In this document: positions 1 to 64,000 of the stretch, one piece after another
Numbering within the stretch: the first letter of the stretch is position 1
Layout: each line of letters opens with the position of its first letter
Assembly: GCA_902565895.1 (NCBI GenBank)
Contig: CACFGV010000001.1
Coordinates: forward strand, 62,001 to 126,000
Origin: K189A clade bacterium
Lineage (GTDB): Bacteria; Pseudomonadota; Gammaproteobacteria; Pseudomonadales; Azotimanducaceae
Direction: 5' to 3'
DNA: 64,000 bases
The notes under the pieces: model-generated
Told to the model about the DNA's origin: nothing
The model's input: the letters and a program-made list of their open reading frames with translations, nothing else
The model's database searches: none
Program-made: the position numbers and the translations under genes

Positions 1-39
1 CTGTAGCGTATTTTCTAGACAAAGATTTAGGATATAAAA

Positions 40-3003
40 ATGTTCAACAAGGCGGCTTTTCTTATTTCTGCTTTTACGCTTTTCTCCTGTGGCGGAAGTG
101 GCGGAGGTGGCGGAGCGCAAAACTCATCAGGGAACCAGCAGCAAACGGTTCAAACTGCGCCCGCGATGACGTTCTCCGTCGATGATACACAACCAGAACA
201 GGATGAAAACTTCGAATTATCTTGGTCCGCGAGCGCTGGAGCGTCGTGTACCGCGTCCGGTTCTTGGAATGGTAATAAGGCGCGAAGTGGCCGTGAAACG
301 TTTTCCGCGTCAGATATGGGAACATTTGAATTTACGCTGACCTGCTCTAATTCAGCGGGAGAGACAATAAGGACTGTCTCTGTGACAGTCGTAGAAAAGA
401 CCTTTTCTATTTCGGGTGTGATAAGCGCTTCGTCATTTGTGGAACTGGACGGTGATGTTCCCTCTGCGGACTATCCAGCGATCGGAAATAATGGGAATGA
501 TGAAGGGATTCAGTCGATCGAAAACCCCGTGAAACTGGTCGGATTTGTAAGTGAGCCGCAAGATAGAGGCGATGCCGATGCCGATTCCGATGCAGACGAA
601 TTCGACATATATGAAATCGGTTTAACGGGCAATCAGTGGGTGAGCCTGGAGGTTGCTGATTACAACGCTGAAGAACCGACTTCAAATGACCTTGATTTAT
701 ATATAGTTAATGAAGAAGTTGAAATAGTGTCTTACGGCGTATCAACCGATGCACTTGAAAGTGTGGCGCTCCCGAACTCCGGAAAGTTCTATATTGTTGT
801 AGCGGCAATTTCTGGTTCGTCCCGGTATGTCCTTAGTGTTTCAAATACGATTAGTACTTATCGTTTTTCGAATTACAGCTCAAATGCGTCTGTTGTTCCG
901 GACTCCATGATGCTTTCTCGCGTTCGAAAAGATGCGGGGGAGACAGGGATCGATTCCTTCAGGCGGTTGTCAGAAATGGACCGCTCAATAATGAGGGAGT
1001 TCGAAAATGTCGTCGGCAAAGGGCTTCAGAGAAATCAGGATGCCGAAATTCTACGTGGGCCAATAACAGTCGCTGAGAGGATGACTAAAGATTCCGACTC
1101 GGAGCAAAAATACTTACAAAAATTGAATCGCATTTTAGGAGATCGATGGAGTCGTTTTCTTACCGAGGACGTTTTGGCTCAAATACTCACTAAAAAATAT
1201 ATAGCCAGGAGGTCTAAAGCTCTCGAAGGCCTGAAGATGAAACCTCAGATGAAACTTCGAAAATATGGTTTTCAAAAGGACCCGCTTTTCAATTATCAAT
1301 GGAATTTTCAGCAGATTGGGTTGCAGGCGGCACTAGAAAGCATTCAGGTAAACCAGACAGATCAGATAGTAGCCGTTCTTGATGAGGGGTCTGCGCCTCT
1401 TTCATCGTCTAATTATGCGGATACGGCTTACGTTGATGGCGGTTATGATTTTGTAGGAGGAGATGATGATCCATCGGCTTCTGTGACCTTAAGTTCGGAT
1501 CCGTATTCGACGCAAAGCCATGAGAGCCATGGAATCCATGTTTCAGGTGTTGTGGGGGCTAAAAATGATGGGGAGAATATCAATGGAATGGGTGTGAATG
1601 TCCTCCCTGTTCGAGTGCTTAGCGAAGAACAAAACAATAGTGAAGTCTACGAAGCGTTGAGATTCTTTGCAGGCGAAACCAACGCCAGCGGCAAAATATA
1701 CGATAACTCGGACGGTAAATTAGCAGCTTTAAACCTCAGCTTAGGCGCATGCGTGGAGGACACTGACCTGGAAGATGATGAAGTTTGCCGATTAATCTCT
1801 AAAGTCCGAGATCAAGGCGTTTCAGTGGTCGTTTCCGCTGGGAATTGTGACTGCGCGGGGGGGTCCGGGGACCTTTTCTGTTCGGTAACAAACTGGCCCG
1901 CCGCTTGCCCTGGAGCAATATCTGTAGCCGCTGTTGACGCGGCGGCGGAACGTGCTCCTTATTCAAGCTATCACTCAACTGTCGATATAGCCGCCCCCGG
2001 GGGTGATGTTACTGCGGATCTCAATTCCGATGGTCAGGTCGACGGAGTGCCGAGTTATGTTGATCTGGATGAATTGGAACTATGGCAGGGTACATCTATG
2101 GCGGCACCTCACGTAGCTGGCGCCATTGCACTTATGAAACATGTGGATCCGAATTTATCTCCTGCTGATATCGATTCTCTGCTTCAATCGGGCCAGCTGA
2201 CAAATGACAATCATCAGAACTCTTGGAATCAAGAGTTAGGTTACGGTGTCCTTGAGGTTTCTAAATCGCTAGAGTCCGTAGCTGTTGGTAATGATGACAC
2301 CAATCTAAACGCGGTGCCGTTTTTCAGCCCTTCCGAATTTGATTTTGGCTATACGGAAAGATCATTTAGTTTGAGCGTTAAAAAAAGGGGTAGCGGAGAT
2401 TTAGAAGTCGTAGGTCTTTATGCCGATATTGCGGAGCACCTAAGCTACTCGCCTGAGGCAATATCGGATGCTAATGAGATAGCCAAATACTCATTCACGT
2501 TAAAAAGGGATGAGATTGCTAATGGTTCGATTCGAAATTCGATTTATTTCCTGATGAGTGATGATAACCACTACGGTATTCCGCTGAGATACTCAATCGG
2601 AGAGGTTCGTTCACCCGCTAATGTAGGCACGAATATATTGGGCGTTTACGATCTAAAAAATGAAGAGGTAATAGAGGCCATTCTGGTGGATATGACTTCG
2701 GGGTCAGCAAACTTTTCTTTTGATGGTCTGCCTAAAGGGGACTATATATTGCTCGCTTTGAGCGACATTGACTCTAGCGATGAGGGCGAGAACTGGCTCG
2801 TTGGAGAATTGCTCGCTATATATCCAGATAGTTCGTCTCTAGATGACGGTTTAAGGCTACAGACAAATTTAACGGATATTGAGATATCTCTTACTCCATA
2901 TTCCGAGAGAACATTCGGTGCATCCAGTACGAGAGGGCGGTCGTCACGTAGCGTGATGAAATTGCTTAAGTCTGAAAAAATAGCTCGTATGTTGGGTAGG
3001 TAG
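40..3003 (+). CDS. Secreted subtilisin-like (S8) serine protease, lipoprotein
   Basis: 987 aa. The N-terminus is a lipoprotein signal peptide with a lipobox ending at Cys17 (LFSC), followed by a Gly/Ser-rich linker, so the protein is probably anchored to the outer membrane or cell surface. Residues ~40-120 look like an Ig-like domain and ~125-270 resemble a pre-peptidase beta domain with an Asp-rich stretch (DADADSDAD) that may bind calcium. The S8 catalytic triad is visible: Asp448 (AVLDEG), His497 (SHGIHVSG) and Ser686 (GTSMAAPHVAG). The C-terminal ~200 residues are a beta-rich domain that I do not recognise. AGGA lies 8 nt before the ATG. Base composition looks more AT-rich than the housekeeping genes to the right, which would fit acquisition. 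Substrate unknown; extracellular protein degradation is inferred from the family. Confidence 0.9.
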   Translation: MFNKAAFLISAFTLFSCGGSGGGGGAQNSSGNQQQTVQTAPAMTFSVDDTQPEQDENFELSWSASAGASCTASGSWNGNKARSGRETFSASDMGTFEFTLTCSNSAGETIRTVSVTVVEKTFSISGVISASSFVELDGDVPSADYPAIGNNGNDEGIQSIENPVKLVGFVSEPQDRGDADADSDADEFDIYEIGLTGNQWVSLEVADYNAEEPTSNDLDLYIVNEEVEIVSYGVSTDALESVALPNSGKFYIVVAAISGSSRYVLSVSNTISTYRFSNYSSNASVVPDSMMLSRVRKDAGETGIDSFRRLSEMDRSIMREFENVVGKGLQRNQDAEILRGPITVAERMTKDSDSEQKYLQKLNRILGDRWSRFLTEDVLAQILTKKYIARRSKALEGLKMKPQMKLRKYGFQKDPLFNYQWNFQQIGLQAALESIQVNQTDQIVAVLDEGSAPLSSSNYADTAYVDGGYDFVGGDDDPSASVTLSSDPYSTQSHESHGIHVSGVVGAKNDGENINGMGVNVLPVRVLSEEQNNSEVYEALRFFAGETNASGKIYDNSDGKLAALNLSLGACVEDTDLEDDEVCRLISKVRDQGVSVVVSAGNCDCAGGSGDLFCSVTNWPAACPGAISVAAVDAAAERAPYSSYHSTVDIAAPGGDVTADLNSDGQVDGVPSYVDLDELELWQGTSMAAPHVAGAIALMKHVDPNLSPADIDSLLQSGQLTNDNHQNSWNQELGYGVLEVSKSLESVAVGNDDTNLNAVPFFSPSEFDFGYTERSFSLSVKKRGSGDLEVVGLYADIAEHLSYSPEAISDANEIAKYSFTLKRDEIANGSIRNSIYFLMSDDNHYGIPLRYSIGEVRSPANVGTNILGVYDLKNEEVIEAILVDMTSGSANFSFDGLPKGDYILLALSDIDSSDEGENWLVGELLAIYPDSSSLDDGLRLQTNLTDIEISLTPYSERTFGASSTRGRSSRSVMKLLKSEKIARMLGR

Positions 3004-3048
3004 AGTAGAACAAAAAATCGCCGAGAATGGTTCCCCCCTCAATAACTC

Positions 3049-3570
3049 GTGAAAAGAGACGTTATAAAGCTGCTATCGAAGTACACCGTCGAGGAGCAGC
3101 AACCGACTACGAACCGACGATACTCGCCGCCCGAGTACGGAACGCGACTTGTAAACAAATCGGTCGACAAGTCCTATCTCGCAAGGGTTGAGAAGATACT
3201 TTTAGTAGACAAAGCCCTTAACTATGTCATCAAAGAGTTGCATATCCAGCCAGTAGGCTGGGCTGAAACTCGAAAACAGCAAGTCAGGGAAAACCCATCA
3301 CCGATTCATACCGTAAAACCACTCTACCCGCGTAGAGCGCAGATGAGGGGTATTCAAGGTCACGCGGTAGTTGAGTTCGACATCGCAGAAAATGGCACCG
3401 TCAAATATCCTCGAGTCCACGTTGCCAGTCCGCCCGGGGTGTTCAACAGAGCTGCAATAAATGCCGTCAGCAAATATCGTTATGATCCTCTTATCGTGAA
3501 TTTGGAACCTTTTGAAGTTGAAAACGGAGGACTTAGATCAAAACCCTTGGTTCGGTCTGAGCGTCGTTGA
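3049..3570 (+). CDS. TonB C-terminal-domain-like protein without membrane anchor
   Basis: 173 aa with a GTG start and no clear ribosome binding site. Residues ~88-155 resemble the TonB C-terminal fold: a PLYPRRAQMRGIQGHAVVEF strand followed by FDIAENGTV and AAINAVSKYRYDPLI. True TonB proteins begin with a transmembrane helix that contacts ExbB/ExbD and a Pro-rich spacer; neither is present, and the closing strand after YDPLI is divergent. It follows the protease gene by 45 nt on the same strand and may be co-transcribed. It could be a soluble TonB-like protein, a decayed remnant, or wrongly started. The domain call is fair; the function is unknown. Confidence 0.55.
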   Translation: MKRDVIKLLSKYTVEEQQPTTNRRYSPPEYGTRLVNKSVDKSYLARVEKILLVDKALNYVIKELHIQPVGWAETRKQQVRENPSPIHTVKPLYPRRAQMRGIQGHAVVEFDIAENGTVKYPRVHVASPPGVFNRAAINAVSKYRYDPLIVNLEPFEVENGGLRSKPLVRSERR

Positions 3571-3620
3571 ATAAACGACGCGACAAACGAGCACGAGGCG
3601 CAGGTCCTTGACAGATTCTT

Positions 3621-3645
3621 AAAAAATACTCGAGAGCGAGTGTTA
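3621..3645 (-). terminator. Rho-independent terminator of the sulfatase gene
   Basis: Read on the minus strand, a stem built on ACTCG/CGAGT with a 4-nt CTCT loop extends by AT pairs to about 8 bp and runs into a T tract (plus-strand A run at 3621-3626). It lies about 20 nt past the sulfatase stop codon. Confidence 0.7.
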
Positions 3646-3663
3646 CTCCTCAGAACAAACTCA

Positions 3664-5307
3664 CTAATCTTCAGTCTGCTGATCTTTCGGCGAGTTAAGC
3701 CAGGGTAAAAATAAGCGACCCTCATCTAACGCCTTTTTCTTCGCTGGCACGTCAGGGATTAAACCCATTAACCTGTCCGGGCGATTAGGTTCAACTTGCC
3801 AGGATTGCGGAAATGGCGCGGCTTTAGACCCATTTTTATCCCGTAAGTTAATGCCCTGCGCCAGTCGCGGGGTGTATGGAATAGCGTTCTCCCCCCTAGG
3901 ATTCGCCGCTTGGGCATACAGGGCTGTTCGCAGTGCTTGCCGTACAAAATAATATTCCGGGTCGTTAATCCGATTGACCTTTTCCTCTGGGTCTAAAGCC
4001 AGATCGTAAAGTTCTTCAAGATCCCAGATGCCGTGATACTGAATGTACTTAATATCGCCTCGAGTAATTGCCAGGGTTGTGGGCGTCATCGGGAAGCTCC
4101 ACTCCCAATAATACTGATACAAAAAGTCTGGTTCCCCCCAGGATCCGCGGTCCTGTTCACCAGTAATGAGTGGCCAAGCGCTCTTACCCTCGAACTGCTT
4201 TGGCTTCTGTATACCAGCTATGTCTAAAAACGTGGGCGCTAAATCTAAATTGCGAATACGCGTTTTGTTTGTGCTACCGCCTTTGGCGTCATTCGGCGCA
4301 TAAACGATCATTGGTACTTTGACCGAAGCTTCATAAGCATTGCGCTTATCGATCAGACCATGATCCCCCGTTAAGAATCCGTTATCACTGTAAAAGACGA
4401 TGACCGTGTCATCAGTCAGATTTAGCGCTTCAAGCACAGCTCGCAGGCGCCCCATACTGTCATCCACCGACGACAATGCCCCATAATAATCGCGCAGGTA
4501 ATCCGTCATCTTGCGGTCACTGGCATAAAAAAAGTCAATGCCATGCCAGCTGTTACGTTGGTTTTTGACCCACATTGGCTTGCCTTCAATGTAGTCGTCC
4601 GTGACCGCTACCGTCTCTGGCAGTTCAAACTGCGTATCTCGATACTGGCCCCTGTGGCGCGGCGCTGGAACGGCGTCCGAGTGAACAGCTTTATGACTCA
4701 AATATAAGAAAAACGGCTTTTTCGGATCCCGTAAGTTCTTCAGCCAGTCAATGGCATAGTCGGTAAGCTCGTCCGTTATATAACCTCGCTGCTCTGTGTG
4801 CACACCATCAACGTTGATGACGTTATAGCTCCCGTCACTTCTTTTAATCGGGTAATAGTGGCCCTGACCAGCAAAGCTCACCCATCGATCGAATCCTTCA
4901 CGCGGCGCATCGTTACCCTCCCCCATATGCCACTTACCGAAGAAGCCTGTCTCGTAACCCGCCTCCTGCAGGTAGCGTGGAAAAAACACAAGGCCTTCTT
5001 CGGATGTATTGTTGTTATCGACAATCTTATGATTCTGCGTTGTGAGTCCAGTTAGGATCGTTGCCCTGCTGGGAGAACAAAGGGAAGTGGTGACTACAGC
5101 ATTGGGAAAATAGACACCTTCAGCCGCGAGTTGATCGATATTAGGCGTTTGTACCTGGGGCGTTAAAAAGCCAAGGCCGTCGAATCGCAGGTCATCTAAG
5201 ATGACAAATACGATATTTTTAGCGTCCGTTTCATCGTCATTCGCTAGCACTCCGCCAGCGTAAGTTGTAAGCATCAAAGCCAAAACGGCAACAAGATTTC
5301 TAATCAT
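3664..5307 (-). CDS. Periplasmic sulfatase (arylsulfatase family, S1)
   Basis: 547 aa from the chosen ATG (MIRNLVAVLALML), which is preceded by GGGGA at about 6 nt; an upstream in-frame ATG would add 12 residues and spoil the signal peptide. After cleavage near residue 22 comes the alkaline-phosphatase-like fold: metal-binding DD in VILDDLRFD, then the sulfatase signature CSPSR with Cys77, the residue converted to formylglycine by a formylglycine-generating enzyme. GKWHMG and YSDNGFLTGDHG are further family motifs. It hydrolyses sulfate esters, probably of a polysaccharide or small organic sulfate; the substrate cannot be told. No formylglycine-generating enzyme, transporter or glycoside hydrolase is adjacent. 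Typical of marine heterotrophs. The SDR gene lies 100 nt upstream on the same strand. Confidence 0.9.
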   Translation of the reverse strand: MIRNLVAVLALMLTTYAGGVLANDDETDAKNIVFVILDDLRFDGLGFLTPQVQTPNIDQLAAEGVYFPNAVVTTSLCSPSRATILTGLTTQNHKIVDNNNTSEEGLVFFPRYLQEAGYETGFFGKWHMGEGNDAPREGFDRWVSFAGQGHYYPIKRSDGSYNVINVDGVHTEQRGYITDELTDYAIDWLKNLRDPKKPFFLYLSHKAVHSDAVPAPRHRGQYRDTQFELPETVAVTDDYIEGKPMWVKNQRNSWHGIDFFYASDRKMTDYLRDYYGALSSVDDSMGRLRAVLEALNLTDDTVIVFYSDNGFLTGDHGLIDKRNAYEASVKVPMIVYAPNDAKGGSTNKTRIRNLDLAPTFLDIAGIQKPKQFEGKSAWPLITGEQDRGSWGEPDFLYQYYWEWSFPMTPTTLAITRGDIKYIQYHGIWDLEELYDLALDPEEKVNRINDPEYYFVRQALRTALYAQAANPRGENAIPYTPRLAQGINLRDKNGSKAAPFPQSWQVEPNRPDRLMGLIPDVPAKKKALDEGRLFLPWLNSPKDQQTED

Positions 5308-5407
5308 ACGAGTTCCCCGCATTTTCCATAGATGAACTACCAAGCGGCAGTGACGTTAGCAACAACGGCAGCCCAGGGACATACACCCAATCCTTAGCTG
5401 CAATGCC

Positions 5408-6202
5408 CTAAGTGACAGACAGCCCGCCGTCCACTGGTAAAACGGCACCGGTAATATATTGCGCCAGATCAGAGGCTAAAAATAATGCGGCATTGGCAAC
5501 ATCCCACGCAGAACCCATTTTCTTCCCAAGTGGCACTTGCGCGTCGCGTTCGTTGACAATTTCCTTTCGGGTCTTGCGACCCACTTGTCCCTCTACAGCC
5601 ATGGGTGTCTCCATAAGACCGGGCAAAATGACGTTGGCTCGAATACCGTAGCGCGCATAGTTGGCGGCAACTTGTTGGGTAAACGCGATTACGCCCGCTT
5701 TTGTTGTTTTGTAGCCAACCAATGGATAAGGCTTTAGGGCCGCTAGGCTTGAGATATTGATGACCACTCCCCGACCGGCTGCACGCATGACAGGAAGTAC
5801 GTGCTTACAAGTGAGCACCATGCCGCGTAAGTTGACGTCCACCAAGAAAGAAAAGTCTTCTGCCTCTATTTGCTCGATACGCGCATCGCGATGGCCTGCA
5901 CCCACGGCAACGCCGACATTGTTGTGCAAAATATCAATGCCACCAAAAGCTGTGCAGGTGGTGGTCACTGCCTGTCTAACTTCGCCCTCGTTGCGGACAT
6001 CCAGCGCTAAGGCAATCGCTTCACCACCCGCAGCAATGATTTGTTGTGCTGTTTCTTCAGCGGATTCTAATTTGCGGTCAGCTACGGCAACCTTCGCGCC
6101 TGCTTTAGCGTAAGTAAGCGCGACGGCACGGCCATTACCTACGGTCGCGCCCGGCGTCTGCCCTCCGCCAACGACAAGCGCGGTGTGTTGGTTCAGTTGC
6201 AT
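5408..6202 (-). CDS. Short-chain dehydrogenase/reductase (SDR)
   Basis: 264 aa, the usual length of a classical SDR. The N-terminal Rossmann dinucleotide loop is a long variant, VGGGQTPGATVGNGRA (residues 11-26). NNVG (94-97), Ser151/152 and the catalytic pair Tyr164/Lys168 (YKTTK) are present, and the C-terminus ends in the common PVDGGLS. The family oxidises or reduces alcohols and ketones with NAD(P)(H); the substrate is not predictable here. It sits upstream of and in line with the sulfatase gene, so the two might be co-expressed, but the 100-nt gap makes this uncertain. Confidence 0.88.
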   Translation of the reverse strand: MQLNQHTALVVGGGQTPGATVGNGRAVALTYAKAGAKVAVADRKLESAEETAQQIIAAGGEAIALALDVRNEGEVRQAVTTTCTAFGGIDILHNNVGVAVGAGHRDARIEQIEAEDFSFLVDVNLRGMVLTCKHVLPVMRAAGRGVVINISSLAALKPYPLVGYKTTKAGVIAFTQQVAANYARYGIRANVILPGLMETPMAVEGQVGRKTRKEIVNERDAQVPLGKKMGSAWDVANAALFLASDLAQYITGAVLPVDGGLSVT

Positions 6203-6348
6203 AGTTGAATCCGTAAGGTAAGTGAAACGCCTTTTTCGGGGAGCTCGCTCTCACTCCGGTATAGTCTTCGCGTCAACCTCTCAACAATAAAGCTATCCGC
6301 GAGAGCGCGACACACCATATTAAGGTTATTTTGCGGTTCGCCAGAACC

Positions 6349-6741
6349 TCAATGATGTTCGCAATCGCAGGCCCGGCAAGCGCGGAAGTTAAACCAATGA
6401 GCTAGCGCAACTACCGAGGCACCAAGCACTGTTAGCACCGTTTCGCCTATTTCACCAAGGTGCTGGCCGCCTAGGATTGCGGCTACTACCAATACAAAGA
6501 CGCCTGCAAATCCACAGATGAGAATACGTCGGCTTTTATGCAACCGACAGCCTAAACAAAGAGCGATCACACTCGTTGGCACTACAAGGGCCACTAACGC
6601 TAAATGGAAGCGTTCATCCGCAAGCGCGAAGGTTGCAAACACAGGTACTACACTCACCAATACCGGAACCGCCAAACAGTGCAGCAAACACAGCGTAGAA
6701 AAACCAATGGAGAAACGATCTAGAACTGCGATACGGCTCAT
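6349..6741 (-). CDS. MerC-domain inner-membrane protein
   Basis: 130 aa from ATG at 6741. This start is chosen because its ATGA overlaps the stop codon of the upstream Zur-like gene by 4 nt; a further 14 residues upstream would be Arg-rich and unlike the family. Four hydrophobic helices are visible. The first carries a Cys-His pair (STLCLLHCLAVPVL) as in MerC mercury transporters, and the tail is Cys/His-rich (CRACDCEHH). MerC-domain proteins outside mer operons are poorly characterised. Here it is the last gene of a zinc-type operon, so transport or sensing of a soft divalent metal, perhaps zinc, is a reasonable inference. No merA, merT or merR is present. Confidence 0.8.
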   Translation of the reverse strand: MSRIAVLDRFSIGFSTLCLLHCLAVPVLVSVVPVFATFALADERFHLALVALVVPTSVIALCLGCRLHKSRRILICGFAGVFVLVVAAILGGQHLGEIGETVLTVLGASVVALAHWFNFRACRACDCEHH

Positions 6742-7205
6742 TGCACGCCTCCTTGCTGCACTACGCAGTCGGCACATAAACACTCAAGTTCGAGCTGATT
6801 GTTCGCGAGGTGAAATCCAACCTTCTCCACTGCTTGAGAAAGCCCCTGAACGAACGACTTCGTTATGCCAATCTCTTTCACACTGCCACAGGATTGGCAA
6901 ATCAAAAACTGTGGAATTTCGTTAGCACCGTCACAAGTGACATGCGCGCATGCAACGTACTTGTTTGCAGTGTTTAGACGATGAACCAATCCCAAGGACT
7001 CGAGAAATTCTAATATTCGATAGACTGAAGTAGGCAGCAGCGACGTACCCAGTTTGTCGCGGCAATAGTCGGCCAGGTCGTAGGCCGAGAGCGCCTTTTG
7101 GGATTTGACGAGGCCAGCCAACACCTGGCGACGCTTGGCTGTCAGTTTGCGGCCACGGCTTTCACAGTGCAGCGCCGCTTGCTCGAGTATGGTTTCGGAC
7201 TTCAT
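6738..7205 (-). CDS. zur: Fur-family regulator, Zur-like
   Basis: 155 aa from ATG at 7205, which overlaps the permease stop codon (TGATG); a TTG one codon upstream is less likely. An N-terminal winged helix (TSVYRILEFLESLGLVHRL) is followed by a dimerisation domain with the two CxxC pairs that bind structural zinc: Cys103/Cys106 (CQSCG) and Cys144/Cys147. Additional Cys and His residues (CAHVTC, FHLANNQLELEC) fit the regulatory zinc site of Zur. The family represses zinc uptake genes when zinc is sufficient. Location inside an ABC/MerC operon that has a Zur-type palindrome in its promoter supports Zur over Fur and implies autoregulation. Encoding zur last-but-one in the target operon is not the usual arrangement. 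Confidence 0.85.
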   Translation of the reverse strand: MKSETILEQAALHCESRGRKLTAKRRQVLAGLVKSQKALSAYDLADYCRDKLGTSLLPTSVYRILEFLESLGLVHRLNTANKYVACAHVTCDGANEIPQFLICQSCGSVKEIGITKSFVQGLSQAVEKVGFHLANNQLELECLCADCVVQQGGVQ

Positions 7206-8770
7206 CAATTGATCTCCACGCCTGAACTGTAGGAGTGCGCCGCTGCGTAGGCGCGCCAGGCAGGCACTAGGCTGAGTATTAGTGTTGTAAGGTAAATCAG
7301 CGCTAAAGCTATAAAACTTGAGGAGTAGAGAACCTGCAATGACAGCATGATGCCCAATTCGCTGGCGAGCAGATTGTTCACAACGAGTATCGCCCCAATA
7401 AGCCCCGCAAGCGCGAGTACTATCCCCAGCGTGACCACCAAAAGCGACTCAATAACCAACAACGCCACAATAAACAGTGACGGTGCACCAATGCTGCGAA
7501 GAATCTCAATCTCTCGCTTACGCTCTCTCATAGAGGCCAGCATCATCGCGTTGAGTCCAAAAAGAGCCGAAATAAATACCAATACAGAAATACCGCGCAG
7601 CACATTCTCGACGCCGCCAACCAAACTCCAAAGTTGCGCCAGAGTGAATCCGGGTAAGATCGCCAGCAACGCCTCATCTGTGTACTCGTTGATCCGACGC
7701 TGAACCTGCAAGGTAACTCCAGGCGAGTCTAGCCCCACCAAAATAGCTGTTACGGTGCCCAAAGGCGGATGATCGTGGCCATGGTGGTCGCTGTGTTCTT
7801 CGTGCTCGTCATGGTGACCATGTTCGTCTTCATGTTCGTTGCGCTCGTCATGGTGACCATGTTCGTCTTCGTGCTCATGTTCTTCATGGTGCGTATACTC
7901 TTCGTGCTCGTCATGATCAGCATGTTCGCCTTTGTGCTCTTGCTCTTCGTGCTCGTCATGATGAGCATGTTCGTCTTCATGTTCCTTGTGCTCGCCATGA
8001 TGAGCATGTTCGTCATGGTGCTTAGTTTCATCGTGTTGCCCATGTTCTACATGTTCTTCATCTTCTTCATGGGCTTTGACGTACCCCGGCGATCCATCAG
8101 TACTGGACTCTGTCTCGCCTTCATCAGCATGAATGGCCTCAATGGCTTCTAAACTGACAAACAACGCGTTGTCTACCGGCGTGCCGGTGGGCGCAAGCAA
8201 TCCGGTGATAGAGAAGGACACTTGGTCATGATGGGTAAAACTGGTGTCTGCCATACCATGACTGAGTATCAGTTCATCACCCAGCGCATAGCCCAATTCC
8301 GCAGCTACACGGGAGCCAACCACAACGTCTGACGTCTCGTCGAACCGTTGGCCGACTTGAAACGTCAGGGGTTGGCTTTGTCCGTACATGTATCGATCAA
8401 AGAACTCTGCAGTTGTTCCCACGACCCGAAAGTTTTTGTGCGAATCGCCAAGAGAAATAGGCACGACCCACTCTACATTAGGCTGCTCCGCTATTGCCTC
8501 AACCGATTCCCAGGCTACGTTCGCCGTCGGTGTACCAATGCGAAAAATCGATAGCAGCAACAGGTTGATTTCACCTGTCCTGGCACCCACGATTAGATCG
8601 ACGTTCGACACGGTACTGGCAAAACTAGATCGAGCTTCATGCCGCACGTGCTCGACGCTGAGCAGCACGAAGACGCTGATGGCAACGGCTGCGATGGCAA
8701 GCATAACCCCGCCGATGCGGTATCTCAGGCTCTGATAAGCAACACTGAATAATGCGCCCAGGGTACCCAT
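7205..8770 (-). CDS. FtsX/MacB-type ABC permease with large His-rich periplasmic insert
   Basis: 521 aa. Topology is typical of FtsX/LolC/MacB permeases: TM1 at ~20-40, a large periplasmic MacB-type domain, then three TM helices near ~390-410, 430-460 and 480-505, with the cytoplasmic coupling motif MRERKREIEILRSIGAP. Residues ~230-335, within the periplasmic part, are a low-complexity segment with about 36 histidines among Glu and Asp (units such as HEDEHGHHDE). The start ATG overlaps the ATPase stop (TGATG) and the stop overlaps the zur start (TGATG), so translation is coupled. It is most like the permease of the Zur-regulated PA4063-PA4066 zinc cluster of Pseudomonas aeruginosa. These transporters usually couple ATP hydrolysis to mechanical work in the periplasm rather than ion import, so direct zinc transport should not be assumed. 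Confidence 0.88.
   Translation of the reverse strand: MGTLGALFSVAYQSLRYRIGGVMLAIAAVAISVFVLLSVEHVRHEARSSFASTVSNVDLIVGARTGEINLLLLSIFRIGTPTANVAWESVEAIAEQPNVEWVVPISLGDSHKNFRVVGTTAEFFDRYMYGQSQPLTFQVGQRFDETSDVVVGSRVAAELGYALGDELILSHGMADTSFTHHDQVSFSITGLLAPTGTPVDNALFVSLEAIEAIHADEGETESSTDGSPGYVKAHEEDEEHVEHGQHDETKHHDEHAHHGEHKEHEDEHAHHDEHEEQEHKGEHADHDEHEEYTHHEEHEHEDEHGHHDERNEHEDEHGHHDEHEEHSDHHGHDHPPLGTVTAILVGLDSPGVTLQVQRRINEYTDEALLAILPGFTLAQLWSLVGGVENVLRGISVLVFISALFGLNAMMLASMRERKREIEILRSIGAPSLFIVALLVIESLLVVTLGIVLALAGLIGAILVVNNLLASELGIMLSLQVLYSSSFIALALIYLTTLILSLVPAWRAYAAAHSYSSGVEIN
7770..8085 (-). repeat. In-frame His/Glu/Asp-rich repeat region inside the permease gene
   Basis: Degenerate tandem repeat coding for HHDEHEE/EDEHGHH-type units. 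One 27-nt stretch recurs almost exactly at 7805 and 7844, a 39-nt (13-residue) period; other units vary in length but keep the reading frame. Likely length-variable by slippage. Its composition opens spurious reading frames on both strands. Confidence 0.85.
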
Positions 8771-9468
8771 CAGTGCGTACCTCCAGACTGATTCAGATCA
8801 TCAAGAGCAACGCGATCTTCGAACATCTCGCCAATGGACGGGTCATGACTAACAAAAACCATGGCACAGTTGGTGTCATCGAGCACTTCGTTTAGCAGTC
8901 GCAAAAATGATTCTTTGTTGGCGTGGTCTAAGGCCGATGTAGGTTCATCTACCAGCAGCAAGGAGGGTGAGTTGAACAACGCCCGTACGATGGCAACCCG
9001 CTGCTGCTGACCAATACTCAATTGCTCTGCTTTTCGCCCGGCTAGGCGCGGCTCAAGGTTAACTCGGTCGATAAGTTCAAGTGCGCGCGCCTTATTGGCT
9101 CTTGATGCTCGACCAGCGAATTGCCCAGCCAGCAAAATATTGTCTAGCACCGACAAAAAAGGAATCAGATTGAATTGCTGGAATACTACGCCGATATGTT
9201 GAGCTCGAAACGCATCTCGCTTGCGGCCGCTAAGAGAAGAAATCTGCGTATCTAGCACACTAACCGACCCTGAGGAGGGTGTGCGCAAACCGGCAAGGAT
9301 ACCCAACAGCGTCGACTTTCCGCTGCCCGAGTTGCCCTGCAGGAACACCCTTTGTTTAGCTTCAACACGCCATGACGGGATGGTCAAAACCGGCTCCAAA
9401 CCGGGGCCGAAACGAAAAACCAGTTCCTTGATGTCTATCGCAGCTGTTATATTTTCTTGCGGGTTCAA
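8770..9468 (-). CDS. ABC transporter ATP-binding protein (LolD/MacB type)
   Basis: 232 aa from a TTG start at 9468 (MNPQENITAA), the length usual for LolD-like ATPases. Longer frames exist up to 9555 but would cross the Zur-type operator and overlap the divergent DUF3299 gene. Walker A is GNSGSGKST (45-53), followed by a Q-loop in VVFQQFNLIPFLSVLDN, signature LSIGQQQRV, Walker B LLLVDEPTSALD and the switch His in FVSHDPS. It energises the adjacent permease; their stop and start overlap as TGATG. First gene of the operon ATPase-permease-zur-merC, reading away from the operator at 9494-9512. Zur repression under zinc sufficiency is inferred. Confidence 0.9.
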   Translation of the reverse strand: MNPQENITAAIDIKELVFRFGPGLEPVLTIPSWRVEAKQRVFLQGNSGSGKSTLLGILAGLRTPSSGSVSVLDTQISSLSGRKRDAFRAQHIGVVFQQFNLIPFLSVLDNILLAGQFAGRASRANKARALELIDRVNLEPRLAGRKAEQLSIGQQQRVAIVRALFNSPSLLLVDEPTSALDHANKESFLRLLNEVLDDTNCAMVFVSHDPSIGEMFEDRVALDDLNQSGGTH

Positions 9469-9493
9469 AGCACGACCTGTTCGTATTTTGACG

Positions 9494-9512
9494 AATGATA
9501 CAATGTAACATT
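9494..9512. promoter_or_regulatory. Zur-type operator in the divergent ABC operon/DUF3299 promoter
   Basis: A 19-bp inverted repeat, AATGATACAATGTAACATT, symmetric as AATG-N-TAC-NNN-GTA-N-CATT. It resembles the gammaproteobacterial Zur box (AATGTTATAnTATAACATT). It lies 26 nt before the TTG of the ATPase gene and 16 nt before the ATG of the DUF3299 gene. A possible minus-strand promoter, TTGTGA with 16 nt to TACATT, overlaps it, so binding would block transcription. The match is seen directly; identity of the bound protein is inferred from the zur gene in the operon. Confidence 0.75.
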
Positions 9513-9528
9513 TTTTTGGACGCTCACA

Positions 9529-10017
9529 ATGCACAGGCTGTATTTTCGGAGGCACAGGACACCCAGGCTACTGACGCTCGCTAAGACGCTACTTATCGGT
9601 TGCCTCATGTTGTCGTCCGCTATGGCCTTTGGCGATGCCAAGACGCTGTCATGGCAAGATCTGTTGCCTGAGCTTGATGACACTTTGGACTTAAGCGACG
9701 GGATCCGCTGGGGCGAACGCGTGCGCTTAGATTTGAATGACAAAGACGTCCGAATTCCCGGCTTCATCGTGCCACTAGAATATAAAGAGAGCGAAATCGT
9801 GACCCGATTTCTTCTAGTACCGTACTTTGGGGCTTGTATTCACGAACCTCCACCACCGCCGAATCAAACGATTTATGCGGTTTACGAACCGGGGTACGAA
9901 CTGGAAGAAATTTGGCAACCTGTTTGGATCGAGGGCACTATTTCCGCCAGCCGCGTTGAAGAAGACCTGGCCACCGCATCTTATTCCGTCAGCGCGGTCG
10001 CCATCGAACCTTACTAA
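9529..10017 (+). CDS. DUF3299 secreted protein of zinc-responsive ABC cluster
   Basis: 162 aa. A basic N-terminus and hydrophobic stretch at ~16-33 ending AMAFGDA suggest a Sec signal peptide, so the mature protein is periplasmic. The DUF3299 hallmark is clear: YFGACIHEPPPPPNQ (residues 99-113) with Cys103 and His105 as likely metal or redox ligands. The equivalent gene in Pseudomonas aeruginosa (PA4066) belongs to a Zur-regulated four-gene cluster with an ABC ATPase and permease, which matches the divergent neighbours here. The operator at 9494-9512 sits just upstream. Biochemical function is not established for the family; a role in zinc acquisition or handling in the periplasm is inferred. 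Confidence 0.85.
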   Translation: MHRLYFRRHRTPRLLTLAKTLLIGCLMLSSAMAFGDAKTLSWQDLLPELDDTLDLSDGIRWGERVRLDLNDKDVRIPGFIVPLEYKESEIVTRFLLVPYFGACIHEPPPPPNQTIYAVYEPGYELEEIWQPVWIEGTISASRVEEDLATASYSVSAVAIEPY

Positions 10018-10180
10018 AGCCGCAACCTGGCCCCCTCGCCATCAGCGGCGACTCGCCCGTACATTGCAGCTACGCTTAAGCTGGGCAACACTTCAGTTTT
10101 TGCGTCCAAAAGACACCCGTACTACTGGGTTATGAGGTATAAACCCTTTAACCGGATGCTTATTTTTTGAGAATCTTGCC

Positions 10181-11533
10181 ATGCAATTGCTTACCAACCA
10201 CTCGACACGTAAATCCAACATCAGACACGTTACGTCTACTTTCTGCCTTGTAGCGAGCTTATTTACGGCGTTTCAGGCGCAGGCCGATGAGCTACTGGTC
10301 CGGGCGCAAGAAATCCATGATCGGGTCATCACCTTAGATACCCACGTAGATATCTCTGTCGACAACTTTACTGAAGAAGTTAATTATCTCACCTCACCAC
10401 GCACCCAAGTAGATCTTCCACGAATGGAAGCTGGTGGGTTGGACGCTGCTTTCTTCATTGTTTATGTAGGGCAGGGACCATTGACTGAGGAAGGCTACTC
10501 AACGGCTTACGACAGCGCCATAGCTAAATTCGATGCCATCCATTGGATGACCAAGGAGCTCGCACCGGATCGAATCGCTCTAGCGCTTACGCCTAAAGAC
10601 GTAAGGGACATTGCTAGGAGCGGCCGTAAGGTCGCATTAATCGGTGTAGAAAATGCTTATCCCATTGGCTTGGATATCGCGAACATTGCTCGTTTCGCAG
10701 AGCGTGGGGCGCGCTATATGTCTCTAGCCCACAACGGACACAGCCAATTTTCCGACTCAAATACTGGAGAAATCCGCGAAGGCGGCATGCGTTACGGTGG
10801 CCTGTCTGAGCTTGGACGCGAAGCCATAGCCGAGATGAATCGCCTAGGCATCATGATTGATTTATCTCACCCATCCAAAGCAGCAACACTACAGACCATA
10901 GCCCTAAGCCGCGCTCCGGTAATCGCATCGCACTCTTCCGCACGAGGATTGGAGGACAATCCCCGCAACATGGATGACGAACAACTTCTAGCCTTAAAAG
11001 CGAACGGTGGCGTTATTCAGACCGTGGCCTTTCGTGGCTACCTAAACGGCAAAAAACATGCCGCTTGGCGTAAAGAATATGACGCGCTGATGCGTGAAGT
11101 TGGCAAAGAAATGGGTGTTACAGTAGTCACAGATCGCCGCCAGGTGTTCATGATGCCGCCGGCCGCACGCGCCGAGTACTTAGCCAGCATTCAACCTGTT
11201 ATTGACCGTATCGCAAATACGCCAGAGGCCCTTTCCGCACCACCGGTCGATGTTGCGGACTTCGTTGACCACATTGACTACCTCGTCGCAAAGATCGGTA
11301 TCGATCACGTGGGCATATCTTCCGACTTTGATGGCGGTGGTGGTGTGCAGGGGTGGGATGACGCTGATGAAACCTTCAATGTGACACTTGAACTGGTTAA
11401 GCGCGGCTACACCGAGGCCGAGATCGACAAACTCTGGAGCGGGAACTTATTGCGCGTAATGGGCCAAGTCCAGGCAATTGCGGCCCAAGTGCAACAACAG
11501 TCCATCGCAGAAGTTGCCCAAAGTAACCAATAA
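10181..11533 (+). CDS. Membrane (renal) dipeptidase family M19, secreted
   Basis: 450 aa with an N-terminal signal peptide cleaved near FQAQA-DELL (~35). The M19 metal-site motifs are present: DTHVD (His55, Asp57), a Glu in GVENAYPIG, SLAHNGHSQFSDSN, DLSHPS, ASHSSARGL and a C-terminal GISSDFDGGGGV. The family comprises dinuclear zinc enzymes that hydrolyse dipeptides, often D-containing at the C-terminal position. It is transcribed in the same direction as the DUF3299 gene, 163 nt downstream; whether it belongs to the zinc response is unknown, but a periplasmic zinc enzyme in this setting is suggestive. No convincing ribosome binding site lies before the ATG. Confidence 0.9.
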   Translation: MQLLTNHSTRKSNIRHVTSTFCLVASLFTAFQAQADELLVRAQEIHDRVITLDTHVDISVDNFTEEVNYLTSPRTQVDLPRMEAGGLDAAFFIVYVGQGPLTEEGYSTAYDSAIAKFDAIHWMTKELAPDRIALALTPKDVRDIARSGRKVALIGVENAYPIGLDIANIARFAERGARYMSLAHNGHSQFSDSNTGEIREGGMRYGGLSELGREAIAEMNRLGIMIDLSHPSKAATLQTIALSRAPVIASHSSARGLEDNPRNMDDEQLLALKANGGVIQTVAFRGYLNGKKHAAWRKEYDALMREVGKEMGVTVVTDRRQVFMMPPAARAEYLASIQPVIDRIANTPEALSAPPVDVADFVDHIDYLVAKIGIDHVGISSDFDGGGGVQGWDDADETFNVTLELVKRGYTEAEIDKLWSGNLLRVMGQVQAIAAQVQQQSIAEVAQSNQ

Positions 11534-11976
11534 GTTTTAAGCAGCCAGTCGACTCAGCATGCACAAGTTTTTGCTCACCCATAGCAATCGCTAGCCCGCG
11601 CGATAAATAGTAATGTCGTGCCACCGATCTGACGACGCACCGGTACCACGCCGATAAGTTTGACTCATTTAGCTTCTAACCCGTAACTACAATACCGCTA
11701 TAAGATCGCGCAACCGCGCGTTCGTTCCTTTTCGAAAAATGTTATAAATTCACAAAAGTCGCAGAAGCTAGGTCCTATAGAGGCGCCAGTAGGACTTAGA
11801 AATTTAGTTAGCTCGCTGATCACTCGATGATTATGTAGAACGGCATGCCACAACGAGGTTTTTTTTAAGCATTGCTGCCGGCTTGATACATGGATTGCAT
11901 CGTGCCATGCCCATCCGTTGATATTCGAGTTTTACGTGCTCACATTAAGCCTGACCACCCAATACACAATAACAAC
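11534..11976. other. Intergenic region, dipeptidase to COG0523 GTPase
   Basis: 443 nt without a supported gene if the GTPase starts at 11977. It holds an imperfect Zur-like sequence at 11736-11758 and an extended in-frame ATG for the GTPase at 11890. I found no tRNA, strong terminator or repeat. Confidence 0.5.
11736..11758. promoter_or_regulatory. Imperfect Zur-like operator upstream of the GTPase gene
   Basis: AAAATGTTATAAATTCACA matches the left half of the Zur consensus (AAATGTTATA) almost perfectly, with a poor right half (TTCACA). It lies ~220 nt before the chosen ATG (or ~130 nt before the ATG at 11890). Plausible because COG0523 GTPases are frequent Zur targets, but weak on its own. 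Confidence 0.35.
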
Positions 11977-13047
11977 ATGACAGTACCGATACCCATTACT
12001 GTGCTTACAGGTTTTCTCGGCAGCGGCAAGACCACTGTCTTACGCCACCTCGGAAGCTTAGGCGTTTTGCAACGCACGCTTATACTGGTGAACGAATTTG
12101 GTGAGGTAGGACTCGATCACGAACTGCTGACGCCTATTGATGATGACACTCTAGTGGCGGTAGAAAGCGGCTGTATTTGCTGCACTATTCGTGCAGATTT
12201 GGTGCAAACCTTAAGCGAAGCGCCCTGGCGATATGCGCGGGATGGTCAACGGTGGTTTGATCGGGTAATTATAGAAACAACTGGGATCGCTGACCCTGCA
12301 CCGATATTGCAAACCATCTTGGGCGACGAAAAAGTATCTAACCAGTACGCACTAGCCGCAGTGTTGACCGCGGTTGACGCAGTAAATGGCGCGCAGACGT
12401 TAAAGCACCATTTCGAAGCAGTGAAACAAGTGGCCGTTGCAGATCGTATTCTATTGACCAAGGCTGATTTACTCGATGGCTCGAATGAAGCTTTAATGCG
12501 ATCAATCAGAAAGCTTGCGCCATCTGCACCCATTAACCCAATCGTCGATGGCGAGGCTAGCGCCGACTGGTTCTTTAGCAACAACATCTACTCAGCCGAA
12601 GGTAAAACGTCTGATGTCGAAGCTTGGTTGATGGGAGAATCGCAACAAGCTTCCGCTGATGTAGAAGGTTACAACCATAACCATAGCCATAACCATAACC
12701 ATGACCATGCCCATGACCATGACCTAAATCGGCACGGCACCATTGCGGCGAGTTGTCTTACTTTTGAACAACCCGTAGACGCTGCGCTGTTTGAGACCTG
12801 TTTGGCGATGTTGATGGAATTCAGGGGCGAGGATCTTTTACGCGTAAAAGGCATCATCAACGTCGCTGGAATGGATCGACCGATGGTCATTCACGGCGTG
12901 CAACATGTCTTTCATCCGCCTGAAATACTGGATGGGTGGCCCAGCGCTGACCGGCGATCCAAAATCGTCATAATCGCACGGGAGCTTGAGATTGATGCGA
13001 TTCGCAGCTGTTTCGCGAGCGTCGGCCTAGAAGCGCTTGACAACTGA
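11977..13047 (+). CDS. COG0523 (CobW/ZigA-type) metallochaperone GTPase with His-rich loop
   Basis: 356 aa from ATG at 11977 (MTVPIPITVLTGFLG), chosen because family members begin a few residues before the P-loop; an ATG at 11890 would add 29 residues unlike the family. G1 is GFLGSGKTT (12-20), the metal-binding CxCC is Cys66-Cys69 (GCICCT), ETTGIADP follows, and TKAD provides base recognition. A loop at ~233-252 alternates His with Asn/Asp/Ser, and a CobW C-terminal domain closes the protein. Such GTPases (ZigA, ZagA, YeiR) deliver zinc to client proteins under zinc starvation. Position next to a Zur-type operon supports a zinc rather than cobalt role. The client is unknown. Confidence 0.88.
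   Translation: MTVPIPITVLTGFLGSGKTTVLRHLGSLGVLQRTLILVNEFGEVGLDHELLTPIDDDTLVAVESGCICCTIRADLVQTLSEAPWRYARDGQRWFDRVIIETTGIADPAPILQTILGDEKVSNQYALAAVLTAVDAVNGAQTLKHHFEAVKQVAVADRILLTKADLLDGSNEALMRSIRKLAPSAPINPIVDGEASADWFFSNNIYSAEGKTSDVEAWLMGESQQASADVEGYNHNHSHNHNHDHAHDHDLNRHGTIAASCLTFEQPVDAALFETCLAMLMEFRGEDLLRVKGIINVAGMDRPMVIHGVQHVFHPPEILDGWPSADRRSKIVIIARELEIDAIRSCFASVGLEALDN
12673..12720 (+). repeat. Hexanucleotide repeat coding the His-rich loop
   Basis: Eight consecutive in-frame hexamers of the form NNCCAT (mostly AACCAT, then GACCAT/GCCCAT), giving alternating Asn/Ser/Asp/Ala-His in the GTPase. Prone to copy-number change in multiples of two codons. Confidence 0.9.
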
Positions 13048-13273
13048 TCTAGGGACAGCTCTTTAGCAGCCACTGTATCCTTTGGGACGCGTTTTAGCCT
13101 GCCTTAATCCTAAACGCCAAGCCGACGCGCTTAACGGATGGTTCTGACAGACGGTACGCTGTCGGCTGCGACTGCCCATAAACTGATACGCAATCTGTTA
13201 ATGCAGCACTGAGGCCATGGCCTCGCTGTCTCAATAGTCCAATAATCCACTCGGTAAGCGCGCGTCTATTGGT

Positions 13274-14137
13274 TTAAGGTTGCAACCATGCCTTTGGTTC
13301 TTCAGTACAACGAACCGTGACCCGACGCGCATGCCTAGCGTGGGGATAATAGTCCCAAATAGCATGGTGCTGAGTGCATCGATTGTCCCACATGACCAAC
13401 GTGTTTGGTGACCAGCGCACTCGACATTGCCAGCGCGGATTGCTTTCAATGTGTGCACAAAGCATGTTCAGCATGGCGTCGCTTTCTGCTTTAGCCAGCC
13501 CGATAACTCTGCTGGTGAAACTACCATTTACGAACAGTATCGGTTGTCCTGTTTCGGGGTGCCTAGTCACTATGGGATGCCGGGCCCTCGGATACGTCTG
13601 ACTTGGTTTTAGACGCACATTGTAAGCAGCTAAATCTTTGCGACCATCGTGTTCAGCAGTGAGCCCAAGTAGCCATTCTTTGACTGGTTTAGACAGCGCA
13701 TCAAAAGCTTCACACATATCCGCAAACAACGTATCGCCGCCGCCATCTGGCGGTGGTTGTTCGATATATAAAAGAGAAGCCAGAGGCGGTAAGGGTTCAC
13801 AAGACACATCGGAATGCCACGCCTCACCGTTGCTGTATTTGGAATCCGCGTGGGTATCAATGATGAACAGTTCAGGGTCACCTGGAGCGCCAAGATGGCT
13901 ATACCGAGGATGGACGTGCAACGGCCCAAAGTGTCGGGCGAACGCTTTGTGTTGCTCTACGGATAACGTTTGGTTCCGAAAGACCAAAACCTTATGCTGC
14001 CAAAAAGCCTCTTTAATCGCGTCAAGCTGCTCCGGTGTCGCGCTCGCTAATTGCACGCCCTCAACCTCTGCGCCAAACACAGGCGTCAACGGCGTTACCG
14101 TAACTTCGTTTGCAAAATTCACTTTGCACATAACCAT
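13274..14137 (-). CDS. TauD/TfdA-family Fe(II)/2-oxoglutarate dioxygenase
   Basis: 287 aa, typical for the family. The facial triad is visible as His108/Asp110 (AWHSDVS) and a distal His at ~257/258 (DNRCTQHHAIWDYY), with the 2-oxoglutarate-binding Arg in HARRVTVR. The family hydroxylates substrates such as taurine, alkyl sulfates, 2,4-D or carnitine precursors with O2 and 2-oxoglutarate. The sequence alone does not point to one. No sulfonate transporter is adjacent. It is convergent with the GTPase gene and lies 214 nt downstream of the GMC oxidoreductase gene on the same strand. ATG at 14131 is an equally possible start. Confidence 0.9.
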   Translation of the reverse strand: MVMCKVNFANEVTVTPLTPVFGAEVEGVQLASATPEQLDAIKEAFWQHKVLVFRNQTLSVEQHKAFARHFGPLHVHPRYSHLGAPGDPELFIIDTHADSKYSNGEAWHSDVSCEPLPPLASLLYIEQPPPDGGGDTLFADMCEAFDALSKPVKEWLLGLTAEHDGRKDLAAYNVRLKPSQTYPRARHPIVTRHPETGQPILFVNGSFTSRVIGLAKAESDAMLNMLCAHIESNPRWQCRVRWSPNTLVMWDNRCTQHHAIWDYYPHARHARRVTVRCTEEPKAWLQP

Positions 14138-14351
14138 TGCGCTAATCGATAACCCCGCATCCTAGCCTATTCGCAACACCTTTCAATTTCCTAACGTTGC
14201 TGATTCTTATTGCTCAAACAAGTACTCACGTGGTCACCAGCAGCAATCACCTACACGACCCCAAAACCTAACAATTCGGTATTTACGTATGGGGTACTCC
14301 CCAAAGCCCGCCCAAACGAATCACGGTGAAGTAAGCCCAAGGCGGATGCAA

Positions 14352-15950
14352 TCAACTCTGCTTGATAACGTCCGCCAGTTTTTCAGCCAGCATGATGGTA
14401 GGTGCATTCAAGTTACCATTAGTGATGTGCGGAAACACTGACGAGTCAACAACCCGCAATCTATCTACTCCATGGACGCGCCCCGCAGGATCTACGACCG
14501 CCCCAGCGTCTGTTCCCATTCTGCAAGTGCCGCAAGGGTGATAAGCGCTTTCTGCGTGACTACGGATAAACTCATCTAATTGCGCATCGCTCTGTTCGGT
14601 TGCACCAGGACTCAACTCTTTACCTGCTACCGCCGCCAAAGCAGGCTGCGAAAAAATATCCCTCGCCGCGCGAATGGCTGCACGAAATACCTGCCAGTCC
14701 TCAGCCTCACTCATATAGTTGAAAAAAATCTTGGGGGCTTGCAGCGGGTTATTGCTAAACAACGTCACCGCTCCGCGACTGCGCGGCAACATGGGGCCTA
14801 CATGAGCTTGAAAACCATGTTGCTGAACCTTACTTGTGCCGTCGTAAGACATCGCTGCCGGCAGGAAATGAAACTGGATATTGGGATAAGGTTGGCTCAA
14901 ATCACTACGCATAAAGCCACCCGCTTCAAAGTGATTGGTAGCACCAAGACCACTCTGGTTAAAAAGCCAACGGAGGCCAATCTTCATTCGACCCCAAAGC
15001 CCTAAATCCTTGTACAACGACAACGGCTGTGTACAAGCCTGTTGAACATAGACCTCTAAGTGATCCATCAAATTCTGCCCAACACCGGCTGAGTCAACCA
15101 ATGGCGTAACACCCACCTCGCGCAGATGGTCGGCATCGCCGATCCCGGACAACATTAATAGTTGCGGCGAGTTAATTGCCCCTGCCGATAAAATAACTTC
15201 TTCATTAGCGTTAACCCTTAACAGTCGTCCTCTGATCAAGGCCTCTACACCTAGCGCTCGGCCACGATCCATCACCACCTGAGTCACAGTCGTATTACGC
15301 AGAATTTGCAAGTTCTTTCGTGGTTCAGCTAGATATGCCCGGGCCGTGGATTGACGAACGCCGTCGCCAACGGTCATTGGTAAGGGTCCAAAACCTTCTT
15401 GTTCGCCGTCATTGAGATCCTCCCGATACGCAAACCCAGCCTGCTGGGCCGCCTCCAAAAAATAGCCGTACAACGGATTTTTTAGGATGCCGTTGGTGGT
15501 CGTGACCGGACCATCGAAGCCGCGTGTTTTGTCACTTATACCCCCGACGCGCGATCCCTGTGCCTTCTTAAAATAGGGTAAGACGTCTTCATAGCCCCAA
15601 CCCTCGGCACCCAATGCCTGCCATCGTTCGTAATCCTGAGCATGTCCACGCACATAAACCATGCCATTAATCGACGATGAACCACCCAAGGCGCGACCCC
15701 GAGGACAATCAAGCCGTCGACCGTTCATGTGTGGCTCAGGCTCGCTACGGTAACCCCAGTTCAAAGTTTTGCTCTGCATGGGCAAGTAGAACGCTGACGG
15801 CATTTTGACGATCAAGCGCTGATCGGAACCACCTGCTTCTAACAAAATGACCGAGCAATTTTCGTTTTCAGATAGGCGGCTAGCCAACACACAACCTGCC
15901 GAACCGGCACCCACAATCACATAATCAGCAGTTAGGGTTTGAGTTTTCAC
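14352..15950 (-). CDS. GMC-family FAD-dependent oxidoreductase (choline/alcohol dehydrogenase-like)
   Basis: 532 aa. The FAD-binding GAGSAG (14-19) is followed by the GMC signature PRGRALGGSSSINGMVYVRG; the C-terminal active-site region contains AYHPCGTCRMG and VVDSSVFPHITNGNLNAPTIM. These flavoenzymes oxidise alcohols; the closest familiar relatives are choline dehydrogenase BetA and polyol or aromatic alcohol dehydrogenases. No betB or betI lies nearby, so choline as substrate is not supported. It starts 15 nt after the PhyH-type gene stop on the same strand, so the two are probably one operon, and an alcohol made by the dioxygenase could be its substrate (inference). Confidence 0.9.
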   Translation of the reverse strand: MKTQTLTADYVIVGAGSAGCVLASRLSENENCSVILLEAGGSDQRLIVKMPSAFYLPMQSKTLNWGYRSEPEPHMNGRRLDCPRGRALGGSSSINGMVYVRGHAQDYERWQALGAEGWGYEDVLPYFKKAQGSRVGGISDKTRGFDGPVTTTNGILKNPLYGYFLEAAQQAGFAYREDLNDGEQEGFGPLPMTVGDGVRQSTARAYLAEPRKNLQILRNTTVTQVVMDRGRALGVEALIRGRLLRVNANEEVILSAGAINSPQLLMLSGIGDADHLREVGVTPLVDSAGVGQNLMDHLEVYVQQACTQPLSLYKDLGLWGRMKIGLRWLFNQSGLGATNHFEAGGFMRSDLSQPYPNIQFHFLPAAMSYDGTSKVQQHGFQAHVGPMLPRSRGAVTLFSNNPLQAPKIFFNYMSEAEDWQVFRAAIRAARDIFSQPALAAVAGKELSPGATEQSDAQLDEFIRSHAESAYHPCGTCRMGTDAGAVVDPAGRVHGVDRLRVVDSSVFPHITNGNLNAPTIMLAEKLADVIKQS

Positions 15951-15965
15951 AAGCGCTGCACCCGG

Positions 15966-16991
15966 TTATTGTGTCAACGCAGAACGATACGGCTTCATGT
16001 CTATACCGAAGGCTTGGTAACGAGCCTCTACCGCTGCCACTGTTTGAGGTGTCCAGTACTCGTGCCCAGGTGGCGGAAAACCCAGTACACCCCGTTGTTC
16101 CACTGTAGCTTGAGCGACGAGTTTCTCCATCAACTTATCTTTGCGATACATCGACCAGCTCCATCCTGGATGCAATACATTTAACCAATCACGGCCTAAT
16201 TTGGTGAACGTTATATTTTGCACTAATCGCCGCGCGCCAGGTTTAACCGGTCGCCCTCTGTGCCAAGTATCGTGGCGATAGAACAACACACTTCCGAACT
16301 GATACCTTGCGACCACTTCTCTAGGGTAAAGATGGTGGTCGCGAAATGTTGCCGCCTGAGGGTTGTGCTGCACCAGATAAGCTTCGGCCCGAGTACGGTC
16401 ATTGACATAGTCCATCCCCGCCACTCCTGGCGTGTGGATGATTGGCCAAGTATAGGCCGGGTCATTTTCCCCCTGTCTGGGCACGACGGCGGTTGCACCA
16501 TCGCATTCATCAAAGTCGTTGAGGTAGATAATTACTTCTACCGCTTCAGGACGATGCCACTCTGGAGGATGCACGAGTGAATGATTGGGATAATCACAGT
16601 GAATACGTTGATCTGTGTTATCAAGAGCGTGAGCAGATTCACCCAGACCGTACTTCGGCCATAAATCTGATTGAGTAAGCCGCAGTTGAGTTGTCTCAAC
16701 GCCGAGTAAGTCCCCAACGGCCTGTAACAGCAATGGATGCAATGTGACCGAATTACACGCATTGGATTCCGCCGGAAAGACAAATTTTTGCCCGCTACCA
16801 AAGTCGTGGAAATGCGTTGCCGCATCCGTATCAGGCTCTGGGTAAAACGCCGCGGCGTCATCCTTTAACTCATGCAGAAGGGCAGCCGGCAATAAATCGT
16901 GAACCAGCGCAAAGCCACGCTCGCGCCAGCTGTCAACATGAGCCTCACTTAATCGGTTGTTCATCACAACCTCTGAGTGGACGTAATTCAT
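15966..16991 (-). CDS. Phytanoyl-CoA dioxygenase (PhyH) family protein
   Basis: 341 aa from ATG at 16991 (MNYVHSEVVM), preceded by TGAGG at about 5 nt; other in-frame starts lie at 17006 and 16964. The Fe(II) ligands are His131/Asp133 (HCDYPN) and a distal His in DTWHRGRPV, with the co-substrate Arg shortly after (GARRLVQN). The family oxidises lipids, ectoine, phosphonates and natural products with 2-oxoglutarate and O2; the substrate is unknown here. It is the first gene of a probable two-gene operon with the GMC oxidoreductase. Length is above that of ectoine hydroxylase, and no ect genes are near. Confidence 0.85.
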   Translation of the reverse strand: MNYVHSEVVMNNRLSEAHVDSWRERGFALVHDLLPAALLHELKDDAAAFYPEPDTDAATHFHDFGSGQKFVFPAESNACNSVTLHPLLLQAVGDLLGVETTQLRLTQSDLWPKYGLGESAHALDNTDQRIHCDYPNHSLVHPPEWHRPEAVEVIIYLNDFDECDGATAVVPRQGENDPAYTWPIIHTPGVAGMDYVNDRTRAEAYLVQHNPQAATFRDHHLYPREVVARYQFGSVLFYRHDTWHRGRPVKPGARRLVQNITFTKLGRDWLNVLHPGWSWSMYRKDKLMEKLVAQATVEQRGVLGFPPPGHEYWTPQTVAAVEARYQAFGIDMKPYRSALTQ

Positions 16992-17211
16992 AGAAACCTC
17001 ACTCATCTCCTCGACTGTTACGACCACCAAACTGCTCAGATGCCCCTGGATTTCACGCGTTGGATCTCCGTCGAGACATCGGCCAATCGATTGCGTATGG
17101 CTGCGCGCGACAACTAGCGCTACTGGATGTCCGCCATTCAGGAGTGACCTCTGCCGTAAAAGGGTCTATAGCAGCTTGCTAAGTCACGTCCATTTATCCA
17201 ACCTGTTGCAG

Positions 17212-17970
17212 TTACTTGTCGTAAAACGGCACATCGGGATGGTTGTAATAGATGTTCATGAGCGAAAAACGGCTGCCCAAACCTTCAGGGACCGGCTCGC
17301 GTCCGTGCCAGCTTTTCTTTCCGACAATAAAGGCGTAGCCAGAATTCGGTAAAAACGGAAACGTCTTTAACTGTTCAAATTCGCGACGCTTAGTGCTGGA
17401 GATTTTATTGAGCTCACGAATGATCCGACCTTTGAGCGAGCGCTTGTATAAGGTCGTGCCAAACTCTCGTTGACTTTCATCTGCCGGCAAATAGAGCTGG
17501 GTGGTCACAATTTTAGTGTTGATGTCTTTGTGAGGTTGAATCTTGTATCCCGAAGCATCGCGGAACAGACCTGATTTTGGGAACGCCTCTACCTGATCTG
17601 GAATGCTCGCAGATGTTCGCTTAGCCAAATCCGGCGCTAACAACTCAAAGTACTTCTCGCCCACACGCCGATCGTCCAATACCGATTTCAACAACTGCAG
17701 AAATTCCCTTTGCTCCTCGGGTAGCGGCCCCAAGTAAGCGTCATTGAATGGCATCACCTCGCGAGTACTGGTGCCGTCCTGGCGCATGGCGTCACGGTGA
17801 TTCAGAGGTTTGTAACCATTGATCACTGGCAGCAATGTCATGAGATGCTGATACACATCTTGGGGAAAAAGGTTCTGCGCAAAAAGATGAGAAAACGGCG
17901 CATGGGTTACTTCAGCCTCATCCAAGGCCTCTACAAAGTGGTGAACTAGATCATCTTTTTGCCAGCGCAT
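17212..17970 (-). CDS. 2OG-Fe(II) oxygenase superfamily protein
   Basis: 252 aa. The triad is His147/Asp149 (IQPHKDIN) and His222 (KSWHGREP), with Arg234 (GSRFSLMNIYY) for 2-oxoglutarate. The N-terminal half (HAPFSHLFAQNLFPQDVYQHL) resembles small prolyl-hydroxylase-like oxygenases found in surface-polysaccharide loci, but the substrate is unknown. It begins 27 nt after the lysC stop codon on the same strand, so it is likely transcribed with alaS and lysC, in the place where csrA usually stands in related genomes. Confidence 0.82.
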   Translation of the reverse strand: MRWQKDDLVHHFVEALDEAEVTHAPFSHLFAQNLFPQDVYQHLMTLLPVINGYKPLNHRDAMRQDGTSTREVMPFNDAYLGPLPEEQREFLQLLKSVLDDRRVGEKYFELLAPDLAKRTSASIPDQVEAFPKSGLFRDASGYKIQPHKDINTKIVTTQLYLPADESQREFGTTLYKRSLKGRIIRELNKISSTKRREFEQLKTFPFLPNSGYAFIVGKKSWHGREPVPEGLGSRFSLMNIYYNHPDVPFYDK

Positions 17971-17997
17971 GTGTTCTCCTGATCAGTGATCCCGTTA

Positions 17998-19236
17998 TTA
18001 CACGTTGGCGCTTTGTTCTTGATCATGCAATTCAAATTCTGCATGAAGTGCCCGTACTGCAAGTTCCATGTAACGCTCGGCAACGACCACAGAAATTTTT
18101 ATCTCAGAGGTAGAGATCATCTGAATGTTTATATTTTCTGCGGCCAGCGCATCGAACATTCGTGTCGCAACGCCAGCGTGAGAGCGCATTCCAACGCCCA
18201 CAATAGAGACTTTTGCTATCGCATCATCACCACTGATTTCCCGAGCACTGAATTCTTTTGCCATATTTTCGAGCGTTGCGAGGGCCTCGGCAAAGTCCTG
18301 ACGCTTAACGGTAAACGTGAAATCCGTTAAGCCGTCCGCACCGGTATTCTGCAAAATCATGTCTACTTCAATGTTCTTGCGTCCAATTGGCCCGAGAATT
18401 TTCGACGCCACCCCAGGGATATCAGGCACTCCAGCTACAGTGATTTTTGCTTCATCTAAAGCGTGCGCAATACCTGAAACAATCGCTTGTTCCATGTTAT
18501 CCATCTCCATAGTAATCAATGTGCCAGGACCCTCTTGAAAAGTAGAGAGGACTCTAAGAGGCACTTTGTAACGACCAGCGAACTCAACTGACCGCGGATG
18601 CAATACCTTAGAGCCAAGACTGGCCAGTTCGAGCATTTCTTCAAACGTGACCTGATCTAAGCGCCGCGCATCTTTGATGATGCGTGGGTCAGCGGTATAT
18701 ACGCCGTCCACATCCGTACAAATTTCACACTCGTCAGCATGTAGCGCTGCTGCAAGAGCGACTGCTGACGTATCCGACCCGCCGCGACCCAGAGTCGTGA
18801 TATCACCATCCCCATTGACCCCTTGAAAACCCGCCACAACCGGCACCACCCCCTGATCAAGGTCGGCTTTGAGTGTTTGCGTATCAATGCGCTCAATGCG
18901 AGCTTTGCCAAAGGCCGAGTCTGTATGCACCGCAACTTGATCGCCTAAAAGCGATTTAGCGCTTACACCGAGTTGCATAAGCGCCATGCTCAACAGCGCG
19001 ATCGTGACTTGCTCTCCCGATGACAACAGCACGTCTAGTTCCCTTGGCAGAGGTTTGTCCCCACCGATTTGTTGCCCCATGGCCATCAGACGGTTGGTTT
19101 CGCCAGATATTGCAGACACCACCACCACCACATCGTGGCCCGCTTCTTTGTAGCGCGCGACACGTCGCGCAACGCCTTGGATCCGTTCAACATCACCGAC
19201 ACTGGTGCCACCATATTTTTGTACGATGAGCGCCAT
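17998..19236 (-). CDS. lysC: Aspartate kinase
   Basis: 412 aa. Phosphorylates aspartate, the first step toward lysine/diaminopimelate, threonine and methionine. KYGGTSVG at the N-terminus is the kinase signature, LGRGGSDTSAVALA lies in the catalytic domain, and two ACT regulatory domains occupy ~265-405 (KITVAGVPDIPGVASKI and KVSIVGVGMRSHAGVATRMF). This is the lysine/threonine-feedback-type monofunctional enzyme. It begins 1 nt after the alaS stop, so the two genes are one operon. It works in the same pathway as dapC, dapD and dapE at 56.5-60 kb. Confidence 0.97.
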   Translation of the reverse strand: MALIVQKYGGTSVGDVERIQGVARRVARYKEAGHDVVVVVSAISGETNRLMAMGQQIGGDKPLPRELDVLLSSGEQVTIALLSMALMQLGVSAKSLLGDQVAVHTDSAFGKARIERIDTQTLKADLDQGVVPVVAGFQGVNGDGDITTLGRGGSDTSAVALAAALHADECEICTDVDGVYTADPRIIKDARRLDQVTFEEMLELASLGSKVLHPRSVEFAGRYKVPLRVLSTFQEGPGTLITMEMDNMEQAIVSGIAHALDEAKITVAGVPDIPGVASKILGPIGRKNIEVDMILQNTGADGLTDFTFTVKRQDFAEALATLENMAKEFSAREISGDDAIAKVSIVGVGMRSHAGVATRMFDALAAENINIQMISTSEIKISVVVAERYMELAVRALHAEFELHDQEQSANV

Positions 19237-19237
19237 A

Positions 19238-21850
19238 TCAGCTCAGTTGCTCTGTTACCCAGTCTTTACTCACTGCAATCAATTGTTCAATACCTGCTGG
19301 ATTATCGCCCCCACCAGCCCGAGCCAGATCTGGGCGACCACCCCCCTTAGCACCCACAAGGGGCCCTATGGCGTTAATAAGCTCGGGTGCGGCTAGCCGA
19401 TCACTGAGCGCCTTACTAACAGCAACCACCACACCAACTTTGCCGCCTTGAACATTGGCCAATACAAATACGCTGTCTTGAGCTGCTTTCGAGCGCAAGG
19501 TGTCTAGGGTTTGCATAACTGTTTTGCTATCGGCTTCAATTTTGGCGGCTAGGAAAGCGACACCGTTAATGTCCAGGATCGATTCACTAAGGTCGCTGCT
19601 CTGGGCGGCGGCCACTTTCTGACTCAAGGACTCAATTTCTTTAACGAGCGCCCTGTTGTCGTTCACCACTTGAAGAATACGCTCGGCAAGCTCAGCGGGG
19701 TTGGTTTTCAGTTGCTCACTGGCACTGAGTAAGCAATCTTCTAACGCGCGGTTGTGGGCCACCGCAGCTTGCCCGGTAACCGCTTCAATACGTCGAACCC
19801 CAGCGGCGATACCGGTCTCCAATTGAATTTTGAACGCGCCAATATCGCCCGTGCGTTGCACATGAGTGCCGCCACACAGTTCTACGGAATAACCACTACC
19901 CATACTCAAGACACGAACCTCATCCGCGTACTTTTCTCCGAACAAAGCCATCGCGCCATTGGCCACCGCGTCATCGTAGGACATCAATTGCGTGTCGACC
20001 GACGAATTCAACCGCACCTTCTCGCAGACTAAATCCTCAATTTGCGCCAGCTGCTCACGACTGACGGCACCTTCATGAGAAAAATCGAACCGTAGCTTTT
20101 CGGCATTTACCAGGGATCCCTTTTGTTGCACATGATCCCCAAGCACCTGGCGTAAGGCTGCATGCAGCAAATGGGTCGCTGAATGATTGGCCCGAGTTTG
20201 GTCTCGGTTGACTACCCCAACTTCAGCAATTCCAGTGGCGCCAGCACTCACAGTACCTGCGCTAAGCGTACCTATGTGTAAGTGTTGTGCGGCACTGACC
20301 TGGGTATCAGTAACCTGGAACTCGAAGCCGTCGCCGACAATTCGCCCGGAATCCCCTACTTGACCACCAGACTCAGCGTAGAAAGACGTTCGATCAGCAA
20401 CCAAAATTCCTGCATCACCCGCTTTGAGCTGAGATACGCTGTCCCCTGCAGCATCAAATACTGCGATTACATTGCACGACGCCTCCAAGTGCTCATAACC
20501 AACAAATGCCACAGGGTCGCTTACATGGACTTTTTGTCCTAATGTGGTGCTAAAACTGGTAGCCGCACGACCTCTTTGACGTTGGGTTTCCATCGCCTCA
20601 TCAAACCCAGCTAGGTCGACTTTTAGATCAAGTTCTCGGGCAACGTCTGCGGTTAAATCTACTGGAAATCCGAAGGTGTCATAGAGCTTGAATGCTGTCT
20701 CGCCCGGCAGCGTGTCACCACTGATCTGGCCTAATTCACGCTTCAGCAACTCCATACCCTGATTCAGGGTTTCACTGAAACGCGTTTCCTCATCAGCCAA
20801 TGCCGCTGTGATGGATGTTTCCTGCTCTGCGAGTAACGGATATGCCTCGCCCATTTCAGCCACTAAAACAGGCACTAGCTTATGAAAGAACGGCTCGCGG
20901 ATGTTTAGCTTGTACCCATGTCGAAGAGCACGACGAATGATTCTTCGCAGAACATAAGCACGATCTTCGTTACCTGGCTTAATACCGTCGGCAATCAGGA
21001 ACGCACTGCTTCGAATATGGTCAGCAATTACTCTTAGCGAAGCTGTATTGAGTACCTCCTGGGAATCTTTAATGCCCGCGAATTCTCCCGCTGCAAGCAT
21101 AACTTTACGAAAAAGGTCGATCTCGTAGTTACTGTGCACGCTTTGCAAAATAGCCGCCATGCGCTCTAGCCCCATGCCGGTATCGACCCCAGCCTGAGGC
21201 AAGGGCGCAAGCTCACCGTCTGCAGAGCGATCAAATTGCGGAAATACTAAATTCCAAAATTCAATAAAACGATCACCGTCCTCTTCTGGCGATCCCGGTG
21301 GTCCACCCGCAACCTCAGGACCGTGGTCGTAAAACAATTCAGTACAAGGGCCACAAGGACCAGTGTCACCCATAGTCCAAAAGTTCTCTTCCAGGTCGAT
21401 AATGCGCTTATCAGTAACGCCGATTTTGTCGCGCCATATCGCTCTAGAGTCATCATCCGTTGGATGCACAGTCACGGTGATCTTATCTTTATCTAAACCA
21501 AGCACCGCCGTGCTGAACTCCCAAGCCCAACTGATGGTTTCTTCTTTGAAGTAGTCACCGAAACTGAAATTACCCATCATTTCGAAGAACGTATGGTGAC
21601 GTGCGGTATAACCGACGTTTTCAAGATCGTTGTGCTTGCCACCAGCACGCACGCATCGTTGTGCCGAGACTGCCCGTTGGTACCCCGGGTCTACTTTGCC
21701 TAGCAACGGGTCTTTGAACTGATTCATGCCCGCATTGGTAAACAACAAAGTCGGGTCATTTTGCGGTACCAGCGAACTCGAAGAGACAATTTTGTGACCC
21801 CTGGATTCAAAGAAAGACAGGTAAGCAGCGCGCAACTCGGCGGTATTCAT
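19238..21850 (-). CDS. alaS: Alanyl-tRNA synthetase
   Basis: 870 aa, close to the 876 of Escherichia coli. Charges tRNA-Ala. The class II catalytic domain begins with FFESRGHKIVSSSSLVPQNDPTLLFTNAGM-type motifs, followed by the editing domain with zinc ligands HSATHLLHAALR and CGGTHV, and a C-terminal DHHA1 domain with GGGRPDLARAGG. Upstream of the ATG is a clear TATAAT at 21886-21891. First gene of a probable alaS-lysC-2OG oxygenase operon. Confidence 0.98.
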   Translation of the reverse strand: MNTAELRAAYLSFFESRGHKIVSSSSLVPQNDPTLLFTNAGMNQFKDPLLGKVDPGYQRAVSAQRCVRAGGKHNDLENVGYTARHHTFFEMMGNFSFGDYFKEETISWAWEFSTAVLGLDKDKITVTVHPTDDDSRAIWRDKIGVTDKRIIDLEENFWTMGDTGPCGPCTELFYDHGPEVAGGPPGSPEEDGDRFIEFWNLVFPQFDRSADGELAPLPQAGVDTGMGLERMAAILQSVHSNYEIDLFRKVMLAAGEFAGIKDSQEVLNTASLRVIADHIRSSAFLIADGIKPGNEDRAYVLRRIIRRALRHGYKLNIREPFFHKLVPVLVAEMGEAYPLLAEQETSITAALADEETRFSETLNQGMELLKRELGQISGDTLPGETAFKLYDTFGFPVDLTADVARELDLKVDLAGFDEAMETQRQRGRAATSFSTTLGQKVHVSDPVAFVGYEHLEASCNVIAVFDAAGDSVSQLKAGDAGILVADRTSFYAESGGQVGDSGRIVGDGFEFQVTDTQVSAAQHLHIGTLSAGTVSAGATGIAEVGVVNRDQTRANHSATHLLHAALRQVLGDHVQQKGSLVNAEKLRFDFSHEGAVSREQLAQIEDLVCEKVRLNSSVDTQLMSYDDAVANGAMALFGEKYADEVRVLSMGSGYSVELCGGTHVQRTGDIGAFKIQLETGIAAGVRRIEAVTGQAAVAHNRALEDCLLSASEQLKTNPAELAERILQVVNDNRALVKEIESLSQKVAAAQSSDLSESILDINGVAFLAAKIEADSKTVMQTLDTLRSKAAQDSVFVLANVQGGKVGVVVAVSKALSDRLAAPELINAIGPLVGAKGGGRPDLARAGGGDNPAGIEQLIAVSKDWVTEQLS

Positions 21851-21885
21851 AAGATGGACACTTAGGTCGAAAAAGTACGACGCAA

Positions 21886-21891
21886 ATTATA
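21886..21891 (-). promoter_or_regulatory. Candidate -10 element of alaS
   Basis: Perfect TATAAT on the minus strand, 36 nt before the alaS start codon. No good -35 hexamer at 16-18 nt, so a weak or regulated promoter is possible. Confidence 0.4.
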
Positions 21892-22060
21892 GAGGAGAAT
21901 CCTACCAAACGCTGCTCTCCCCCGGCTCTTATGTATCAGCCGTCTTTCCGGGGCAGGCTCCCGGTTCTGCTTACTCGACTCTACGCCCGATATCCAGCCC
22001 CGCGAATTCAACTCTAACCATCACAGAAGCGGGGCCCGCTGCGCAGCTCCATCTCACGCC

Positions 22061-22603
22061 TCAATTGGTGGCAGAGACAATTTCCACTGCTCTTTGCACC
22101 GTCTCTGACGAAAAGCCTCGGCGGCCCAAAAACGATGACAGCTTTCGCTTTGCCTGAAAACGTTGCTGTTGTCGCTCACGCGCATCTTCTGAGCTGGCAT
22201 CGTCATCGTCGAGTTGACGAATTGCTTCAGCAAGACGAGGCGTTGTGCGCAACTTTTTCAGCGCTACTTCGGTGGCTCGCGCCATCCACTGCGGATCACT
22301 TTCATCAAGCAGTTCCCCGCTCAATTCTTTTGCTATGCCTTTTTGCGCCAGCTCTTGAGCAATGTAGCGGGGGCCATAACCCTTACCACTCCGCGCATGT
22401 ATGAGAGCTTCAGCAAACCGCTCATCGCTCAATAAACCGTTGCTTCTAAGGTCATTGATCGCTTGTTGCGCAAGCCGCGGCGCAAATCGCTTAACCAGCT
22501 TTTGTTCTAGTTCTTTGCAGCTGTGTTCTCGCCGCGCGAGTAGGTTCAGTCCGGCATTGTAGACGCGAGCCAAGTCTTTGCGCGAACTGCTATTTTCGAT
22601 CAC
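22061..22603 (-). CDS. recX: RecX, regulator of RecA
   Basis: 180 aa. Binds RecA filaments and limits recombinase activity. Helical three-repeat architecture is visible: LLARREHSCKELEQKLVKRF, LLSDERFAEALIHAR with GKGYGPRYIAQEL, and the final FLGRRGFSSETVQRAV. Lies 64 nt downstream of recA on the same strand, the usual arrangement, and is probably expressed by read-through from the LexA-controlled recA promoter. Confidence 0.95.
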   Translation of the reverse strand: MIENSSSRKDLARVYNAGLNLLARREHSCKELEQKLVKRFAPRLAQQAINDLRSNGLLSDERFAEALIHARSGKGYGPRYIAQELAQKGIAKELSGELLDESDPQWMARATEVALKKLRTTPRLAEAIRQLDDDDASSEDARERQQQRFQAKRKLSSFLGRRGFSSETVQRAVEIVSATN

Positions 22604-22667
22604 TGACTCGATGCTACTTGTATTAGCTGGCTCTCACACACTCGCCGGTCCGGGCGCAGTATCAGTA

Positions 22668-23759
22668 TTAACTCAATCCTTCTTGGGAGGCTTCTGGGAT
22701 CAAGACTTCAGCAGAATCCTCTTCTGAGCTGAGATGCGGCATTAACTGCTGACGAATCGTTGCCTCAATTTCTTCTTTCATTTCGGGGTTGTCATCAAGA
22801 AAGTCCGCTGCATTTTTCCGACCCTGTCCAATGCGGTCACCATTGTATGCATACCACGCTCCTGACTTCTCAACGATACCTTGCTGGACGCCGAGTTCGA
22901 GTATTTCACCCGTTCGGTGAATTCCTGCGCCGTAAAGAATTTGAAATTCGGTCTGACGAAACGGTGGTGCGACTTTGTTTTTAACGACCTTGACCCGAGT
23001 TTCGTTACCCACTACTTCGTCGCCGTTTTTAACCGCTCCAATACGACGGATATCTAGACGAACTGACGAGTAAAACTTCAGCGCGTTACCACCGGTTGTG
23101 GTTTCAGGCGAGCCAAACATCACTCCGATCTTCATGCGGATCTGGTTAATAAAGATCACCATCGTGTTGGCTTGCTTAATGTTACCGGTCATTTTGCGTA
23201 ATGCCTGGCTCATCAATCGTGCTTGCAAACCTACGTGGGTGTCGCCCATCTCCCCTTCTATTTCGGCCTTCGGTGTGAGTGCGGCTACCGAGTCCACCAC
23301 CACCACATCCACAGCCGCAGAGCGGACTAACATGTCGCAAATTTCCAATGCTTGCTCACCGGTGTCAGGCTGCGATACCAGTAGATTGTCCGTATCGACT
23401 CCCAGCGCTTGGGCGTATTGCGGGTCAAGCGCGTGTTCTGCATCAATAAAAGCACAGGTACCGCCGACTTTTTGCGCTTCTGCAATGACTTGTAGGGTTA
23501 ACGTCGTTTTACCTGAAGACTCCGGCCCATAGATTTCTACCACCCGACCACGAGGTAGACCGCCAATTCCCAACGCGACATCCAGTCCTAGCGATCCCGT
23601 CGACACGGAGGGGATCGCCAACTGCTCTTGATCCCCTAGGCGCATCATGGAGCCCTTGCCAAATTGGCGTTCTATTTGCGCTAGAGCTGCGGATAATGCG
23701 CGCTCTTTTTCCGGGTTGTTGTCTGCGCTTTTTGACGAATCTTGTGGTTTTTGTGCCAT
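22668..23759 (-). CDS. recA: RecA recombinase
   Basis: 363 aa from ATG at 23759 (MAQKPQDSS), preceded by GAGG; an upstream in-frame start would add 17 residues that overlap the leader. Walker [10 protein letters not shown], Walker [13 protein letters not shown], the L1/L2 region and the ATP-cap motifs are standard. Catalyses strand exchange in recombinational repair and stimulates LexA cleavage. The C-terminus is acidic ([12 protein letters not shown]), as usual. The promoter with its LexA box lies at 23823-23851. Confidence 0.98.
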
Positions 23760-23822
23760 GGTCGTTGCCTCGCTTGCAATGTAAATATTTCGAATATTTA
23801 TACCGAACATTCAGTGCGACCA

Positions 23823-23851
23823 CTGTATATGCATTCAGTAGTTTGGTGCAA
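23823..23851 (-). promoter_or_regulatory. recA promoter with LexA (SOS) box
   Basis: On the minus strand, -35 TTGCAC (23846-23851) and -10 TATACA (23824-23829) are separated by 16 nt. A 16-bp LexA box, CTGAATGCATATACAG (23823-23838), covers the -10; it matches CTG-N10-CAG and 13 of 16 positions of the CTGTATATATATACAG consensus. It lies 64 nt before the recA ATG. LexA itself is not in the window. Confidence 0.85.
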
Positions 23852-23997
23852 TGGTTTTTCGGTGGTTTTCGTCACGACGATAGAATTTCTTACAACCCCA
23901 TAGGCAAGTGTCTGAACGAACGGCCCATTGAGAGACCGCGGTTGACGAAACTGGTTGGCCTGTGTTCACTAGCGACTTCTCACAATCCCACAGTGTC

Positions 23998-26610
23998 ATG
24001 GCCGGAACATCAATCAGCACGCCAACCTTTGAGCTGCAAAACCATACGCCAATGATGCAGCAGTATCTGGCGATAAAGGCAGATTATCCGGTAGAGCTGT
24101 TGTTCTATCGCATGGGTGATTTTTACGAGCTGTTTTTTGATGACGCAAAAACCGCTGCTGAACTGCTAGACATTACGCTCACTGCGCGGGGCCAAAGTGA
24201 TGGGCAGCCTATTCCCATGTGCGGGGTACCTTTTCACGCCGCAGAGAGTTATTTGGCCAAACTCGTTGGGCTCGGGTTATCGGTCGCCGTATGTGAACAA
24301 GTCGGCGATCCCACAAACACCAAAGGGCCGGTTGCACGAAAAGTTCAACGTGTCATCACTCCAGGTACCCTGACCGACGACGGCTTGCTGGCAAGCCACA
24401 GACGTAGCGCGATCTTAGCCATCAACCCAACATCAGCTGGGGTTGGGTTAGGCCTACTGGATCTTTCTAGTAGCCAATTAGAGCTGCTTGAACTTGCCAA
24501 CATTGACGAGCTCAAAGACTGCATTCATCAACTGCAACCAAACGAATTACTGCTCCCCGAGGGAAGCGCCTCGCTGATTCAGAACGGGCTAACTGATGTT
24601 GGTTCTCGGCTTCTTGACGGCGCCCATTTTGCCCAACGCGCCGCCGTAGCAGAGTTAGAGCAACATTTTGGCAGCAATGTGCTCACTCGAACGGGCCTAA
24701 ACCCAGGCGCTCCAAGCTTGGGTGCGGCGGCGGCGGCCCTACACTACGCAAAGTCCACCCAGTGCCAAGATTTAGCGTTTTTGCAGCACATTCTTTTCCG
24801 TGAATCACATGATCTCATTAGCATGGACGCCCATTCTCGGCGTAACCTTGAAATTGATTTACGCAGCAATGGCGCGACAGACCACACCTTATTGAGCTTG
24901 ATGGACACCACGGTCACCGCCATGGGCAGCCGTCTGTTGCAACGCTGGTTGCACGAGCCCAGCCGCGACCTTAACACCGTCCAACAGCGTCAACAGTGGG
25001 TGACTCAAGCGTTGTCAGAAAACGCTTTCCTGCAAGTGCGAGAGACCTTGCAGCCAATAGGCGATCTGCAACGAATACTAACGCGAATCGATTTAGGATC
25101 GGCCCAACCACGGGACTTGGCGCGGCTTCGCGAAACCCTGAAACAACTGCCTTTGGTACATGCGGCTCTTTTGGCTGTGGATCACCCAACCAGTCATCAA
25201 CTGGCCTCTCAACTAACCAACTTTACGGCCTTGGCAGAACGTCTGACCAATGCTGTTGTAGATAATCCGCCAGTTACATTACGCGAAGGCGGTGTTATTG
25301 CTGCCGGTTATAACAAGGAATTAGATCGGCTACGCGAACTCACCACCCATTCCGCAGATTGGCTTGCCAACATGGAGTTGCAAGAACGAGAGAGAACCGG
25401 AATTAGTTCGCTGAAAGTCGGCTATAACCGCGTACATGGCTACTACATCGAAACCTCCAAAGCTGCAAAAGGCGAAGTGCCAGACGAATATGTACGCAGG
25501 CAAACCTTAAAGAATGCCGAGCGCTACATTACGCCTGAACTTAAGGCGTTCGAAGAAGAAGCATTAAGCAGTCAAAGCAAGTCCATGCAGCTTGAACGAA
25601 CACTATTTGGCGATCTCTTGATTGAGCTGGCTCAACATTCGTCACGCTTACGCGATGCTGCAAACGCATTGGCGCAAAGTGACGTACTGGCCTGTTTTGC
25701 TGAACGCGCCAAGGCACTAGATTTTTGTTGTCCCAACTTCTCCGACGAGACGGGCATAAACATACAACAGGGCTGGCACCCGGTTGTTCGTGCGGCATCC
25801 ACAGAGGCCTTCATTGCGAATGATTTAAAAATGAGTGCCACCACCAGCATGGCGATCATTACCGGCCCAAACATGGGCGGAAAGTCTACCTTCATGCGCC
25901 AAACCGCTCTGATCTGCTTGCTCGCATATTGTGGAAGTTATACCCCAGCCGCCGCAGTTACCTTAGGCCCAATAGATCGAATCTTTACCCGCATCGGTGC
26001 GGCCGACGATTTAACCAGCGGGCGCTCGACTTTTATGGTGGAGATGACCGAAACCGCACAAATTTTGCATCAAGCGACGTCAAACAGCTTGGTACTTCTG
26101 GATGAAATCGGTCGCGGCACCAGTACTTATGACGGCTTGGCCCTGGCCTGGGCTTGCGCACAGCATCTCGCACAACAGACTAACGCTCTGACTTTATTTG
26201 CAACCCATTATTTTGAACTCACTACGCTACCCACGTTGTGCAGTAACGTGATGAATCTGCATTTGAACGCCAAAGAGCACGGTGGTGACATCGTGTTTTT
26301 GTATCAGGTCAAAGCTGGACCGGCCAGTCAAAGTTACGGTATCGAGGTTGCTAAACTGGCTGGACTACCTGATTCGGTATTGACAATAGCCAGACAACGC
26401 CTCGCGAGTTTTGAACGCGCCAATCTACAACCCCACCAAGATGATTTATTTGCTGCAGTACCCTCTGTGCCGGAACCAACCACAGACCCGGTGATTGAGG
26501 AAGTTGTAGGAGTACTGCGTAATGCTAACCCTAACGATATGACCCCCATACAGGCATTGGCTATGATCGAAACCCTAAAATCAGCCTTAAAAGCCAACAC
26601 CAGCGAGTAA
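23998..26610 (+). CDS. mutS: DNA mismatch repair protein MutS
   Basis: 870 aa from ATG at 23998; an in-frame GTG 36 nt upstream is also open, but the homologous N-terminus ([10 protein letters not shown]) begins shortly after this ATG. The mismatch-recognition [11 protein letters not shown], with the Phe-x-Glu wedge, is present at the N-terminus. The ATPase has Walker [22 protein letters not shown] and Walker [15 protein letters not shown], and a helix-turn-helix dimerisation region ([11 protein letters not shown]) follows. Recognises mispairs and recruits MutL. Divergent from recA, followed by fdxA as in Pseudomonas. Confidence 0.98.
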
Positions 26611-26710
26611 GTCACCATTCCTTGACTCGACAGTATTGGCGTCGGCGCAACGCTAGACAGCTTCATCGCTTTGTTTAAACTACGCCGCTTCTTAATTCTA
26701 GGAGCCATAA

Positions 26711-27034
26711 GTGACTTTCATCGTCGGCGAAAATTGCATCAAGTGTAAACACACCGACTGCGTTGAAGTCTGTCCCGTAGACTGCTTTTACGAAGGCCCG
26801 AACATGTTGGTCATTCATCCTGACGAGTGCATCGACTGCGCGCTGTGCGAACCTGAATGCCCAGTCGACGCGATCTTCTCAGAGGATGAAGTACCCGAAG
26901 ACCAACAGCAGTTCTTCGAGTTAAATGCAGAACTAGCTGAAATTTGGCCGAACATCACTGAAATCAAAGAAGCCCCTGCTGATGCCGAGGAGTGGGACGG
27001 CAAACCAGGCAAGCTGGCCTTACTAGAACGCTGA
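26711..27034 (+). CDS. fdxA: Seven-iron ferredoxin FdxA
   Basis: 107 aa with a GTG start and GGAG 6 nt upstream. Two clusters: [17 protein letters not shown] provides the [3Fe-4S]/[4Fe-4S] ligands with an inserted spacing, and [12 protein letters not shown] the second set. The C-terminal extension ([14 protein letters not shown]) is typical of the Azotobacter FdI/FdxA type. Electron carrier; partner unknown. In Pseudomonas rpoS lies between fdxA and nlpD; here the convergent nlpD stop is only 10 nt away. Confidence 0.96.
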
Positions 27035-27044
27035 TTGGCTGTAG

Positions 27045-27899
27045 CTACGGTGGCTTAATCAACGCTTTTGGATTTATTGGCTCACCATTACGACGCAACT
27101 CGAAGTGCACTTTTTGTCTGTTGCCGTTACGCGCCCTCAGTTCCGCCAGTGACTGGCCTGTTCGAACCTGCTGTTGCTCGCTGACCAAAATTCGCCCATT
27201 GAAACTGTAAGCGCTGAGTAAGTTACCCGAGTGTTTCACAATAACTAAACGCTCATAGCCAGCGATGCCGTTCCCAGCGTAGACAACCTCGCCCGCTGAG
27301 GCTGAACGCATTCTGAAATTCCCTTGTACCTGATAGTCCCAACCTTTACTGCCATTCCCAAAGGCCACACTGGGGTTTTGTTTGATGGGTCTTACCCAGG
27401 TCAACGCTCCAGATCGGCGTGGGGGTGAAGATTTCTTGGGCACCGTTTGGCGGGCCGGTTTCTTTTCTGGCGCGGGACTGACTACTTTTGTTTTTGCTTT
27501 CGCTTGGGTCTTTGGTTTCGGTTTCGGGACACTTGCCTGGGCCTTGGGTTTCGTAGGTGCCGCGACGCTCCGCGACGGATTGGTCTTTTCTACTGGTGCA
27601 TTTTTAGACGCAACAGGCCCTTGCGGCTCTGCCGCTACCAACAGCAAACGCTGACCCGGGTATATAGTGAAAGGGGCGCTGATGCCGTTAATTTGCGCCA
27701 AGGTTTTATAGTCTTTACCCGCACGCCACGCTATGGAGTAAAGCGTATCGCCGGGGCGCACAATAAAGACATTGCCGGATATTGGCGGTTGTTGAGATCC
27801 CTCGCTGACAACGGGTTTGCCCAGCGGCACACAGCCACTCAAGCAAATACAAACAACAACCCAAATCAGGCTTGACGGGTAACGCGCTGCAATAACCAT
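27045..27899 (-). CDS. nlpD: NlpD-like lipoprotein, LysM plus degenerate M23 (LytM) domain
   Basis: 284 aa from ATG at 27899, which gives a lipobox LSGC with Cys23; the frame is open 13 codons further. LysM at ~45-88 (FIVRPGDTLYSIAWRAG) binds peptidoglycan; a Lys/Pro/Ala-rich linker follows, then a LytM domain. The zinc-site residues of active M23 peptidases are missing: GWDYQV replaces HxGxD, and SAYSFN replaces the HxH-type SAYAH. Like Escherichia coli NlpD it should activate an amidase (AmiC) rather than cut peptidoglycan itself. The start overlaps the end of the DUF368 gene by 34 nt. Confidence 0.9.
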   Translation of the reverse strand: MVIAARYPSSLIWVVVCICLSGCVPLGKPVVSEGSQQPPISGNVFIVRPGDTLYSIAWRAGKDYKTLAQINGISAPFTIYPGQRLLLVAAEPQGPVASKNAPVEKTNPSRSVAAPTKPKAQASVPKPKPKTQAKAKTKVVSPAPEKKPARQTVPKKSSPPRRSGALTWVRPIKQNPSVAFGNGSKGWDYQVQGNFRMRSASAGEVVYAGNGIAGYERLVIVKHSGNLLSAYSFNGRILVSEQQQVRTGQSLAELRARNGNRQKVHFELRRNGEPINPKALIKPP

Positions 27900-28786
27900 A
27901 ACGCCAAAAAACCCAACACCGCGGCAGGCCCCACCCAAATCAAATAATCAGACTGCCCGGTTAACGCCGCGTACTGGTCTGGCCAAAGTAAACCCTCAAA
28001 AAAAACCTTAGCGTCAGCATCTTGCCAAGGCCACAACTTCGCCAACGCAATCGCCATAAAGCCCGTAAGTAAGGACAACAAACGATCCTCATGATGTTGC
28101 AACAACCAGGATAGCGCACGTACAAACAGCGCCAGTCCCGTCGCACAACCTAGCGCCACGGCTGACAAAGACATCAGATCAAGCTCGGAAATGGCAATGA
28201 TGACGTCGTCATACAACCCCAGGAGCAACAATACAAAACTGCCGGATACCGCTGGCAAGATCCATGCACATACCGCGATCGCTCCACCAACAAAGAGCGT
28301 AAGCCAAGTACTCTCTATTTGCCCCATTGGCAGCAGCAAAAAGCCAAACCCCAACAACAGCCCCAAACTTCCATAGCTGCGCAACGCCTGACGACTACGA
28401 GCACGACCAATGAAGATTACCGAGGCCCATATCAAGCCGAAAAAAAACGCCCACAGCAATGGCGCTGCATTGGCCAATAGAAATCGCACCCCTGGCGCCA
28501 ACATAATGATGCCCAAACCCATACCGACACCAAGGCTGAGCAAAAAACCCAGGTTATGTTGCTGCCAAAATGCCTTAGGTTGAGCCAGCTGCACGATTGA
28601 GGCTGGCCCAAAGCGCGCCAATGTACCTACCAATTCCGCATAAATTCCCGTAACGAACGCAATCGTGCCGCCGGATATACCCGGCACCAATTCGGCCAGA
28701 CCCATACACGCACCGCGAAACATGACCCCTAAAGTGCTCTTAGGCTGCTTGGCATTATCCAAATCGTTGACGGGTGATTGTTTCAT
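27866..28786 (-). CDS. DUF368 family membrane protein, probable polyprenyl-phosphate translocase (PopT family)
   Basis: 306 aa with about eight to nine hydrophobic helices. The DUF368 signature is at the N-terminus: RGACMGLAELVPGISGGTIA, with a second related motif WILPAVSGSFVLLLLGLYD in the middle, an internal repeat. Published work assigned DUF368 (PopT) proteins to recycling undecaprenyl phosphate across the inner membrane. Between nlpD and pcm it takes part of the space where surE or rpoS would be expected nearby. A link with cell-wall genes fits the role. uppS, which makes the lipid precursor, is at 49 kb. Confidence 0.85.
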   Translation of the reverse strand: MKQSPVNDLDNAKQPKSTLGVMFRGACMGLAELVPGISGGTIAFVTGIYAELVGTLARFGPASIVQLAQPKAFWQQHNLGFLLSLGVGMGLGIIMLAPGVRFLLANAAPLLWAFFFGLIWASVIFIGRARSRQALRSYGSLGLLLGFGFLLLPMGQIESTWLTLFVGGAIAVCAWILPAVSGSFVLLLLGLYDDVIIAISELDLMSLSAVALGCATGLALFVRALSWLLQHHEDRLLSLLTGFMAIALAKLWPWQDADAKVFFEGLLWPDQYAALTGQSDYLIWVGPAAVLGFLALWLLQRVTRQA

Positions 28787-28792
28787 GACAAC

Positions 28793-29458
28793 TCAACGAC
28801 TACTGGTGCCAGAAACCAGCGGCACGAATTTAACGCGATCATGCACCCGCTCTAGGAATCCATCCTTGGTCCTATCTATAACGATTAACTCCTGGACCGC
28901 ATCATCGCCAACTGGAACGATGAGGCGCCCACCTACGGCTAATTGATCAAGCAGCGCCTCTGGTACAGCTGGCGGCGCGGCGGTGACCATGATCGCGTCG
29001 AAAGGCGCATGAACCTCCCAGCCTCCGTAACCGTCGCCGTGTTTGAGGACCGTATTCTTCACGGACATCGCTGCGAGGCGTTTTTGCGCGCGCTTGGTCA
29101 GAGCTGATATGCGCTCAACGCTGTAAAGCCTATGGCAAAAATATGACAACACAGCAGTTTGATAGCCTGAACCAGTGCCCACTTCCAGCACCTGACGCGG
29201 CTTCACCTCACAAAGCAGTTGCGTCATGAGCGCCACAATAAAGGGCTGGGAGATGGTTTGGTTATGTCCGATAGGCAGCGCTGTGTCTTCGTAGGATCGA
29301 TGGGCCATGGCTTCGTCAACAAAGATATGTCGCGGCACAGCCCCCATACATGCCAGCACTTCGTTGTTATCAATCCCTTGTTCACGCAAGCGCGCAACTA
29401 AGCGGTCGCGAGTACGCTGAGACGTCATGCCAATACCCTGCAGGTCGAAATCTGTCAC
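28793..29458 (-). CDS. pcm: Protein-L-isoaspartate O-methyltransferase
   Basis: 221 aa from GTG at 29458, which overlaps the truD stop (GTGA); ATG at 29428 is the alternative and would give the more usual length. Repairs isoaspartyl residues in aged proteins using SAM. Motifs: ALPIGHNQTISQPFIVALMTQLL, the SAM-binding VLEVGTGSGYQTAVL, and MVTAAPPAVPEALLDQL. Followed 6 nt later by the DUF368 gene. surE, usual between truD and pcm, is absent. Confidence 0.96.
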   Translation of the reverse strand: MTDFDLQGIGMTSQRTRDRLVARLREQGIDNNEVLACMGAVPRHIFVDEAMAHRSYEDTALPIGHNQTISQPFIVALMTQLLCEVKPRQVLEVGTGSGYQTAVLSYFCHRLYSVERISALTKRAQKRLAAMSVKNTVLKHGDGYGGWEVHAPFDAIMVTAAPPAVPEALLDQLAVGGRLIVPVGDDAVQELIVIDRTKDGFLERVHDRVKFVPLVSGTSSR

Positions 29459-30417
29459 CGACTTTGATCCTTGAGTTCGAAGTTTCGCTGCAACATTACC
29501 GTTGCGTAGGCGCCTGGAGGCAAGCCAAAACCGATCTCCAGAATAGCCTCGCCTTGGGGTTGTGCAAAGCTAAAGTTAGATGGCGTGACCCCCAGAAGCC
29601 GCAGCCCTCTGCTGACACCGGCCATCTCTAATCCGTGACACAGCGCTTGTTCATCTGCCACAGCAGCATTTTCAATTGCTAAAGCTCTATCCGAAAAGGG
29701 CGAACGGCCACGCCCCCATAACGACCCGGCAGGCTCATCAAGCGCATCTCCGGGCATACAACACTGCCAAAGACCCTCACGTTCGCGCTCCGCCAAGATC
29801 AAATTGAATAGATGACTGCGCGCGACCGACAGATATAAACCGCGGCGCGAGCCGGTCACTCGTCGTGGTTTACGCTCTATTAACCAACGTCTCGCAGCAG
29901 CTAGGTTATTGCCGCCAAAACGTTGCGGTCCAAAGTAATTAGCAAACGGCTCGGCCAATTGACCAACCGTCTCTACTAATCGGGGAATATCACCTCGCAA
30001 GTTAATTACGAAGTCGTTGCGCACATGACTGCCACGCCGCAGCTTGTGGGTATGACGAGTCGCGTGCAAACAAGTTATGTATTCACCTGACGCCCCCAGC
30101 ACCGGCGATCGCAGATCTTCATCAATGCTGTCGTTGGGCGTGGTGATGCTAAACCACTGACGCGTGATGCCATGCTTGTCTTTTAAGCCCGCAAAGCCAA
30201 TATCCTCGGGTCGCACGCCGTAACGCTTTATGAGTTCCGCCGCGACTGCCATGGTATTTAGATTCCGCTTCTCTAAATAGAGGTAACGATGCTCGCCATG
30301 CCCCGCTAATGGCCGGCCTAGGTGTTCGTGTACCCGCCAATCTTCAGGTTGGGACTTAATCGCGGCCAACGGTCTCGAATCGGCAGCCGCCGACGCTTCA
30401 TTAGGGATCACTCTCAT
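29455..30417 (-). CDS. truD: tRNA pseudouridine(13) synthase TruD
   Basis: 320 aa, slightly short of the 349 of Escherichia coli. Converts U13 of tRNA-Glu to pseudouridine. The catalytic Asp lies in GFAGLKDKHGITRQWFS, and the TruD-specific NYFGPQRFGG motif is present. The start overlaps the end of ftsB by 17 nt. ispD and ispF, normally between ftsB and truD, are not there. Confidence 0.95.
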   Translation of the reverse strand: MRVIPNEASAAADSRPLAAIKSQPEDWRVHEHLGRPLAGHGEHRYLYLEKRNLNTMAVAAELIKRYGVRPEDIGFAGLKDKHGITRQWFSITTPNDSIDEDLRSPVLGASGEYITCLHATRHTHKLRRGSHVRNDFVINLRGDIPRLVETVGQLAEPFANYFGPQRFGGNNLAAARRWLIERKPRRVTGSRRGLYLSVARSHLFNLILAEREREGLWQCCMPGDALDEPAGSLWGRGRSPFSDRALAIENAAVADEQALCHGLEMAGVSRGLRLLGVTPSNFSFAQPQGEAILEIGFGLPPGAYATVMLQRNFELKDQSR

Positions 30418-30682
30418 CAGCGATCAAATAGAAAACTTCGCCTTTTTTCACCAAACCAAGCTCACTGCGAGCGCGGGATTCAAAGGCTTTATTACCCCCT
30501 TGCATAGCAAGCACCTCAGCAGTCATCTTGCGGTTACGTACGGCCAGTTGTTCCATTCGGGCGCGCTGCTCTGCAACCTGGCCGGCCAATCTTTGTTGCG
30601 CCACAACACCAGACTGACCAAACCAAATTTGATACTGCAGCCCAGCCAAGATGAACAATAATACTGCGGATAATATCTTCAT
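30401..30682 (-). CDS. ftsB: Cell division protein FtsB
   Basis: 93 aa: one N-terminal transmembrane helix (ILSAVLLFILAGLQYQIWF), then a periplasmic coiled coil (residues ~28-65), ending in the conserved RARSELGLVKKGEVFYLI. Works in the FtsQ-FtsL-FtsB complex of the divisome. 15 nt after eno on the same strand, the common gammaproteobacterial order. Confidence 0.93.
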   Translation of the reverse strand: MKILSAVLLFILAGLQYQIWFGQSGVVAQQRLAGQVAEQRARMEQLAVRNRKMTAEVLAMQGGNKAFESRARSELGLVKKGEVFYLIADESDP

Positions 30683-30697
30683 CTGCGGCCTCTGGTT

Positions 30698-32915
<2,218 letters not shown>

Positions 32916-32924
32916 ACCTTCTTA

Positions 32925-34586
<1,662 letters not shown>

Positions 34587-34661
34587 TCAAGACTCCAAGC
34601 GACGCAAAAGTGGTCGGCGATTAACCACTAAGGTGCCTAGGAAGATGGAGTTGCAAGATAG

Positions 34662-34711
34662 CAAAAGGTCCTCTCAACCACAATCACTACCATTGTTTGA
34701 GAGGCATTTTT
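34662..34711 (-). terminator. Bidirectional terminator after tilS
   Basis: An 8-bp perfect stem, CCTCTCAA (34670-34677) with TTGAGAGG (34697-34704), and an inner CAAT/ATTG pair. On the minus strand it runs into CCTTTTGC; on the plus strand into CATTTTTGC. It closes the rpsB-to-tilS direction transcript ~50 nt past the tilS stop and insulates pyrG. Confidence 0.7.
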
Positions 34712-34752
34712 GCATCGCCTAGGTTACGAGCCAGCGCGCTAGTGACTGTAAA

Positions 34753-36051
34753 CTATTGCGCCTTAACCAGTCGCCAAAGCTCTTGTCCCGGCGCAGGATT
34801 ACGATAACCCTCACTCACCGCCAAGTCCGCCACCGCCACGACCTCAGAACCATGCACCACAAGCGGCGTGGCTGTGCGACGCCAAGGGGGTATGCGCAGG
34901 TCCCGCAAAAGATCCTCAATACTCACCTTACGACCGCGCCACTGCATGACTAAACCACGTCGTTTGCCACTTATGTGAACCGGGTGTGGGCAGTAAAAGG
35001 CATCGGTTGCATCAGAATCTGCCCTGATCAGAGACCAGTGTTGACCTGCAAAAAAGACGTGCTTGCCCTGATCTAGAGTCGTTGGCTCAGTACCAAAGTC
35101 ATCTGCATAACGCTCCAATGCCGGTTCGTAATATAAATGGCCGCGCCACGCCAACAGGGCACTGTCTAAACCCAGCACAAGTCTACTCATCTGGACACGA
35201 TCAAGCTGACGACAAAATTCGTCTAACGCCTTATCAGTTACCGCAAAATGGCCGCGAAGCTCTACATACACCCGTAGCCAGGCCCGTCGGTTCTCTACAG
35301 AAGTCGGCAATGTATGGGTCGGTACCTGGTCCTCCACATCCGCTAGAAGCTCCTGCAACAACGCGTATTGCGCCTGCTGTCGATCCATAACTCGCTGCAC
35401 CGCAACATGAGCCCTAGGCCAACGGCTCTGTAGCGGCCGAATGACACTGTGGCGTAAGAAGTTCCTAGTGAGTTGTTGGTCCTGATTACTTGGGTCTTCT
35501 AACCAAGCCACATCCAACTCTTTAAGATATTCCGCAAGTTGTTGCTGCTCCAGAGCCAAGAAAGGCCGCAGAAAGTGTCCTTCACCAAGCCGACCCTGAG
35601 CCCGCATAGGTAAAGAACTACGACCTTGAATCAGACGCATAAGCACGGTCTCTAATTGATCTTGACCGTGGTGCCCGAGCAAAAGAAGGTCGTCCGCCTG
35701 CAAATGGCAGCGAAAAAAATCGTATCGGGCTTCACGCGCTGCACCTTCAACATTTCCCGTACCAAGTTTCAGCTCCGCAACTACTGATTCAACCTGTAGC
35801 GATGCGCAAAGATCTTGGCAGTGAGCGGCCCAATCGTCAGATCGACTATGCAACTTGTGATTAGCATGCAGGGCGCGCACTGATGCTGAACCAAAAATCC
35901 GGGTCGTCGCGACCAACAGCGCAGTGGAATCCCCGCCGCCACTCAACGCAACATTGAGCTTTCCTGTTGACTCACCACCTGGCCAATGCCTACTAATCTG
36001 GGTCAGCACTTGCTGTTCAACCGGATGACCCGCGGGATTGCTAGTCATCAT
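34753..36051 (-). CDS. tilS: tRNA(Ile)-lysidine synthetase
   Basis: 432 aa, same as Escherichia coli. Converts C34 of the tRNA-Ile anticodon to lysidine so it reads AUA. PP-loop SGGGDSTALLVA, LLGHHGQDQLETVLMRL, and LEDPSNQDQQLTRNFLRH are the family motifs; the C-terminal domain carries the usual IPPWRR motif. The start overlaps the dnaE stop by 4 nt. accA, which sits between dnaE and tilS in Pseudomonas, is absent. Confidence 0.95.
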   Translation of the reverse strand: MMTSNPAGHPVEQQVLTQISRHWPGGESTGKLNVALSGGGDSTALLVATTRIFGSASVRALHANHKLHSRSDDWAAHCQDLCASLQVESVVAELKLGTGNVEGAAREARYDFFRCHLQADDLLLLGHHGQDQLETVLMRLIQGRSSLPMRAQGRLGEGHFLRPFLALEQQQLAEYLKELDVAWLEDPSNQDQQLTRNFLRHSVIRPLQSRWPRAHVAVQRVMDRQQAQYALLQELLADVEDQVPTHTLPTSVENRRAWLRVYVELRGHFAVTDKALDEFCRQLDRVQMSRLVLGLDSALLAWRGHLYYEPALERYADDFGTEPTTLDQGKHVFFAGQHWSLIRADSDATDAFYCPHPVHISGKRRGLVMQWRGRKVSIEDLLRDLRIPPWRRTATPLVVHGSEVVAVADLAVSEGYRNPAPGQELWRLVKAQ

Positions 36052-39000
36052 GCAGAGCCATCTGACCCTGACGCATAACGCACGCGCACATAGTCGTCAC
36101 CGAAAGCACCGCGCAAGGCATACAGCAACTCGTCGCTGACGCTGACTTTCCAATCAGCACCCAGGCTGATTCGACCTACCGCGGCTTCGCCTTGGTAGAG
36201 CACATGCACCGGACAGGCTTCGGTACTTTGCCGATAAGGAGTAAGAAGTTGCTTTAGCTGACTTGGCAAATCCGCCGACATTTGTATCTGCCTGAAATCA
36301 ATCTCAAGTCCTTTACTGAAACGCTGTCGGGCCTCATCTATATTTAATACACGACTGCCGCGAACCGCTAAGCCGCCACTGAATTCGTTAAATTGTACTT
36401 CGCCTTCGATGACTAACAATTCATCTTTGTTGACTTTGGCAGCATAGTTATCGAACGCTTCACCCATTAACGATACTTCGACCCGCGCACTGCGATCGTC
36501 AAGCTGCACAAAACACATGGGCATCCCGCGACGACTTTTAGTGGTGCGCACAGCAACCACCATGCCGGCAATCCACTGCGCATCCTTCGATGCCTTTAAG
36601 TCATTGAGGCGACGCCGACAAAACTGTCGAAGTTCCTGCTCGTACTCTTGAATCGGATGGCCAGTTAAAAACAGGCCTAGGGTTTCTTTTTCGCCCTGCA
36701 ACCGTTCTATGGCGGCCATATTTGCCGCACTGGTTTGCGGCGCACAACTTTGCGGCGAACTTTCCTGCATGCCGCCAAAGAGATCAGACATACCCGCTTC
36801 CTGGTCTCGAGCAGTCTGCTCTGCTCCTTGTACTGCCTTAGAAACTTGTTCGAGCAAGCGCGCGCGGGTCTGATTTAGATCTTCATCAGGCACCGCAAAA
36901 TCATCCATAGCACCGGCACTAACCAAAGCTTCTATTACCCGCTTGTTGGCCTTTTTACTGTCAACCCGGTGGCAAAAGTCATTCAGATCCGTGAAGGGCT
37001 GCTGTTTACGCGCTTGCATGATTGCAGCGACTGGACCTTCCCCCACCCCTCGCACAGCACCTAGGCCGTATACCACAGCTCCGTCCTTGACCGTAAAACG
37101 ATGGTCGCTGTCATTGACACTGGGTGGCCTTAACGGCAGCTCCATACGTCTGACTTCTTCTATTAGAACCACGATGCGATCAATATTTTGCATATCTGCG
37201 GACAGGTTGGCCGCCATAAATTGCGCTGGATAACGAGCTTTGAGCCAGGCTGTATGGACACTGACGAGGGCATAGGTTGCGGAGTGGGATTTATTAAATG
37301 CGTAGCCCGCGAATTTCTCCATGAGATCGAAGATCTCATTGGCGAGCTTCTCCTCAACTCCATGCTCACCGGTTCCCAGCAAAAATTGCTCACGCACTTT
37401 GGCCATTTCTTCGGCCTTTTTCTTACCCATGGCGCGACGCAACAAGTCTGCTTGCCCCAGGGAGAAACCCGCCAACACCTGAGCAATCTGCATCACCTGC
37501 TCTTGATACAGCACTACGCCATAAGTGGAATCCAGCACCGGCTGCAAGCTTGGATGCGGATACGTCACAGCAGCTTTGCCATGTTTACGGTCAATGTAGT
37601 CGTCCACTGCACCAGACTGCAACGGACCGGGCCTAAACAAAGCCACTAAGGCAATGACATCATTAATACCGTCCGGTAAAAGACGCCGAATCAGATCTTT
37701 CATTCCTCGTGATTCAAGCTGAAACACCCCGGTAGTTTCCGCCGCGCGTAACAGCTTAAATGCGGCGGGGTCATCAATCGGAATGTCTTCAACACGCAAT
37801 TGCGATTCACCTAGACTCTGCCGATGCTGGTTTACCAACTCCAATGTCCAATCAACGATGGTCAGGGTTTTTAAACCTAAGAAGTCGAACTTCACCAAAC
37901 CTGCGCGTTCGACATCATCCTTATCGTACTGGGACACCAAACCACCGCCTGAATCTTCCGTATACAGCGGCACAAAGTCGGTTAAAGCGGAGGGCGCGAT
38001 GACCACACCACCCGCGTGACGGCCAACATTTCGTACGATGCCTTCTAACTTATAGGCCATGTCCATGATTTCGTTGGCTTCGTCATTTTGGGCAACAAAG
38101 TCCGCCATTTCTTGGCTTTCTTCCATCGCTTTCGACAGCGTCATCCCCACTTCAAAAGGGATCAACTTCGACAGCTTATCGGCCAAACCATAGGGTTTGC
38201 CTTGTACCCGCGCTACATCACGCACAACGGCTTTTGCCGCCATGGTGCCAAAGGTAATGATTTGGCTGACCGCTTCTGCGCCATAGAGATCAGTGACATG
38301 TTGAATCACCCGGTCGCGCCCTTCCATACAGAAGTCCACATCAAAGTCGGGCATCGATACCCGCTCAGGATTCAGAAAACGCTCAAACAGCAGGTCGTAT
38401 TGTAACGGGTCAAGATCAGTAATACCCAACGCATAGGCCACCAGCGAACCGCCACCTGAGCCACGACCTGGCCCAACCGGGATGCTGTTTTGTTTCGCCC
38501 AAGCAATGAATTCCATGACGATTAAAAAGTAACCGGCAAAACCCATCTGGTTAATGACGTCCAGCTCGAATTGCAGCCGCTGACGGTAATCGTTTTCGTT
38601 CCAGCCCTCAGCAATGCCCGGCATAATCAATCGATCATCAAGACCCTCGGAAGACACTTTCAGCAAGTACTGTTCGGGCGTTAACTGATCGGGGATCGGA
38701 TAATCCGGCAGGTAATAAGTCCCTAAGGCCACTTCAACGTTACAGCGCTTGGCAATTTCTACCGCATTGGTCAGCGCCACCGGTAAGTCTTGAAACAACT
38801 CTGTCATCTCTTGGGGTGAACGCAAGTACTGCCATTCACTGTAGCGGCGCTCGCGGCGGCCGTCGTTTAGGGTACGGCCTTCGTGAATACACACCCTTGT
38901 TTCATGGGCCTCGAAGTCTTCAGCCTCCGCAAAGCAAACATCATTGGTGGCCACGACGCCAATGCCGCAAGCACTGGCAATTTCTAGGGTGCGGCGTAAC

Positions 39001-39539
39001 GCTTCCTCTTCGTCCTGACGCCCGCAGCGGGTCAACTCCAGATAATAGGCGTCACCAAATTGCGCCTGCCAACGCAGCGCACGGGCCTTGGCTTGATCCA
39101 GATCCGCATTTCTCAGCAGCAACCACAAATGCCCTCGCACTCCACCGGATAGAACGATAAGACCTTCTTTGGCGGCAAAAACATCCTGCTCCTCTAACAC
39201 GCCGCGCGCAGCACTGTCGGTATAGCTGGCCGAAATTAGAGTCAACAGATTGCGATACCCTTGAAGATTCCGCGCCAGCAACAGCAACCGCTCGGCACTG
39301 CCCTCCGGCCCCTCTCGGACCCATACTTCGGCACCTAGAATGGGCTTAACACCCTCGGCCATACAGGCTTCAAAGAACTTAACCAGGGCAAAAAGGTTAT
39401 TGCGATCAGTCAGCGCCACAGCGGGCATGCCCGCTGCCGCAGCACGTTTCACCAGATCTTTAACCTTAAACAGGCCATCAGCGAGAGAGTATTCACTGTG
39501 AACATGCAAATGAACGAACTCAGTATCTTGCAACGTCAT
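36048..39539 (-). CDS. dnaE: DNA polymerase III alpha subunit
   Basis: 1163 aa. Replicative polymerase catalytic subunit. The PHP domain starts [15 protein letters not shown]; polymerase catalytic aspartates lie in [23 protein letters not shown] is in the palm, and [22 protein letters not shown] and a helix-hairpin-helix region follow, then an OB fold near 985-1060 and a tau-binding C-terminus. The start overlaps the rnhB stop by 4 nt. Confidence 0.98.
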
Positions 39540-40162
39540 AGGGCGGCACCCTGCTCCGCAAGAACCCTTTGTACCGGGGCAAAACTGCGACGATGGGCTA
39601 AACAGGGCCCCAATTCTTGCAGAGCCTGTAAATGCTGCTTAGTGGGATAACCTTTATGGCGTTCAAAGCCATAGCCGGGAAAACGTTCAGACAGTTCATA
39701 TAACTGCTGATCTCGAGTCACCTTGGCCACAATAGACGCTGCACCGATAGCCGCGACGCGGCGATCGCCTTTAACGATGGCTATGGTCGGTAGGCCAAAG
39801 TCCGGCGTTTTATTACCGTCTACGAGGATCGTATCTGGGATTGTCGTCAAGCCCGCCACTGCTCGTTGCATTGCCAAATGGCTAGCTGCAAGAACATTCA
39901 GTTGATCGATTTCCGCCACGCTTGCGCTGCCCAGTGACCAACACAGGGCGCGCTTGCAAATACGGTCGGCTAACTTTGGCCGGGCTTTTTCGGATATGAG
40001 TTTAGAATCGTTGAGATCTGAGATGGGTTGATTCGGATCGAGGATAACAGCACAAGCGACAACGGATCCCGCCAGTGGGCCAATGCCCACTTCGTCGACC
40101 CCGGCCACTACACCGTAAGGCGACACGTCGATCGGCTCTAAATTTTGCTGCTGCTGCGGCAA
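39536..40162 (-). CDS. rnhB: Ribonuclease HII
   Basis: 208 aa. Removes single ribonucleotides and RNA primers from DNA. Catalytic residues are in [21 protein letters not shown] (Asp-Glu), DSKLIS, and [10 protein letters not shown]. Downstream of lpxB by 72 nt, translationally coupled with dnaE. Confidence 0.96.
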
Positions 40163-40234
40163 TACAACTCCGCTAGAAAACCCCTGATAAGTGGGCTAGC
40201 TTAGCGCACCCGCCACATTTATTTGTAGAGGAAA

Positions 40235-41428
40235 TTAAACTTTGCGTGGGGACAGCAGATCTAGAATTTCGCCCGCAGCGGTAGCACTGGCGCCCTGGCC
40301 AGACTCCCCTTGACGCAACTGCTGATGCAGCTGCTCAAAGGTGAGCATTGCATTAGTCTGCTGTGACGAGTCAGCGAAGGCTTCGAGCTGCTCAGTGAGC
40401 GCTTGGGCTATTGCTTCTGGGGTTGCTGCGTCTTGAATAAGTTCGGGTACTAAAGACTGTCCCGCCAGAATGTTCGGCAACGCTATAAACGGTGTATTAA
40501 CCAAACGACTGGCAATGCGATAACTGAAATTCCCCAAACGATAGCTGATCACCATCGGTCGGCGCAGCAACATTGCTTCTAAGGTACTGGTGCCAGATTT
40601 AATCATCGCCGCGTCTGCTGCAACAAGCGCTAAACGGGCGTCATTATTGACCAGCGTCACCTGCAGTTGCGGAAACGGCTGCAATCCCTGCTCGATTTGC
40701 TGGCGCCGACTTTCGTTAACACAAGGGATCACAACGCTGATGCGCCGATTGGGCGACTTATCTACCAGGATCTGTGCGGCTTGCAGGAACGGTTCCAACA
40801 TCAGTGCAACCTCACTGCCGCGACTTCCCGGCAAGACCGCAATAACCAGGTCGTCTGCTGAGATTTGTAACTGCGCCCGTGCCTGCTGACGCGCCTCGTG
40901 ACCACCTGCGTCCATGTCGATAGATTCAGCTAGCGGGTGTCCAACGAATATCGCTCGCAACGGCAACCCGGCATAGAATTGTGGCTCAAATGGATACAAA
41001 CAAAATAACAGGTCGGCACAACGTGCCACTTTCTTGGTGCGACCTCGGCGCCAGGCGTATACCGACGGACTTACGTAGTGTGCGGTGGCGATACCAGCCT
41101 TGCGCAAGCGCCCTTCGAGCAGAAAATTAAAAACATTAAAATCCACGCCGACAAACAAATCGACGTTTTCCGCCTGCATCACTTCAGCTAAGTGGCGGTA
41201 TAAACGCCAAAGCTGGGGCAAACGCAGTAACGGTTCTTTAAAACCATTGACCGCTAAAGATTCAAAAGGGGCAAGAATTCTTAGGCCTTGAGCAATCATG
41301 GCCGGCCCACCCACGCCAATAAACTCAATAGTTTCGGTGTGCGCTTGATCGCGCAGCGCTGCCATGAGACCAGCAGCTAAGTAATCCCCGGAAGGTTCTC
41401 CCGCGAGCAGGCCTATTTTTATGCTCAT
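40235..41428 (-). CDS. lpxB: Lipid-A-disaccharide synthase
   Basis: 397 aa. Joins UDP-2,3-diacylglucosamine and lipid X to the lipid A disaccharide at the inner membrane. GLLAGEPSGDYLAAGL, GVDFNVFNF, YVSPSVYAWRRGR, VGHPLAES and LPGSRGSEV are the GT19 motifs. 8 nt after lpxA, with fabZ and lpxD upstream. Confidence 0.97.
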   Translation of the reverse strand: MSIKIGLLAGEPSGDYLAAGLMAALRDQAHTETIEFIGVGGPAMIAQGLRILAPFESLAVNGFKEPLLRLPQLWRLYRHLAEVMQAENVDLFVGVDFNVFNFLLEGRLRKAGIATAHYVSPSVYAWRRGRTKKVARCADLLFCLYPFEPQFYAGLPLRAIFVGHPLAESIDMDAGGHEARQQARAQLQISADDLVIAVLPGSRGSEVALMLEPFLQAAQILVDKSPNRRISVVIPCVNESRRQQIEQGLQPFPQLQVTLVNNDARLALVAADAAMIKSGTSTLEAMLLRRPMVISYRLGNFSYRIASRLVNTPFIALPNILAGQSLVPELIQDAATPEAIAQALTEQLEAFADSSQQTNAMLTFEQLHQQLRQGESGQGASATAAGEILDLLSPRKV

Positions 41429-41436
41429 TAGTCGAC

Positions 41437-42225
41437 TTAGTTTGCGCTCCGCGCGCGAATGATGCCTTTTGCCGAAACCTCTACCGAGGCCGCAAATAAC
41501 TCGACTTCCGCAGATTGACTGCGCATTGGCGCTAAAGCGTCCAAGGCTTCCTGCACTCTTAAACCTTTTCGATAAACAGTACGGTAGGCTTGTTTGAGCT
41601 GTTCGATCGTTTCGACGTCATAACCCCGACGCTTCATCCCTTCAGTGTTCATACCGAAAGCATAGGCAGGGTTTCCGGAAACGGTCATGTAGGCTGGCAC
41701 ATCTTTCGTCACTAAGCTCATAGCCGCAATGTGTGTATACGCGCCGATCTTGCGAAATTGCGGCACACCGGCGTAACCACCGAAGTTAGCGTAATCGCCG
41801 ACTTCCACATGACCGGCGAGGGATGCATTGTTGGCCATAATGACATGATTACCAACAATGCAATCGTGACCCACATGGACATACGCCATTAATAGGCAAT
41901 GACTGCCGACTTCAGTACGACCGATTCCGCCTTTGTCCATGCCTCGATGGATGGTTACACCTTCACGAATTACCGTGTTTTCACCAATTTCTAAAATCGA
42001 TGACTCACCCACATAGGCAAGTGCAGGAGTATCCTCACCCACCGTCGCAAACTGATAAATCTTCACCCCGCTACCGATTCGACTAGGGCCTTTAACAATG
42101 ACATGGGATGCAATCTCGACGTTGTCACCCAGCTCGACATTGGGTCCAATGATGGACCAGGGTCCAACGCTTACTCCATTTCCTAATTTAGCGCTGGGAT
42201 CAATGATGGCGCTGTCATGGATCAT
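41437..42225 (-). CDS. lpxA: UDP-N-acetylglucosamine acyltransferase
   Basis: 262 aa, as in Escherichia coli. First acylation of lipid A synthesis. Left-handed beta-helix hexapeptides run from residue ~4 to ~185; the catalytic His is in MAYVHVGHDC, and the C-terminal helical domain follows. The start overlaps the fabZ stop by 4 nt. Confidence 0.97.
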   Translation of the reverse strand: MIHDSAIIDPSAKLGNGVSVGPWSIIGPNVELGDNVEIASHVIVKGPSRIGSGVKIYQFATVGEDTPALAYVGESSILEIGENTVIREGVTIHRGMDKGGIGRTEVGSHCLLMAYVHVGHDCIVGNHVIMANNASLAGHVEVGDYANFGGYAGVPQFRKIGAYTHIAAMSLVTKDVPAYMTVSGNPAYAFGMNTEGMKRRGYDVETIEQLKQAYRTVYRKGLRVQEALDALAPMRSQSAEVELFAASVEVSAKGIIRARSAN

Positions 42226-42686
42226 GATCCATTTGCCTCTTCAGCAATCTGCTCAACAACCGACAATTGCGCGGAACAGGCGAGGTCACCATCGACCAGG
42301 GCTTCGCATTCAAATTTCACCATCATGGCGCGTTTCGCTATCAAACGACTGTGCAGCTCTAACTTATCGCCAGGCACCACGGGCCTGCGAAAGCGCGCTT
42401 TGTCCACTCCACCAAATAAGTAGTTGCGGCCATCCGCAGGCCGCGTGCCCATGGTTTCGAACGCCAGCACCCCTGAAATCTGCGCCATGGCTTCAAGAAT
42501 CAACACCCCAGGCATTATTGGCTGGCCCGGAAAATGCCCGCTGAACATTTCTTCGTTGAACGTTATGTTTTTATAACCGCGAATAAACTCGCCTTTGACC
42601 ACTTCAGTTACTCGATCAAGTAACAAAAACGGATAACGGTGCGGTAGGTAGTCGAACAGTTCAGTTATTGTTTTGACTTGAGACAT
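42222..42686 (-). CDS. fabZ: 3-hydroxyacyl-ACP dehydratase FabZ
   Basis: 154 aa from ATG at 42686 (MSQVKTITELFDYLPHRYPF), with GGAG 8 nt upstream; the longer frame would add a basic 16-residue tail inside lpxD. Dehydrates 3-hydroxyacyl-ACP in fatty acid synthesis. The active-site His is in FSGHFPGQPIMPGV and the Glu in LILEAMAQ. The gene start overlaps the end of lpxD by 26 nt. Confidence 0.96.
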   Translation of the reverse strand: MSQVKTITELFDYLPHRYPFLLLDRVTEVVKGEFIRGYKNITFNEEMFSGHFPGQPIMPGVLILEAMAQISGVLAFETMGTRPADGRNYLFGGVDKARFRRPVVPGDKLELHSRLIAKRAMMVKFECEALVDGDLACSAQLSVVEQIAEEANGS

Positions 42687-43764
42687 CCGTTTTCTCCCGA
42701 AGCTCCAACGCTTTAACTCTTTTGAATAAATCACTCAAAGCGCCAAAACGCAATGCATTGCGCAACCACAGCCCGTGTTCACTGGCCACCACGCCACTGG
42801 AATAAGTGCCCGGTTTATCAATGGACTGTGTAATCGTGGTCATGACGCTGATGGTGACTCCGTCGCATAGGGTAATAGGATTTTTGCCGCCAATACCCAC
42901 GCCTCCGGCAATCACGCAATGCTTACCAATAACCGTGCTGCCTGCCATACCGGCACAACCACAAATAATACTGTGAGCCCCCACCCTGCAGTTGTGACCT
43001 ATGTGAACTTGGTCATCGATTTTTACGCCGTCTTCTATCACCGTATTGTCTATCGCACCACGGTCGATAGTCGTGCCCGCACCCACACGAACATCGGCAC
43101 CAATGCTTACTCCACCTAACTGCGCGATAGTCTGCAAATGCCCATTTTGATCTGGCGTGAAGCCAAAGCCAGGCGCACCGATAACCGCGCCGCTGTGAAT
43201 GCTTGAGCGCGGGCCAATGTCCACATCGGCATAAATACTGACATTGCTCATCACTACTACCCCGCGCTGCAACCGCACTCGATCACTGATGCTGACATTA
43301 GCGTGCACGGTAACATCCTCTTCGATCACCACATCGGCGCCGATAACCACATGAGCACCAAGCCTTGCCGTTGCGGCAATCTGCGCCGAGGCATGCACAA
43401 CCGCAGTGGGATGCACCCCTGCTGGGGTAGATACTGGCACTACGAATAACCCAGAGGCTTTTGCGAAGGCTAAATACGGCCGCTCAGCAACCAGCCCAAT
43501 ACCAGGGCATTCCGGCAGATCTTCCGCCTGTAAAATGATTGCGGTGGCAGAACAGTCGGCTAGCAGAGGTTTGTATGTGGGACTGGAAAGATGACTTAGC
43601 TGTCCAGCTTTGGCGCTGGCTAAAGAGCCAAGACCATCAATCGGGATTGCCGCCAGCTCCGCAGTGCTGGCGGCCTGCTGAGCGGATAGACCGCCAGCCG
43701 CGATTTGCGCATCGATATGATCGGCGATTTTTCCCAATGTCAGGATTGGCGTCCCCATGGGCAA
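42661..43764 (-). CDS. lpxD: UDP-3-O-(3-hydroxyacyl)glucosamine N-acyltransferase
   Basis: 367 aa, about 25 longer than Escherichia coli LpxD. Third step of lipid A synthesis. An N-terminal uridine-binding domain is followed by a hexapeptide beta-helix at ~115-310; the catalytic His pair region is DDQVHIGHNCRVGAHSI. The C-terminal extension (LKRFVKALELREKT-like helix) overlaps the start of fabZ. 27 nt after skp. Confidence 0.95.
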   Translation of the reverse strand: MPMGTPILTLGKIADHIDAQIAAGGLSAQQAASTAELAAIPIDGLGSLASAKAGQLSHLSSPTYKPLLADCSATAIILQAEDLPECPGIGLVAERPYLAFAKASGLFVVPVSTPAGVHPTAVVHASAQIAATARLGAHVVIGADVVIEEDVTVHANVSISDRVRLQRGVVVMSNVSIYADVDIGPRSSIHSGAVIGAPGFGFTPDQNGHLQTIAQLGGVSIGADVRVGAGTTIDRGAIDNTVIEDGVKIDDQVHIGHNCRVGAHSIICGCAGMAGSTVIGKHCVIAGGVGIGGKNPITLCDGVTISVMTTITQSIDKPGTYSSGVVASEHGLWLRNALRFGALSDLFKRVKALELREKTDVSSQNNN

Positions 43765-43791
43765 ATCAACCGCCGCTTCTTAGGATCCGGT

Positions 43792-44301
43792 TTAGTCTCG
43801 CGCTTCGTTAAGCTTCTCCACCACGCGGCGGGTAATGTCGTGCTTATCATTCGAGTACTGCAACGCACTGGGCGCAAGAATCATGTCGATTTGATCGATC
43901 TGAATGAGGTCTTTTAGCACTTTGTCGTATTTTGGCGCCAAGGTCTGCAAAATTTCCTGACGCTTGTCCTGAGCGGTCTTTTGCAGTTTTTGCGAACCAA
44001 ACTGTAAGTCCGCTTGCATGCTCTCGATGTCCTTGATGATTTTGCGCTTATCGGCTTCGCTCAATATCTCACCATCCTTTTGCAGCTTTGTTTGTTGCGC
44101 CTGCATCTGCTCCGCTTTAGCACGCAGCTCTTCCTGCTCTGGTTCCATTTCTTTGTTTGCTGCTTCTACTAGAGTCTGGCCTTCGTCGCTTTCGAGGATC
44201 GCACGCACGGGATCTAGCACCACAATTTTCATTTCGGCATAGGCGGCCGGAGCAATCGCCATCGACGCCAGCACAAGTATTCCCATTACTTTCTTGATCA
44301 T
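43792..44301 (-). CDS. skp: Periplasmic chaperone Skp (OmpH)
   Basis: 169 aa. Signal peptide cleaved after AYA (~22), then a long helical tentacle region rich in Gln, Glu and Lys (~50-125). Chaperones unfolded outer-membrane proteins to BamA, which is encoded just upstream (49 nt). Conserved VLDPVRAILES core at the N-terminus. Confidence 0.93.
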   Translation of the reverse strand: MIKKVMGILVLASMAIAPAAYAEMKIVVLDPVRAILESDEGQTLVEAANKEMEPEQEELRAKAEQMQAQQTKLQKDGEILSEADKRKIIKDIESMQADLQFGSQKLQKTAQDKRQEILQTLAPKYDKVLKDLIQIDQIDMILAPSALQYSNDKHDITRRVVEKLNEARD

Positions 44302-44350
44302 CGTTCACTCCTAAATTTTAAATGTCGGTCAAGAAGCGGCGCATTCTATA

Positions 44351-46762
44351 CTAGAAAGTGCGCCCAAGTTCGAATTGAAACATCTCTTTTTCATCGTAGG
44401 GTTGAGTCTGAAACGGCTTTGCAAAGCTGAAGGTCAACGGACCCATTCCGCTGAGCCAGCTTACCCCAATACCAACCGAATAACGGAAGTTATCTGCATC
44501 AAAACCAAAACAGTTGACGCTAACTTTCGGACAATTGGTGTTGAAAACGTTCCCCGCGTCGACAAAAAAAGCTGGGCGAAACTGTCGATTATCGTCGACA
44601 AATGGCATAGGGAATATAAGTTCCGCCGTGGCCTCTACCAACAAGTTCCCGCCGAACGGGTCACCATTTCTGTCGCGGAAGTAAACTGGATTACCCTCTG
44701 AATCTAAGGGCGGCGTGCTGCGCGGTCCTAGAGTGGAATTTTCGAAACCACGGATTGAACCAAAACCGCCCCCATAAAAATGCTCATAAAACGGCAAGCT
44801 TGGCGTATCGCCATAGCCACCGCCGAAACCTAGCTCAGTACGTAAACGCAAGGTCCAATTGTTGGTAATTGGGAAATAACGCTCGCCGTTATATATGAAT
44901 TTATAGAACTGTAGATCACTGCCTGGCACTGAGACTTCCGCCGCCATCGACTGCGAAGTGCCGCGATCTGCGAAGATGCCGCGATTGAGTGTCGAGCGAC
45001 TCCAAGAAACGTTCGCCTTGAGGTTAGCTGATTTAGCTCCATTGACCTCAATAAACTCGGAAATCTCCTGCGCCGCGTAGTAGCCCTCGGTAATTTCTGT
45101 GTATTCCGCCATGACACCAAAATTAATTCTCTGGGTTTCGCTGATGGGCAAGCCAAAATTAACACCCAGGCCCGCAGAGTCGGTACTGTAACGCGCGATG
45201 TTACGCGCGTCGTAATCAAGACGTCGTAGAAAGACGTTGAAGCCGCGGCTTATGCCGTCCATGGTGAAATATGGGTCAAAGTAGTTGAAGTTTATTGACT
45301 TCTGGAAATTCGACAGGCTCAAACCAACGTTCAGGCTGTTGCCTGATCCCTGTAGATTCGACTGCTGGTAGTTACCGCCAATAATCAAGCCATAACCCTG
45401 GGAGTAAGCTAGGGTTCCAGAGATCGAGCCCGACGGCTGCTCTTCTACAGTGAAGTTGACATCAATTTGATCGTCTTTGCCCGGCACCTGGGGCGTCTCA
45501 ACCTCAACGCCTTTGAAATAGCCCAAACGTTCTAAGCGCAGCTTAGTGAGGTCAATTTGTGCAGTGGATGCCCAGCCTCCCTCCATTTGTCTGGATTCTC
45601 TGCGCATCACCTCGTCCTGGGTCATGGCATTGCCGGTAAATGCGATACGCCTTACATAAGCACGTTTGCCGGAGTCTACAAAAAATTCCACATCAACCGT
45701 TTGATCGTCATTTAGCGTAGGTACACCACTGGCCGTCGCAAACGTAAAGCCTCCGTTACCCAGGGCGTTAGTGAGGCGTTCCTCGGTGGCGGTAATCAGT
45801 GCTTGAGAGAACGTCTGACCCTCTTGAACGATAATCAGGCTGCGCAAATCGTCAGCTTTGACATCGCCCAACTCGCCAACCAAGTTGACCTTATTTACTT
45901 GGTAGATCTGTCCCTCATCAACGGCAATACTGATATAGACCTGTTGGCGATCCGGAGTGATGCTGACCTGGGTAGATTCGATTTCGAAGTCAGCGTAACC
46001 ACGGTCTTTATAAAACGCCTCCAGTGACTCAAGGTCTCCTGACAATTTTTCTCGCGAGTACTTATCGTCGTTCTTATAAAAAGATAACAAACTAGGGTGT
46101 TTTAACTCCAATGCGTCCAGCAGTTCCTCTTGCGGGAACAAGCTAGCCCCCACGACATTAATGTGCCTAATACCCGAGCTCTTACCTTCCTCGATAGTAA
46201 TTTTTACGTTCACACGGTTACGCGGCAGATCTTCTATGTCAGTTTCAATACTCGCGCCGTAACGCCCTTGGGCAACATACTGTCGTTCAAGCTCCAAGCC
46301 CATGCGCTCTAGCGTCACTTGCTTAAAAATTTCCCCTTCTTTAAGACCCTGCTCGGCAAGACCTTGTAACAACGCTTCCGACTCGATGGCTTTGTTGCCT
46401 TCTAGCTCGATCGTTTCAATGGCTGGACGTTCAACCAACGTTACGATCAACACCCCACCGTCGCGAGCCAGCTGAATGTCTTTGAAATAACCTGATCGAA
46501 ATAATGCGCGCATGGTCGAGCGTACAGCAACGGTGTCCAAGGGATCACCCACACTGACAGGAATAAGGTTGAAAACAGTACCAGCAGAAACCCGCTGCAA
46601 GCCTTGCAAACGCACATCCTCAATGACAAAGCGACCATCTACCTGAAAGTTACTGAACTCGGCAGATTGCGCCAGACTCTGCTGACAAGCTGAAGCCAGA
46701 GCCAACGTAAACAGCAATCTAACTAAGTGATTACGCCAGAACAGTCGAGTTTGTATGTGCAA
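44351..46762 (-). CDS. bamA: Outer membrane protein assembly factor BamA
   Basis: 803 aa. Signal peptide (cleaved after SLA near 31), five POTRA domains (~40-440; e.g. FVIEDVRLQGLQRV, IETIELEGNKAIESEALL), then a 16-strand beta-barrel ending in the C-terminal Phe signature (FQFELGRTF). The lid-lock motif GFGSIRGFENSTLGPR contains the conserved RGF. Inserts beta-barrel proteins into the outer membrane. Between rseP and skp, the standard order. Confidence 0.97.
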   Translation of the reverse strand: MHIQTRLFWRNHLVRLLFTLALASACQQSLAQSAEFSNFQVDGRFVIEDVRLQGLQRVSAGTVFNLIPVSVGDPLDTVAVRSTMRALFRSGYFKDIQLARDGGVLIVTLVERPAIETIELEGNKAIESEALLQGLAEQGLKEGEIFKQVTLERMGLELERQYVAQGRYGASIETDIEDLPRNRVNVKITIEEGKSSGIRHINVVGASLFPQEELLDALELKHPSLLSFYKNDDKYSREKLSGDLESLEAFYKDRGYADFEIESTQVSITPDRQQVYISIAVDEGQIYQVNKVNLVGELGDVKADDLRSLIIVQEGQTFSQALITATEERLTNALGNGGFTFATASGVPTLNDDQTVDVEFFVDSGKRAYVRRIAFTGNAMTQDEVMRRESRQMEGGWASTAQIDLTKLRLERLGYFKGVEVETPQVPGKDDQIDVNFTVEEQPSGSISGTLAYSQGYGLIIGGNYQQSNLQGSGNSLNVGLSLSNFQKSINFNYFDPYFTMDGISRGFNVFLRRLDYDARNIARYSTDSAGLGVNFGLPISETQRINFGVMAEYTEITEGYYAAQEISEFIEVNGAKSANLKANVSWSRSTLNRGIFADRGTSQSMAAEVSVPGSDLQFYKFIYNGERYFPITNNWTLRLRTELGFGGGYGDTPSLPFYEHFYGGGFGSIRGFENSTLGPRSTPPLDSEGNPVYFRDRNGDPFGGNLLVEATAELIFPMPFVDDNRQFRPAFFVDAGNVFNTNCPKVSVNCFGFDADNFRYSVGIGVSWLSGMGPLTFSFAKPFQTQPYDEKEMFQFELGRTF

Positions 46763-46796
46763 AGTATTTTTCCAATTAGGTTCGCAAAGCGAACGA

Positions 46797-48146
46797 TTAG
46801 CTAAACAAACGAGTTAGATCATTGAAGGTGACCAGCACGAACATTAGGCCTACTAACAACAACCCCAATTGCACAGCGCCCTGTTGTATGCGGTCTGAAA
46901 CCGGCGATCCCTTGATGGCCTCTATACTCACAAGAACGATCTGGCCCCCGTCTAATAATGGCACGGGGAGCAAATTCAAAACACCCAAGGAAATGCTCAT
47001 AAGCGCCATAACACCGAAGAACATCTGCCAACTGGTTTTCGCTGTATCCCCCGCTATTTGCGCAATGCCAACGGGTCCAACTAGGTTCTGCACCGACAAC
47101 AAACCCACCACCATTTTCTCTAACATGCTTAAGGTCATTGCGGTTTTGTCCAAGGTCTCGGTCCAACCCATCAAAAATGCCTGTATGGGTGGGAATTTAA
47201 CCTCTACCAGGTCTGGGCTGACGCCAAGGAATCCGATGGGCTTCCCCTCTGCGTCGTTGCGTACTCCCGGAGTCGCCGACAACTGTAAGGTCTGCCCGCC
47301 TCGCACCACGGTAAGAGACATTGGCGTATTCGGGTATTTAACAATTTCGTCCACCCACTCGCGCCATAACGCTATGTTGCGCTCATTGACGCCGGTAACC
47401 CAATCTCCAGGCTTCAGGCCTGCGACGCTGGCCGGTGAATCCGCTACTACTTCTCCAACCACGCTCAGCAGTACTGGATGCAACCCTAATGCGCCCAGCA
47501 CATCGGGTTGAGTTTGTTCTTGGAGCCATGTTGCGATCGGCAGCTGTAACGTTTGCTCTCTACCCTGGCGCAGGTTGTATACATCCAACTCAATGCGTCC
47601 GGTCTCACCTAAACGATCGCTAAGCGCCATCAGAACGCTTTGCCACCCACTTACAGCCCGGCCATCCACACGCAAGATGCGCGCAGGGGTTTGAAGACCG
47701 GATTGCGCCAAAATGGTGTTGTCCTTCGGAGCTTGGGTCGTGGGCGAGTATTCTGTACTGCCCACCATAAATAGAGCACCGTAGATTAGGGCTGCGAGAA
47801 TAAAGTTGGCCAACGGTCCCGCCGCAGCAATAGCGATTTTCCAGAATGCAGAAAGTTGTGAGTGAGAGACAGCACCGGCAGGAACTGCAGCCAGGTCCTT
47901 AAGACTGGCCGTGTCATCCCGTTCATCGTACATGCGCACGTAGCCCCCCAGAGGAATCAACGACAGCTTAAATGTAGTACCCCGACTGTCCACCCAGCTT
48001 ACAAGGGAGCGACCAAAGCCCACAGAAAAACTTAGCACGTGTACACCTGATCTACGCGCCACGATGAAGTGGCCGAATTCATGCACCACCACTAACACGC
48101 CTAGCAAGCCCGCAAAAGCCAACGGGTAGAGTAACCAGTCCATCAT
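46797..48146 (-). CDS. rseP: Site-2 protease RseP
   Basis: 449 aa from ATG at 48146, whose ATGA overlaps the cdsA stop. An intramembrane zinc protease that cleaves anti-sigma-E factor RseA. HEFGH at residues 22-26 binds zinc; the third ligand is in LPVPLLDGGQ. Two PDZ domains (~115-200, 205-290) lie between TM1 and the later helices. Directly after cdsA, with no dxr before it. Confidence 0.96.
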   Translation of the reverse strand: MMDWLLYPLAFAGLLGVLVVVHEFGHFIVARRSGVHVLSFSVGFGRSLVSWVDSRGTTFKLSLIPLGGYVRMYDERDDTASLKDLAAVPAGAVSHSQLSAFWKIAIAAAGPLANFILAALIYGALFMVGSTEYSPTTQAPKDNTILAQSGLQTPARILRVDGRAVSGWQSVLMALSDRLGETGRIELDVYNLRQGREQTLQLPIATWLQEQTQPDVLGALGLHPVLLSVVGEVVADSPASVAGLKPGDWVTGVNERNIALWREWVDEIVKYPNTPMSLTVVRGGQTLQLSATPGVRNDAEGKPIGFLGVSPDLVEVKFPPIQAFLMGWTETLDKTAMTLSMLEKMVVGLLSVQNLVGPVGIAQIAGDTAKTSWQMFFGVMALMSISLGVLNLLPVPLLDGGQIVLVSIEAIKGSPVSDRIQQGAVQLGLLLVGLMFVLVTFNDLTRLFS

Positions 48147-48934
48147 AATAAAAGAATCCATGCGAGCACCGGAGCGACCGCGATAATAGAGTCAATACGA
48201 TCTAAAACACCACCGTGTCCAGGTAGTAAGCCACCTGAGTCTTTCAAGCCAGTGGACCGCTTAAGCAAGCTTTCAAACAAATCGCCGAATATTGCTACCA
48301 CCACAAGACCCGCCGTCAACAGCAACGCAAGACCTATCGACCAACTACCCAGTACTAACAATGCGGTGAGGCAAATTCCCAGCGCCAACAACATGCCACC
48401 CGCTGCTCCTTCCCAGGTCTTTCCTGGGCTTAGCGCAGGGGCCAACTTACGTTTACCCAACGCTCGACCGCTGAAAAATCCTCCTACATCTGTAGCGGTT
48501 GTAAGCAGCAGCATCCACAGCAACCAATAGTCACCGTAGGGCATCTGCCGAATCATGAGCAAGCTGGCCCAAGCACCAACCATTAACAATTGCCCAACGA
48601 TACCGACAAGCCAGGAACGGGAATAAAGGCTTCGACCTCTGGGATAGGCCAGTACCAGCAGGACTAAACCAGACCATACAACCGCTGCGGCCGTTACTGC
48701 ATAGGCGTGTAACCCAGCGTTTAGATAAATCAGCGCAATCAGCACACCGTACAAGACCACATAGCCAAAACGCGCTGGTTTACTGAGACCTTGCAGAAAA
48801 CCTGACCATTCATAAACACCAGCCCCAGCGGCCACGCCAAACAACAGCGCAAAACCCCACTCTGGTAGCAGAAAAATTCCTGTCAGGGCTGCGGCCGCCA
48901 AGCACAGAGCAGTAATGAAGCGACGCAGCAGCAT
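48143..48934 (-). CDS. cdsA: Phosphatidate cytidylyltransferase
   Basis: 263 aa, an integral membrane protein with about eight helices. Makes CDP-diacylglycerol for all phospholipids. The signature is at the C-terminus: KRSTGLKDSGGLLPGHGGVLDRIDS. Starts 8 nt after uppS. In Escherichia coli and Pseudomonas dxr lies close by; here it does not. Confidence 0.96.
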   Translation of the reverse strand: MLLRRFITALCLAAAALTGIFLLPEWGFALLFGVAAGAGVYEWSGFLQGLSKPARFGYVVLYGVLIALIYLNAGLHAYAVTAAAVVWSGLVLLVLAYPRGRSLYSRSWLVGIVGQLLMVGAWASLLMIRQMPYGDYWLLWMLLLTTATDVGGFFSGRALGKRKLAPALSPGKTWEGAAGGMLLALGICLTALLVLGSWSIGLALLLTAGLVVVAIFGDLFESLLKRSTGLKDSGGLLPGHGGVLDRIDSIIAVAPVLAWILLL

Positions 48935-48942
48935 CGACTTAC

Positions 48943-49698
48943 CTATGCACGGCGCCCAAAGCGTCGCAAACGCGCGGAGAACGTTTGCACAGCTTGCCGC
49001 AGATGATTGCCATCAAATTCAGGCCAAAATGCATCAGTGAAATACAGCTCGGTATATGCAATGTCCCATAATAAGAAATTACTTACACGATAATCACCAC
49101 CGGTGCGAATCAATAAGTCGGGTTCAGGCAGATCACCCAGAGACATTTGCTGCTGCAACGTCTGTTCGCTGATGTCGTCAGGCGCCAACTCACCATTTTG
49201 AACTTTTCGTGCAAGCGCCTTGCTGGCCTCGACAATATCCCAGCGGCCGCCGTAATTCACGGCTACATTCAGGTTTAGTCGCGTGTTTTGCCGGGTAAGT
49301 TGTTCGCTTTCATCCATCATGGCGTGGATATCTTTAGCGAAACGACTGCGATCACCGATTATCCGCAGCTTGACGCCCTGCGCATGCAGGTCTTGAAGGT
49401 CCGTACGCATCACATAGCGCATTAGGTCCATGAGCATGTTCACTTCGCCCTCGGGGCGATACCAATTCTCGGTACTGAAAGCGAACAGGGTTAGGGTATC
49501 TATACCTTGTTCAACGCAGGCCTCGCTGATTTTACGAACGCCTTTTGCGCCCGCTCGATGCCCGGCGGCCCCCGGGAGATGACGCTTTTGGGCCCAGCGA
49601 TGATTGCCGTCCATGATGACGCCCACATGTTTGGGCACTAGACTTTCGTCCTGTTTCTCATCCTTGCCGGGTTCTATTTGTGCTGTGGTTTTGGACAT
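48943..49698 (-). CDS. uppS: Undecaprenyl diphosphate synthase
   Basis: 251 aa from ATG at 49698 (MSKTTAQIE); TTG three codons earlier is possible. cis-prenyltransferase that extends FPP with IPP to the C55 carrier lipid. HVGVIMDGNHRWAQKR holds the catalytic Asp; RTGGDYRVSNFLLWDIAYTELYF is near the C-terminus. The N-terminal ~23 residues are a charged extension. Lies between frr (21 nt) and cdsA; it depends on isoprenoid precursors whose usual genes are missing from this cluster. Confidence 0.96.
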   Translation of the reverse strand: MSKTTAQIEPGKDEKQDESLVPKHVGVIMDGNHRWAQKRHLPGAAGHRAGAKGVRKISEACVEQGIDTLTLFAFSTENWYRPEGEVNMLMDLMRYVMRTDLQDLHAQGVKLRIIGDRSRFAKDIHAMMDESEQLTRQNTRLNLNVAVNYGGRWDIVEASKALARKVQNGELAPDDISEQTLQQQMSLGDLPEPDLLIRTGGDYRVSNFLLWDIAYTELYFTDAFWPEFDGNHLRQAVQTFSARLRRFGRRA

Positions 49699-49719
49699 CG
49701 TGACCAAGCTTCGAGACGT

Positions 49720-50277
49720 CTAGATTTCCATCAACTCGGCTTCTTTCGCCGATAACAACTTTTCGACTTCAGCGACATGTTGATCAGTCAGCGTTTGAGC
49801 CCTGTCTTCACCACGACGAGCGTCGTCTTCTGCCGCCATTTTTTCTTTCACTAAATCACGAATGTCTGCGATCGCATCGCGTCTGATGTTGCGGATGGAC
49901 ACGCGACTGGCTTCGGCTTCAGCTCGGGCCTGTTTCGCTAAATCTCGTCGATTTTCTTCAGTTAGCGGCGGCAACGGTACACGCACCACATCGCCGCTGC
50001 CGATAGGTGTGATGCCAATGTCGCTCCGCAGGATCGCCTTCTCAATCTCTGGTAGCAGTGGCTTTTCCCATGGCGACAAAACCAGTGTTCGCGCATCCTC
50101 TACTGATATCGAGGCGACCTGATTAAGTGGCGTGGGCGCTCCGTAATAGTCGATGCTGATGCCGTCCAGTAATGCTGGATTCGCTCGGCCTGTACGGATT
50201 TTGCCGAAAGCCCCGCGTAGTGCCTCCAGGGTCTTGCCCATCCGTTCCTTGGCATCATCAAGAATTTCGTCAATCAT
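49720..50277 (-). CDS. frr: Ribosome recycling factor
   Basis: 185 aa, identical in length to Escherichia coli. With EF-G splits post-termination ribosomes. Conserved LRTGRANPALLDGI-like segment (KIRTGRANPALLDG) and VRVPLPPLTEENRRDL. GGAAAG precedes the ATG. 113 nt after pyrH. Confidence 0.97.
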   Translation of the reverse strand: MIDEILDDAKERMGKTLEALRGAFGKIRTGRANPALLDGISIDYYGAPTPLNQVASISVEDARTLVLSPWEKPLLPEIEKAILRSDIGITPIGSGDVVRVPLPPLTEENRRDLAKQARAEAEASRVSIRNIRRDAIADIRDLVKEKMAAEDDARRGEDRAQTLTDQHVAEVEKLLSAKEAELMEI

Positions 50278-50390
50278 GCTTTTCTTTCCAGAATCATGTG
50301 CACATATTCACAAGACTTGCCGCGCATTATGCGCTAAAACCCCACCAGCGACAGCAGCATTAGCGAACCGACCGTCATTACGTACTTCTA

Positions 50391-51095
50391 TTACGTCGCG
50401 CCCACCCGGGTGCCTACGTGGTCACCCGCCGCAATACGTGTCAAGCTTCGGGACTCTGAAGAATCAAAGACCACAAGTGGCAAATCGTTCTCTTTGCACA
50501 ACACAATAGCCGTCAGATCCATCACCGCCAGTTCCCGCTCTAACACCTCGTTATAGGTGATGTGTTCGAAGCGAAGCGCCGACGCGTCTTTCTTCGGGTC
50601 GGAAGAATAAACGCCATCGACGTTGGTGGCTTTAAGGATGGCATCAACACCTAGTTCGACTGCACGGAGGCAGGCCGCGGTGTCCGTGGTAAAAAACGGA
50701 TTACCTGTTCCGCCCGTCAGAATAACAACTTCGCCGTTTTGCATGGCCGCTTTCGCGGTATCACGATTGTAGCCTTCCACCATACCCGGCATAGGCACAG
50801 CACTAAACAGTCGGCTAACAATGCCGCGGCGCCGCAAGAAATCGTTCAGCGCTAAGCCATTCATAACCGTTGCCAGCATGCCCATACGGTCCCCGATGAC
50901 ACGATCCATTCCCGCTGCGGCCAAATTTGCTCCGCGAAACAGATTGCCACCGCCAAGCACAACTGTGAGCTTGATGCCCTCACGATGGGCCGCTTCAATC
51001 TCGTCGCAATAATGCTTCAGAATTTCTGGTTCGATTCCAACCCCAGCTTCGCCAGCAAGCGCTTCGCCGCTGAGTTTAAGCAGGAAGGCCGGCAA
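50391..51095 (-). CDS. pyrH: UMP kinase
   Basis: 234 aa from a TTG codon at 51095 that directly follows the tsf TAG in the same frame; no other upstream start is possible without entering tsf. Phosphorylates UMP. LLKLSGEAL begins at residue 5, whereas family members usually have 10-14 residues before it. GGGNLFRGANLAAAGMDRVIGD, GTGNPFFTTDTAACLRA and KATNVDGVYSSDP are intact, so the enzyme should work. Likely translated by re-initiation after tsf. Confidence 0.95.
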   Translation of the reverse strand: MPAFLLKLSGEALAGEAGVGIEPEILKHYCDEIEAAHREGIKLTVVLGGGNLFRGANLAAAGMDRVIGDRMGMLATVMNGLALNDFLRRRGIVSRLFSAVPMPGMVEGYNRDTAKAAMQNGEVVILTGGTGNPFFTTDTAACLRAVELGVDAILKATNVDGVYSSDPKKDASALRFEHITYNEVLERELAVMDLTAIVLCKENDLPLVVFDSSESRSLTRIAAGDHVGTRVGAT

Positions 51096-51965
51096 CTAGT
51101 CGTTTCCCGCCACTTGAGCAGCCACTTCAGCTGCAAAGTCCATTTCTTCGACTTCGATTCCTTCGCCCACTTCGTAACGAACGAATGAGGCGACTTCGGC
51201 GCCGGCGTCAGCGAGCAACTTGCTCACCTTTATGTCGCCGTCTTTGACGAAAGGTTGATCTAAAAGGCTGACCTCAGCGAGAAATTTTTTGACTCGACCC
51301 TCGACCATTTTGACCACGATTTCTTCGGGTTTACCGCTGTCAGCCGCCTGGGAAGCAAAGATTTCCCGTTCTTTTTCGAGCACCTCAGGTGCGACGTCTT
51401 CACTGCGCACTACCATCGGATTGATCGCGACCACATGCATAGCCACATCGCGCCCAAGTTCCGCATTCGCAACGGTCAGGTCGACTAATGCGCCACGGCG
51501 TTGATCCCCGTGCATGTATTGACTGATACCGCCTGCCGCAGAAGTCAGAACTTCGCCGCGGCGAATGGTGATGTTTTCACCAATTTCCTGTACCAGCGTT
51601 TCGCGCTCTGCGTTCAGTTCACCGGCAGACAAGGCGGCCAGATCACCATCAGCGGAGTCGAACAATTGCTCTGTCACCTTAGCCACAAACGCAATGAACT
51701 TTTCGTTCTTGGCGGCGAAGTCGGTCTCAATATTGATTTCTACAATCGCACCACGGGAACCGTCATCCGCTACTTTTATGCCAAGCAAACCGTTGGCGGT
51801 CGTTCGACCCGCCTTCTTCGCTGCCTTTAATGCACTTTTTTTGCGTAATTCCTCGATGGCTTTTTCCATGTCGCCGCCAGCTTCAGTCAGCGCGCGCTTG
51901 CAATCCATCATGCCCAGGCCGGTACGCTCTCTGAGCTCTTTTACCATTGCTGCGGAAATTGCCAT
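51096..51965 (-). CDS. tsf: Elongation factor Ts
   Basis: 289 aa. Guanine nucleotide exchange factor for EF-Tu. N-terminal UBA-like domain (MVKELRERTGLGMMDCKRAL), then the core with TDFAAKNEKF. 2 nt after rpsB, the standard operon. Ends in TAG followed at once by the pyrH TTG. Confidence 0.98.
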   Translation of the reverse strand: MAISAAMVKELRERTGLGMMDCKRALTEAGGDMEKAIEELRKKSALKAAKKAGRTTANGLLGIKVADDGSRGAIVEINIETDFAAKNEKFIAFVAKVTEQLFDSADGDLAALSAGELNAERETLVQEIGENITIRRGEVLTSAAGGISQYMHGDQRRGALVDLTVANAELGRDVAMHVVAINPMVVRSEDVAPEVLEKEREIFASQAADSGKPEEIVVKMVEGRVKKFLAEVSLLDQPFVKDGDIKVSKLLADAGAEVASFVRYEVGEGIEVEEMDFAAEVAAQVAGND

Positions 51966-51967
51966 GT

Positions 51968-52834
51968 CTACTCCTCATCTGCCTTTGCTTCCGCTGCTAC
52001 GGCCTGAGCGGCCTCCTCAGCAGCCTTTGCTTCGTCTTCAGCGGCGAAGGTTTGGTTGACGCTGGCCGCTACTGCCTCGGAGATCTCCGCAACTGGTGGA
52101 GCGACCTCTGCTTCCTCCACTTCGACAAACTCATCTTCGCTCACCGTCACCTGGCTATTGGCCTTGCCTTCGGCAACACTGTCAGCAACGGCGGTTACAT
52201 AAAGTCGGATAGCACGAATCGCATCGTCGTTTCCGGGGATAACGTAGTCCACGCCGGCGGGATCACTGTTGGTATCTACAATGCCAAAGACCGGAATGCC
52301 CAATTTATTCGCTTCAGTGACCGCAATGCGTTCATGCTGAACGTCCACTACAAACAGCGCATCAGGCAAACCACCCATGTCTTTGATCCCGCCTAAGCTG
52401 CTGTGCAACTTATTCATCATACGAGTGCGTTGCAGCGCTTCTTTCTTGGACAGCAGATCAAAAGTGCCGTCAGAGGATTGAGTCTCTAAATCCTGCAATC
52501 GCCGTATGGACTGCCTAATAGTTTTATAGTTGGTGAGCATTCCGCCTAACCAACGCTGGTCCACAAAAGGCATACCCACACGACTGGCTTGCTCTTGGAT
52601 GACCTTCGCAGCAGCACGCTTGGTACCCACGAACAGTATTTTCTGGCCGCGAGAAGACATATTGCGAATTTCGATTAATGCGTCGTTGAACGCCGGGAGG
52701 GTTTTCTCAAGATTTACAATGTGAATCTTGTTGCGGGCACCAAAGATGAAGGGTGCCATCTTAGGGTTCCAGAATCGGGTCTGATGGCCAAAATGCACAC
52801 CAGCCGCCAGCATATCGCGCATGCTTACACTCAT
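51968..52834 (-). CDS. rpsB: 30S ribosomal protein S2
   Basis: 288 aa against 241 in Escherichia coli. The core begins [24 protein letters not shown] and ends around residue 228. The C-terminal ~60 residues are an Ala/Glu-rich acidic extension (e.g. [31 protein letters not shown]), probably disordered. GGAG lies 7 nt before the ATG. First gene of the rpsB-tsf-pyrH-frr operon; divergent from map. Confidence 0.98.
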
Positions 52835-53126
52835 TTTTTCTCTCCGGGTTGGTTTATTGCTCGGCTTCCCAACCCCGAACCTGTGCTTAAAGCCTCAGGC
52901 ACCCGCGGAATCGTGACGAAGCCGACAATGTGATTTACGCTCTTCGATTAGTTGTGTGTTGAGCGCATGTTTGCCGTGACCTTACCAATCTTCGGCCCTG
53001 TTGAGCGCTAGGTAGGTCCATTTTTTACCCAAGCTTCGCAACCTCCTCTTACAGGATATCGATACCGTAGACTCAGGACGGCGCGCTTTATACCATAACC
53101 CTTCCGCTATAGAAATGAGTTTAATT
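52835..53126. other. rpsB leader / rpsB-map divergent intergenic region
   Basis: 292 nt separating divergent rpsB and map. In gammaproteobacteria rpsB has a long 5' leader bound by S2 for autoregulation, and the space fits this, but I cannot prove the fold by eye. No gene is seen in it. Confidence 0.4.
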
Positions 53127-53915
53127 ATGGCCGCACGGATCGAAAATGAGACCGATCTGGCAGGGATGCGCAGTGCCGGCAAAAAAGCCGCGACCGTGCT
53201 CGAAATGATCGAACCCCATGTGCAACCTGGGGTCACGACAGACGACCTAGACCGAATCTGCCACGACTACATCGTCAACGAGTTGCAGTGTATTCCCGCA
53301 CCACTGAATTATGGCGGCGGCGGCGGCCAAGACCCCTTTCCAAAATCTATTTGCACCTCGGTAAATCACGTGGTCTGCCATGGCATCCCCACACCCAGCA
53401 AAAAACTCAAAAACGGCGATGTGCTAAACATCGACATTACAGTCATTGATAATGGCTACCACGGCGATACCAGCAAAATGTTTTTCGTCGGCGAGCCCAG
53501 TGTATTGGCGAAACGACTGTCAAAAGTCACCCAAGAATGCATGTATCGAGGCATCGAGGCAGTGCGCCCCGGAGCACGCCTGGGTGACATTGGCCATGCG
53601 ATTCAGAGTCATGCCGAAGCTCAACGTTTCAGCGTAGTACGCGAATTTTGTGGCCACGGTATCGCCAAAGTTTTTCATGACGATCCCCAAATACTGCACT
53701 ACGGTCGCCCTGGGACTGGCCAGGTCCTTGAAGAGGGCATGTGTTTTACCATCGAGCCAATGATCAATGCTGGCAAACGAAACATAAAAATACTGCCTGA
53801 CCAGTGGACTGCGGTCACCAAAGACCACAAGTTGTCCGCCCAGTGGGAGCACACGCTCATGGTCACCGCAGACGGCAGCGAAATCTTTACCCTCCGCGAA
53901 GAAGAACAGTTGTAA
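53127..53915 (+). CDS. map: Methionine aminopeptidase, type I
   Basis: 262 aa from ATG at 53127 (MAARIENETD), which aligns with the usual N-terminus; ATG at 53115 would add four residues. Removes the initiator Met from nascent proteins. The five metal ligands are visible: Asp in LNIDITVID, Asp in HGDTSKMF, His in CGHGIAKVFH, Glu in FTIEPMINAG and Glu in QWEHTLMV. An unusual Gly-rich insertion (NYGGGGGQDPFPKS) replaces the short loop before PKSIC. Divergent from rpsB, 7 nt before glnD. Confidence 0.96.
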   Translation: MAARIENETDLAGMRSAGKKAATVLEMIEPHVQPGVTTDDLDRICHDYIVNELQCIPAPLNYGGGGGQDPFPKSICTSVNHVVCHGIPTPSKKLKNGDVLNIDITVIDNGYHGDTSKMFFVGEPSVLAKRLSKVTQECMYRGIEAVRPGARLGDIGHAIQSHAEAQRFSVVREFCGHGIAKVFHDDPQILHYGRPGTGQVLEEGMCFTIEPMINAGKRNIKILPDQWTAVTKDHKLSAQWEHTLMVTADGSEIFTLREEEQL

Positions 53916-53922
53916 AGTTTCG

Positions 53923-56547
53923 ATGGGTCTGGCGTCAGCTACCACCGTTCGCCGAAAGCGGCTAAGTGAGGGTGTGGAATCCTTAGGCGTGCGCTATTGG
54001 CGAAATTTTGCGGTCGAAGACCTCATGCGGGACTTAACCGCATTGATTGATGAATTGGTGCTGGACGCATGGCAACAGCATCTCGGTGCGCACAGTGATG
54101 TAGCTTTATACGCCGTCGGCGGTTACGGGCGATGCGAAATGCATCCTGGCTCAGACATTGATCTGCTGGTACTTGCAGCACGCCCAGAAAAGTTGCGCGA
54201 ACCCATTGAGGATTTCTTGCGTGACGTTTTCGATTTAAATGTAGAGGTCGGACATAGCGTGCGCGATGTCAAAAGTTGCTTACAACAAGCGAAGGATGAC
54301 ATCACCGTTGCCACTGCATTGCTCGAGCGACGCTTTATGGCCGGGGACCGGCGACTAGCAAAAAAATTAGAGAACAAACTCCAGCCTGATCGAATCGGTT
54401 CGGCTGAAGACTTTTTCCGCGCAAAATACTTCGAGCAAACAACCCGACACGCCAATTACCTGGATACCGATTACAACCTCGAACCCAATGTTAAAACCTC
54501 GCCAGGTGGTCTGCGCGACATCCATACCGCTCTATGGGTGTGCTTACGGCAGTTCGCCACTGCAGATCCTAAGCAGCTCGTCCAACTCGGTGTACTCACC
54601 GAGTTAGAAGGTAAGTGGCTGATGGAAGGTCGTCGTTTTCTTTGGTGGGTACGCTTCGGCCTGCACCTGATTGCTAAGCGCAAAGAGGATCAGTTGCGCT
54701 TTGCACATCAGCGGGAGCTCGCGCAGCGACTCGGTTTTGTGGACACCGACGCCAAACCGGGCGTCGAGTCGTTTATGCACCACTACTACCGCCATGTATT
54801 AGCGCTCACCGAGGTCAACGACATCATCATTCAGTTTTTTCGCGAACACAGTGATCGACCAAGGCGCGACAAAATAGAGACAGTCAGCGACGACTTTGTG
54901 CTGCGCAATAAACACATAGAATGCAAAAGCCCAACGATCTTCCGCGACAACCCAGCGTCACTGTTAGAGATGTTTGTGCTGATTGCCCATAGAGAAGACG
55001 TCGTGGGTGTCAGTGCCTCGACGATTCGCCTAATACGCGAGTCGCTGAATCTGATCGATGAAAATTACCGGCAGAACCCAAAACACACCCAACTCTTCAT
55101 GCGTTTGCTCAAGGCGCCTTACAAAGTCGTCACCCAGCTCACACGCATGCGTCGTTACGGCGTGCTCGCACGTTACATCCCAGAATTCGGGCAAATAGTT
55201 GGGCAAATGCAACACGACCTGTTCCATATCTATACGGTGGATGCACACACCATGATGGTGATCGGCAATATGCGCCGGTTTCGTTATCCCGAGGCTAAGA
55301 CACAGACGCCCCTTGCACATCACTGCGTTAACAACCTGCCAAAACCGGAGCTGTTGTATATCGCCGGGCTTTATCACGACATCGGCAAGGGCCGAGGTGG
55401 CGACCATTCGGAGCTTGGCGCCGTGGATGCTCGAGCGTTTTGTCTTCGCCACGAACTTAATACGTCGGACACTGACATGGTTTGCTGGCTGGTAGAGAAG
55501 CATCTATACATGTCTACGGTATCCCAACACCAAGACATCTACGATCCCGAGGTTGTGCATGAGTTCGCCAAGGAGGTCCGTTCAGAGATGCGCCTGAACT
55601 ACCTCTATGCATTGACCGTGGCAGACATCAACGCCACTAATCCAACACTTTGGAACAGTTGGCGTGCGAGCCTGTTACGCCACTTATACAACGAGACAAT
55701 GAAAGCTCTCGAAAGCGGACTGGCGTCGCTACCTGACCGAGCCGACGCGATACGAGCCTGTCAGGAACGCGCCCTAGAGCAGCTCACCGACAGCGACACC
55801 ACCTTCAGCAAGGGCGCTGTGCAAAGTCTATGGAGCAATCTTGGAGAAGACTTTTTCTTACGCCATCCGCCAGCCCATGTCGCCACATTGACTTCTCGTT
55901 TGCTGACCCAGAGTGCTGAGTCTGAGGTATTCGTTCATATTGACGACACGCCTTCGCAATCCGCTGGTGAGGGCGCTACACTGATTTACCTCATGTTGCA
56001 GGATCGACCTGGCGTGTTTGCCGCAATTGCAGCAACTTTGAGCCGACTCAACCTGTCTATTGTGGACGCTAGCATTCATACCAGCACAAGTGGTCAGTGT
56101 TTTAACGCATTGACCGTACTCGACCAAGATGGCGAGGCCTTAGCCAGCCAGAGTGAGCTTCGTCATCGTATATGCGCTGAGCTGGGCCATACGCTGGGCG
56201 GTTCAACCTTAAACATTGATAGCCAAGAGCGGCGCATATCACGCCAGTTAAAGGAACTGACCTGGCCAACAGAGGTGCGAGTCACAACGCAAAACGACAC
56301 CACAACGATTAGCGTGCTCGCCGCTGACCGCCCAGGTCTTTTAGCACTTCTTGGGTTGTTATTTGTAGAGATGAACTTGACGCTGCAGTCAGCACGCATC
56401 ACGACGTTAGGAGAGCGGGTGGAAGACATTTTTGTCGTACGAACTACGACCGGTGAGGCGCTCACCAACACCGAAGATATGTATACCCTGCAACATACAA
56501 TACGCCAGAGACTAGACAACGAGTTGGGCAAAACCATCGGAACATAA
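53923..56547 (+). CDS. glnD: Bifunctional uridylyltransferase/uridylyl-removing enzyme GlnD
   Basis: 874 aa. Senses glutamine and modifies PII proteins. The nucleotidyltransferase motif GGYGRCEMHPGSDIDLLVL lies at ~66-84, the HD hydrolase at ~470-500 (HHCVNNL, YHDIGKGRGGDHSELG), and two ACT domains end the protein (DRPGVFAAIAATLSRLNLSI and DRPGLLALLGLLFVEMNLTL). Starts 7 nt after map, the usual neighbour. PII genes are not in the window. Confidence 0.97.
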   Translation: MGLASATTVRRKRLSEGVESLGVRYWRNFAVEDLMRDLTALIDELVLDAWQQHLGAHSDVALYAVGGYGRCEMHPGSDIDLLVLAARPEKLREPIEDFLRDVFDLNVEVGHSVRDVKSCLQQAKDDITVATALLERRFMAGDRRLAKKLENKLQPDRIGSAEDFFRAKYFEQTTRHANYLDTDYNLEPNVKTSPGGLRDIHTALWVCLRQFATADPKQLVQLGVLTELEGKWLMEGRRFLWWVRFGLHLIAKRKEDQLRFAHQRELAQRLGFVDTDAKPGVESFMHHYYRHVLALTEVNDIIIQFFREHSDRPRRDKIETVSDDFVLRNKHIECKSPTIFRDNPASLLEMFVLIAHREDVVGVSASTIRLIRESLNLIDENYRQNPKHTQLFMRLLKAPYKVVTQLTRMRRYGVLARYIPEFGQIVGQMQHDLFHIYTVDAHTMMVIGNMRRFRYPEAKTQTPLAHHCVNNLPKPELLYIAGLYHDIGKGRGGDHSELGAVDARAFCLRHELNTSDTDMVCWLVEKHLYMSTVSQHQDIYDPEVVHEFAKEVRSEMRLNYLYALTVADINATNPTLWNSWRASLLRHLYNETMKALESGLASLPDRADAIRACQERALEQLTDSDTTFSKGAVQSLWSNLGEDFFLRHPPAHVATLTSRLLTQSAESEVFVHIDDTPSQSAGEGATLIYLMLQDRPGVFAAIAATLSRLNLSIVDASIHTSTSGQCFNALTVLDQDGEALASQSELRHRICAELGHTLGGSTLNIDSQERRISRQLKELTWPTEVRVTTQNDTTTISVLAADRPGLLALLGLLFVEMNLTLQSARITTLGERVEDIFVVRTTTGEALTNTEDMYTLQHTIRQRLDNELGKTIGT

Positions 56548-56552
56548 TCGCT

Positions 56553-57752
56553 ATGAGCAACAACCACCAACTCAGCCTGTTACAACCCTATCCGTTCGAA
56601 AAGCTGCGCGCGGCGTTAGCCGACCAGGTCCATGGCGGTGATTTAGCGCATATCGCGCTGTCCATCGGTGAACCCAAGCATACACCGCCATCCTTAGTCA
56701 TCGACGCGTTGAGCAATCCGGCGGCTCTAGCAAAACAGCTTGCCATCTATCCCGCTACTCGGGGCAGTGATGCTTTGCGCGACGCGATAAGCCACTGGCT
56801 GGAACAACGTTTTAACATCGCCGTTGATCCTGAGAATCAAATCTTGCCCGTAAACGGCACCAGGGAAGCGTTGTTTTCTTTTGCTCAAGCGCAACTCAGT
56901 GGCGATTCATCGAGCTTGGTAGGCATGCCCAATCCCTTCTACCAGATCTACGAAGGCGCAGCGTTGCTGGCGGGCGCTCAACCTTATTACATACCCAACA
57001 CTGTAGCTAACAACTATCAGGCAGATTTCGACAGCATCAGCGCGGCAACATGGGATGCCATGGAGTTGCTGTACATCTGTTCGCCAGGTAACCCTACCGG
57101 GCATCTCATCAGCGATACCCAGATGCGCAACTTGATAGAGCTGGCGCATCGTCACGACTTCATCATTGCAGCAGATGAATGTTATGCCGAGATTTACTTC
57201 TCTGACCAACCTCGGCCCAGCAGCTTACTGGCCAGCAGCAATGCCATGGGTAACAAAGACTTCCAGCGCTGTGTGGTGTTTCACAGCTTGTCGAAACGTT
57301 CCAACCTACCGGGCTTGCGCAGCGGCTTCGTCGCCGGTGACGCGAACATCATTGAGCAGTTCTTGCGCTACCGCACTTATCACGGCTGCGCCTTGGGCAT
57401 GCACCAGCAACGCGCTAGCACCTTGGCTTGGCAAGACGAGGCGCATGTACAAAAAAACAGAGCCCTGTACGAACAGAAGTTCCGTACGGTCACAAAAATC
57501 CTCGCCCCTTACTATGACATTCGGCAACCAGCTGGTGGTTTTTATCACTGGCTACCAACCCCCACGGACGACATCGAATTCTGCCAAACCCTGTTCACCA
57601 CCCAGCACATCACCGTGATGCCAGGGACATTTCTCGGACGTCAAGACCAGGGCTTAAACCCCGGTAGGGGCCATGCACGCATCGCTTGGGTCGCGCCACT
57701 GGAAGAGTGTATCGAAGCCGCCGAACGACTGGTTGACTTCGCTAAATCTTAG
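56553..57752 (+). CDS. dapC: N-succinyldiaminopimelate aminotransferase
   Basis: 399 aa, class I PLP aminotransferase. The Schiff-base Lys is in FHSLSKRSNLPGLRSGF; PLP contacts are in YICSPGNPTG and DECYAEIYF. Gene order glnD-dapC-dapD-dapE makes the DapC assignment secure: it transaminates N-succinyl-2-amino-6-ketopimelate in the lysine pathway. 5 nt after glnD, so the two are co-transcribed. Confidence 0.93.
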   Translation: MSNNHQLSLLQPYPFEKLRAALADQVHGGDLAHIALSIGEPKHTPPSLVIDALSNPAALAKQLAIYPATRGSDALRDAISHWLEQRFNIAVDPENQILPVNGTREALFSFAQAQLSGDSSSLVGMPNPFYQIYEGAALLAGAQPYYIPNTVANNYQADFDSISAATWDAMELLYICSPGNPTGHLISDTQMRNLIELAHRHDFIIAADECYAEIYFSDQPRPSSLLASSNAMGNKDFQRCVVFHSLSKRSNLPGLRSGFVAGDANIIEQFLRYRTYHGCALGMHQQRASTLAWQDEAHVQKNRALYEQKFRTVTKILAPYYDIRQPAGGFYHWLPTPTDDIEFCQTLFTTQHITVMPGTFLGRQDQGLNPGRGHARIAWVAPLEECIEAAERLVDFAKS

Positions 57753-57870
57753 GAAGGTTTGCTGCCTAACGCGCAAAATACCAGGCTGCGCTGTAGTATC
57801 ATTGCACTTCCATAGACCCGTGAACCTTGTACTGCACAGATCGTAAACGCATAAGCACCGGTAAAAATTA

Positions 57871-58872
57871 ATGACAACTACTTTCGCTTTTGGCTTGGGT
57901 TTGTCGCGCCATAGCGCCTCAGGCGCCATGTTGGACTGCTATTTCCCACGGCCTCTTTTGAACCCCCGAGGTGGATTGCTAGATGTATTGTCTGAGCTAT
58001 CGCCTGGTACTCAAGAGGTAACGAGCGATCAAGCTTTAGCCATAGACCACGCATACGGCGGCGGCCTGCTGCCAACCAGTTCACCATCATCTAAAGGCAA
58101 CTTGGTTGCCGTTAAATTGGACACAGACGACGCCATCGACAGTACCGCCGAGGCCTACCTAAAATTGCATTTGCTATCGCACCGATTGTGTTTGCCTAAC
58201 AGCCTGAATTTGGACGGCATATTTGCTCACCTGCCGAATGTAGCCTGGACGTCAGCTGGTCCTGTTGCCATAGACGAGTTGACCGATGCCATTTCTCAAG
58301 CACACCTCGAAGGTAACCAGCTTGAAGTGTTCGCGGTAGATAAGTTTCCCAAAATGGTTAATTACGTTGTACCCACTGGCGTCCGCATTGCCGACGCCAG
58401 TCGTATTCGCTTGGGTGCCTACCTCGGAGAGGGCACCACCGTTATGCATGAGGGCTTTATAAACTTTAATGCCGGCGCCTTGGGACCCAACATGGTCGAA
58501 GGACGCATCTCTCAGGGCGTAACCCTCGGTGCGGGTACAGACCTTGGCGGCAGCGCCAGTACCATGGGCACCTTGTCAGGCGGTGGGAACATCACCATCA
58601 GCATCGGAGAAAACTGCCTTATCGGTGCGAATGCAGGCACAGGCATACCTCTGGGCGACCGTTGCACCATTGAGGCTGGGTTATACATTACTGCTGGCAT
58701 GAACATTCAGTTAGTGGATGAAAACGGTGAATCCCTTGGCAAGGTTAAGGCTCGAGAACTGGCGGGTAAATCCGATATGTTGTTCATTCGCGACAGCCAA
58801 GCAGGCAATATCCTTTGTCGCACCAATCGCCAAGCGATTGAACTCAACGAACTACTGCACCAACACAACTAA
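57871..58872 (+). CDS. dapD: Tetrahydrodipicolinate N-succinyltransferase (long, Pseudomonas-type)
   Basis: 333 aa, longer than the 274 aa Escherichia coli type and similar to the Pseudomonas/actinobacterial form. The hexapeptide beta-helix runs from ~170 to ~285 (EGTTVMHEGFINFNAGALG, MVEGRISQGVTLGAGTDLGG). Succinylates tetrahydrodipicolinate before the DapC step. Its TAA overlaps the dapE ATG (TAATG), indicating coupling. Confidence 0.93.
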   Translation: MTTTFAFGLGLSRHSASGAMLDCYFPRPLLNPRGGLLDVLSELSPGTQEVTSDQALAIDHAYGGGLLPTSSPSSKGNLVAVKLDTDDAIDSTAEAYLKLHLLSHRLCLPNSLNLDGIFAHLPNVAWTSAGPVAIDELTDAISQAHLEGNQLEVFAVDKFPKMVNYVVPTGVRIADASRIRLGAYLGEGTTVMHEGFINFNAGALGPNMVEGRISQGVTLGAGTDLGGSASTMGTLSGGGNITISIGENCLIGANAGTGIPLGDRCTIEAGLYITAGMNIQLVDENGESLGKVKARELAGKSDMLFIRDSQAGNILCRTNRQAIELNELLHQHN

Positions 58873-60035
58873 TGCTTACACCAACCAATGCCGTTTTTGA
58901 CTTAACCTGCGAACTCATCCGCCGCGTCTCTGTTACCCCAGAAGACGCGGGCTGCCAGGAGATCATCGGTCAACGTTTGGCCAATCTAGGCTTTTCGCTA
59001 CGCCAGCTCAACGCCCACGGCGTACACAATCTGTGGGCAAGCCGTGGCCACGGATCACCTCATTTGCTGTTTGCTGGTCATACCGACGTTGTGCCGTCTG
59101 GCCCTGAGGCGGAATGGCAGAGTCCACCGTTTGAGCCGACAGTGCACGAAGGACATTTAATCGGTCGCGGTGCAGCCGACATGAAGTCGAGCTTGGCGGC
59201 TATGTTAGTCGCAGTCGAGGAGCACTTAACCCAACATCCTGACCAGCCCGGAACCTTGAGTTTTTTGATCACCAGTGACGAAGAAGGTGAAGCCATTCAC
59301 GGTACAGCTCATGCCATCCGCGAATTGAACAAGGACGGCATAAAGCCCGACTACTGTATCGTTGGCGAACCCAGCTCCAGCGATCGCTTAGGCGATGTCG
59401 TTCGTTGCGGTAGGCGCGGCTCATTGAATGCACGACTGACGATCCACGGAGTCCAAGGACACGTCGCCTATCCGGCGGCAGCGCGCAATCCAATTCATCA
59501 AGCCATGCCAGTGCTGGCCCAATTGGCTGATACGGTTTGGGATCATGGCAACCAGTTTTATCCACCGACGTCCTTACAAATTTCCAACATTAAGTCGGGT
59601 ACCGGTGCCAGCAACGTAATACCCGGCAGCCTAAGTGCAGATTTCAACTTACGCTTTAACACCGAGCAGACCTGTGCAGGTCTGCAAGGGCAAATCGAGC
59701 AGATGTTTGAGGAAGCCGGGCTGCAATACGATTTACAATGGACCTTGTCTGGAGCGCCCTTCCTAACTCAACCAGGGAATCTTAGCGACGCTGTAGACAA
59801 CGCCATAAAATCAGAGACGGGCATCACCACCGAGATGAGTACCTCGGGTGGAACATCTGACGGGCGCTTCATCGCGCCTTGGGAAAGTCATCCTGAAGGT
59901 CCTGTTGAGGTCATAGAGATAGGGCCCATTAATGCGACCATCCACAAAATTAACGAATCGGTGCTGATCAGCGACCTTATCCCCTTAGCCAACATTTATC
60001 GCAAAATCATCGGCAATCTGTTCACCCTAAACTGA
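58872..60035 (+). CDS. dapE: Succinyl-diaminopimelate desuccinylase
   Basis: 387 aa, M20 family zinc enzyme. The zinc and catalytic residues are in FAGHTDVVPSG (His, Asp), GRGAADMKS, SDEEGEAIHG (Glu-Glu), VGEPSS, and the C-terminal INATIHKINES (His). Releases LL-diaminopimelate for cell wall and lysine. Translationally coupled to dapD; gspN follows after 11 nt. Confidence 0.96.
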   Translation: MLTPTNAVFDLTCELIRRVSVTPEDAGCQEIIGQRLANLGFSLRQLNAHGVHNLWASRGHGSPHLLFAGHTDVVPSGPEAEWQSPPFEPTVHEGHLIGRGAADMKSSLAAMLVAVEEHLTQHPDQPGTLSFLITSDEEGEAIHGTAHAIRELNKDGIKPDYCIVGEPSSSDRLGDVVRCGRRGSLNARLTIHGVQGHVAYPAAARNPIHQAMPVLAQLADTVWDHGNQFYPPTSLQISNIKSGTGASNVIPGSLSADFNLRFNTEQTCAGLQGQIEQMFEEAGLQYDLQWTLSGAPFLTQPGNLSDAVDNAIKSETGITTEMSTSGGTSDGRFIAPWESHPEGPVEVIEIGPINATIHKINESVLISDLIPLANIYRKIIGNLFTLN

Positions 60036-60046
60036 ACCTACATATT

Positions 60047-60814
60047 GTGAAAAAAGCCGCCGTTGTAACGCTGGTATTGTTCATTGGAGCAGCCAGCATC
60101 GCGCTGTTTTTACCAGCCAACCTAGCTCAATTCGCCGTAAAACAAATGCCAGGGATCGACGCAATACGGTTTGGCGGCACGATCTGGAATGGCCAAACGA
60201 CTCTGATTGTTGAAAGCGGCCAAACCGCAAAGCTAAGCTGGCGCTTGGCGGGGTTGACCAACCCTCAAAGCAATGAGATTTTTGGCCTCCAGCCTTCATT
60301 TCAATGGACGCTAGGCAATGCTGACCTCGATCTTAAAGGCACCCTAGATCTGCATCGCTCCTCAGCGAATTTGCTCGCTGAGGGCAAGATCGATAGCAGC
60401 GTCCTCACGCCGATACTGAATCGGTTTGATATTTTCCTCAGTGGCCATTTCTTGCTGGCACCTTCCCAAGTTACCGCACCCTACGACGCCCGGTCACTGG
60501 AAGAGGTTTCCTTGGTCAATCCCACAACATTAACTTGGAGTGGCGGGCAGATCAGTTACATCCTTACGGGTCAGTACAATCAGATCGAATTGCCCAGATT
60601 AGTGGCGCATGTGGATAAACAATCGAATCAAACTGTGATCGCTAACATTAATGATGGGTCAAACAATGCTAAGTTACTGGATCTTGCGCTAAATCGAGAC
60701 GGCATGATACGAGTCCGCCTGAATCGCAGATTTATCGACTTACTCGCGTTCCCGTGGCCAGGCGAGCAGGAGCCCAACGACGTCATCATTGAAGTTGAGC
60801 GCCCGATCCTGTAG
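60047..60814 (+). CDS. gspN: Type II secretion system protein N
   Basis: 255 aa with a GTG start. One N-terminal transmembrane helix (VVTLVLFIGAASIALFLPANL), then a periplasmic beta-rich domain with the GspN-like pattern FGGTIWNGQT and WTLGNADLDLKG. Accessory inner-membrane component of type II secretion; not all systems have it. Usually last in the operon, here first, 11 nt after dapE and ahead of gspC. Confidence 0.85.
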   Translation: MKKAAVVTLVLFIGAASIALFLPANLAQFAVKQMPGIDAIRFGGTIWNGQTTLIVESGQTAKLSWRLAGLTNPQSNEIFGLQPSFQWTLGNADLDLKGTLDLHRSSANLLAEGKIDSSVLTPILNRFDIFLSGHFLLAPSQVTAPYDARSLEEVSLVNPTTLTWSGGQISYILTGQYNQIELPRLVAHVDKQSNQTVIANINDGSNNAKLLDLALNRDGMIRVRLNRRFIDLLAFPWPGEQEPNDVIIEVERPIL

Positions 60815-60948
60815 CCCGTGGACGCTTACTAGCAACGGTAATATAGCTGGCAATTTGCGCTGGTTTTCGCACAATGCGACCACAACTAACTCTTGATGTT
60901 GTCGAAACCCGGGCGACATAGCGAATAGGTGAGCAGTTAAGCAAAGTG

Positions 60949-61806
60949 ATGGTTAACTATGGCAAAACATTAGCCGCGTCGGCGAGCTGGGTGCTTATCC
61001 TGTGCATCATTGGGACCGTCATATATCTGGTGCATGGCACGGTTTACTTGCCGAACAGCAACTCTGTGGGCAGCGATCAGCCCCAGCCCAGGAACACCAC
61101 AATCGAGGCAAGGCCTACTGACGTCGAGGCCCTGGTAGATTTGCATCTTTTTGGCAAAGCTGCCGGAAACACTGGGACCCGACCAAAGAACGTCAGCACC
61201 GCTCAAGCGACCCGCCTACCGTTGGAACTGAAAGCTGTGTTTGCCGCCTCGGAAAATTCAGCCTCAGCCGCAATCATTGGTCAAAGAGGCCAGAAAGCAC
61301 GCCTCTACGCTGTGGGTGAGAGCGTTCCCGGTAACGCCGTGCTCGCTGAGGTTTACTCCGACCAGGTACTGCTGCGGCGGGCAGGCAAACTAGAATCGCT
61401 GTCTTTTCCCAAAACCGCGTTCACCGCCACCAGCACCGAGCCAAAATCAAACCACTCCGGCAATAGCCGAACAAAGGCCAAACCAACACAAGCGACAGTG
61501 GCCAGAGCACGGGAAGCGGCACGGCAACTTGTGCAGGACAGAGACAAAGCCGCTGCTCAACTGGGCCTAACTCCAAGTTCTCAGGGTGGGTATCGAATCA
61601 CCGATGTCGGCGGATCAGCGTACTTTCGGAGCGCCGGATTACAAGCCGGCGATGTCATTCTTTCCATCAACGGCAAAGCCATAAGCGAAACCCAACCGAC
61701 TCAGGCTATGCTTGATGAATTGATGGCCAGCGGTACTGCCCGGGTTGTGTTGCTGCGCAATAACGATCGCTTAACCATCACCGCCGCAATTCCGAATCTG
61801 AGATAA
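60949..61806 (+). CDS. gspC: Type II secretion system protein C
   Basis: 285 aa from ATG at 60949 (a GTG directly before is also open). A TM helix at ~10-30, the homology region (VDLHLFGKA to ESLSFPK, ~55-160), a Lys/Thr linker, and a C-terminal PDZ domain (GYRITDVGGSAYFRSAGL, AGDVILSINGKAI). Links the inner-membrane platform to the GspD secretin and takes part in substrate choice. 134 nt after gspN. Confidence 0.93.
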   Translation: MVNYGKTLAASASWVLILCIIGTVIYLVHGTVYLPNSNSVGSDQPQPRNTTIEARPTDVEALVDLHLFGKAAGNTGTRPKNVSTAQATRLPLELKAVFAASENSASAAIIGQRGQKARLYAVGESVPGNAVLAEVYSDQVLLRRAGKLESLSFPKTAFTATSTEPKSNHSGNSRTKAKPTQATVARAREAARQLVQDRDKAAAQLGLTPSSQGGYRITDVGGSAYFRSAGLQAGDVILSINGKAISETQPTQAMLDELMASGTARVVLLRNNDRLTITAAIPNLR

Positions 61807-61809
61807 CTC

Positions 61810-63750
61810 ATGAGTAACCGCCCTATGCATTTCCACTCAGCAATTAAGTCATGCGCCCTGCTTTTATGCTTAGTGGTTTGGCCAACATCAGCTGCAACGG
61901 CTGAAAACAACGAGCAGCAAACGTGGCAGATGGCAACTAAACAAGCAGACATTCAAGAATTCGTCGCCCAGGTCGCCAAAATTACCGGCAAGACTTTCAT
62001 CGTCGATCCTAAGTTGAAGGGCCAAGTAACGGTCATCTCTGACACGCCGTTGGGCAAGGACGGTGTGTACGCGCTGTTTTTGAGTGTATTGAGGCTGCAA
62101 AATTACACCGCGGTACCGTCTGGGGATGTCGTGCGCATTCAACAGAGTGCCACGGGCAAACAAACGCCCGGAGTACTAGGCCGACCTGAATCTGCCGCAC
62201 CCGAAGAACTGATGACCGAGGTCATTGCGGTGCAGAATACCGCGTCATCAGAACTACTTAAGCTACTGCGCCCTCTGATCCCCCAATATGGCCATATCGG
62301 GAGCGTCACAACCCCAAACGTAGTCATCATTTCGGACCACGCTGATAACATTCTGCGACTGAAAAAGCTGATTCGCGAAATTGATGTCGCGGATGAAGAC
62401 GAAGTTGTTATGGTGCCGCTGCAAGAGGCGTGGGTAGGCAGCGTTGCTTCGATCCTTGAGAAAGTGGCCCCCGATCAAATCGGCAGCAGCGCCAAAGGCC
62501 CGAATAGAGTCCAAGTAATCGCAAACGAGCGCAATAACTCATTGGTACTGCGGGGCAAACCAAGACCGATCGCCGATGTGATTAAAATCATAGACAAGCT
62601 CGACCGCCCAGCAACCACTACGGACGCGACCCAGGTTGTACTGCTCAGTCATGCCGATGCCGAGAACATCAGTAAAATTCTCAGCGACGTCGTAGCTAAA
62701 GGCGCTGTTGGAAAAAATGATGCCCAACAGGAGGTGACCATTGCAGCGGACACGACTCTGAACGCCATAGTGGTCAAGGCTGACCCGGGCGCGATGAGCG
62801 AAATCCTAACGCTGCTAGAAAAACTCGACACACCGCGAGCTCAGGTAATGATTGAGGCGGCTATTGTTGAAGTTACGATGGGCGCAAGCAGTTCCCTCGG
62901 TGTTGAAATGGCCGGCGGCGATCAGCGCGGCAACAGCGCGCCATTAGTCAGTACCAGCCTTAATGGTGTCATCAGCGGACTCTTGGCAGGCGCGATCACA
63001 GACGGCGACAGCAGAATTGATGTTTTAGAGGGCTTGGCAACACTGACATCACCTACCCTCGCAGGCGCCAGAATTAATGCCGAGGGCGTGTCCTTTGGTG
63101 CCATTGTCAACGCCATAGCGAATAACTCTGACGCGAATTTATTATCTACTCCGAGCATTCTGACCCTCGACAATCAGGAAGCAAAAATCCTAGTTGGCCG
63201 TGAAGTACCGTTTCGTACCGGCTCGTTCTCTACCACCGGCGATGGCACGAGTAATCCATTCACTACGGTCAACCGACAAGACGTAGGTGTTGAACTCGTG
63301 GTGACGCCTCATGTGTTCGAAAATAATGATGTCCGCATGGAGGTTTCTCAGAACATCACTAACGTGCTGAATACGACTGTTGGTGGCACTGCCTTCGCTG
63401 ACGTAGTGACTTCTAAGCGCACAATAGAAACCACGGTCCTGGCAGCAAACGGACAGACCATCGTGCTGGGAGGGTTGATTCAGGATGACATCAATAACAC
63501 CAACAACCGCGTGCCGGTACTGGGCAAAATCCCTTTATTAGGGGCACTATTTCGGTCAACAAGCAAAGAACGCACTAAGACCAACCTGCTGGTATTTCTG
63601 CGCCCGACCATTCTTCAAAGTACCGAAAACTCTACCCAGCTGAGCCTCGACCGTTATCAACAGATTTGGGAACTGGATCAAGGTGACAGTACTCAGCCAG
63701 CGTCCGTCGACAGCTTGGATGATTTGTTCAACGGCAAACGGCCAGAGTGA
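61810..63750 (+). CDS. gspD: Type II secretion system secretin D
   Basis: 646 aa. Signal peptide to ~32 (ATA-ENN), N0 domain (ADIQEFVAQVAKITGKTFIVDPKLKGQ-like), repeated N1-N3 domains (~125-340), secretin core with VPFRTGSF and the conserved VPVLGKIPLLGALFRS, and a C-terminal S domain. Forms the outer-membrane pore. 3 nt after gspC. gspE does not follow. Confidence 0.96.
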   Translation: MSNRPMHFHSAIKSCALLLCLVVWPTSAATAENNEQQTWQMATKQADIQEFVAQVAKITGKTFIVDPKLKGQVTVISDTPLGKDGVYALFLSVLRLQNYTAVPSGDVVRIQQSATGKQTPGVLGRPESAAPEELMTEVIAVQNTASSELLKLLRPLIPQYGHIGSVTTPNVVIISDHADNILRLKKLIREIDVADEDEVVMVPLQEAWVGSVASILEKVAPDQIGSSAKGPNRVQVIANERNNSLVLRGKPRPIADVIKIIDKLDRPATTTDATQVVLLSHADAENISKILSDVVAKGAVGKNDAQQEVTIAADTTLNAIVVKADPGAMSEILTLLEKLDTPRAQVMIEAAIVEVTMGASSSLGVEMAGGDQRGNSAPLVSTSLNGVISGLLAGAITDGDSRIDVLEGLATLTSPTLAGARINAEGVSFGAIVNAIANNSDANLLSTPSILTLDNQEAKILVGREVPFRTGSFSTTGDGTSNPFTTVNRQDVGVELVVTPHVFENNDVRMEVSQNITNVLNTTVGGTAFADVVTSKRTIETTVLAANGQTIVLGGLIQDDINNTNNRVPVLGKIPLLGALFRSTSKERTKTNLLVFLRPTILQSTENSTQLSLDRYQQIWELDQGDSTQPASVDSLDDLFNGKRPE

Positions 63751-63783
63751 AGCTAGAATTGTGCGGCCACGGCAGGCGCGGTT

Positions 63784-64000
63784 ATGAGGTTTCTTTATCG
63801 TATTTACTACCGTCTGATTCGCTGGCTTACCCGACCCTCTTTAAGCGGCCAAGAATACCTAAATACAGAAGATCACATCGTCTATGTACAGGCTCAACGT
63901 GCCCTAACTGATCTCTTCATCCTTGATTTGGCTATCACCGATAGCGATCATCCGTCACCGCTCGACGCGTTGGAATTCGGCGATTGGCAACTACAGCGCC
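63784..64000 (+). CDS. plsB: Glycerol-3-phosphate acyltransferase PlsB, N-terminal fragment
   Basis: First 72 residues only, cut by the window edge. MRFLYRIYYRLIRWL, then IVYVQAQRALTDLFILDLAI and PSPLDALEFGDW match the N-terminal layout of PlsB (IYYKLL, YVL, DPLEPLEIDG). This enzyme makes lysophosphatidate at the inner membrane, feeding CdsA. The catalytic HxxxxD lies beyond the edge, so the call rests on the N-terminus. Confidence 0.7.
   Translation, partial: MRFLYRIYYRLIRWLTRPSLSGQEYLNTEDHIVYVQAQRALTDLFILDLAITDSDHPSPLDALEFGDWQLQR

Follow-up and report, generated by a model that had tools for sequence, protein, structure and literature searches.

What a MacB-like machine contributes when zinc runs short is a matter of dispute. 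In the accessible parts of the published accounts, the Zrg system of Vibrio is taken to import zinc by way of the binding protein ZrgA (PMC9820375), whereas the P. aeruginosa system is read, from mutant data, as a pyochelin–cobalt exporter (PMC11481552), and the role of ZrgA/PA4063 as well as the machine's help in zinc starvation are accordingly contested. The locus described here raises this question from another side: it carries the core of such a system and a permease with a long His-rich insert, and no ZrgA was found in its draft genome. What, then, might do the work of ZrgA? With moderate confidence, we propose that the Zrg / PA4063–PA4066 system exists here in a form without ZrgA, whose part is taken over by the permease insert as a metal tether built into the transporter.

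Gene content and layout of the locus

The source is a draft genome of 2.02 Mb that is 68.8% complete; the window, i.e. the whole stretch of 64,000 nucleotides that was analysed, corresponds to bases 62001–126000 of its contig 1. The following features are relevant here:

6349–6741, minus strand: MerC-family inner-membrane protein of 130 aa, starting at ATG 6741 (PF03203, 91.4 bits against a cut-off of 27.6 bits)
6738–7205, minus strand: Fur-family regulator, Zur-like, starting at ATG 7205 (PF01475, FUR, 48.4 bits)
7205–8770, minus strand: MacB/LolE-like permease of the ZrgB / PA4065 type, 521 aa (MacB_PCD 46.5 bits, FtsX 52.8 bits)
7757–8128, minus strand: His/Asp/Glu-rich insert of the permease, residues 215–338, 124 aa (36 His, 49 Asp/Glu)
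8770–9468, minus strand: ABC ATPase of the ZrgC / PA4064 type, probable start TTG 9468 (ABC_tran, 110.9 bits)
9495–9511, no strand: Zur-type palindrome in the gap from which the ATPase and DUF3299 genes diverge (motif and weight-matrix scans)
9529–10017, plus strand: DUF3299 protein of the ZrgE / PA4066 type, predicted to be periplasmic (PF11736, 136 bits; 4hsp, 1.2e-27)
10181–11533, plus strand: M19 dipeptidase, probably a neighbour and not part of the system (PF01244, Peptidase_M19, 301 bits)
11739–11755, no strand: degenerate Zur-box-like sequence 5' of the COG0523 gene (score 6.9, not significant in the window)
11890–13047, plus strand: COG0523 (CobW-family) GTPase with a His-rich linker (PF02492, cobW, 144 bits; PF07683, CobW_C, 70.4 bits)

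A Pfam scan found all seven genes at the positions and in the families given by the preliminary description. The stop/start overlaps that it had pointed out are real, with TGATG at 8770 linking ATPase stop and permease start, TGATG at 7205 linking permease stop and Zur start, and ATGA at 6741 linking Zur stop and MerC start, and the DUF3299 gene does diverge from the ATPase gene across the palindrome. For the ATPase, TTG 9468 is a likelier start than GTG 9555; the latter would overlap the palindrome, and the former leaves it in a 60-base intergenic gap. For the COG0523 protein, ATG 11977 seems, from the sequence, the likelier start. The preliminary description mentions neither the His-rich insert of the permease nor the missing ZrgA.

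The core of the cluster, i.e. ATPase, MacB/LolE-like permease and DUF3299 protein, is that of the Zrg / PA4063–PA4066 system. Kinship to PA4063–PA4066 had been suggested before and is borne out by the DUF3299 protein, which is closest to 4hsp, identified in the available part of PMC8561739 as PA4066. The same core is described as Zur-regulated in Pseudomonas and Vibrio, under the names PA4063–PA4066 and ZrgABCDE (PMC11481552, PMC9817125, PMC8561739 and PMC9820375, all as far as accessible). The cluster is a variant of this system, because ZrgA (PF10986) was not found.

Zur, its candidate binding site and the COG0523 gene

The Fur-family domain of the regulator is present, and E. coli Zur (4mtd, 1.8e-19) is among its nearest solved relatives, together with the Fur-family regulator 7dh7 (2e-19), which agrees with its earlier designation as Zur-like. 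It keeps the structural CxxC pairs (CQSC and CADC), and it misses the NCBIfam Zur equivalog cut-off (95.5 bits against 167 bits). In its sensor region, an HxH motif conserved among 53 aligned Zur proteins is replaced by GAN, with the loss of two conserved His; we take the H96 region of E. coli Zur to contribute the sensor-site His. Judged from this replacement, the zinc response of the regulator may be altered, and because of the lost HxH, zinc control of the cluster is likely rather than certain.

The palindrome at 9495–9511 reads ATGATACAATGTAACAT. When the draft genome was searched for RTGWTAYANNRTAWCAY with at most one mismatch, this palindrome was the sole match, and the reversed pattern, used as a control, matched twice. 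The palindrome scores 25.8 with a weight matrix derived from 13 boxes in relatives, leaving out the window; 30 Markov-simulated 64-kb windows gave a best score of 18.7 and a mean of 11.6. Similar boxes occupy the same ATPase–DUF3299 gap in relatives, so that the proposed Zur-type box before the transporter genes holds as a conserved candidate site by motif, matrix score and relatives.

The COG0523 gene of the window had been counted among the targets of Zur; such control was rejected: the best upstream score is 6.9, the eighth in the window and within chance. Strong boxes stand directly upstream of the COG0523 genes of two relatives (25.8 in L076, 18.7 in L083), none was seen in this position in four others scanned (L078, L079, L082, L122), and in L078 and L082 a box lies 5' of a DUF1826 gene that stands before the COG0523 gene. 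The COG0523 protein has both the CobW nucleotide-binding and the C-terminal domain and reaches no NCBIfam subgroup cut-off.

Conserved core and the MerC-family protein

Twelve of the 18 loci in the window's permease clade have DNA past the permease gene, and in 11 of these 12 the genes for MerC, Zur, permease, ATPase and DUF3299 make up the core, into which no other recurrent gene is inserted. The exception, L062, lacks Zur and MerC there, and the other six loci end in or shortly after the permease gene. The M19 dipeptidase was rejected as a member: it occurs in 4/18 clade loci, with 17 of the 18 stretches reaching at least 1.7 kb past DUF3299 (L076 just 620 bases), and it probably lies outside the system. 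DUF3299 itself was found in 186/390 genomes of the order, 67/200 of the family and 46/369 of the class. ZnuA turned up in four of the 20 genomes searched for it (2/16 within the genus, one as fragments) and not in the window's draft genome, and the genus members G179, G200, G475 and G487 yielded neither ZnuA nor DUF3299.

Of 45 distinct loci with Zur, 29 have a MerC gene directly 3' of it and in the same orientation (35/51 with repeats); where Zur is absent, a MerC gene was seen at 14 of 174 loci (14/177 with repeats). These are plain counts over loci of partly shared ancestry. They were made without an overlap filter, because filtered layouts hide overlapping genes such as MerC in L131. Given its place behind Zur in 29/45 loci, MerC probably belongs to the system, and its description as a partner of Zur extends to a recurrent one. 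In an alignment of 16 MerC proteins, Zur-linked or related, C18, H21, C22, E43, H46, E100 and H115 are invariant and H68 is nearly so; the window's protein has C18-x2-H21-C22, E43, H46, H68 and H115. As a sequence feature, this Cys/His/Glu set would suit a metal conduit. An AlphaFold model (mean pLDDT 80.7) gave scattered helical matches in a fold search, with a best Z of 7.9, and no mer genes were seen among the scanned neighbours. The present loci show a MerC-family protein travelling with Zur, a link that none of the matches listed from open-licence papers describes.

The earlier view of the whole response as one module finds support for MerC with Zur and none for the M19 dipeptidase or for Zur control of COG0523. 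The co-occurrence across genomes that it had called for was likewise seen in part, for MerC with Zur and for the core gene order in 11/12 loci, with M19 failing at 4/18.

Distribution of ZrgA and of the permease insert

ZrgA (PF10986) was found neither in the draft genome of the window (68.8% complete) nor in 16 other genomes with the cluster in the window's permease clade, although failure to find it in drafts does not prove its absence; the eighteenth clade genome, G557 from the window's genus, has ZrgA solely on the contig of a second, ZrgA-type copy. With the insert scored as present at six or more His in the permease loop, and ZrgA searched for across the genome wherever the locus itself has none, 210 loci divide into 165 with ZrgA and no insert, 34 with the insert and no ZrgA, nine with neither and two with both. 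Insert and ZrgA are near-mutually exclusive across several lineages. The idea came from the first loci (58 counted: 35 with ZrgA and no insert, 21 with the insert and no ZrgA, two with neither); the 152 loci fetched afterwards, drawn from the order, the class and named genomes, give 130, 13, seven with neither and two with both, and the class sample within them consists of 30 loci with ZrgA, two with neither and none with the insert. The permease loops of ZrgA-positive loci have 0–3 His, with two exceptions at 8 and 11.

The Fisher p of 3.4e-12 for the 152 later loci takes no account of shared ancestry, and nothing here rests on it. Fourteen independent tree pairs (FastTree, supported branches) show on average 7.4 opposite, 0 same and 6.6 without difference, with a median p of 0.016, a test of modest strength, and a 108-locus tree of the order has five supported pairs (median p 0.25), too few to decide. 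Three genomes with two permeases, G557, G937 and G947, follow the rule copy by copy: the copy with the insert has no ZrgA in the fetched locus, and the copy without it lies on a ZrgA-carrying contig. L061, L272 and L289 were scored as ZrgA-negative because the ZrgA of their genomes sits on the contig of the second permease; counted by genome and not by system, these three move and the totals become 165/31/9/5. Both exceptions, L276 from Aquisalinus and L280 from Alteromonas, combine an insert permease with a ZrgA elsewhere, and a second permease was not found.

Named loci with the insert and no ZrgA genome-wide come from Pseudoalteromonas rubra, three other Pseudoalteromonas, Lacimicrobium, Aliidiomarina and Bowmanella, and also from a Verrucomicrobiales MAG and a gammaproteobacterium MAG. 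Ten of 12 loci in the named set with neither a local ZrgA nor the insert have ZrgA outside the fetched stretch, as found by the genome-wide check, and the remaining two, L282 and L333 (4 His each), have none genome-wide. These two belong to the nine loci with neither feature, along with L075, L187 and L224 (3 His), L126 (0), L195 (1) and, at contig edges with the ATPase missing too, L234 and L256 (0 and 2 His). The 210 loci derive from 258 annotated stretches, of which 30 without a permease (score <200) were not counted and 228 had one; the 18 omitted from the latter are nine repeat loci, L319 at a contig edge, the fragments L072 and L229, and six with the permease cut off (L069, L079, L082, L118, L124, L169). 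The visible loops of these six contain 9–14 His in L069, L082, L118 and L124 and 4 in L079, all in ZrgA-negative genomes, and 1 in L169, which has a local ZrgA.

That a separate, unrecognised protein replaces ZrgA, with the insert being incidental, would fit the nine ZrgA-negative loci that also fall below the insert cut-off, and PF10986 can miss diverged proteins; since no further recurrent gene lies within the core in the 11/12 clade loci with DNA past the permease, we consider this very improbable.

Structure of the permease and the insert site

An AlphaFold model of the permease (mean pLDDT 79.8) matches 5xu1_M (Z 24.5), LolE (Z up to 22.2), the heme exporter HrtBA (Z 19.8) and MacB (Z up to 18.3), at 14–19% sequence identity in the alignments. 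The MacB-type architecture, the HrtBA match and the P. aeruginosa mutant data in the accessible part of PMC11481552 would all suit an exporter comparable to that for pyochelin–cobalt, with the insert taking up excess metal or a metal–ligand complex for extrusion. Such a role, which is compatible with a tether, appears rather doubtful, as Vibrio ZrgA is reported to support growth in zinc-poor medium (PMC9820375, PMC9817125, in the parts available).

In the model, the insert lies in the periplasmic domain between helix 207–221 and strand 342–347 and is predicted to be disordered, with pLDDT below 50 over most of residues 226–332. Its site, for which a possible equivalence with the LolC Hook was considered, is the same in separate lineages, and all 210 permeases have His at positions 171, 181 and 214. 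ZrgA-type permeases have an element of about 27 residues at this site (24–29 residues in 135/167). Loci with ZrgA and no insert show Trp/Tyr near the loop start in 126/165 cases, compared with 2/34 insert loci, and a Leu-x-Pro-like (LxPx) end of the element in 146/165 cases, compared with 6/34. Residue 354, just past the site, is Phe in 159/167 ZrgA-positive loci versus 6/34 insert loci; the eight ZrgA-positive loci without it include both exceptions with an insert and four with ZrgA outside the fetched stretch, and its retention in 7/9 loci with neither ZrgA nor insert speaks against a strict rule.

The insert sequences are of low complexity and vary widely in length (41–175 aa among the first loci), as might be expected if the insert buffered or sensed periplasmic metal to tune the transporter, with ZrgA loss and insert gain both following from a zinc-poor habitat; that V. 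cholerae ZrgA remains functional when its His-rich loop is missing (PMC9820375, accessible part) points the same way. We regard this as unlikely, because the insert takes the place of a conserved element at one site in separate lineages and the three two-permease genomes obey the rule copy by copy.

Proposed mechanism and significance

Under the tether reading, ATPase and MacB/LolE-fold permease would together make up a machine that does its work with the periplasmic domain. Its usual partner would be ZrgA, a soluble metal-binding protein rich in His; in the ZrgA-less form, a disordered His/Asp/Glu-rich segment, substituting for a short conserved element at one fixed periplasmic site, would capture zinc (or cobalt) in the periplasm and hand it to the permease, thus doing ZrgA's job as a tether. 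The replaced element and residue 354 would then mark the normal docking place of ZrgA. ZrgA is described as essential to the V. cholerae system and as functional without its own His-rich loop (PMC9820375, in the part available), and because of the latter, the contribution of ZrgA does not obviously come down to a stretch rich in His. A more general scheme, in which Zrg systems are mechanotransmission-type periplasmic metal handlers, with ZrgA or tether loading metal at H171/H181/H214 and residues 215–341/354 and MerC acting as an inner-membrane metal conduit into the cell, seems decidedly unlikely in this full form.

The locus had been put forward as an incompletely described system; its core and the Zur regulation of this core are already known, and the ZrgA-less form with a permease insert is new, with no exchange of ZrgA for an insert described among the matches listed from open-licence papers. 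That a soluble partner has repeatedly been exchanged in nature for an insert, at one place in the permease, points to an interaction site and gives two small targets that can be addressed separately, namely the 27-residue element and residue 354. The same exchange is seen in other bacteria, and it hints at the usual site of action of the missing partner.

Comparison with known systems

With the Zur-regulated COG0523 islands the locus shares a nearby COG0523 gene, but the window's box there is degenerate and the cluster as read has no DUF1826 gene. The MerC of mercury resistance operons is likewise a PF03203 membrane protein, whereas that of the window is Zur-linked and has the conserved C-x2-H-C plus His/Glu. 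PA4063–PA4066 has the same two-gene MacB-type ATPase/permease and DUF3299 protein and is Zur-regulated, in line with the Zur-type box of the window; the window differs in that no PA4063 (ZrgA) was found, in the His-rich insert of its permease, in the divergence of DUF3299 from the ABC genes, and in having Zur and MerC inside the operon. Vibrio ZrgABCDE, also Zur-regulated, has the permease, ATPase and DUF3299 protein in common (zrgB, zrgC, zrgE), and here, too, the window stands apart by the insert and by a ZrgA that was not found. MacB, LolCDE and other mechanotransmission ABC systems share a permease with a large periplasmic domain, which in the window is combined with a zinc-linked gene set and a His-rich insert.

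Variation in the regulator and its putative binding sites

In a sequence alignment with relatives, the Zur-like regulator of the window (6738-7205) carries GAN at the sensor-region position where HxH is conserved; in the same alignment, the Zur protein of the sister locus L070 retains HxH, and that of the related locus L078 has lost one His of the pair. At another relative's locus, L125, the Zur gene may have its own promoter, because the interval separating it from the permease gene contains an additional full match to the Zur-type pattern (G563:C1:153786-153802).

Gene content of the cluster and its relatives

Unlike its close relatives L078, for which a domain scan was run, and L082, the window cluster has no DUF1826 gene that we could see. 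In both relatives this gene lies 5' of the COG0523 gene and is preceded by a Zur-type box:

L078:4143-4703, DUF1826 gene
L082:4961-5521, DUF1826 gene

The window cluster is flanked (3664-6202 and 13274-14137) by genes for a sulfatase, a short-chain dehydrogenase and a TauD-family dioxygenase, for which the domain scan made no link to zinc evident.

A search of 20 genomes, 16 of them from the genus, did not find ZnuA (PF01297) in the window genome; it is present in four of the 20 overall and in two of the 16, in one of these two in fragments. The genomes of L276 and L280 combine an insert-bearing permease, with Leu at residue 354 in both cases, with a gene elsewhere for ZrgA, the metal-binding protein of Zrg systems.

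Zinc-starvation islands are known to hold paralogs such as phosphoribosyl-AMP cyclohydrolase and a hexapeptide-repeat protein, and these two also occur in ZrgA-type clusters of other families (L140:9426-9848, L130:9323-9883).
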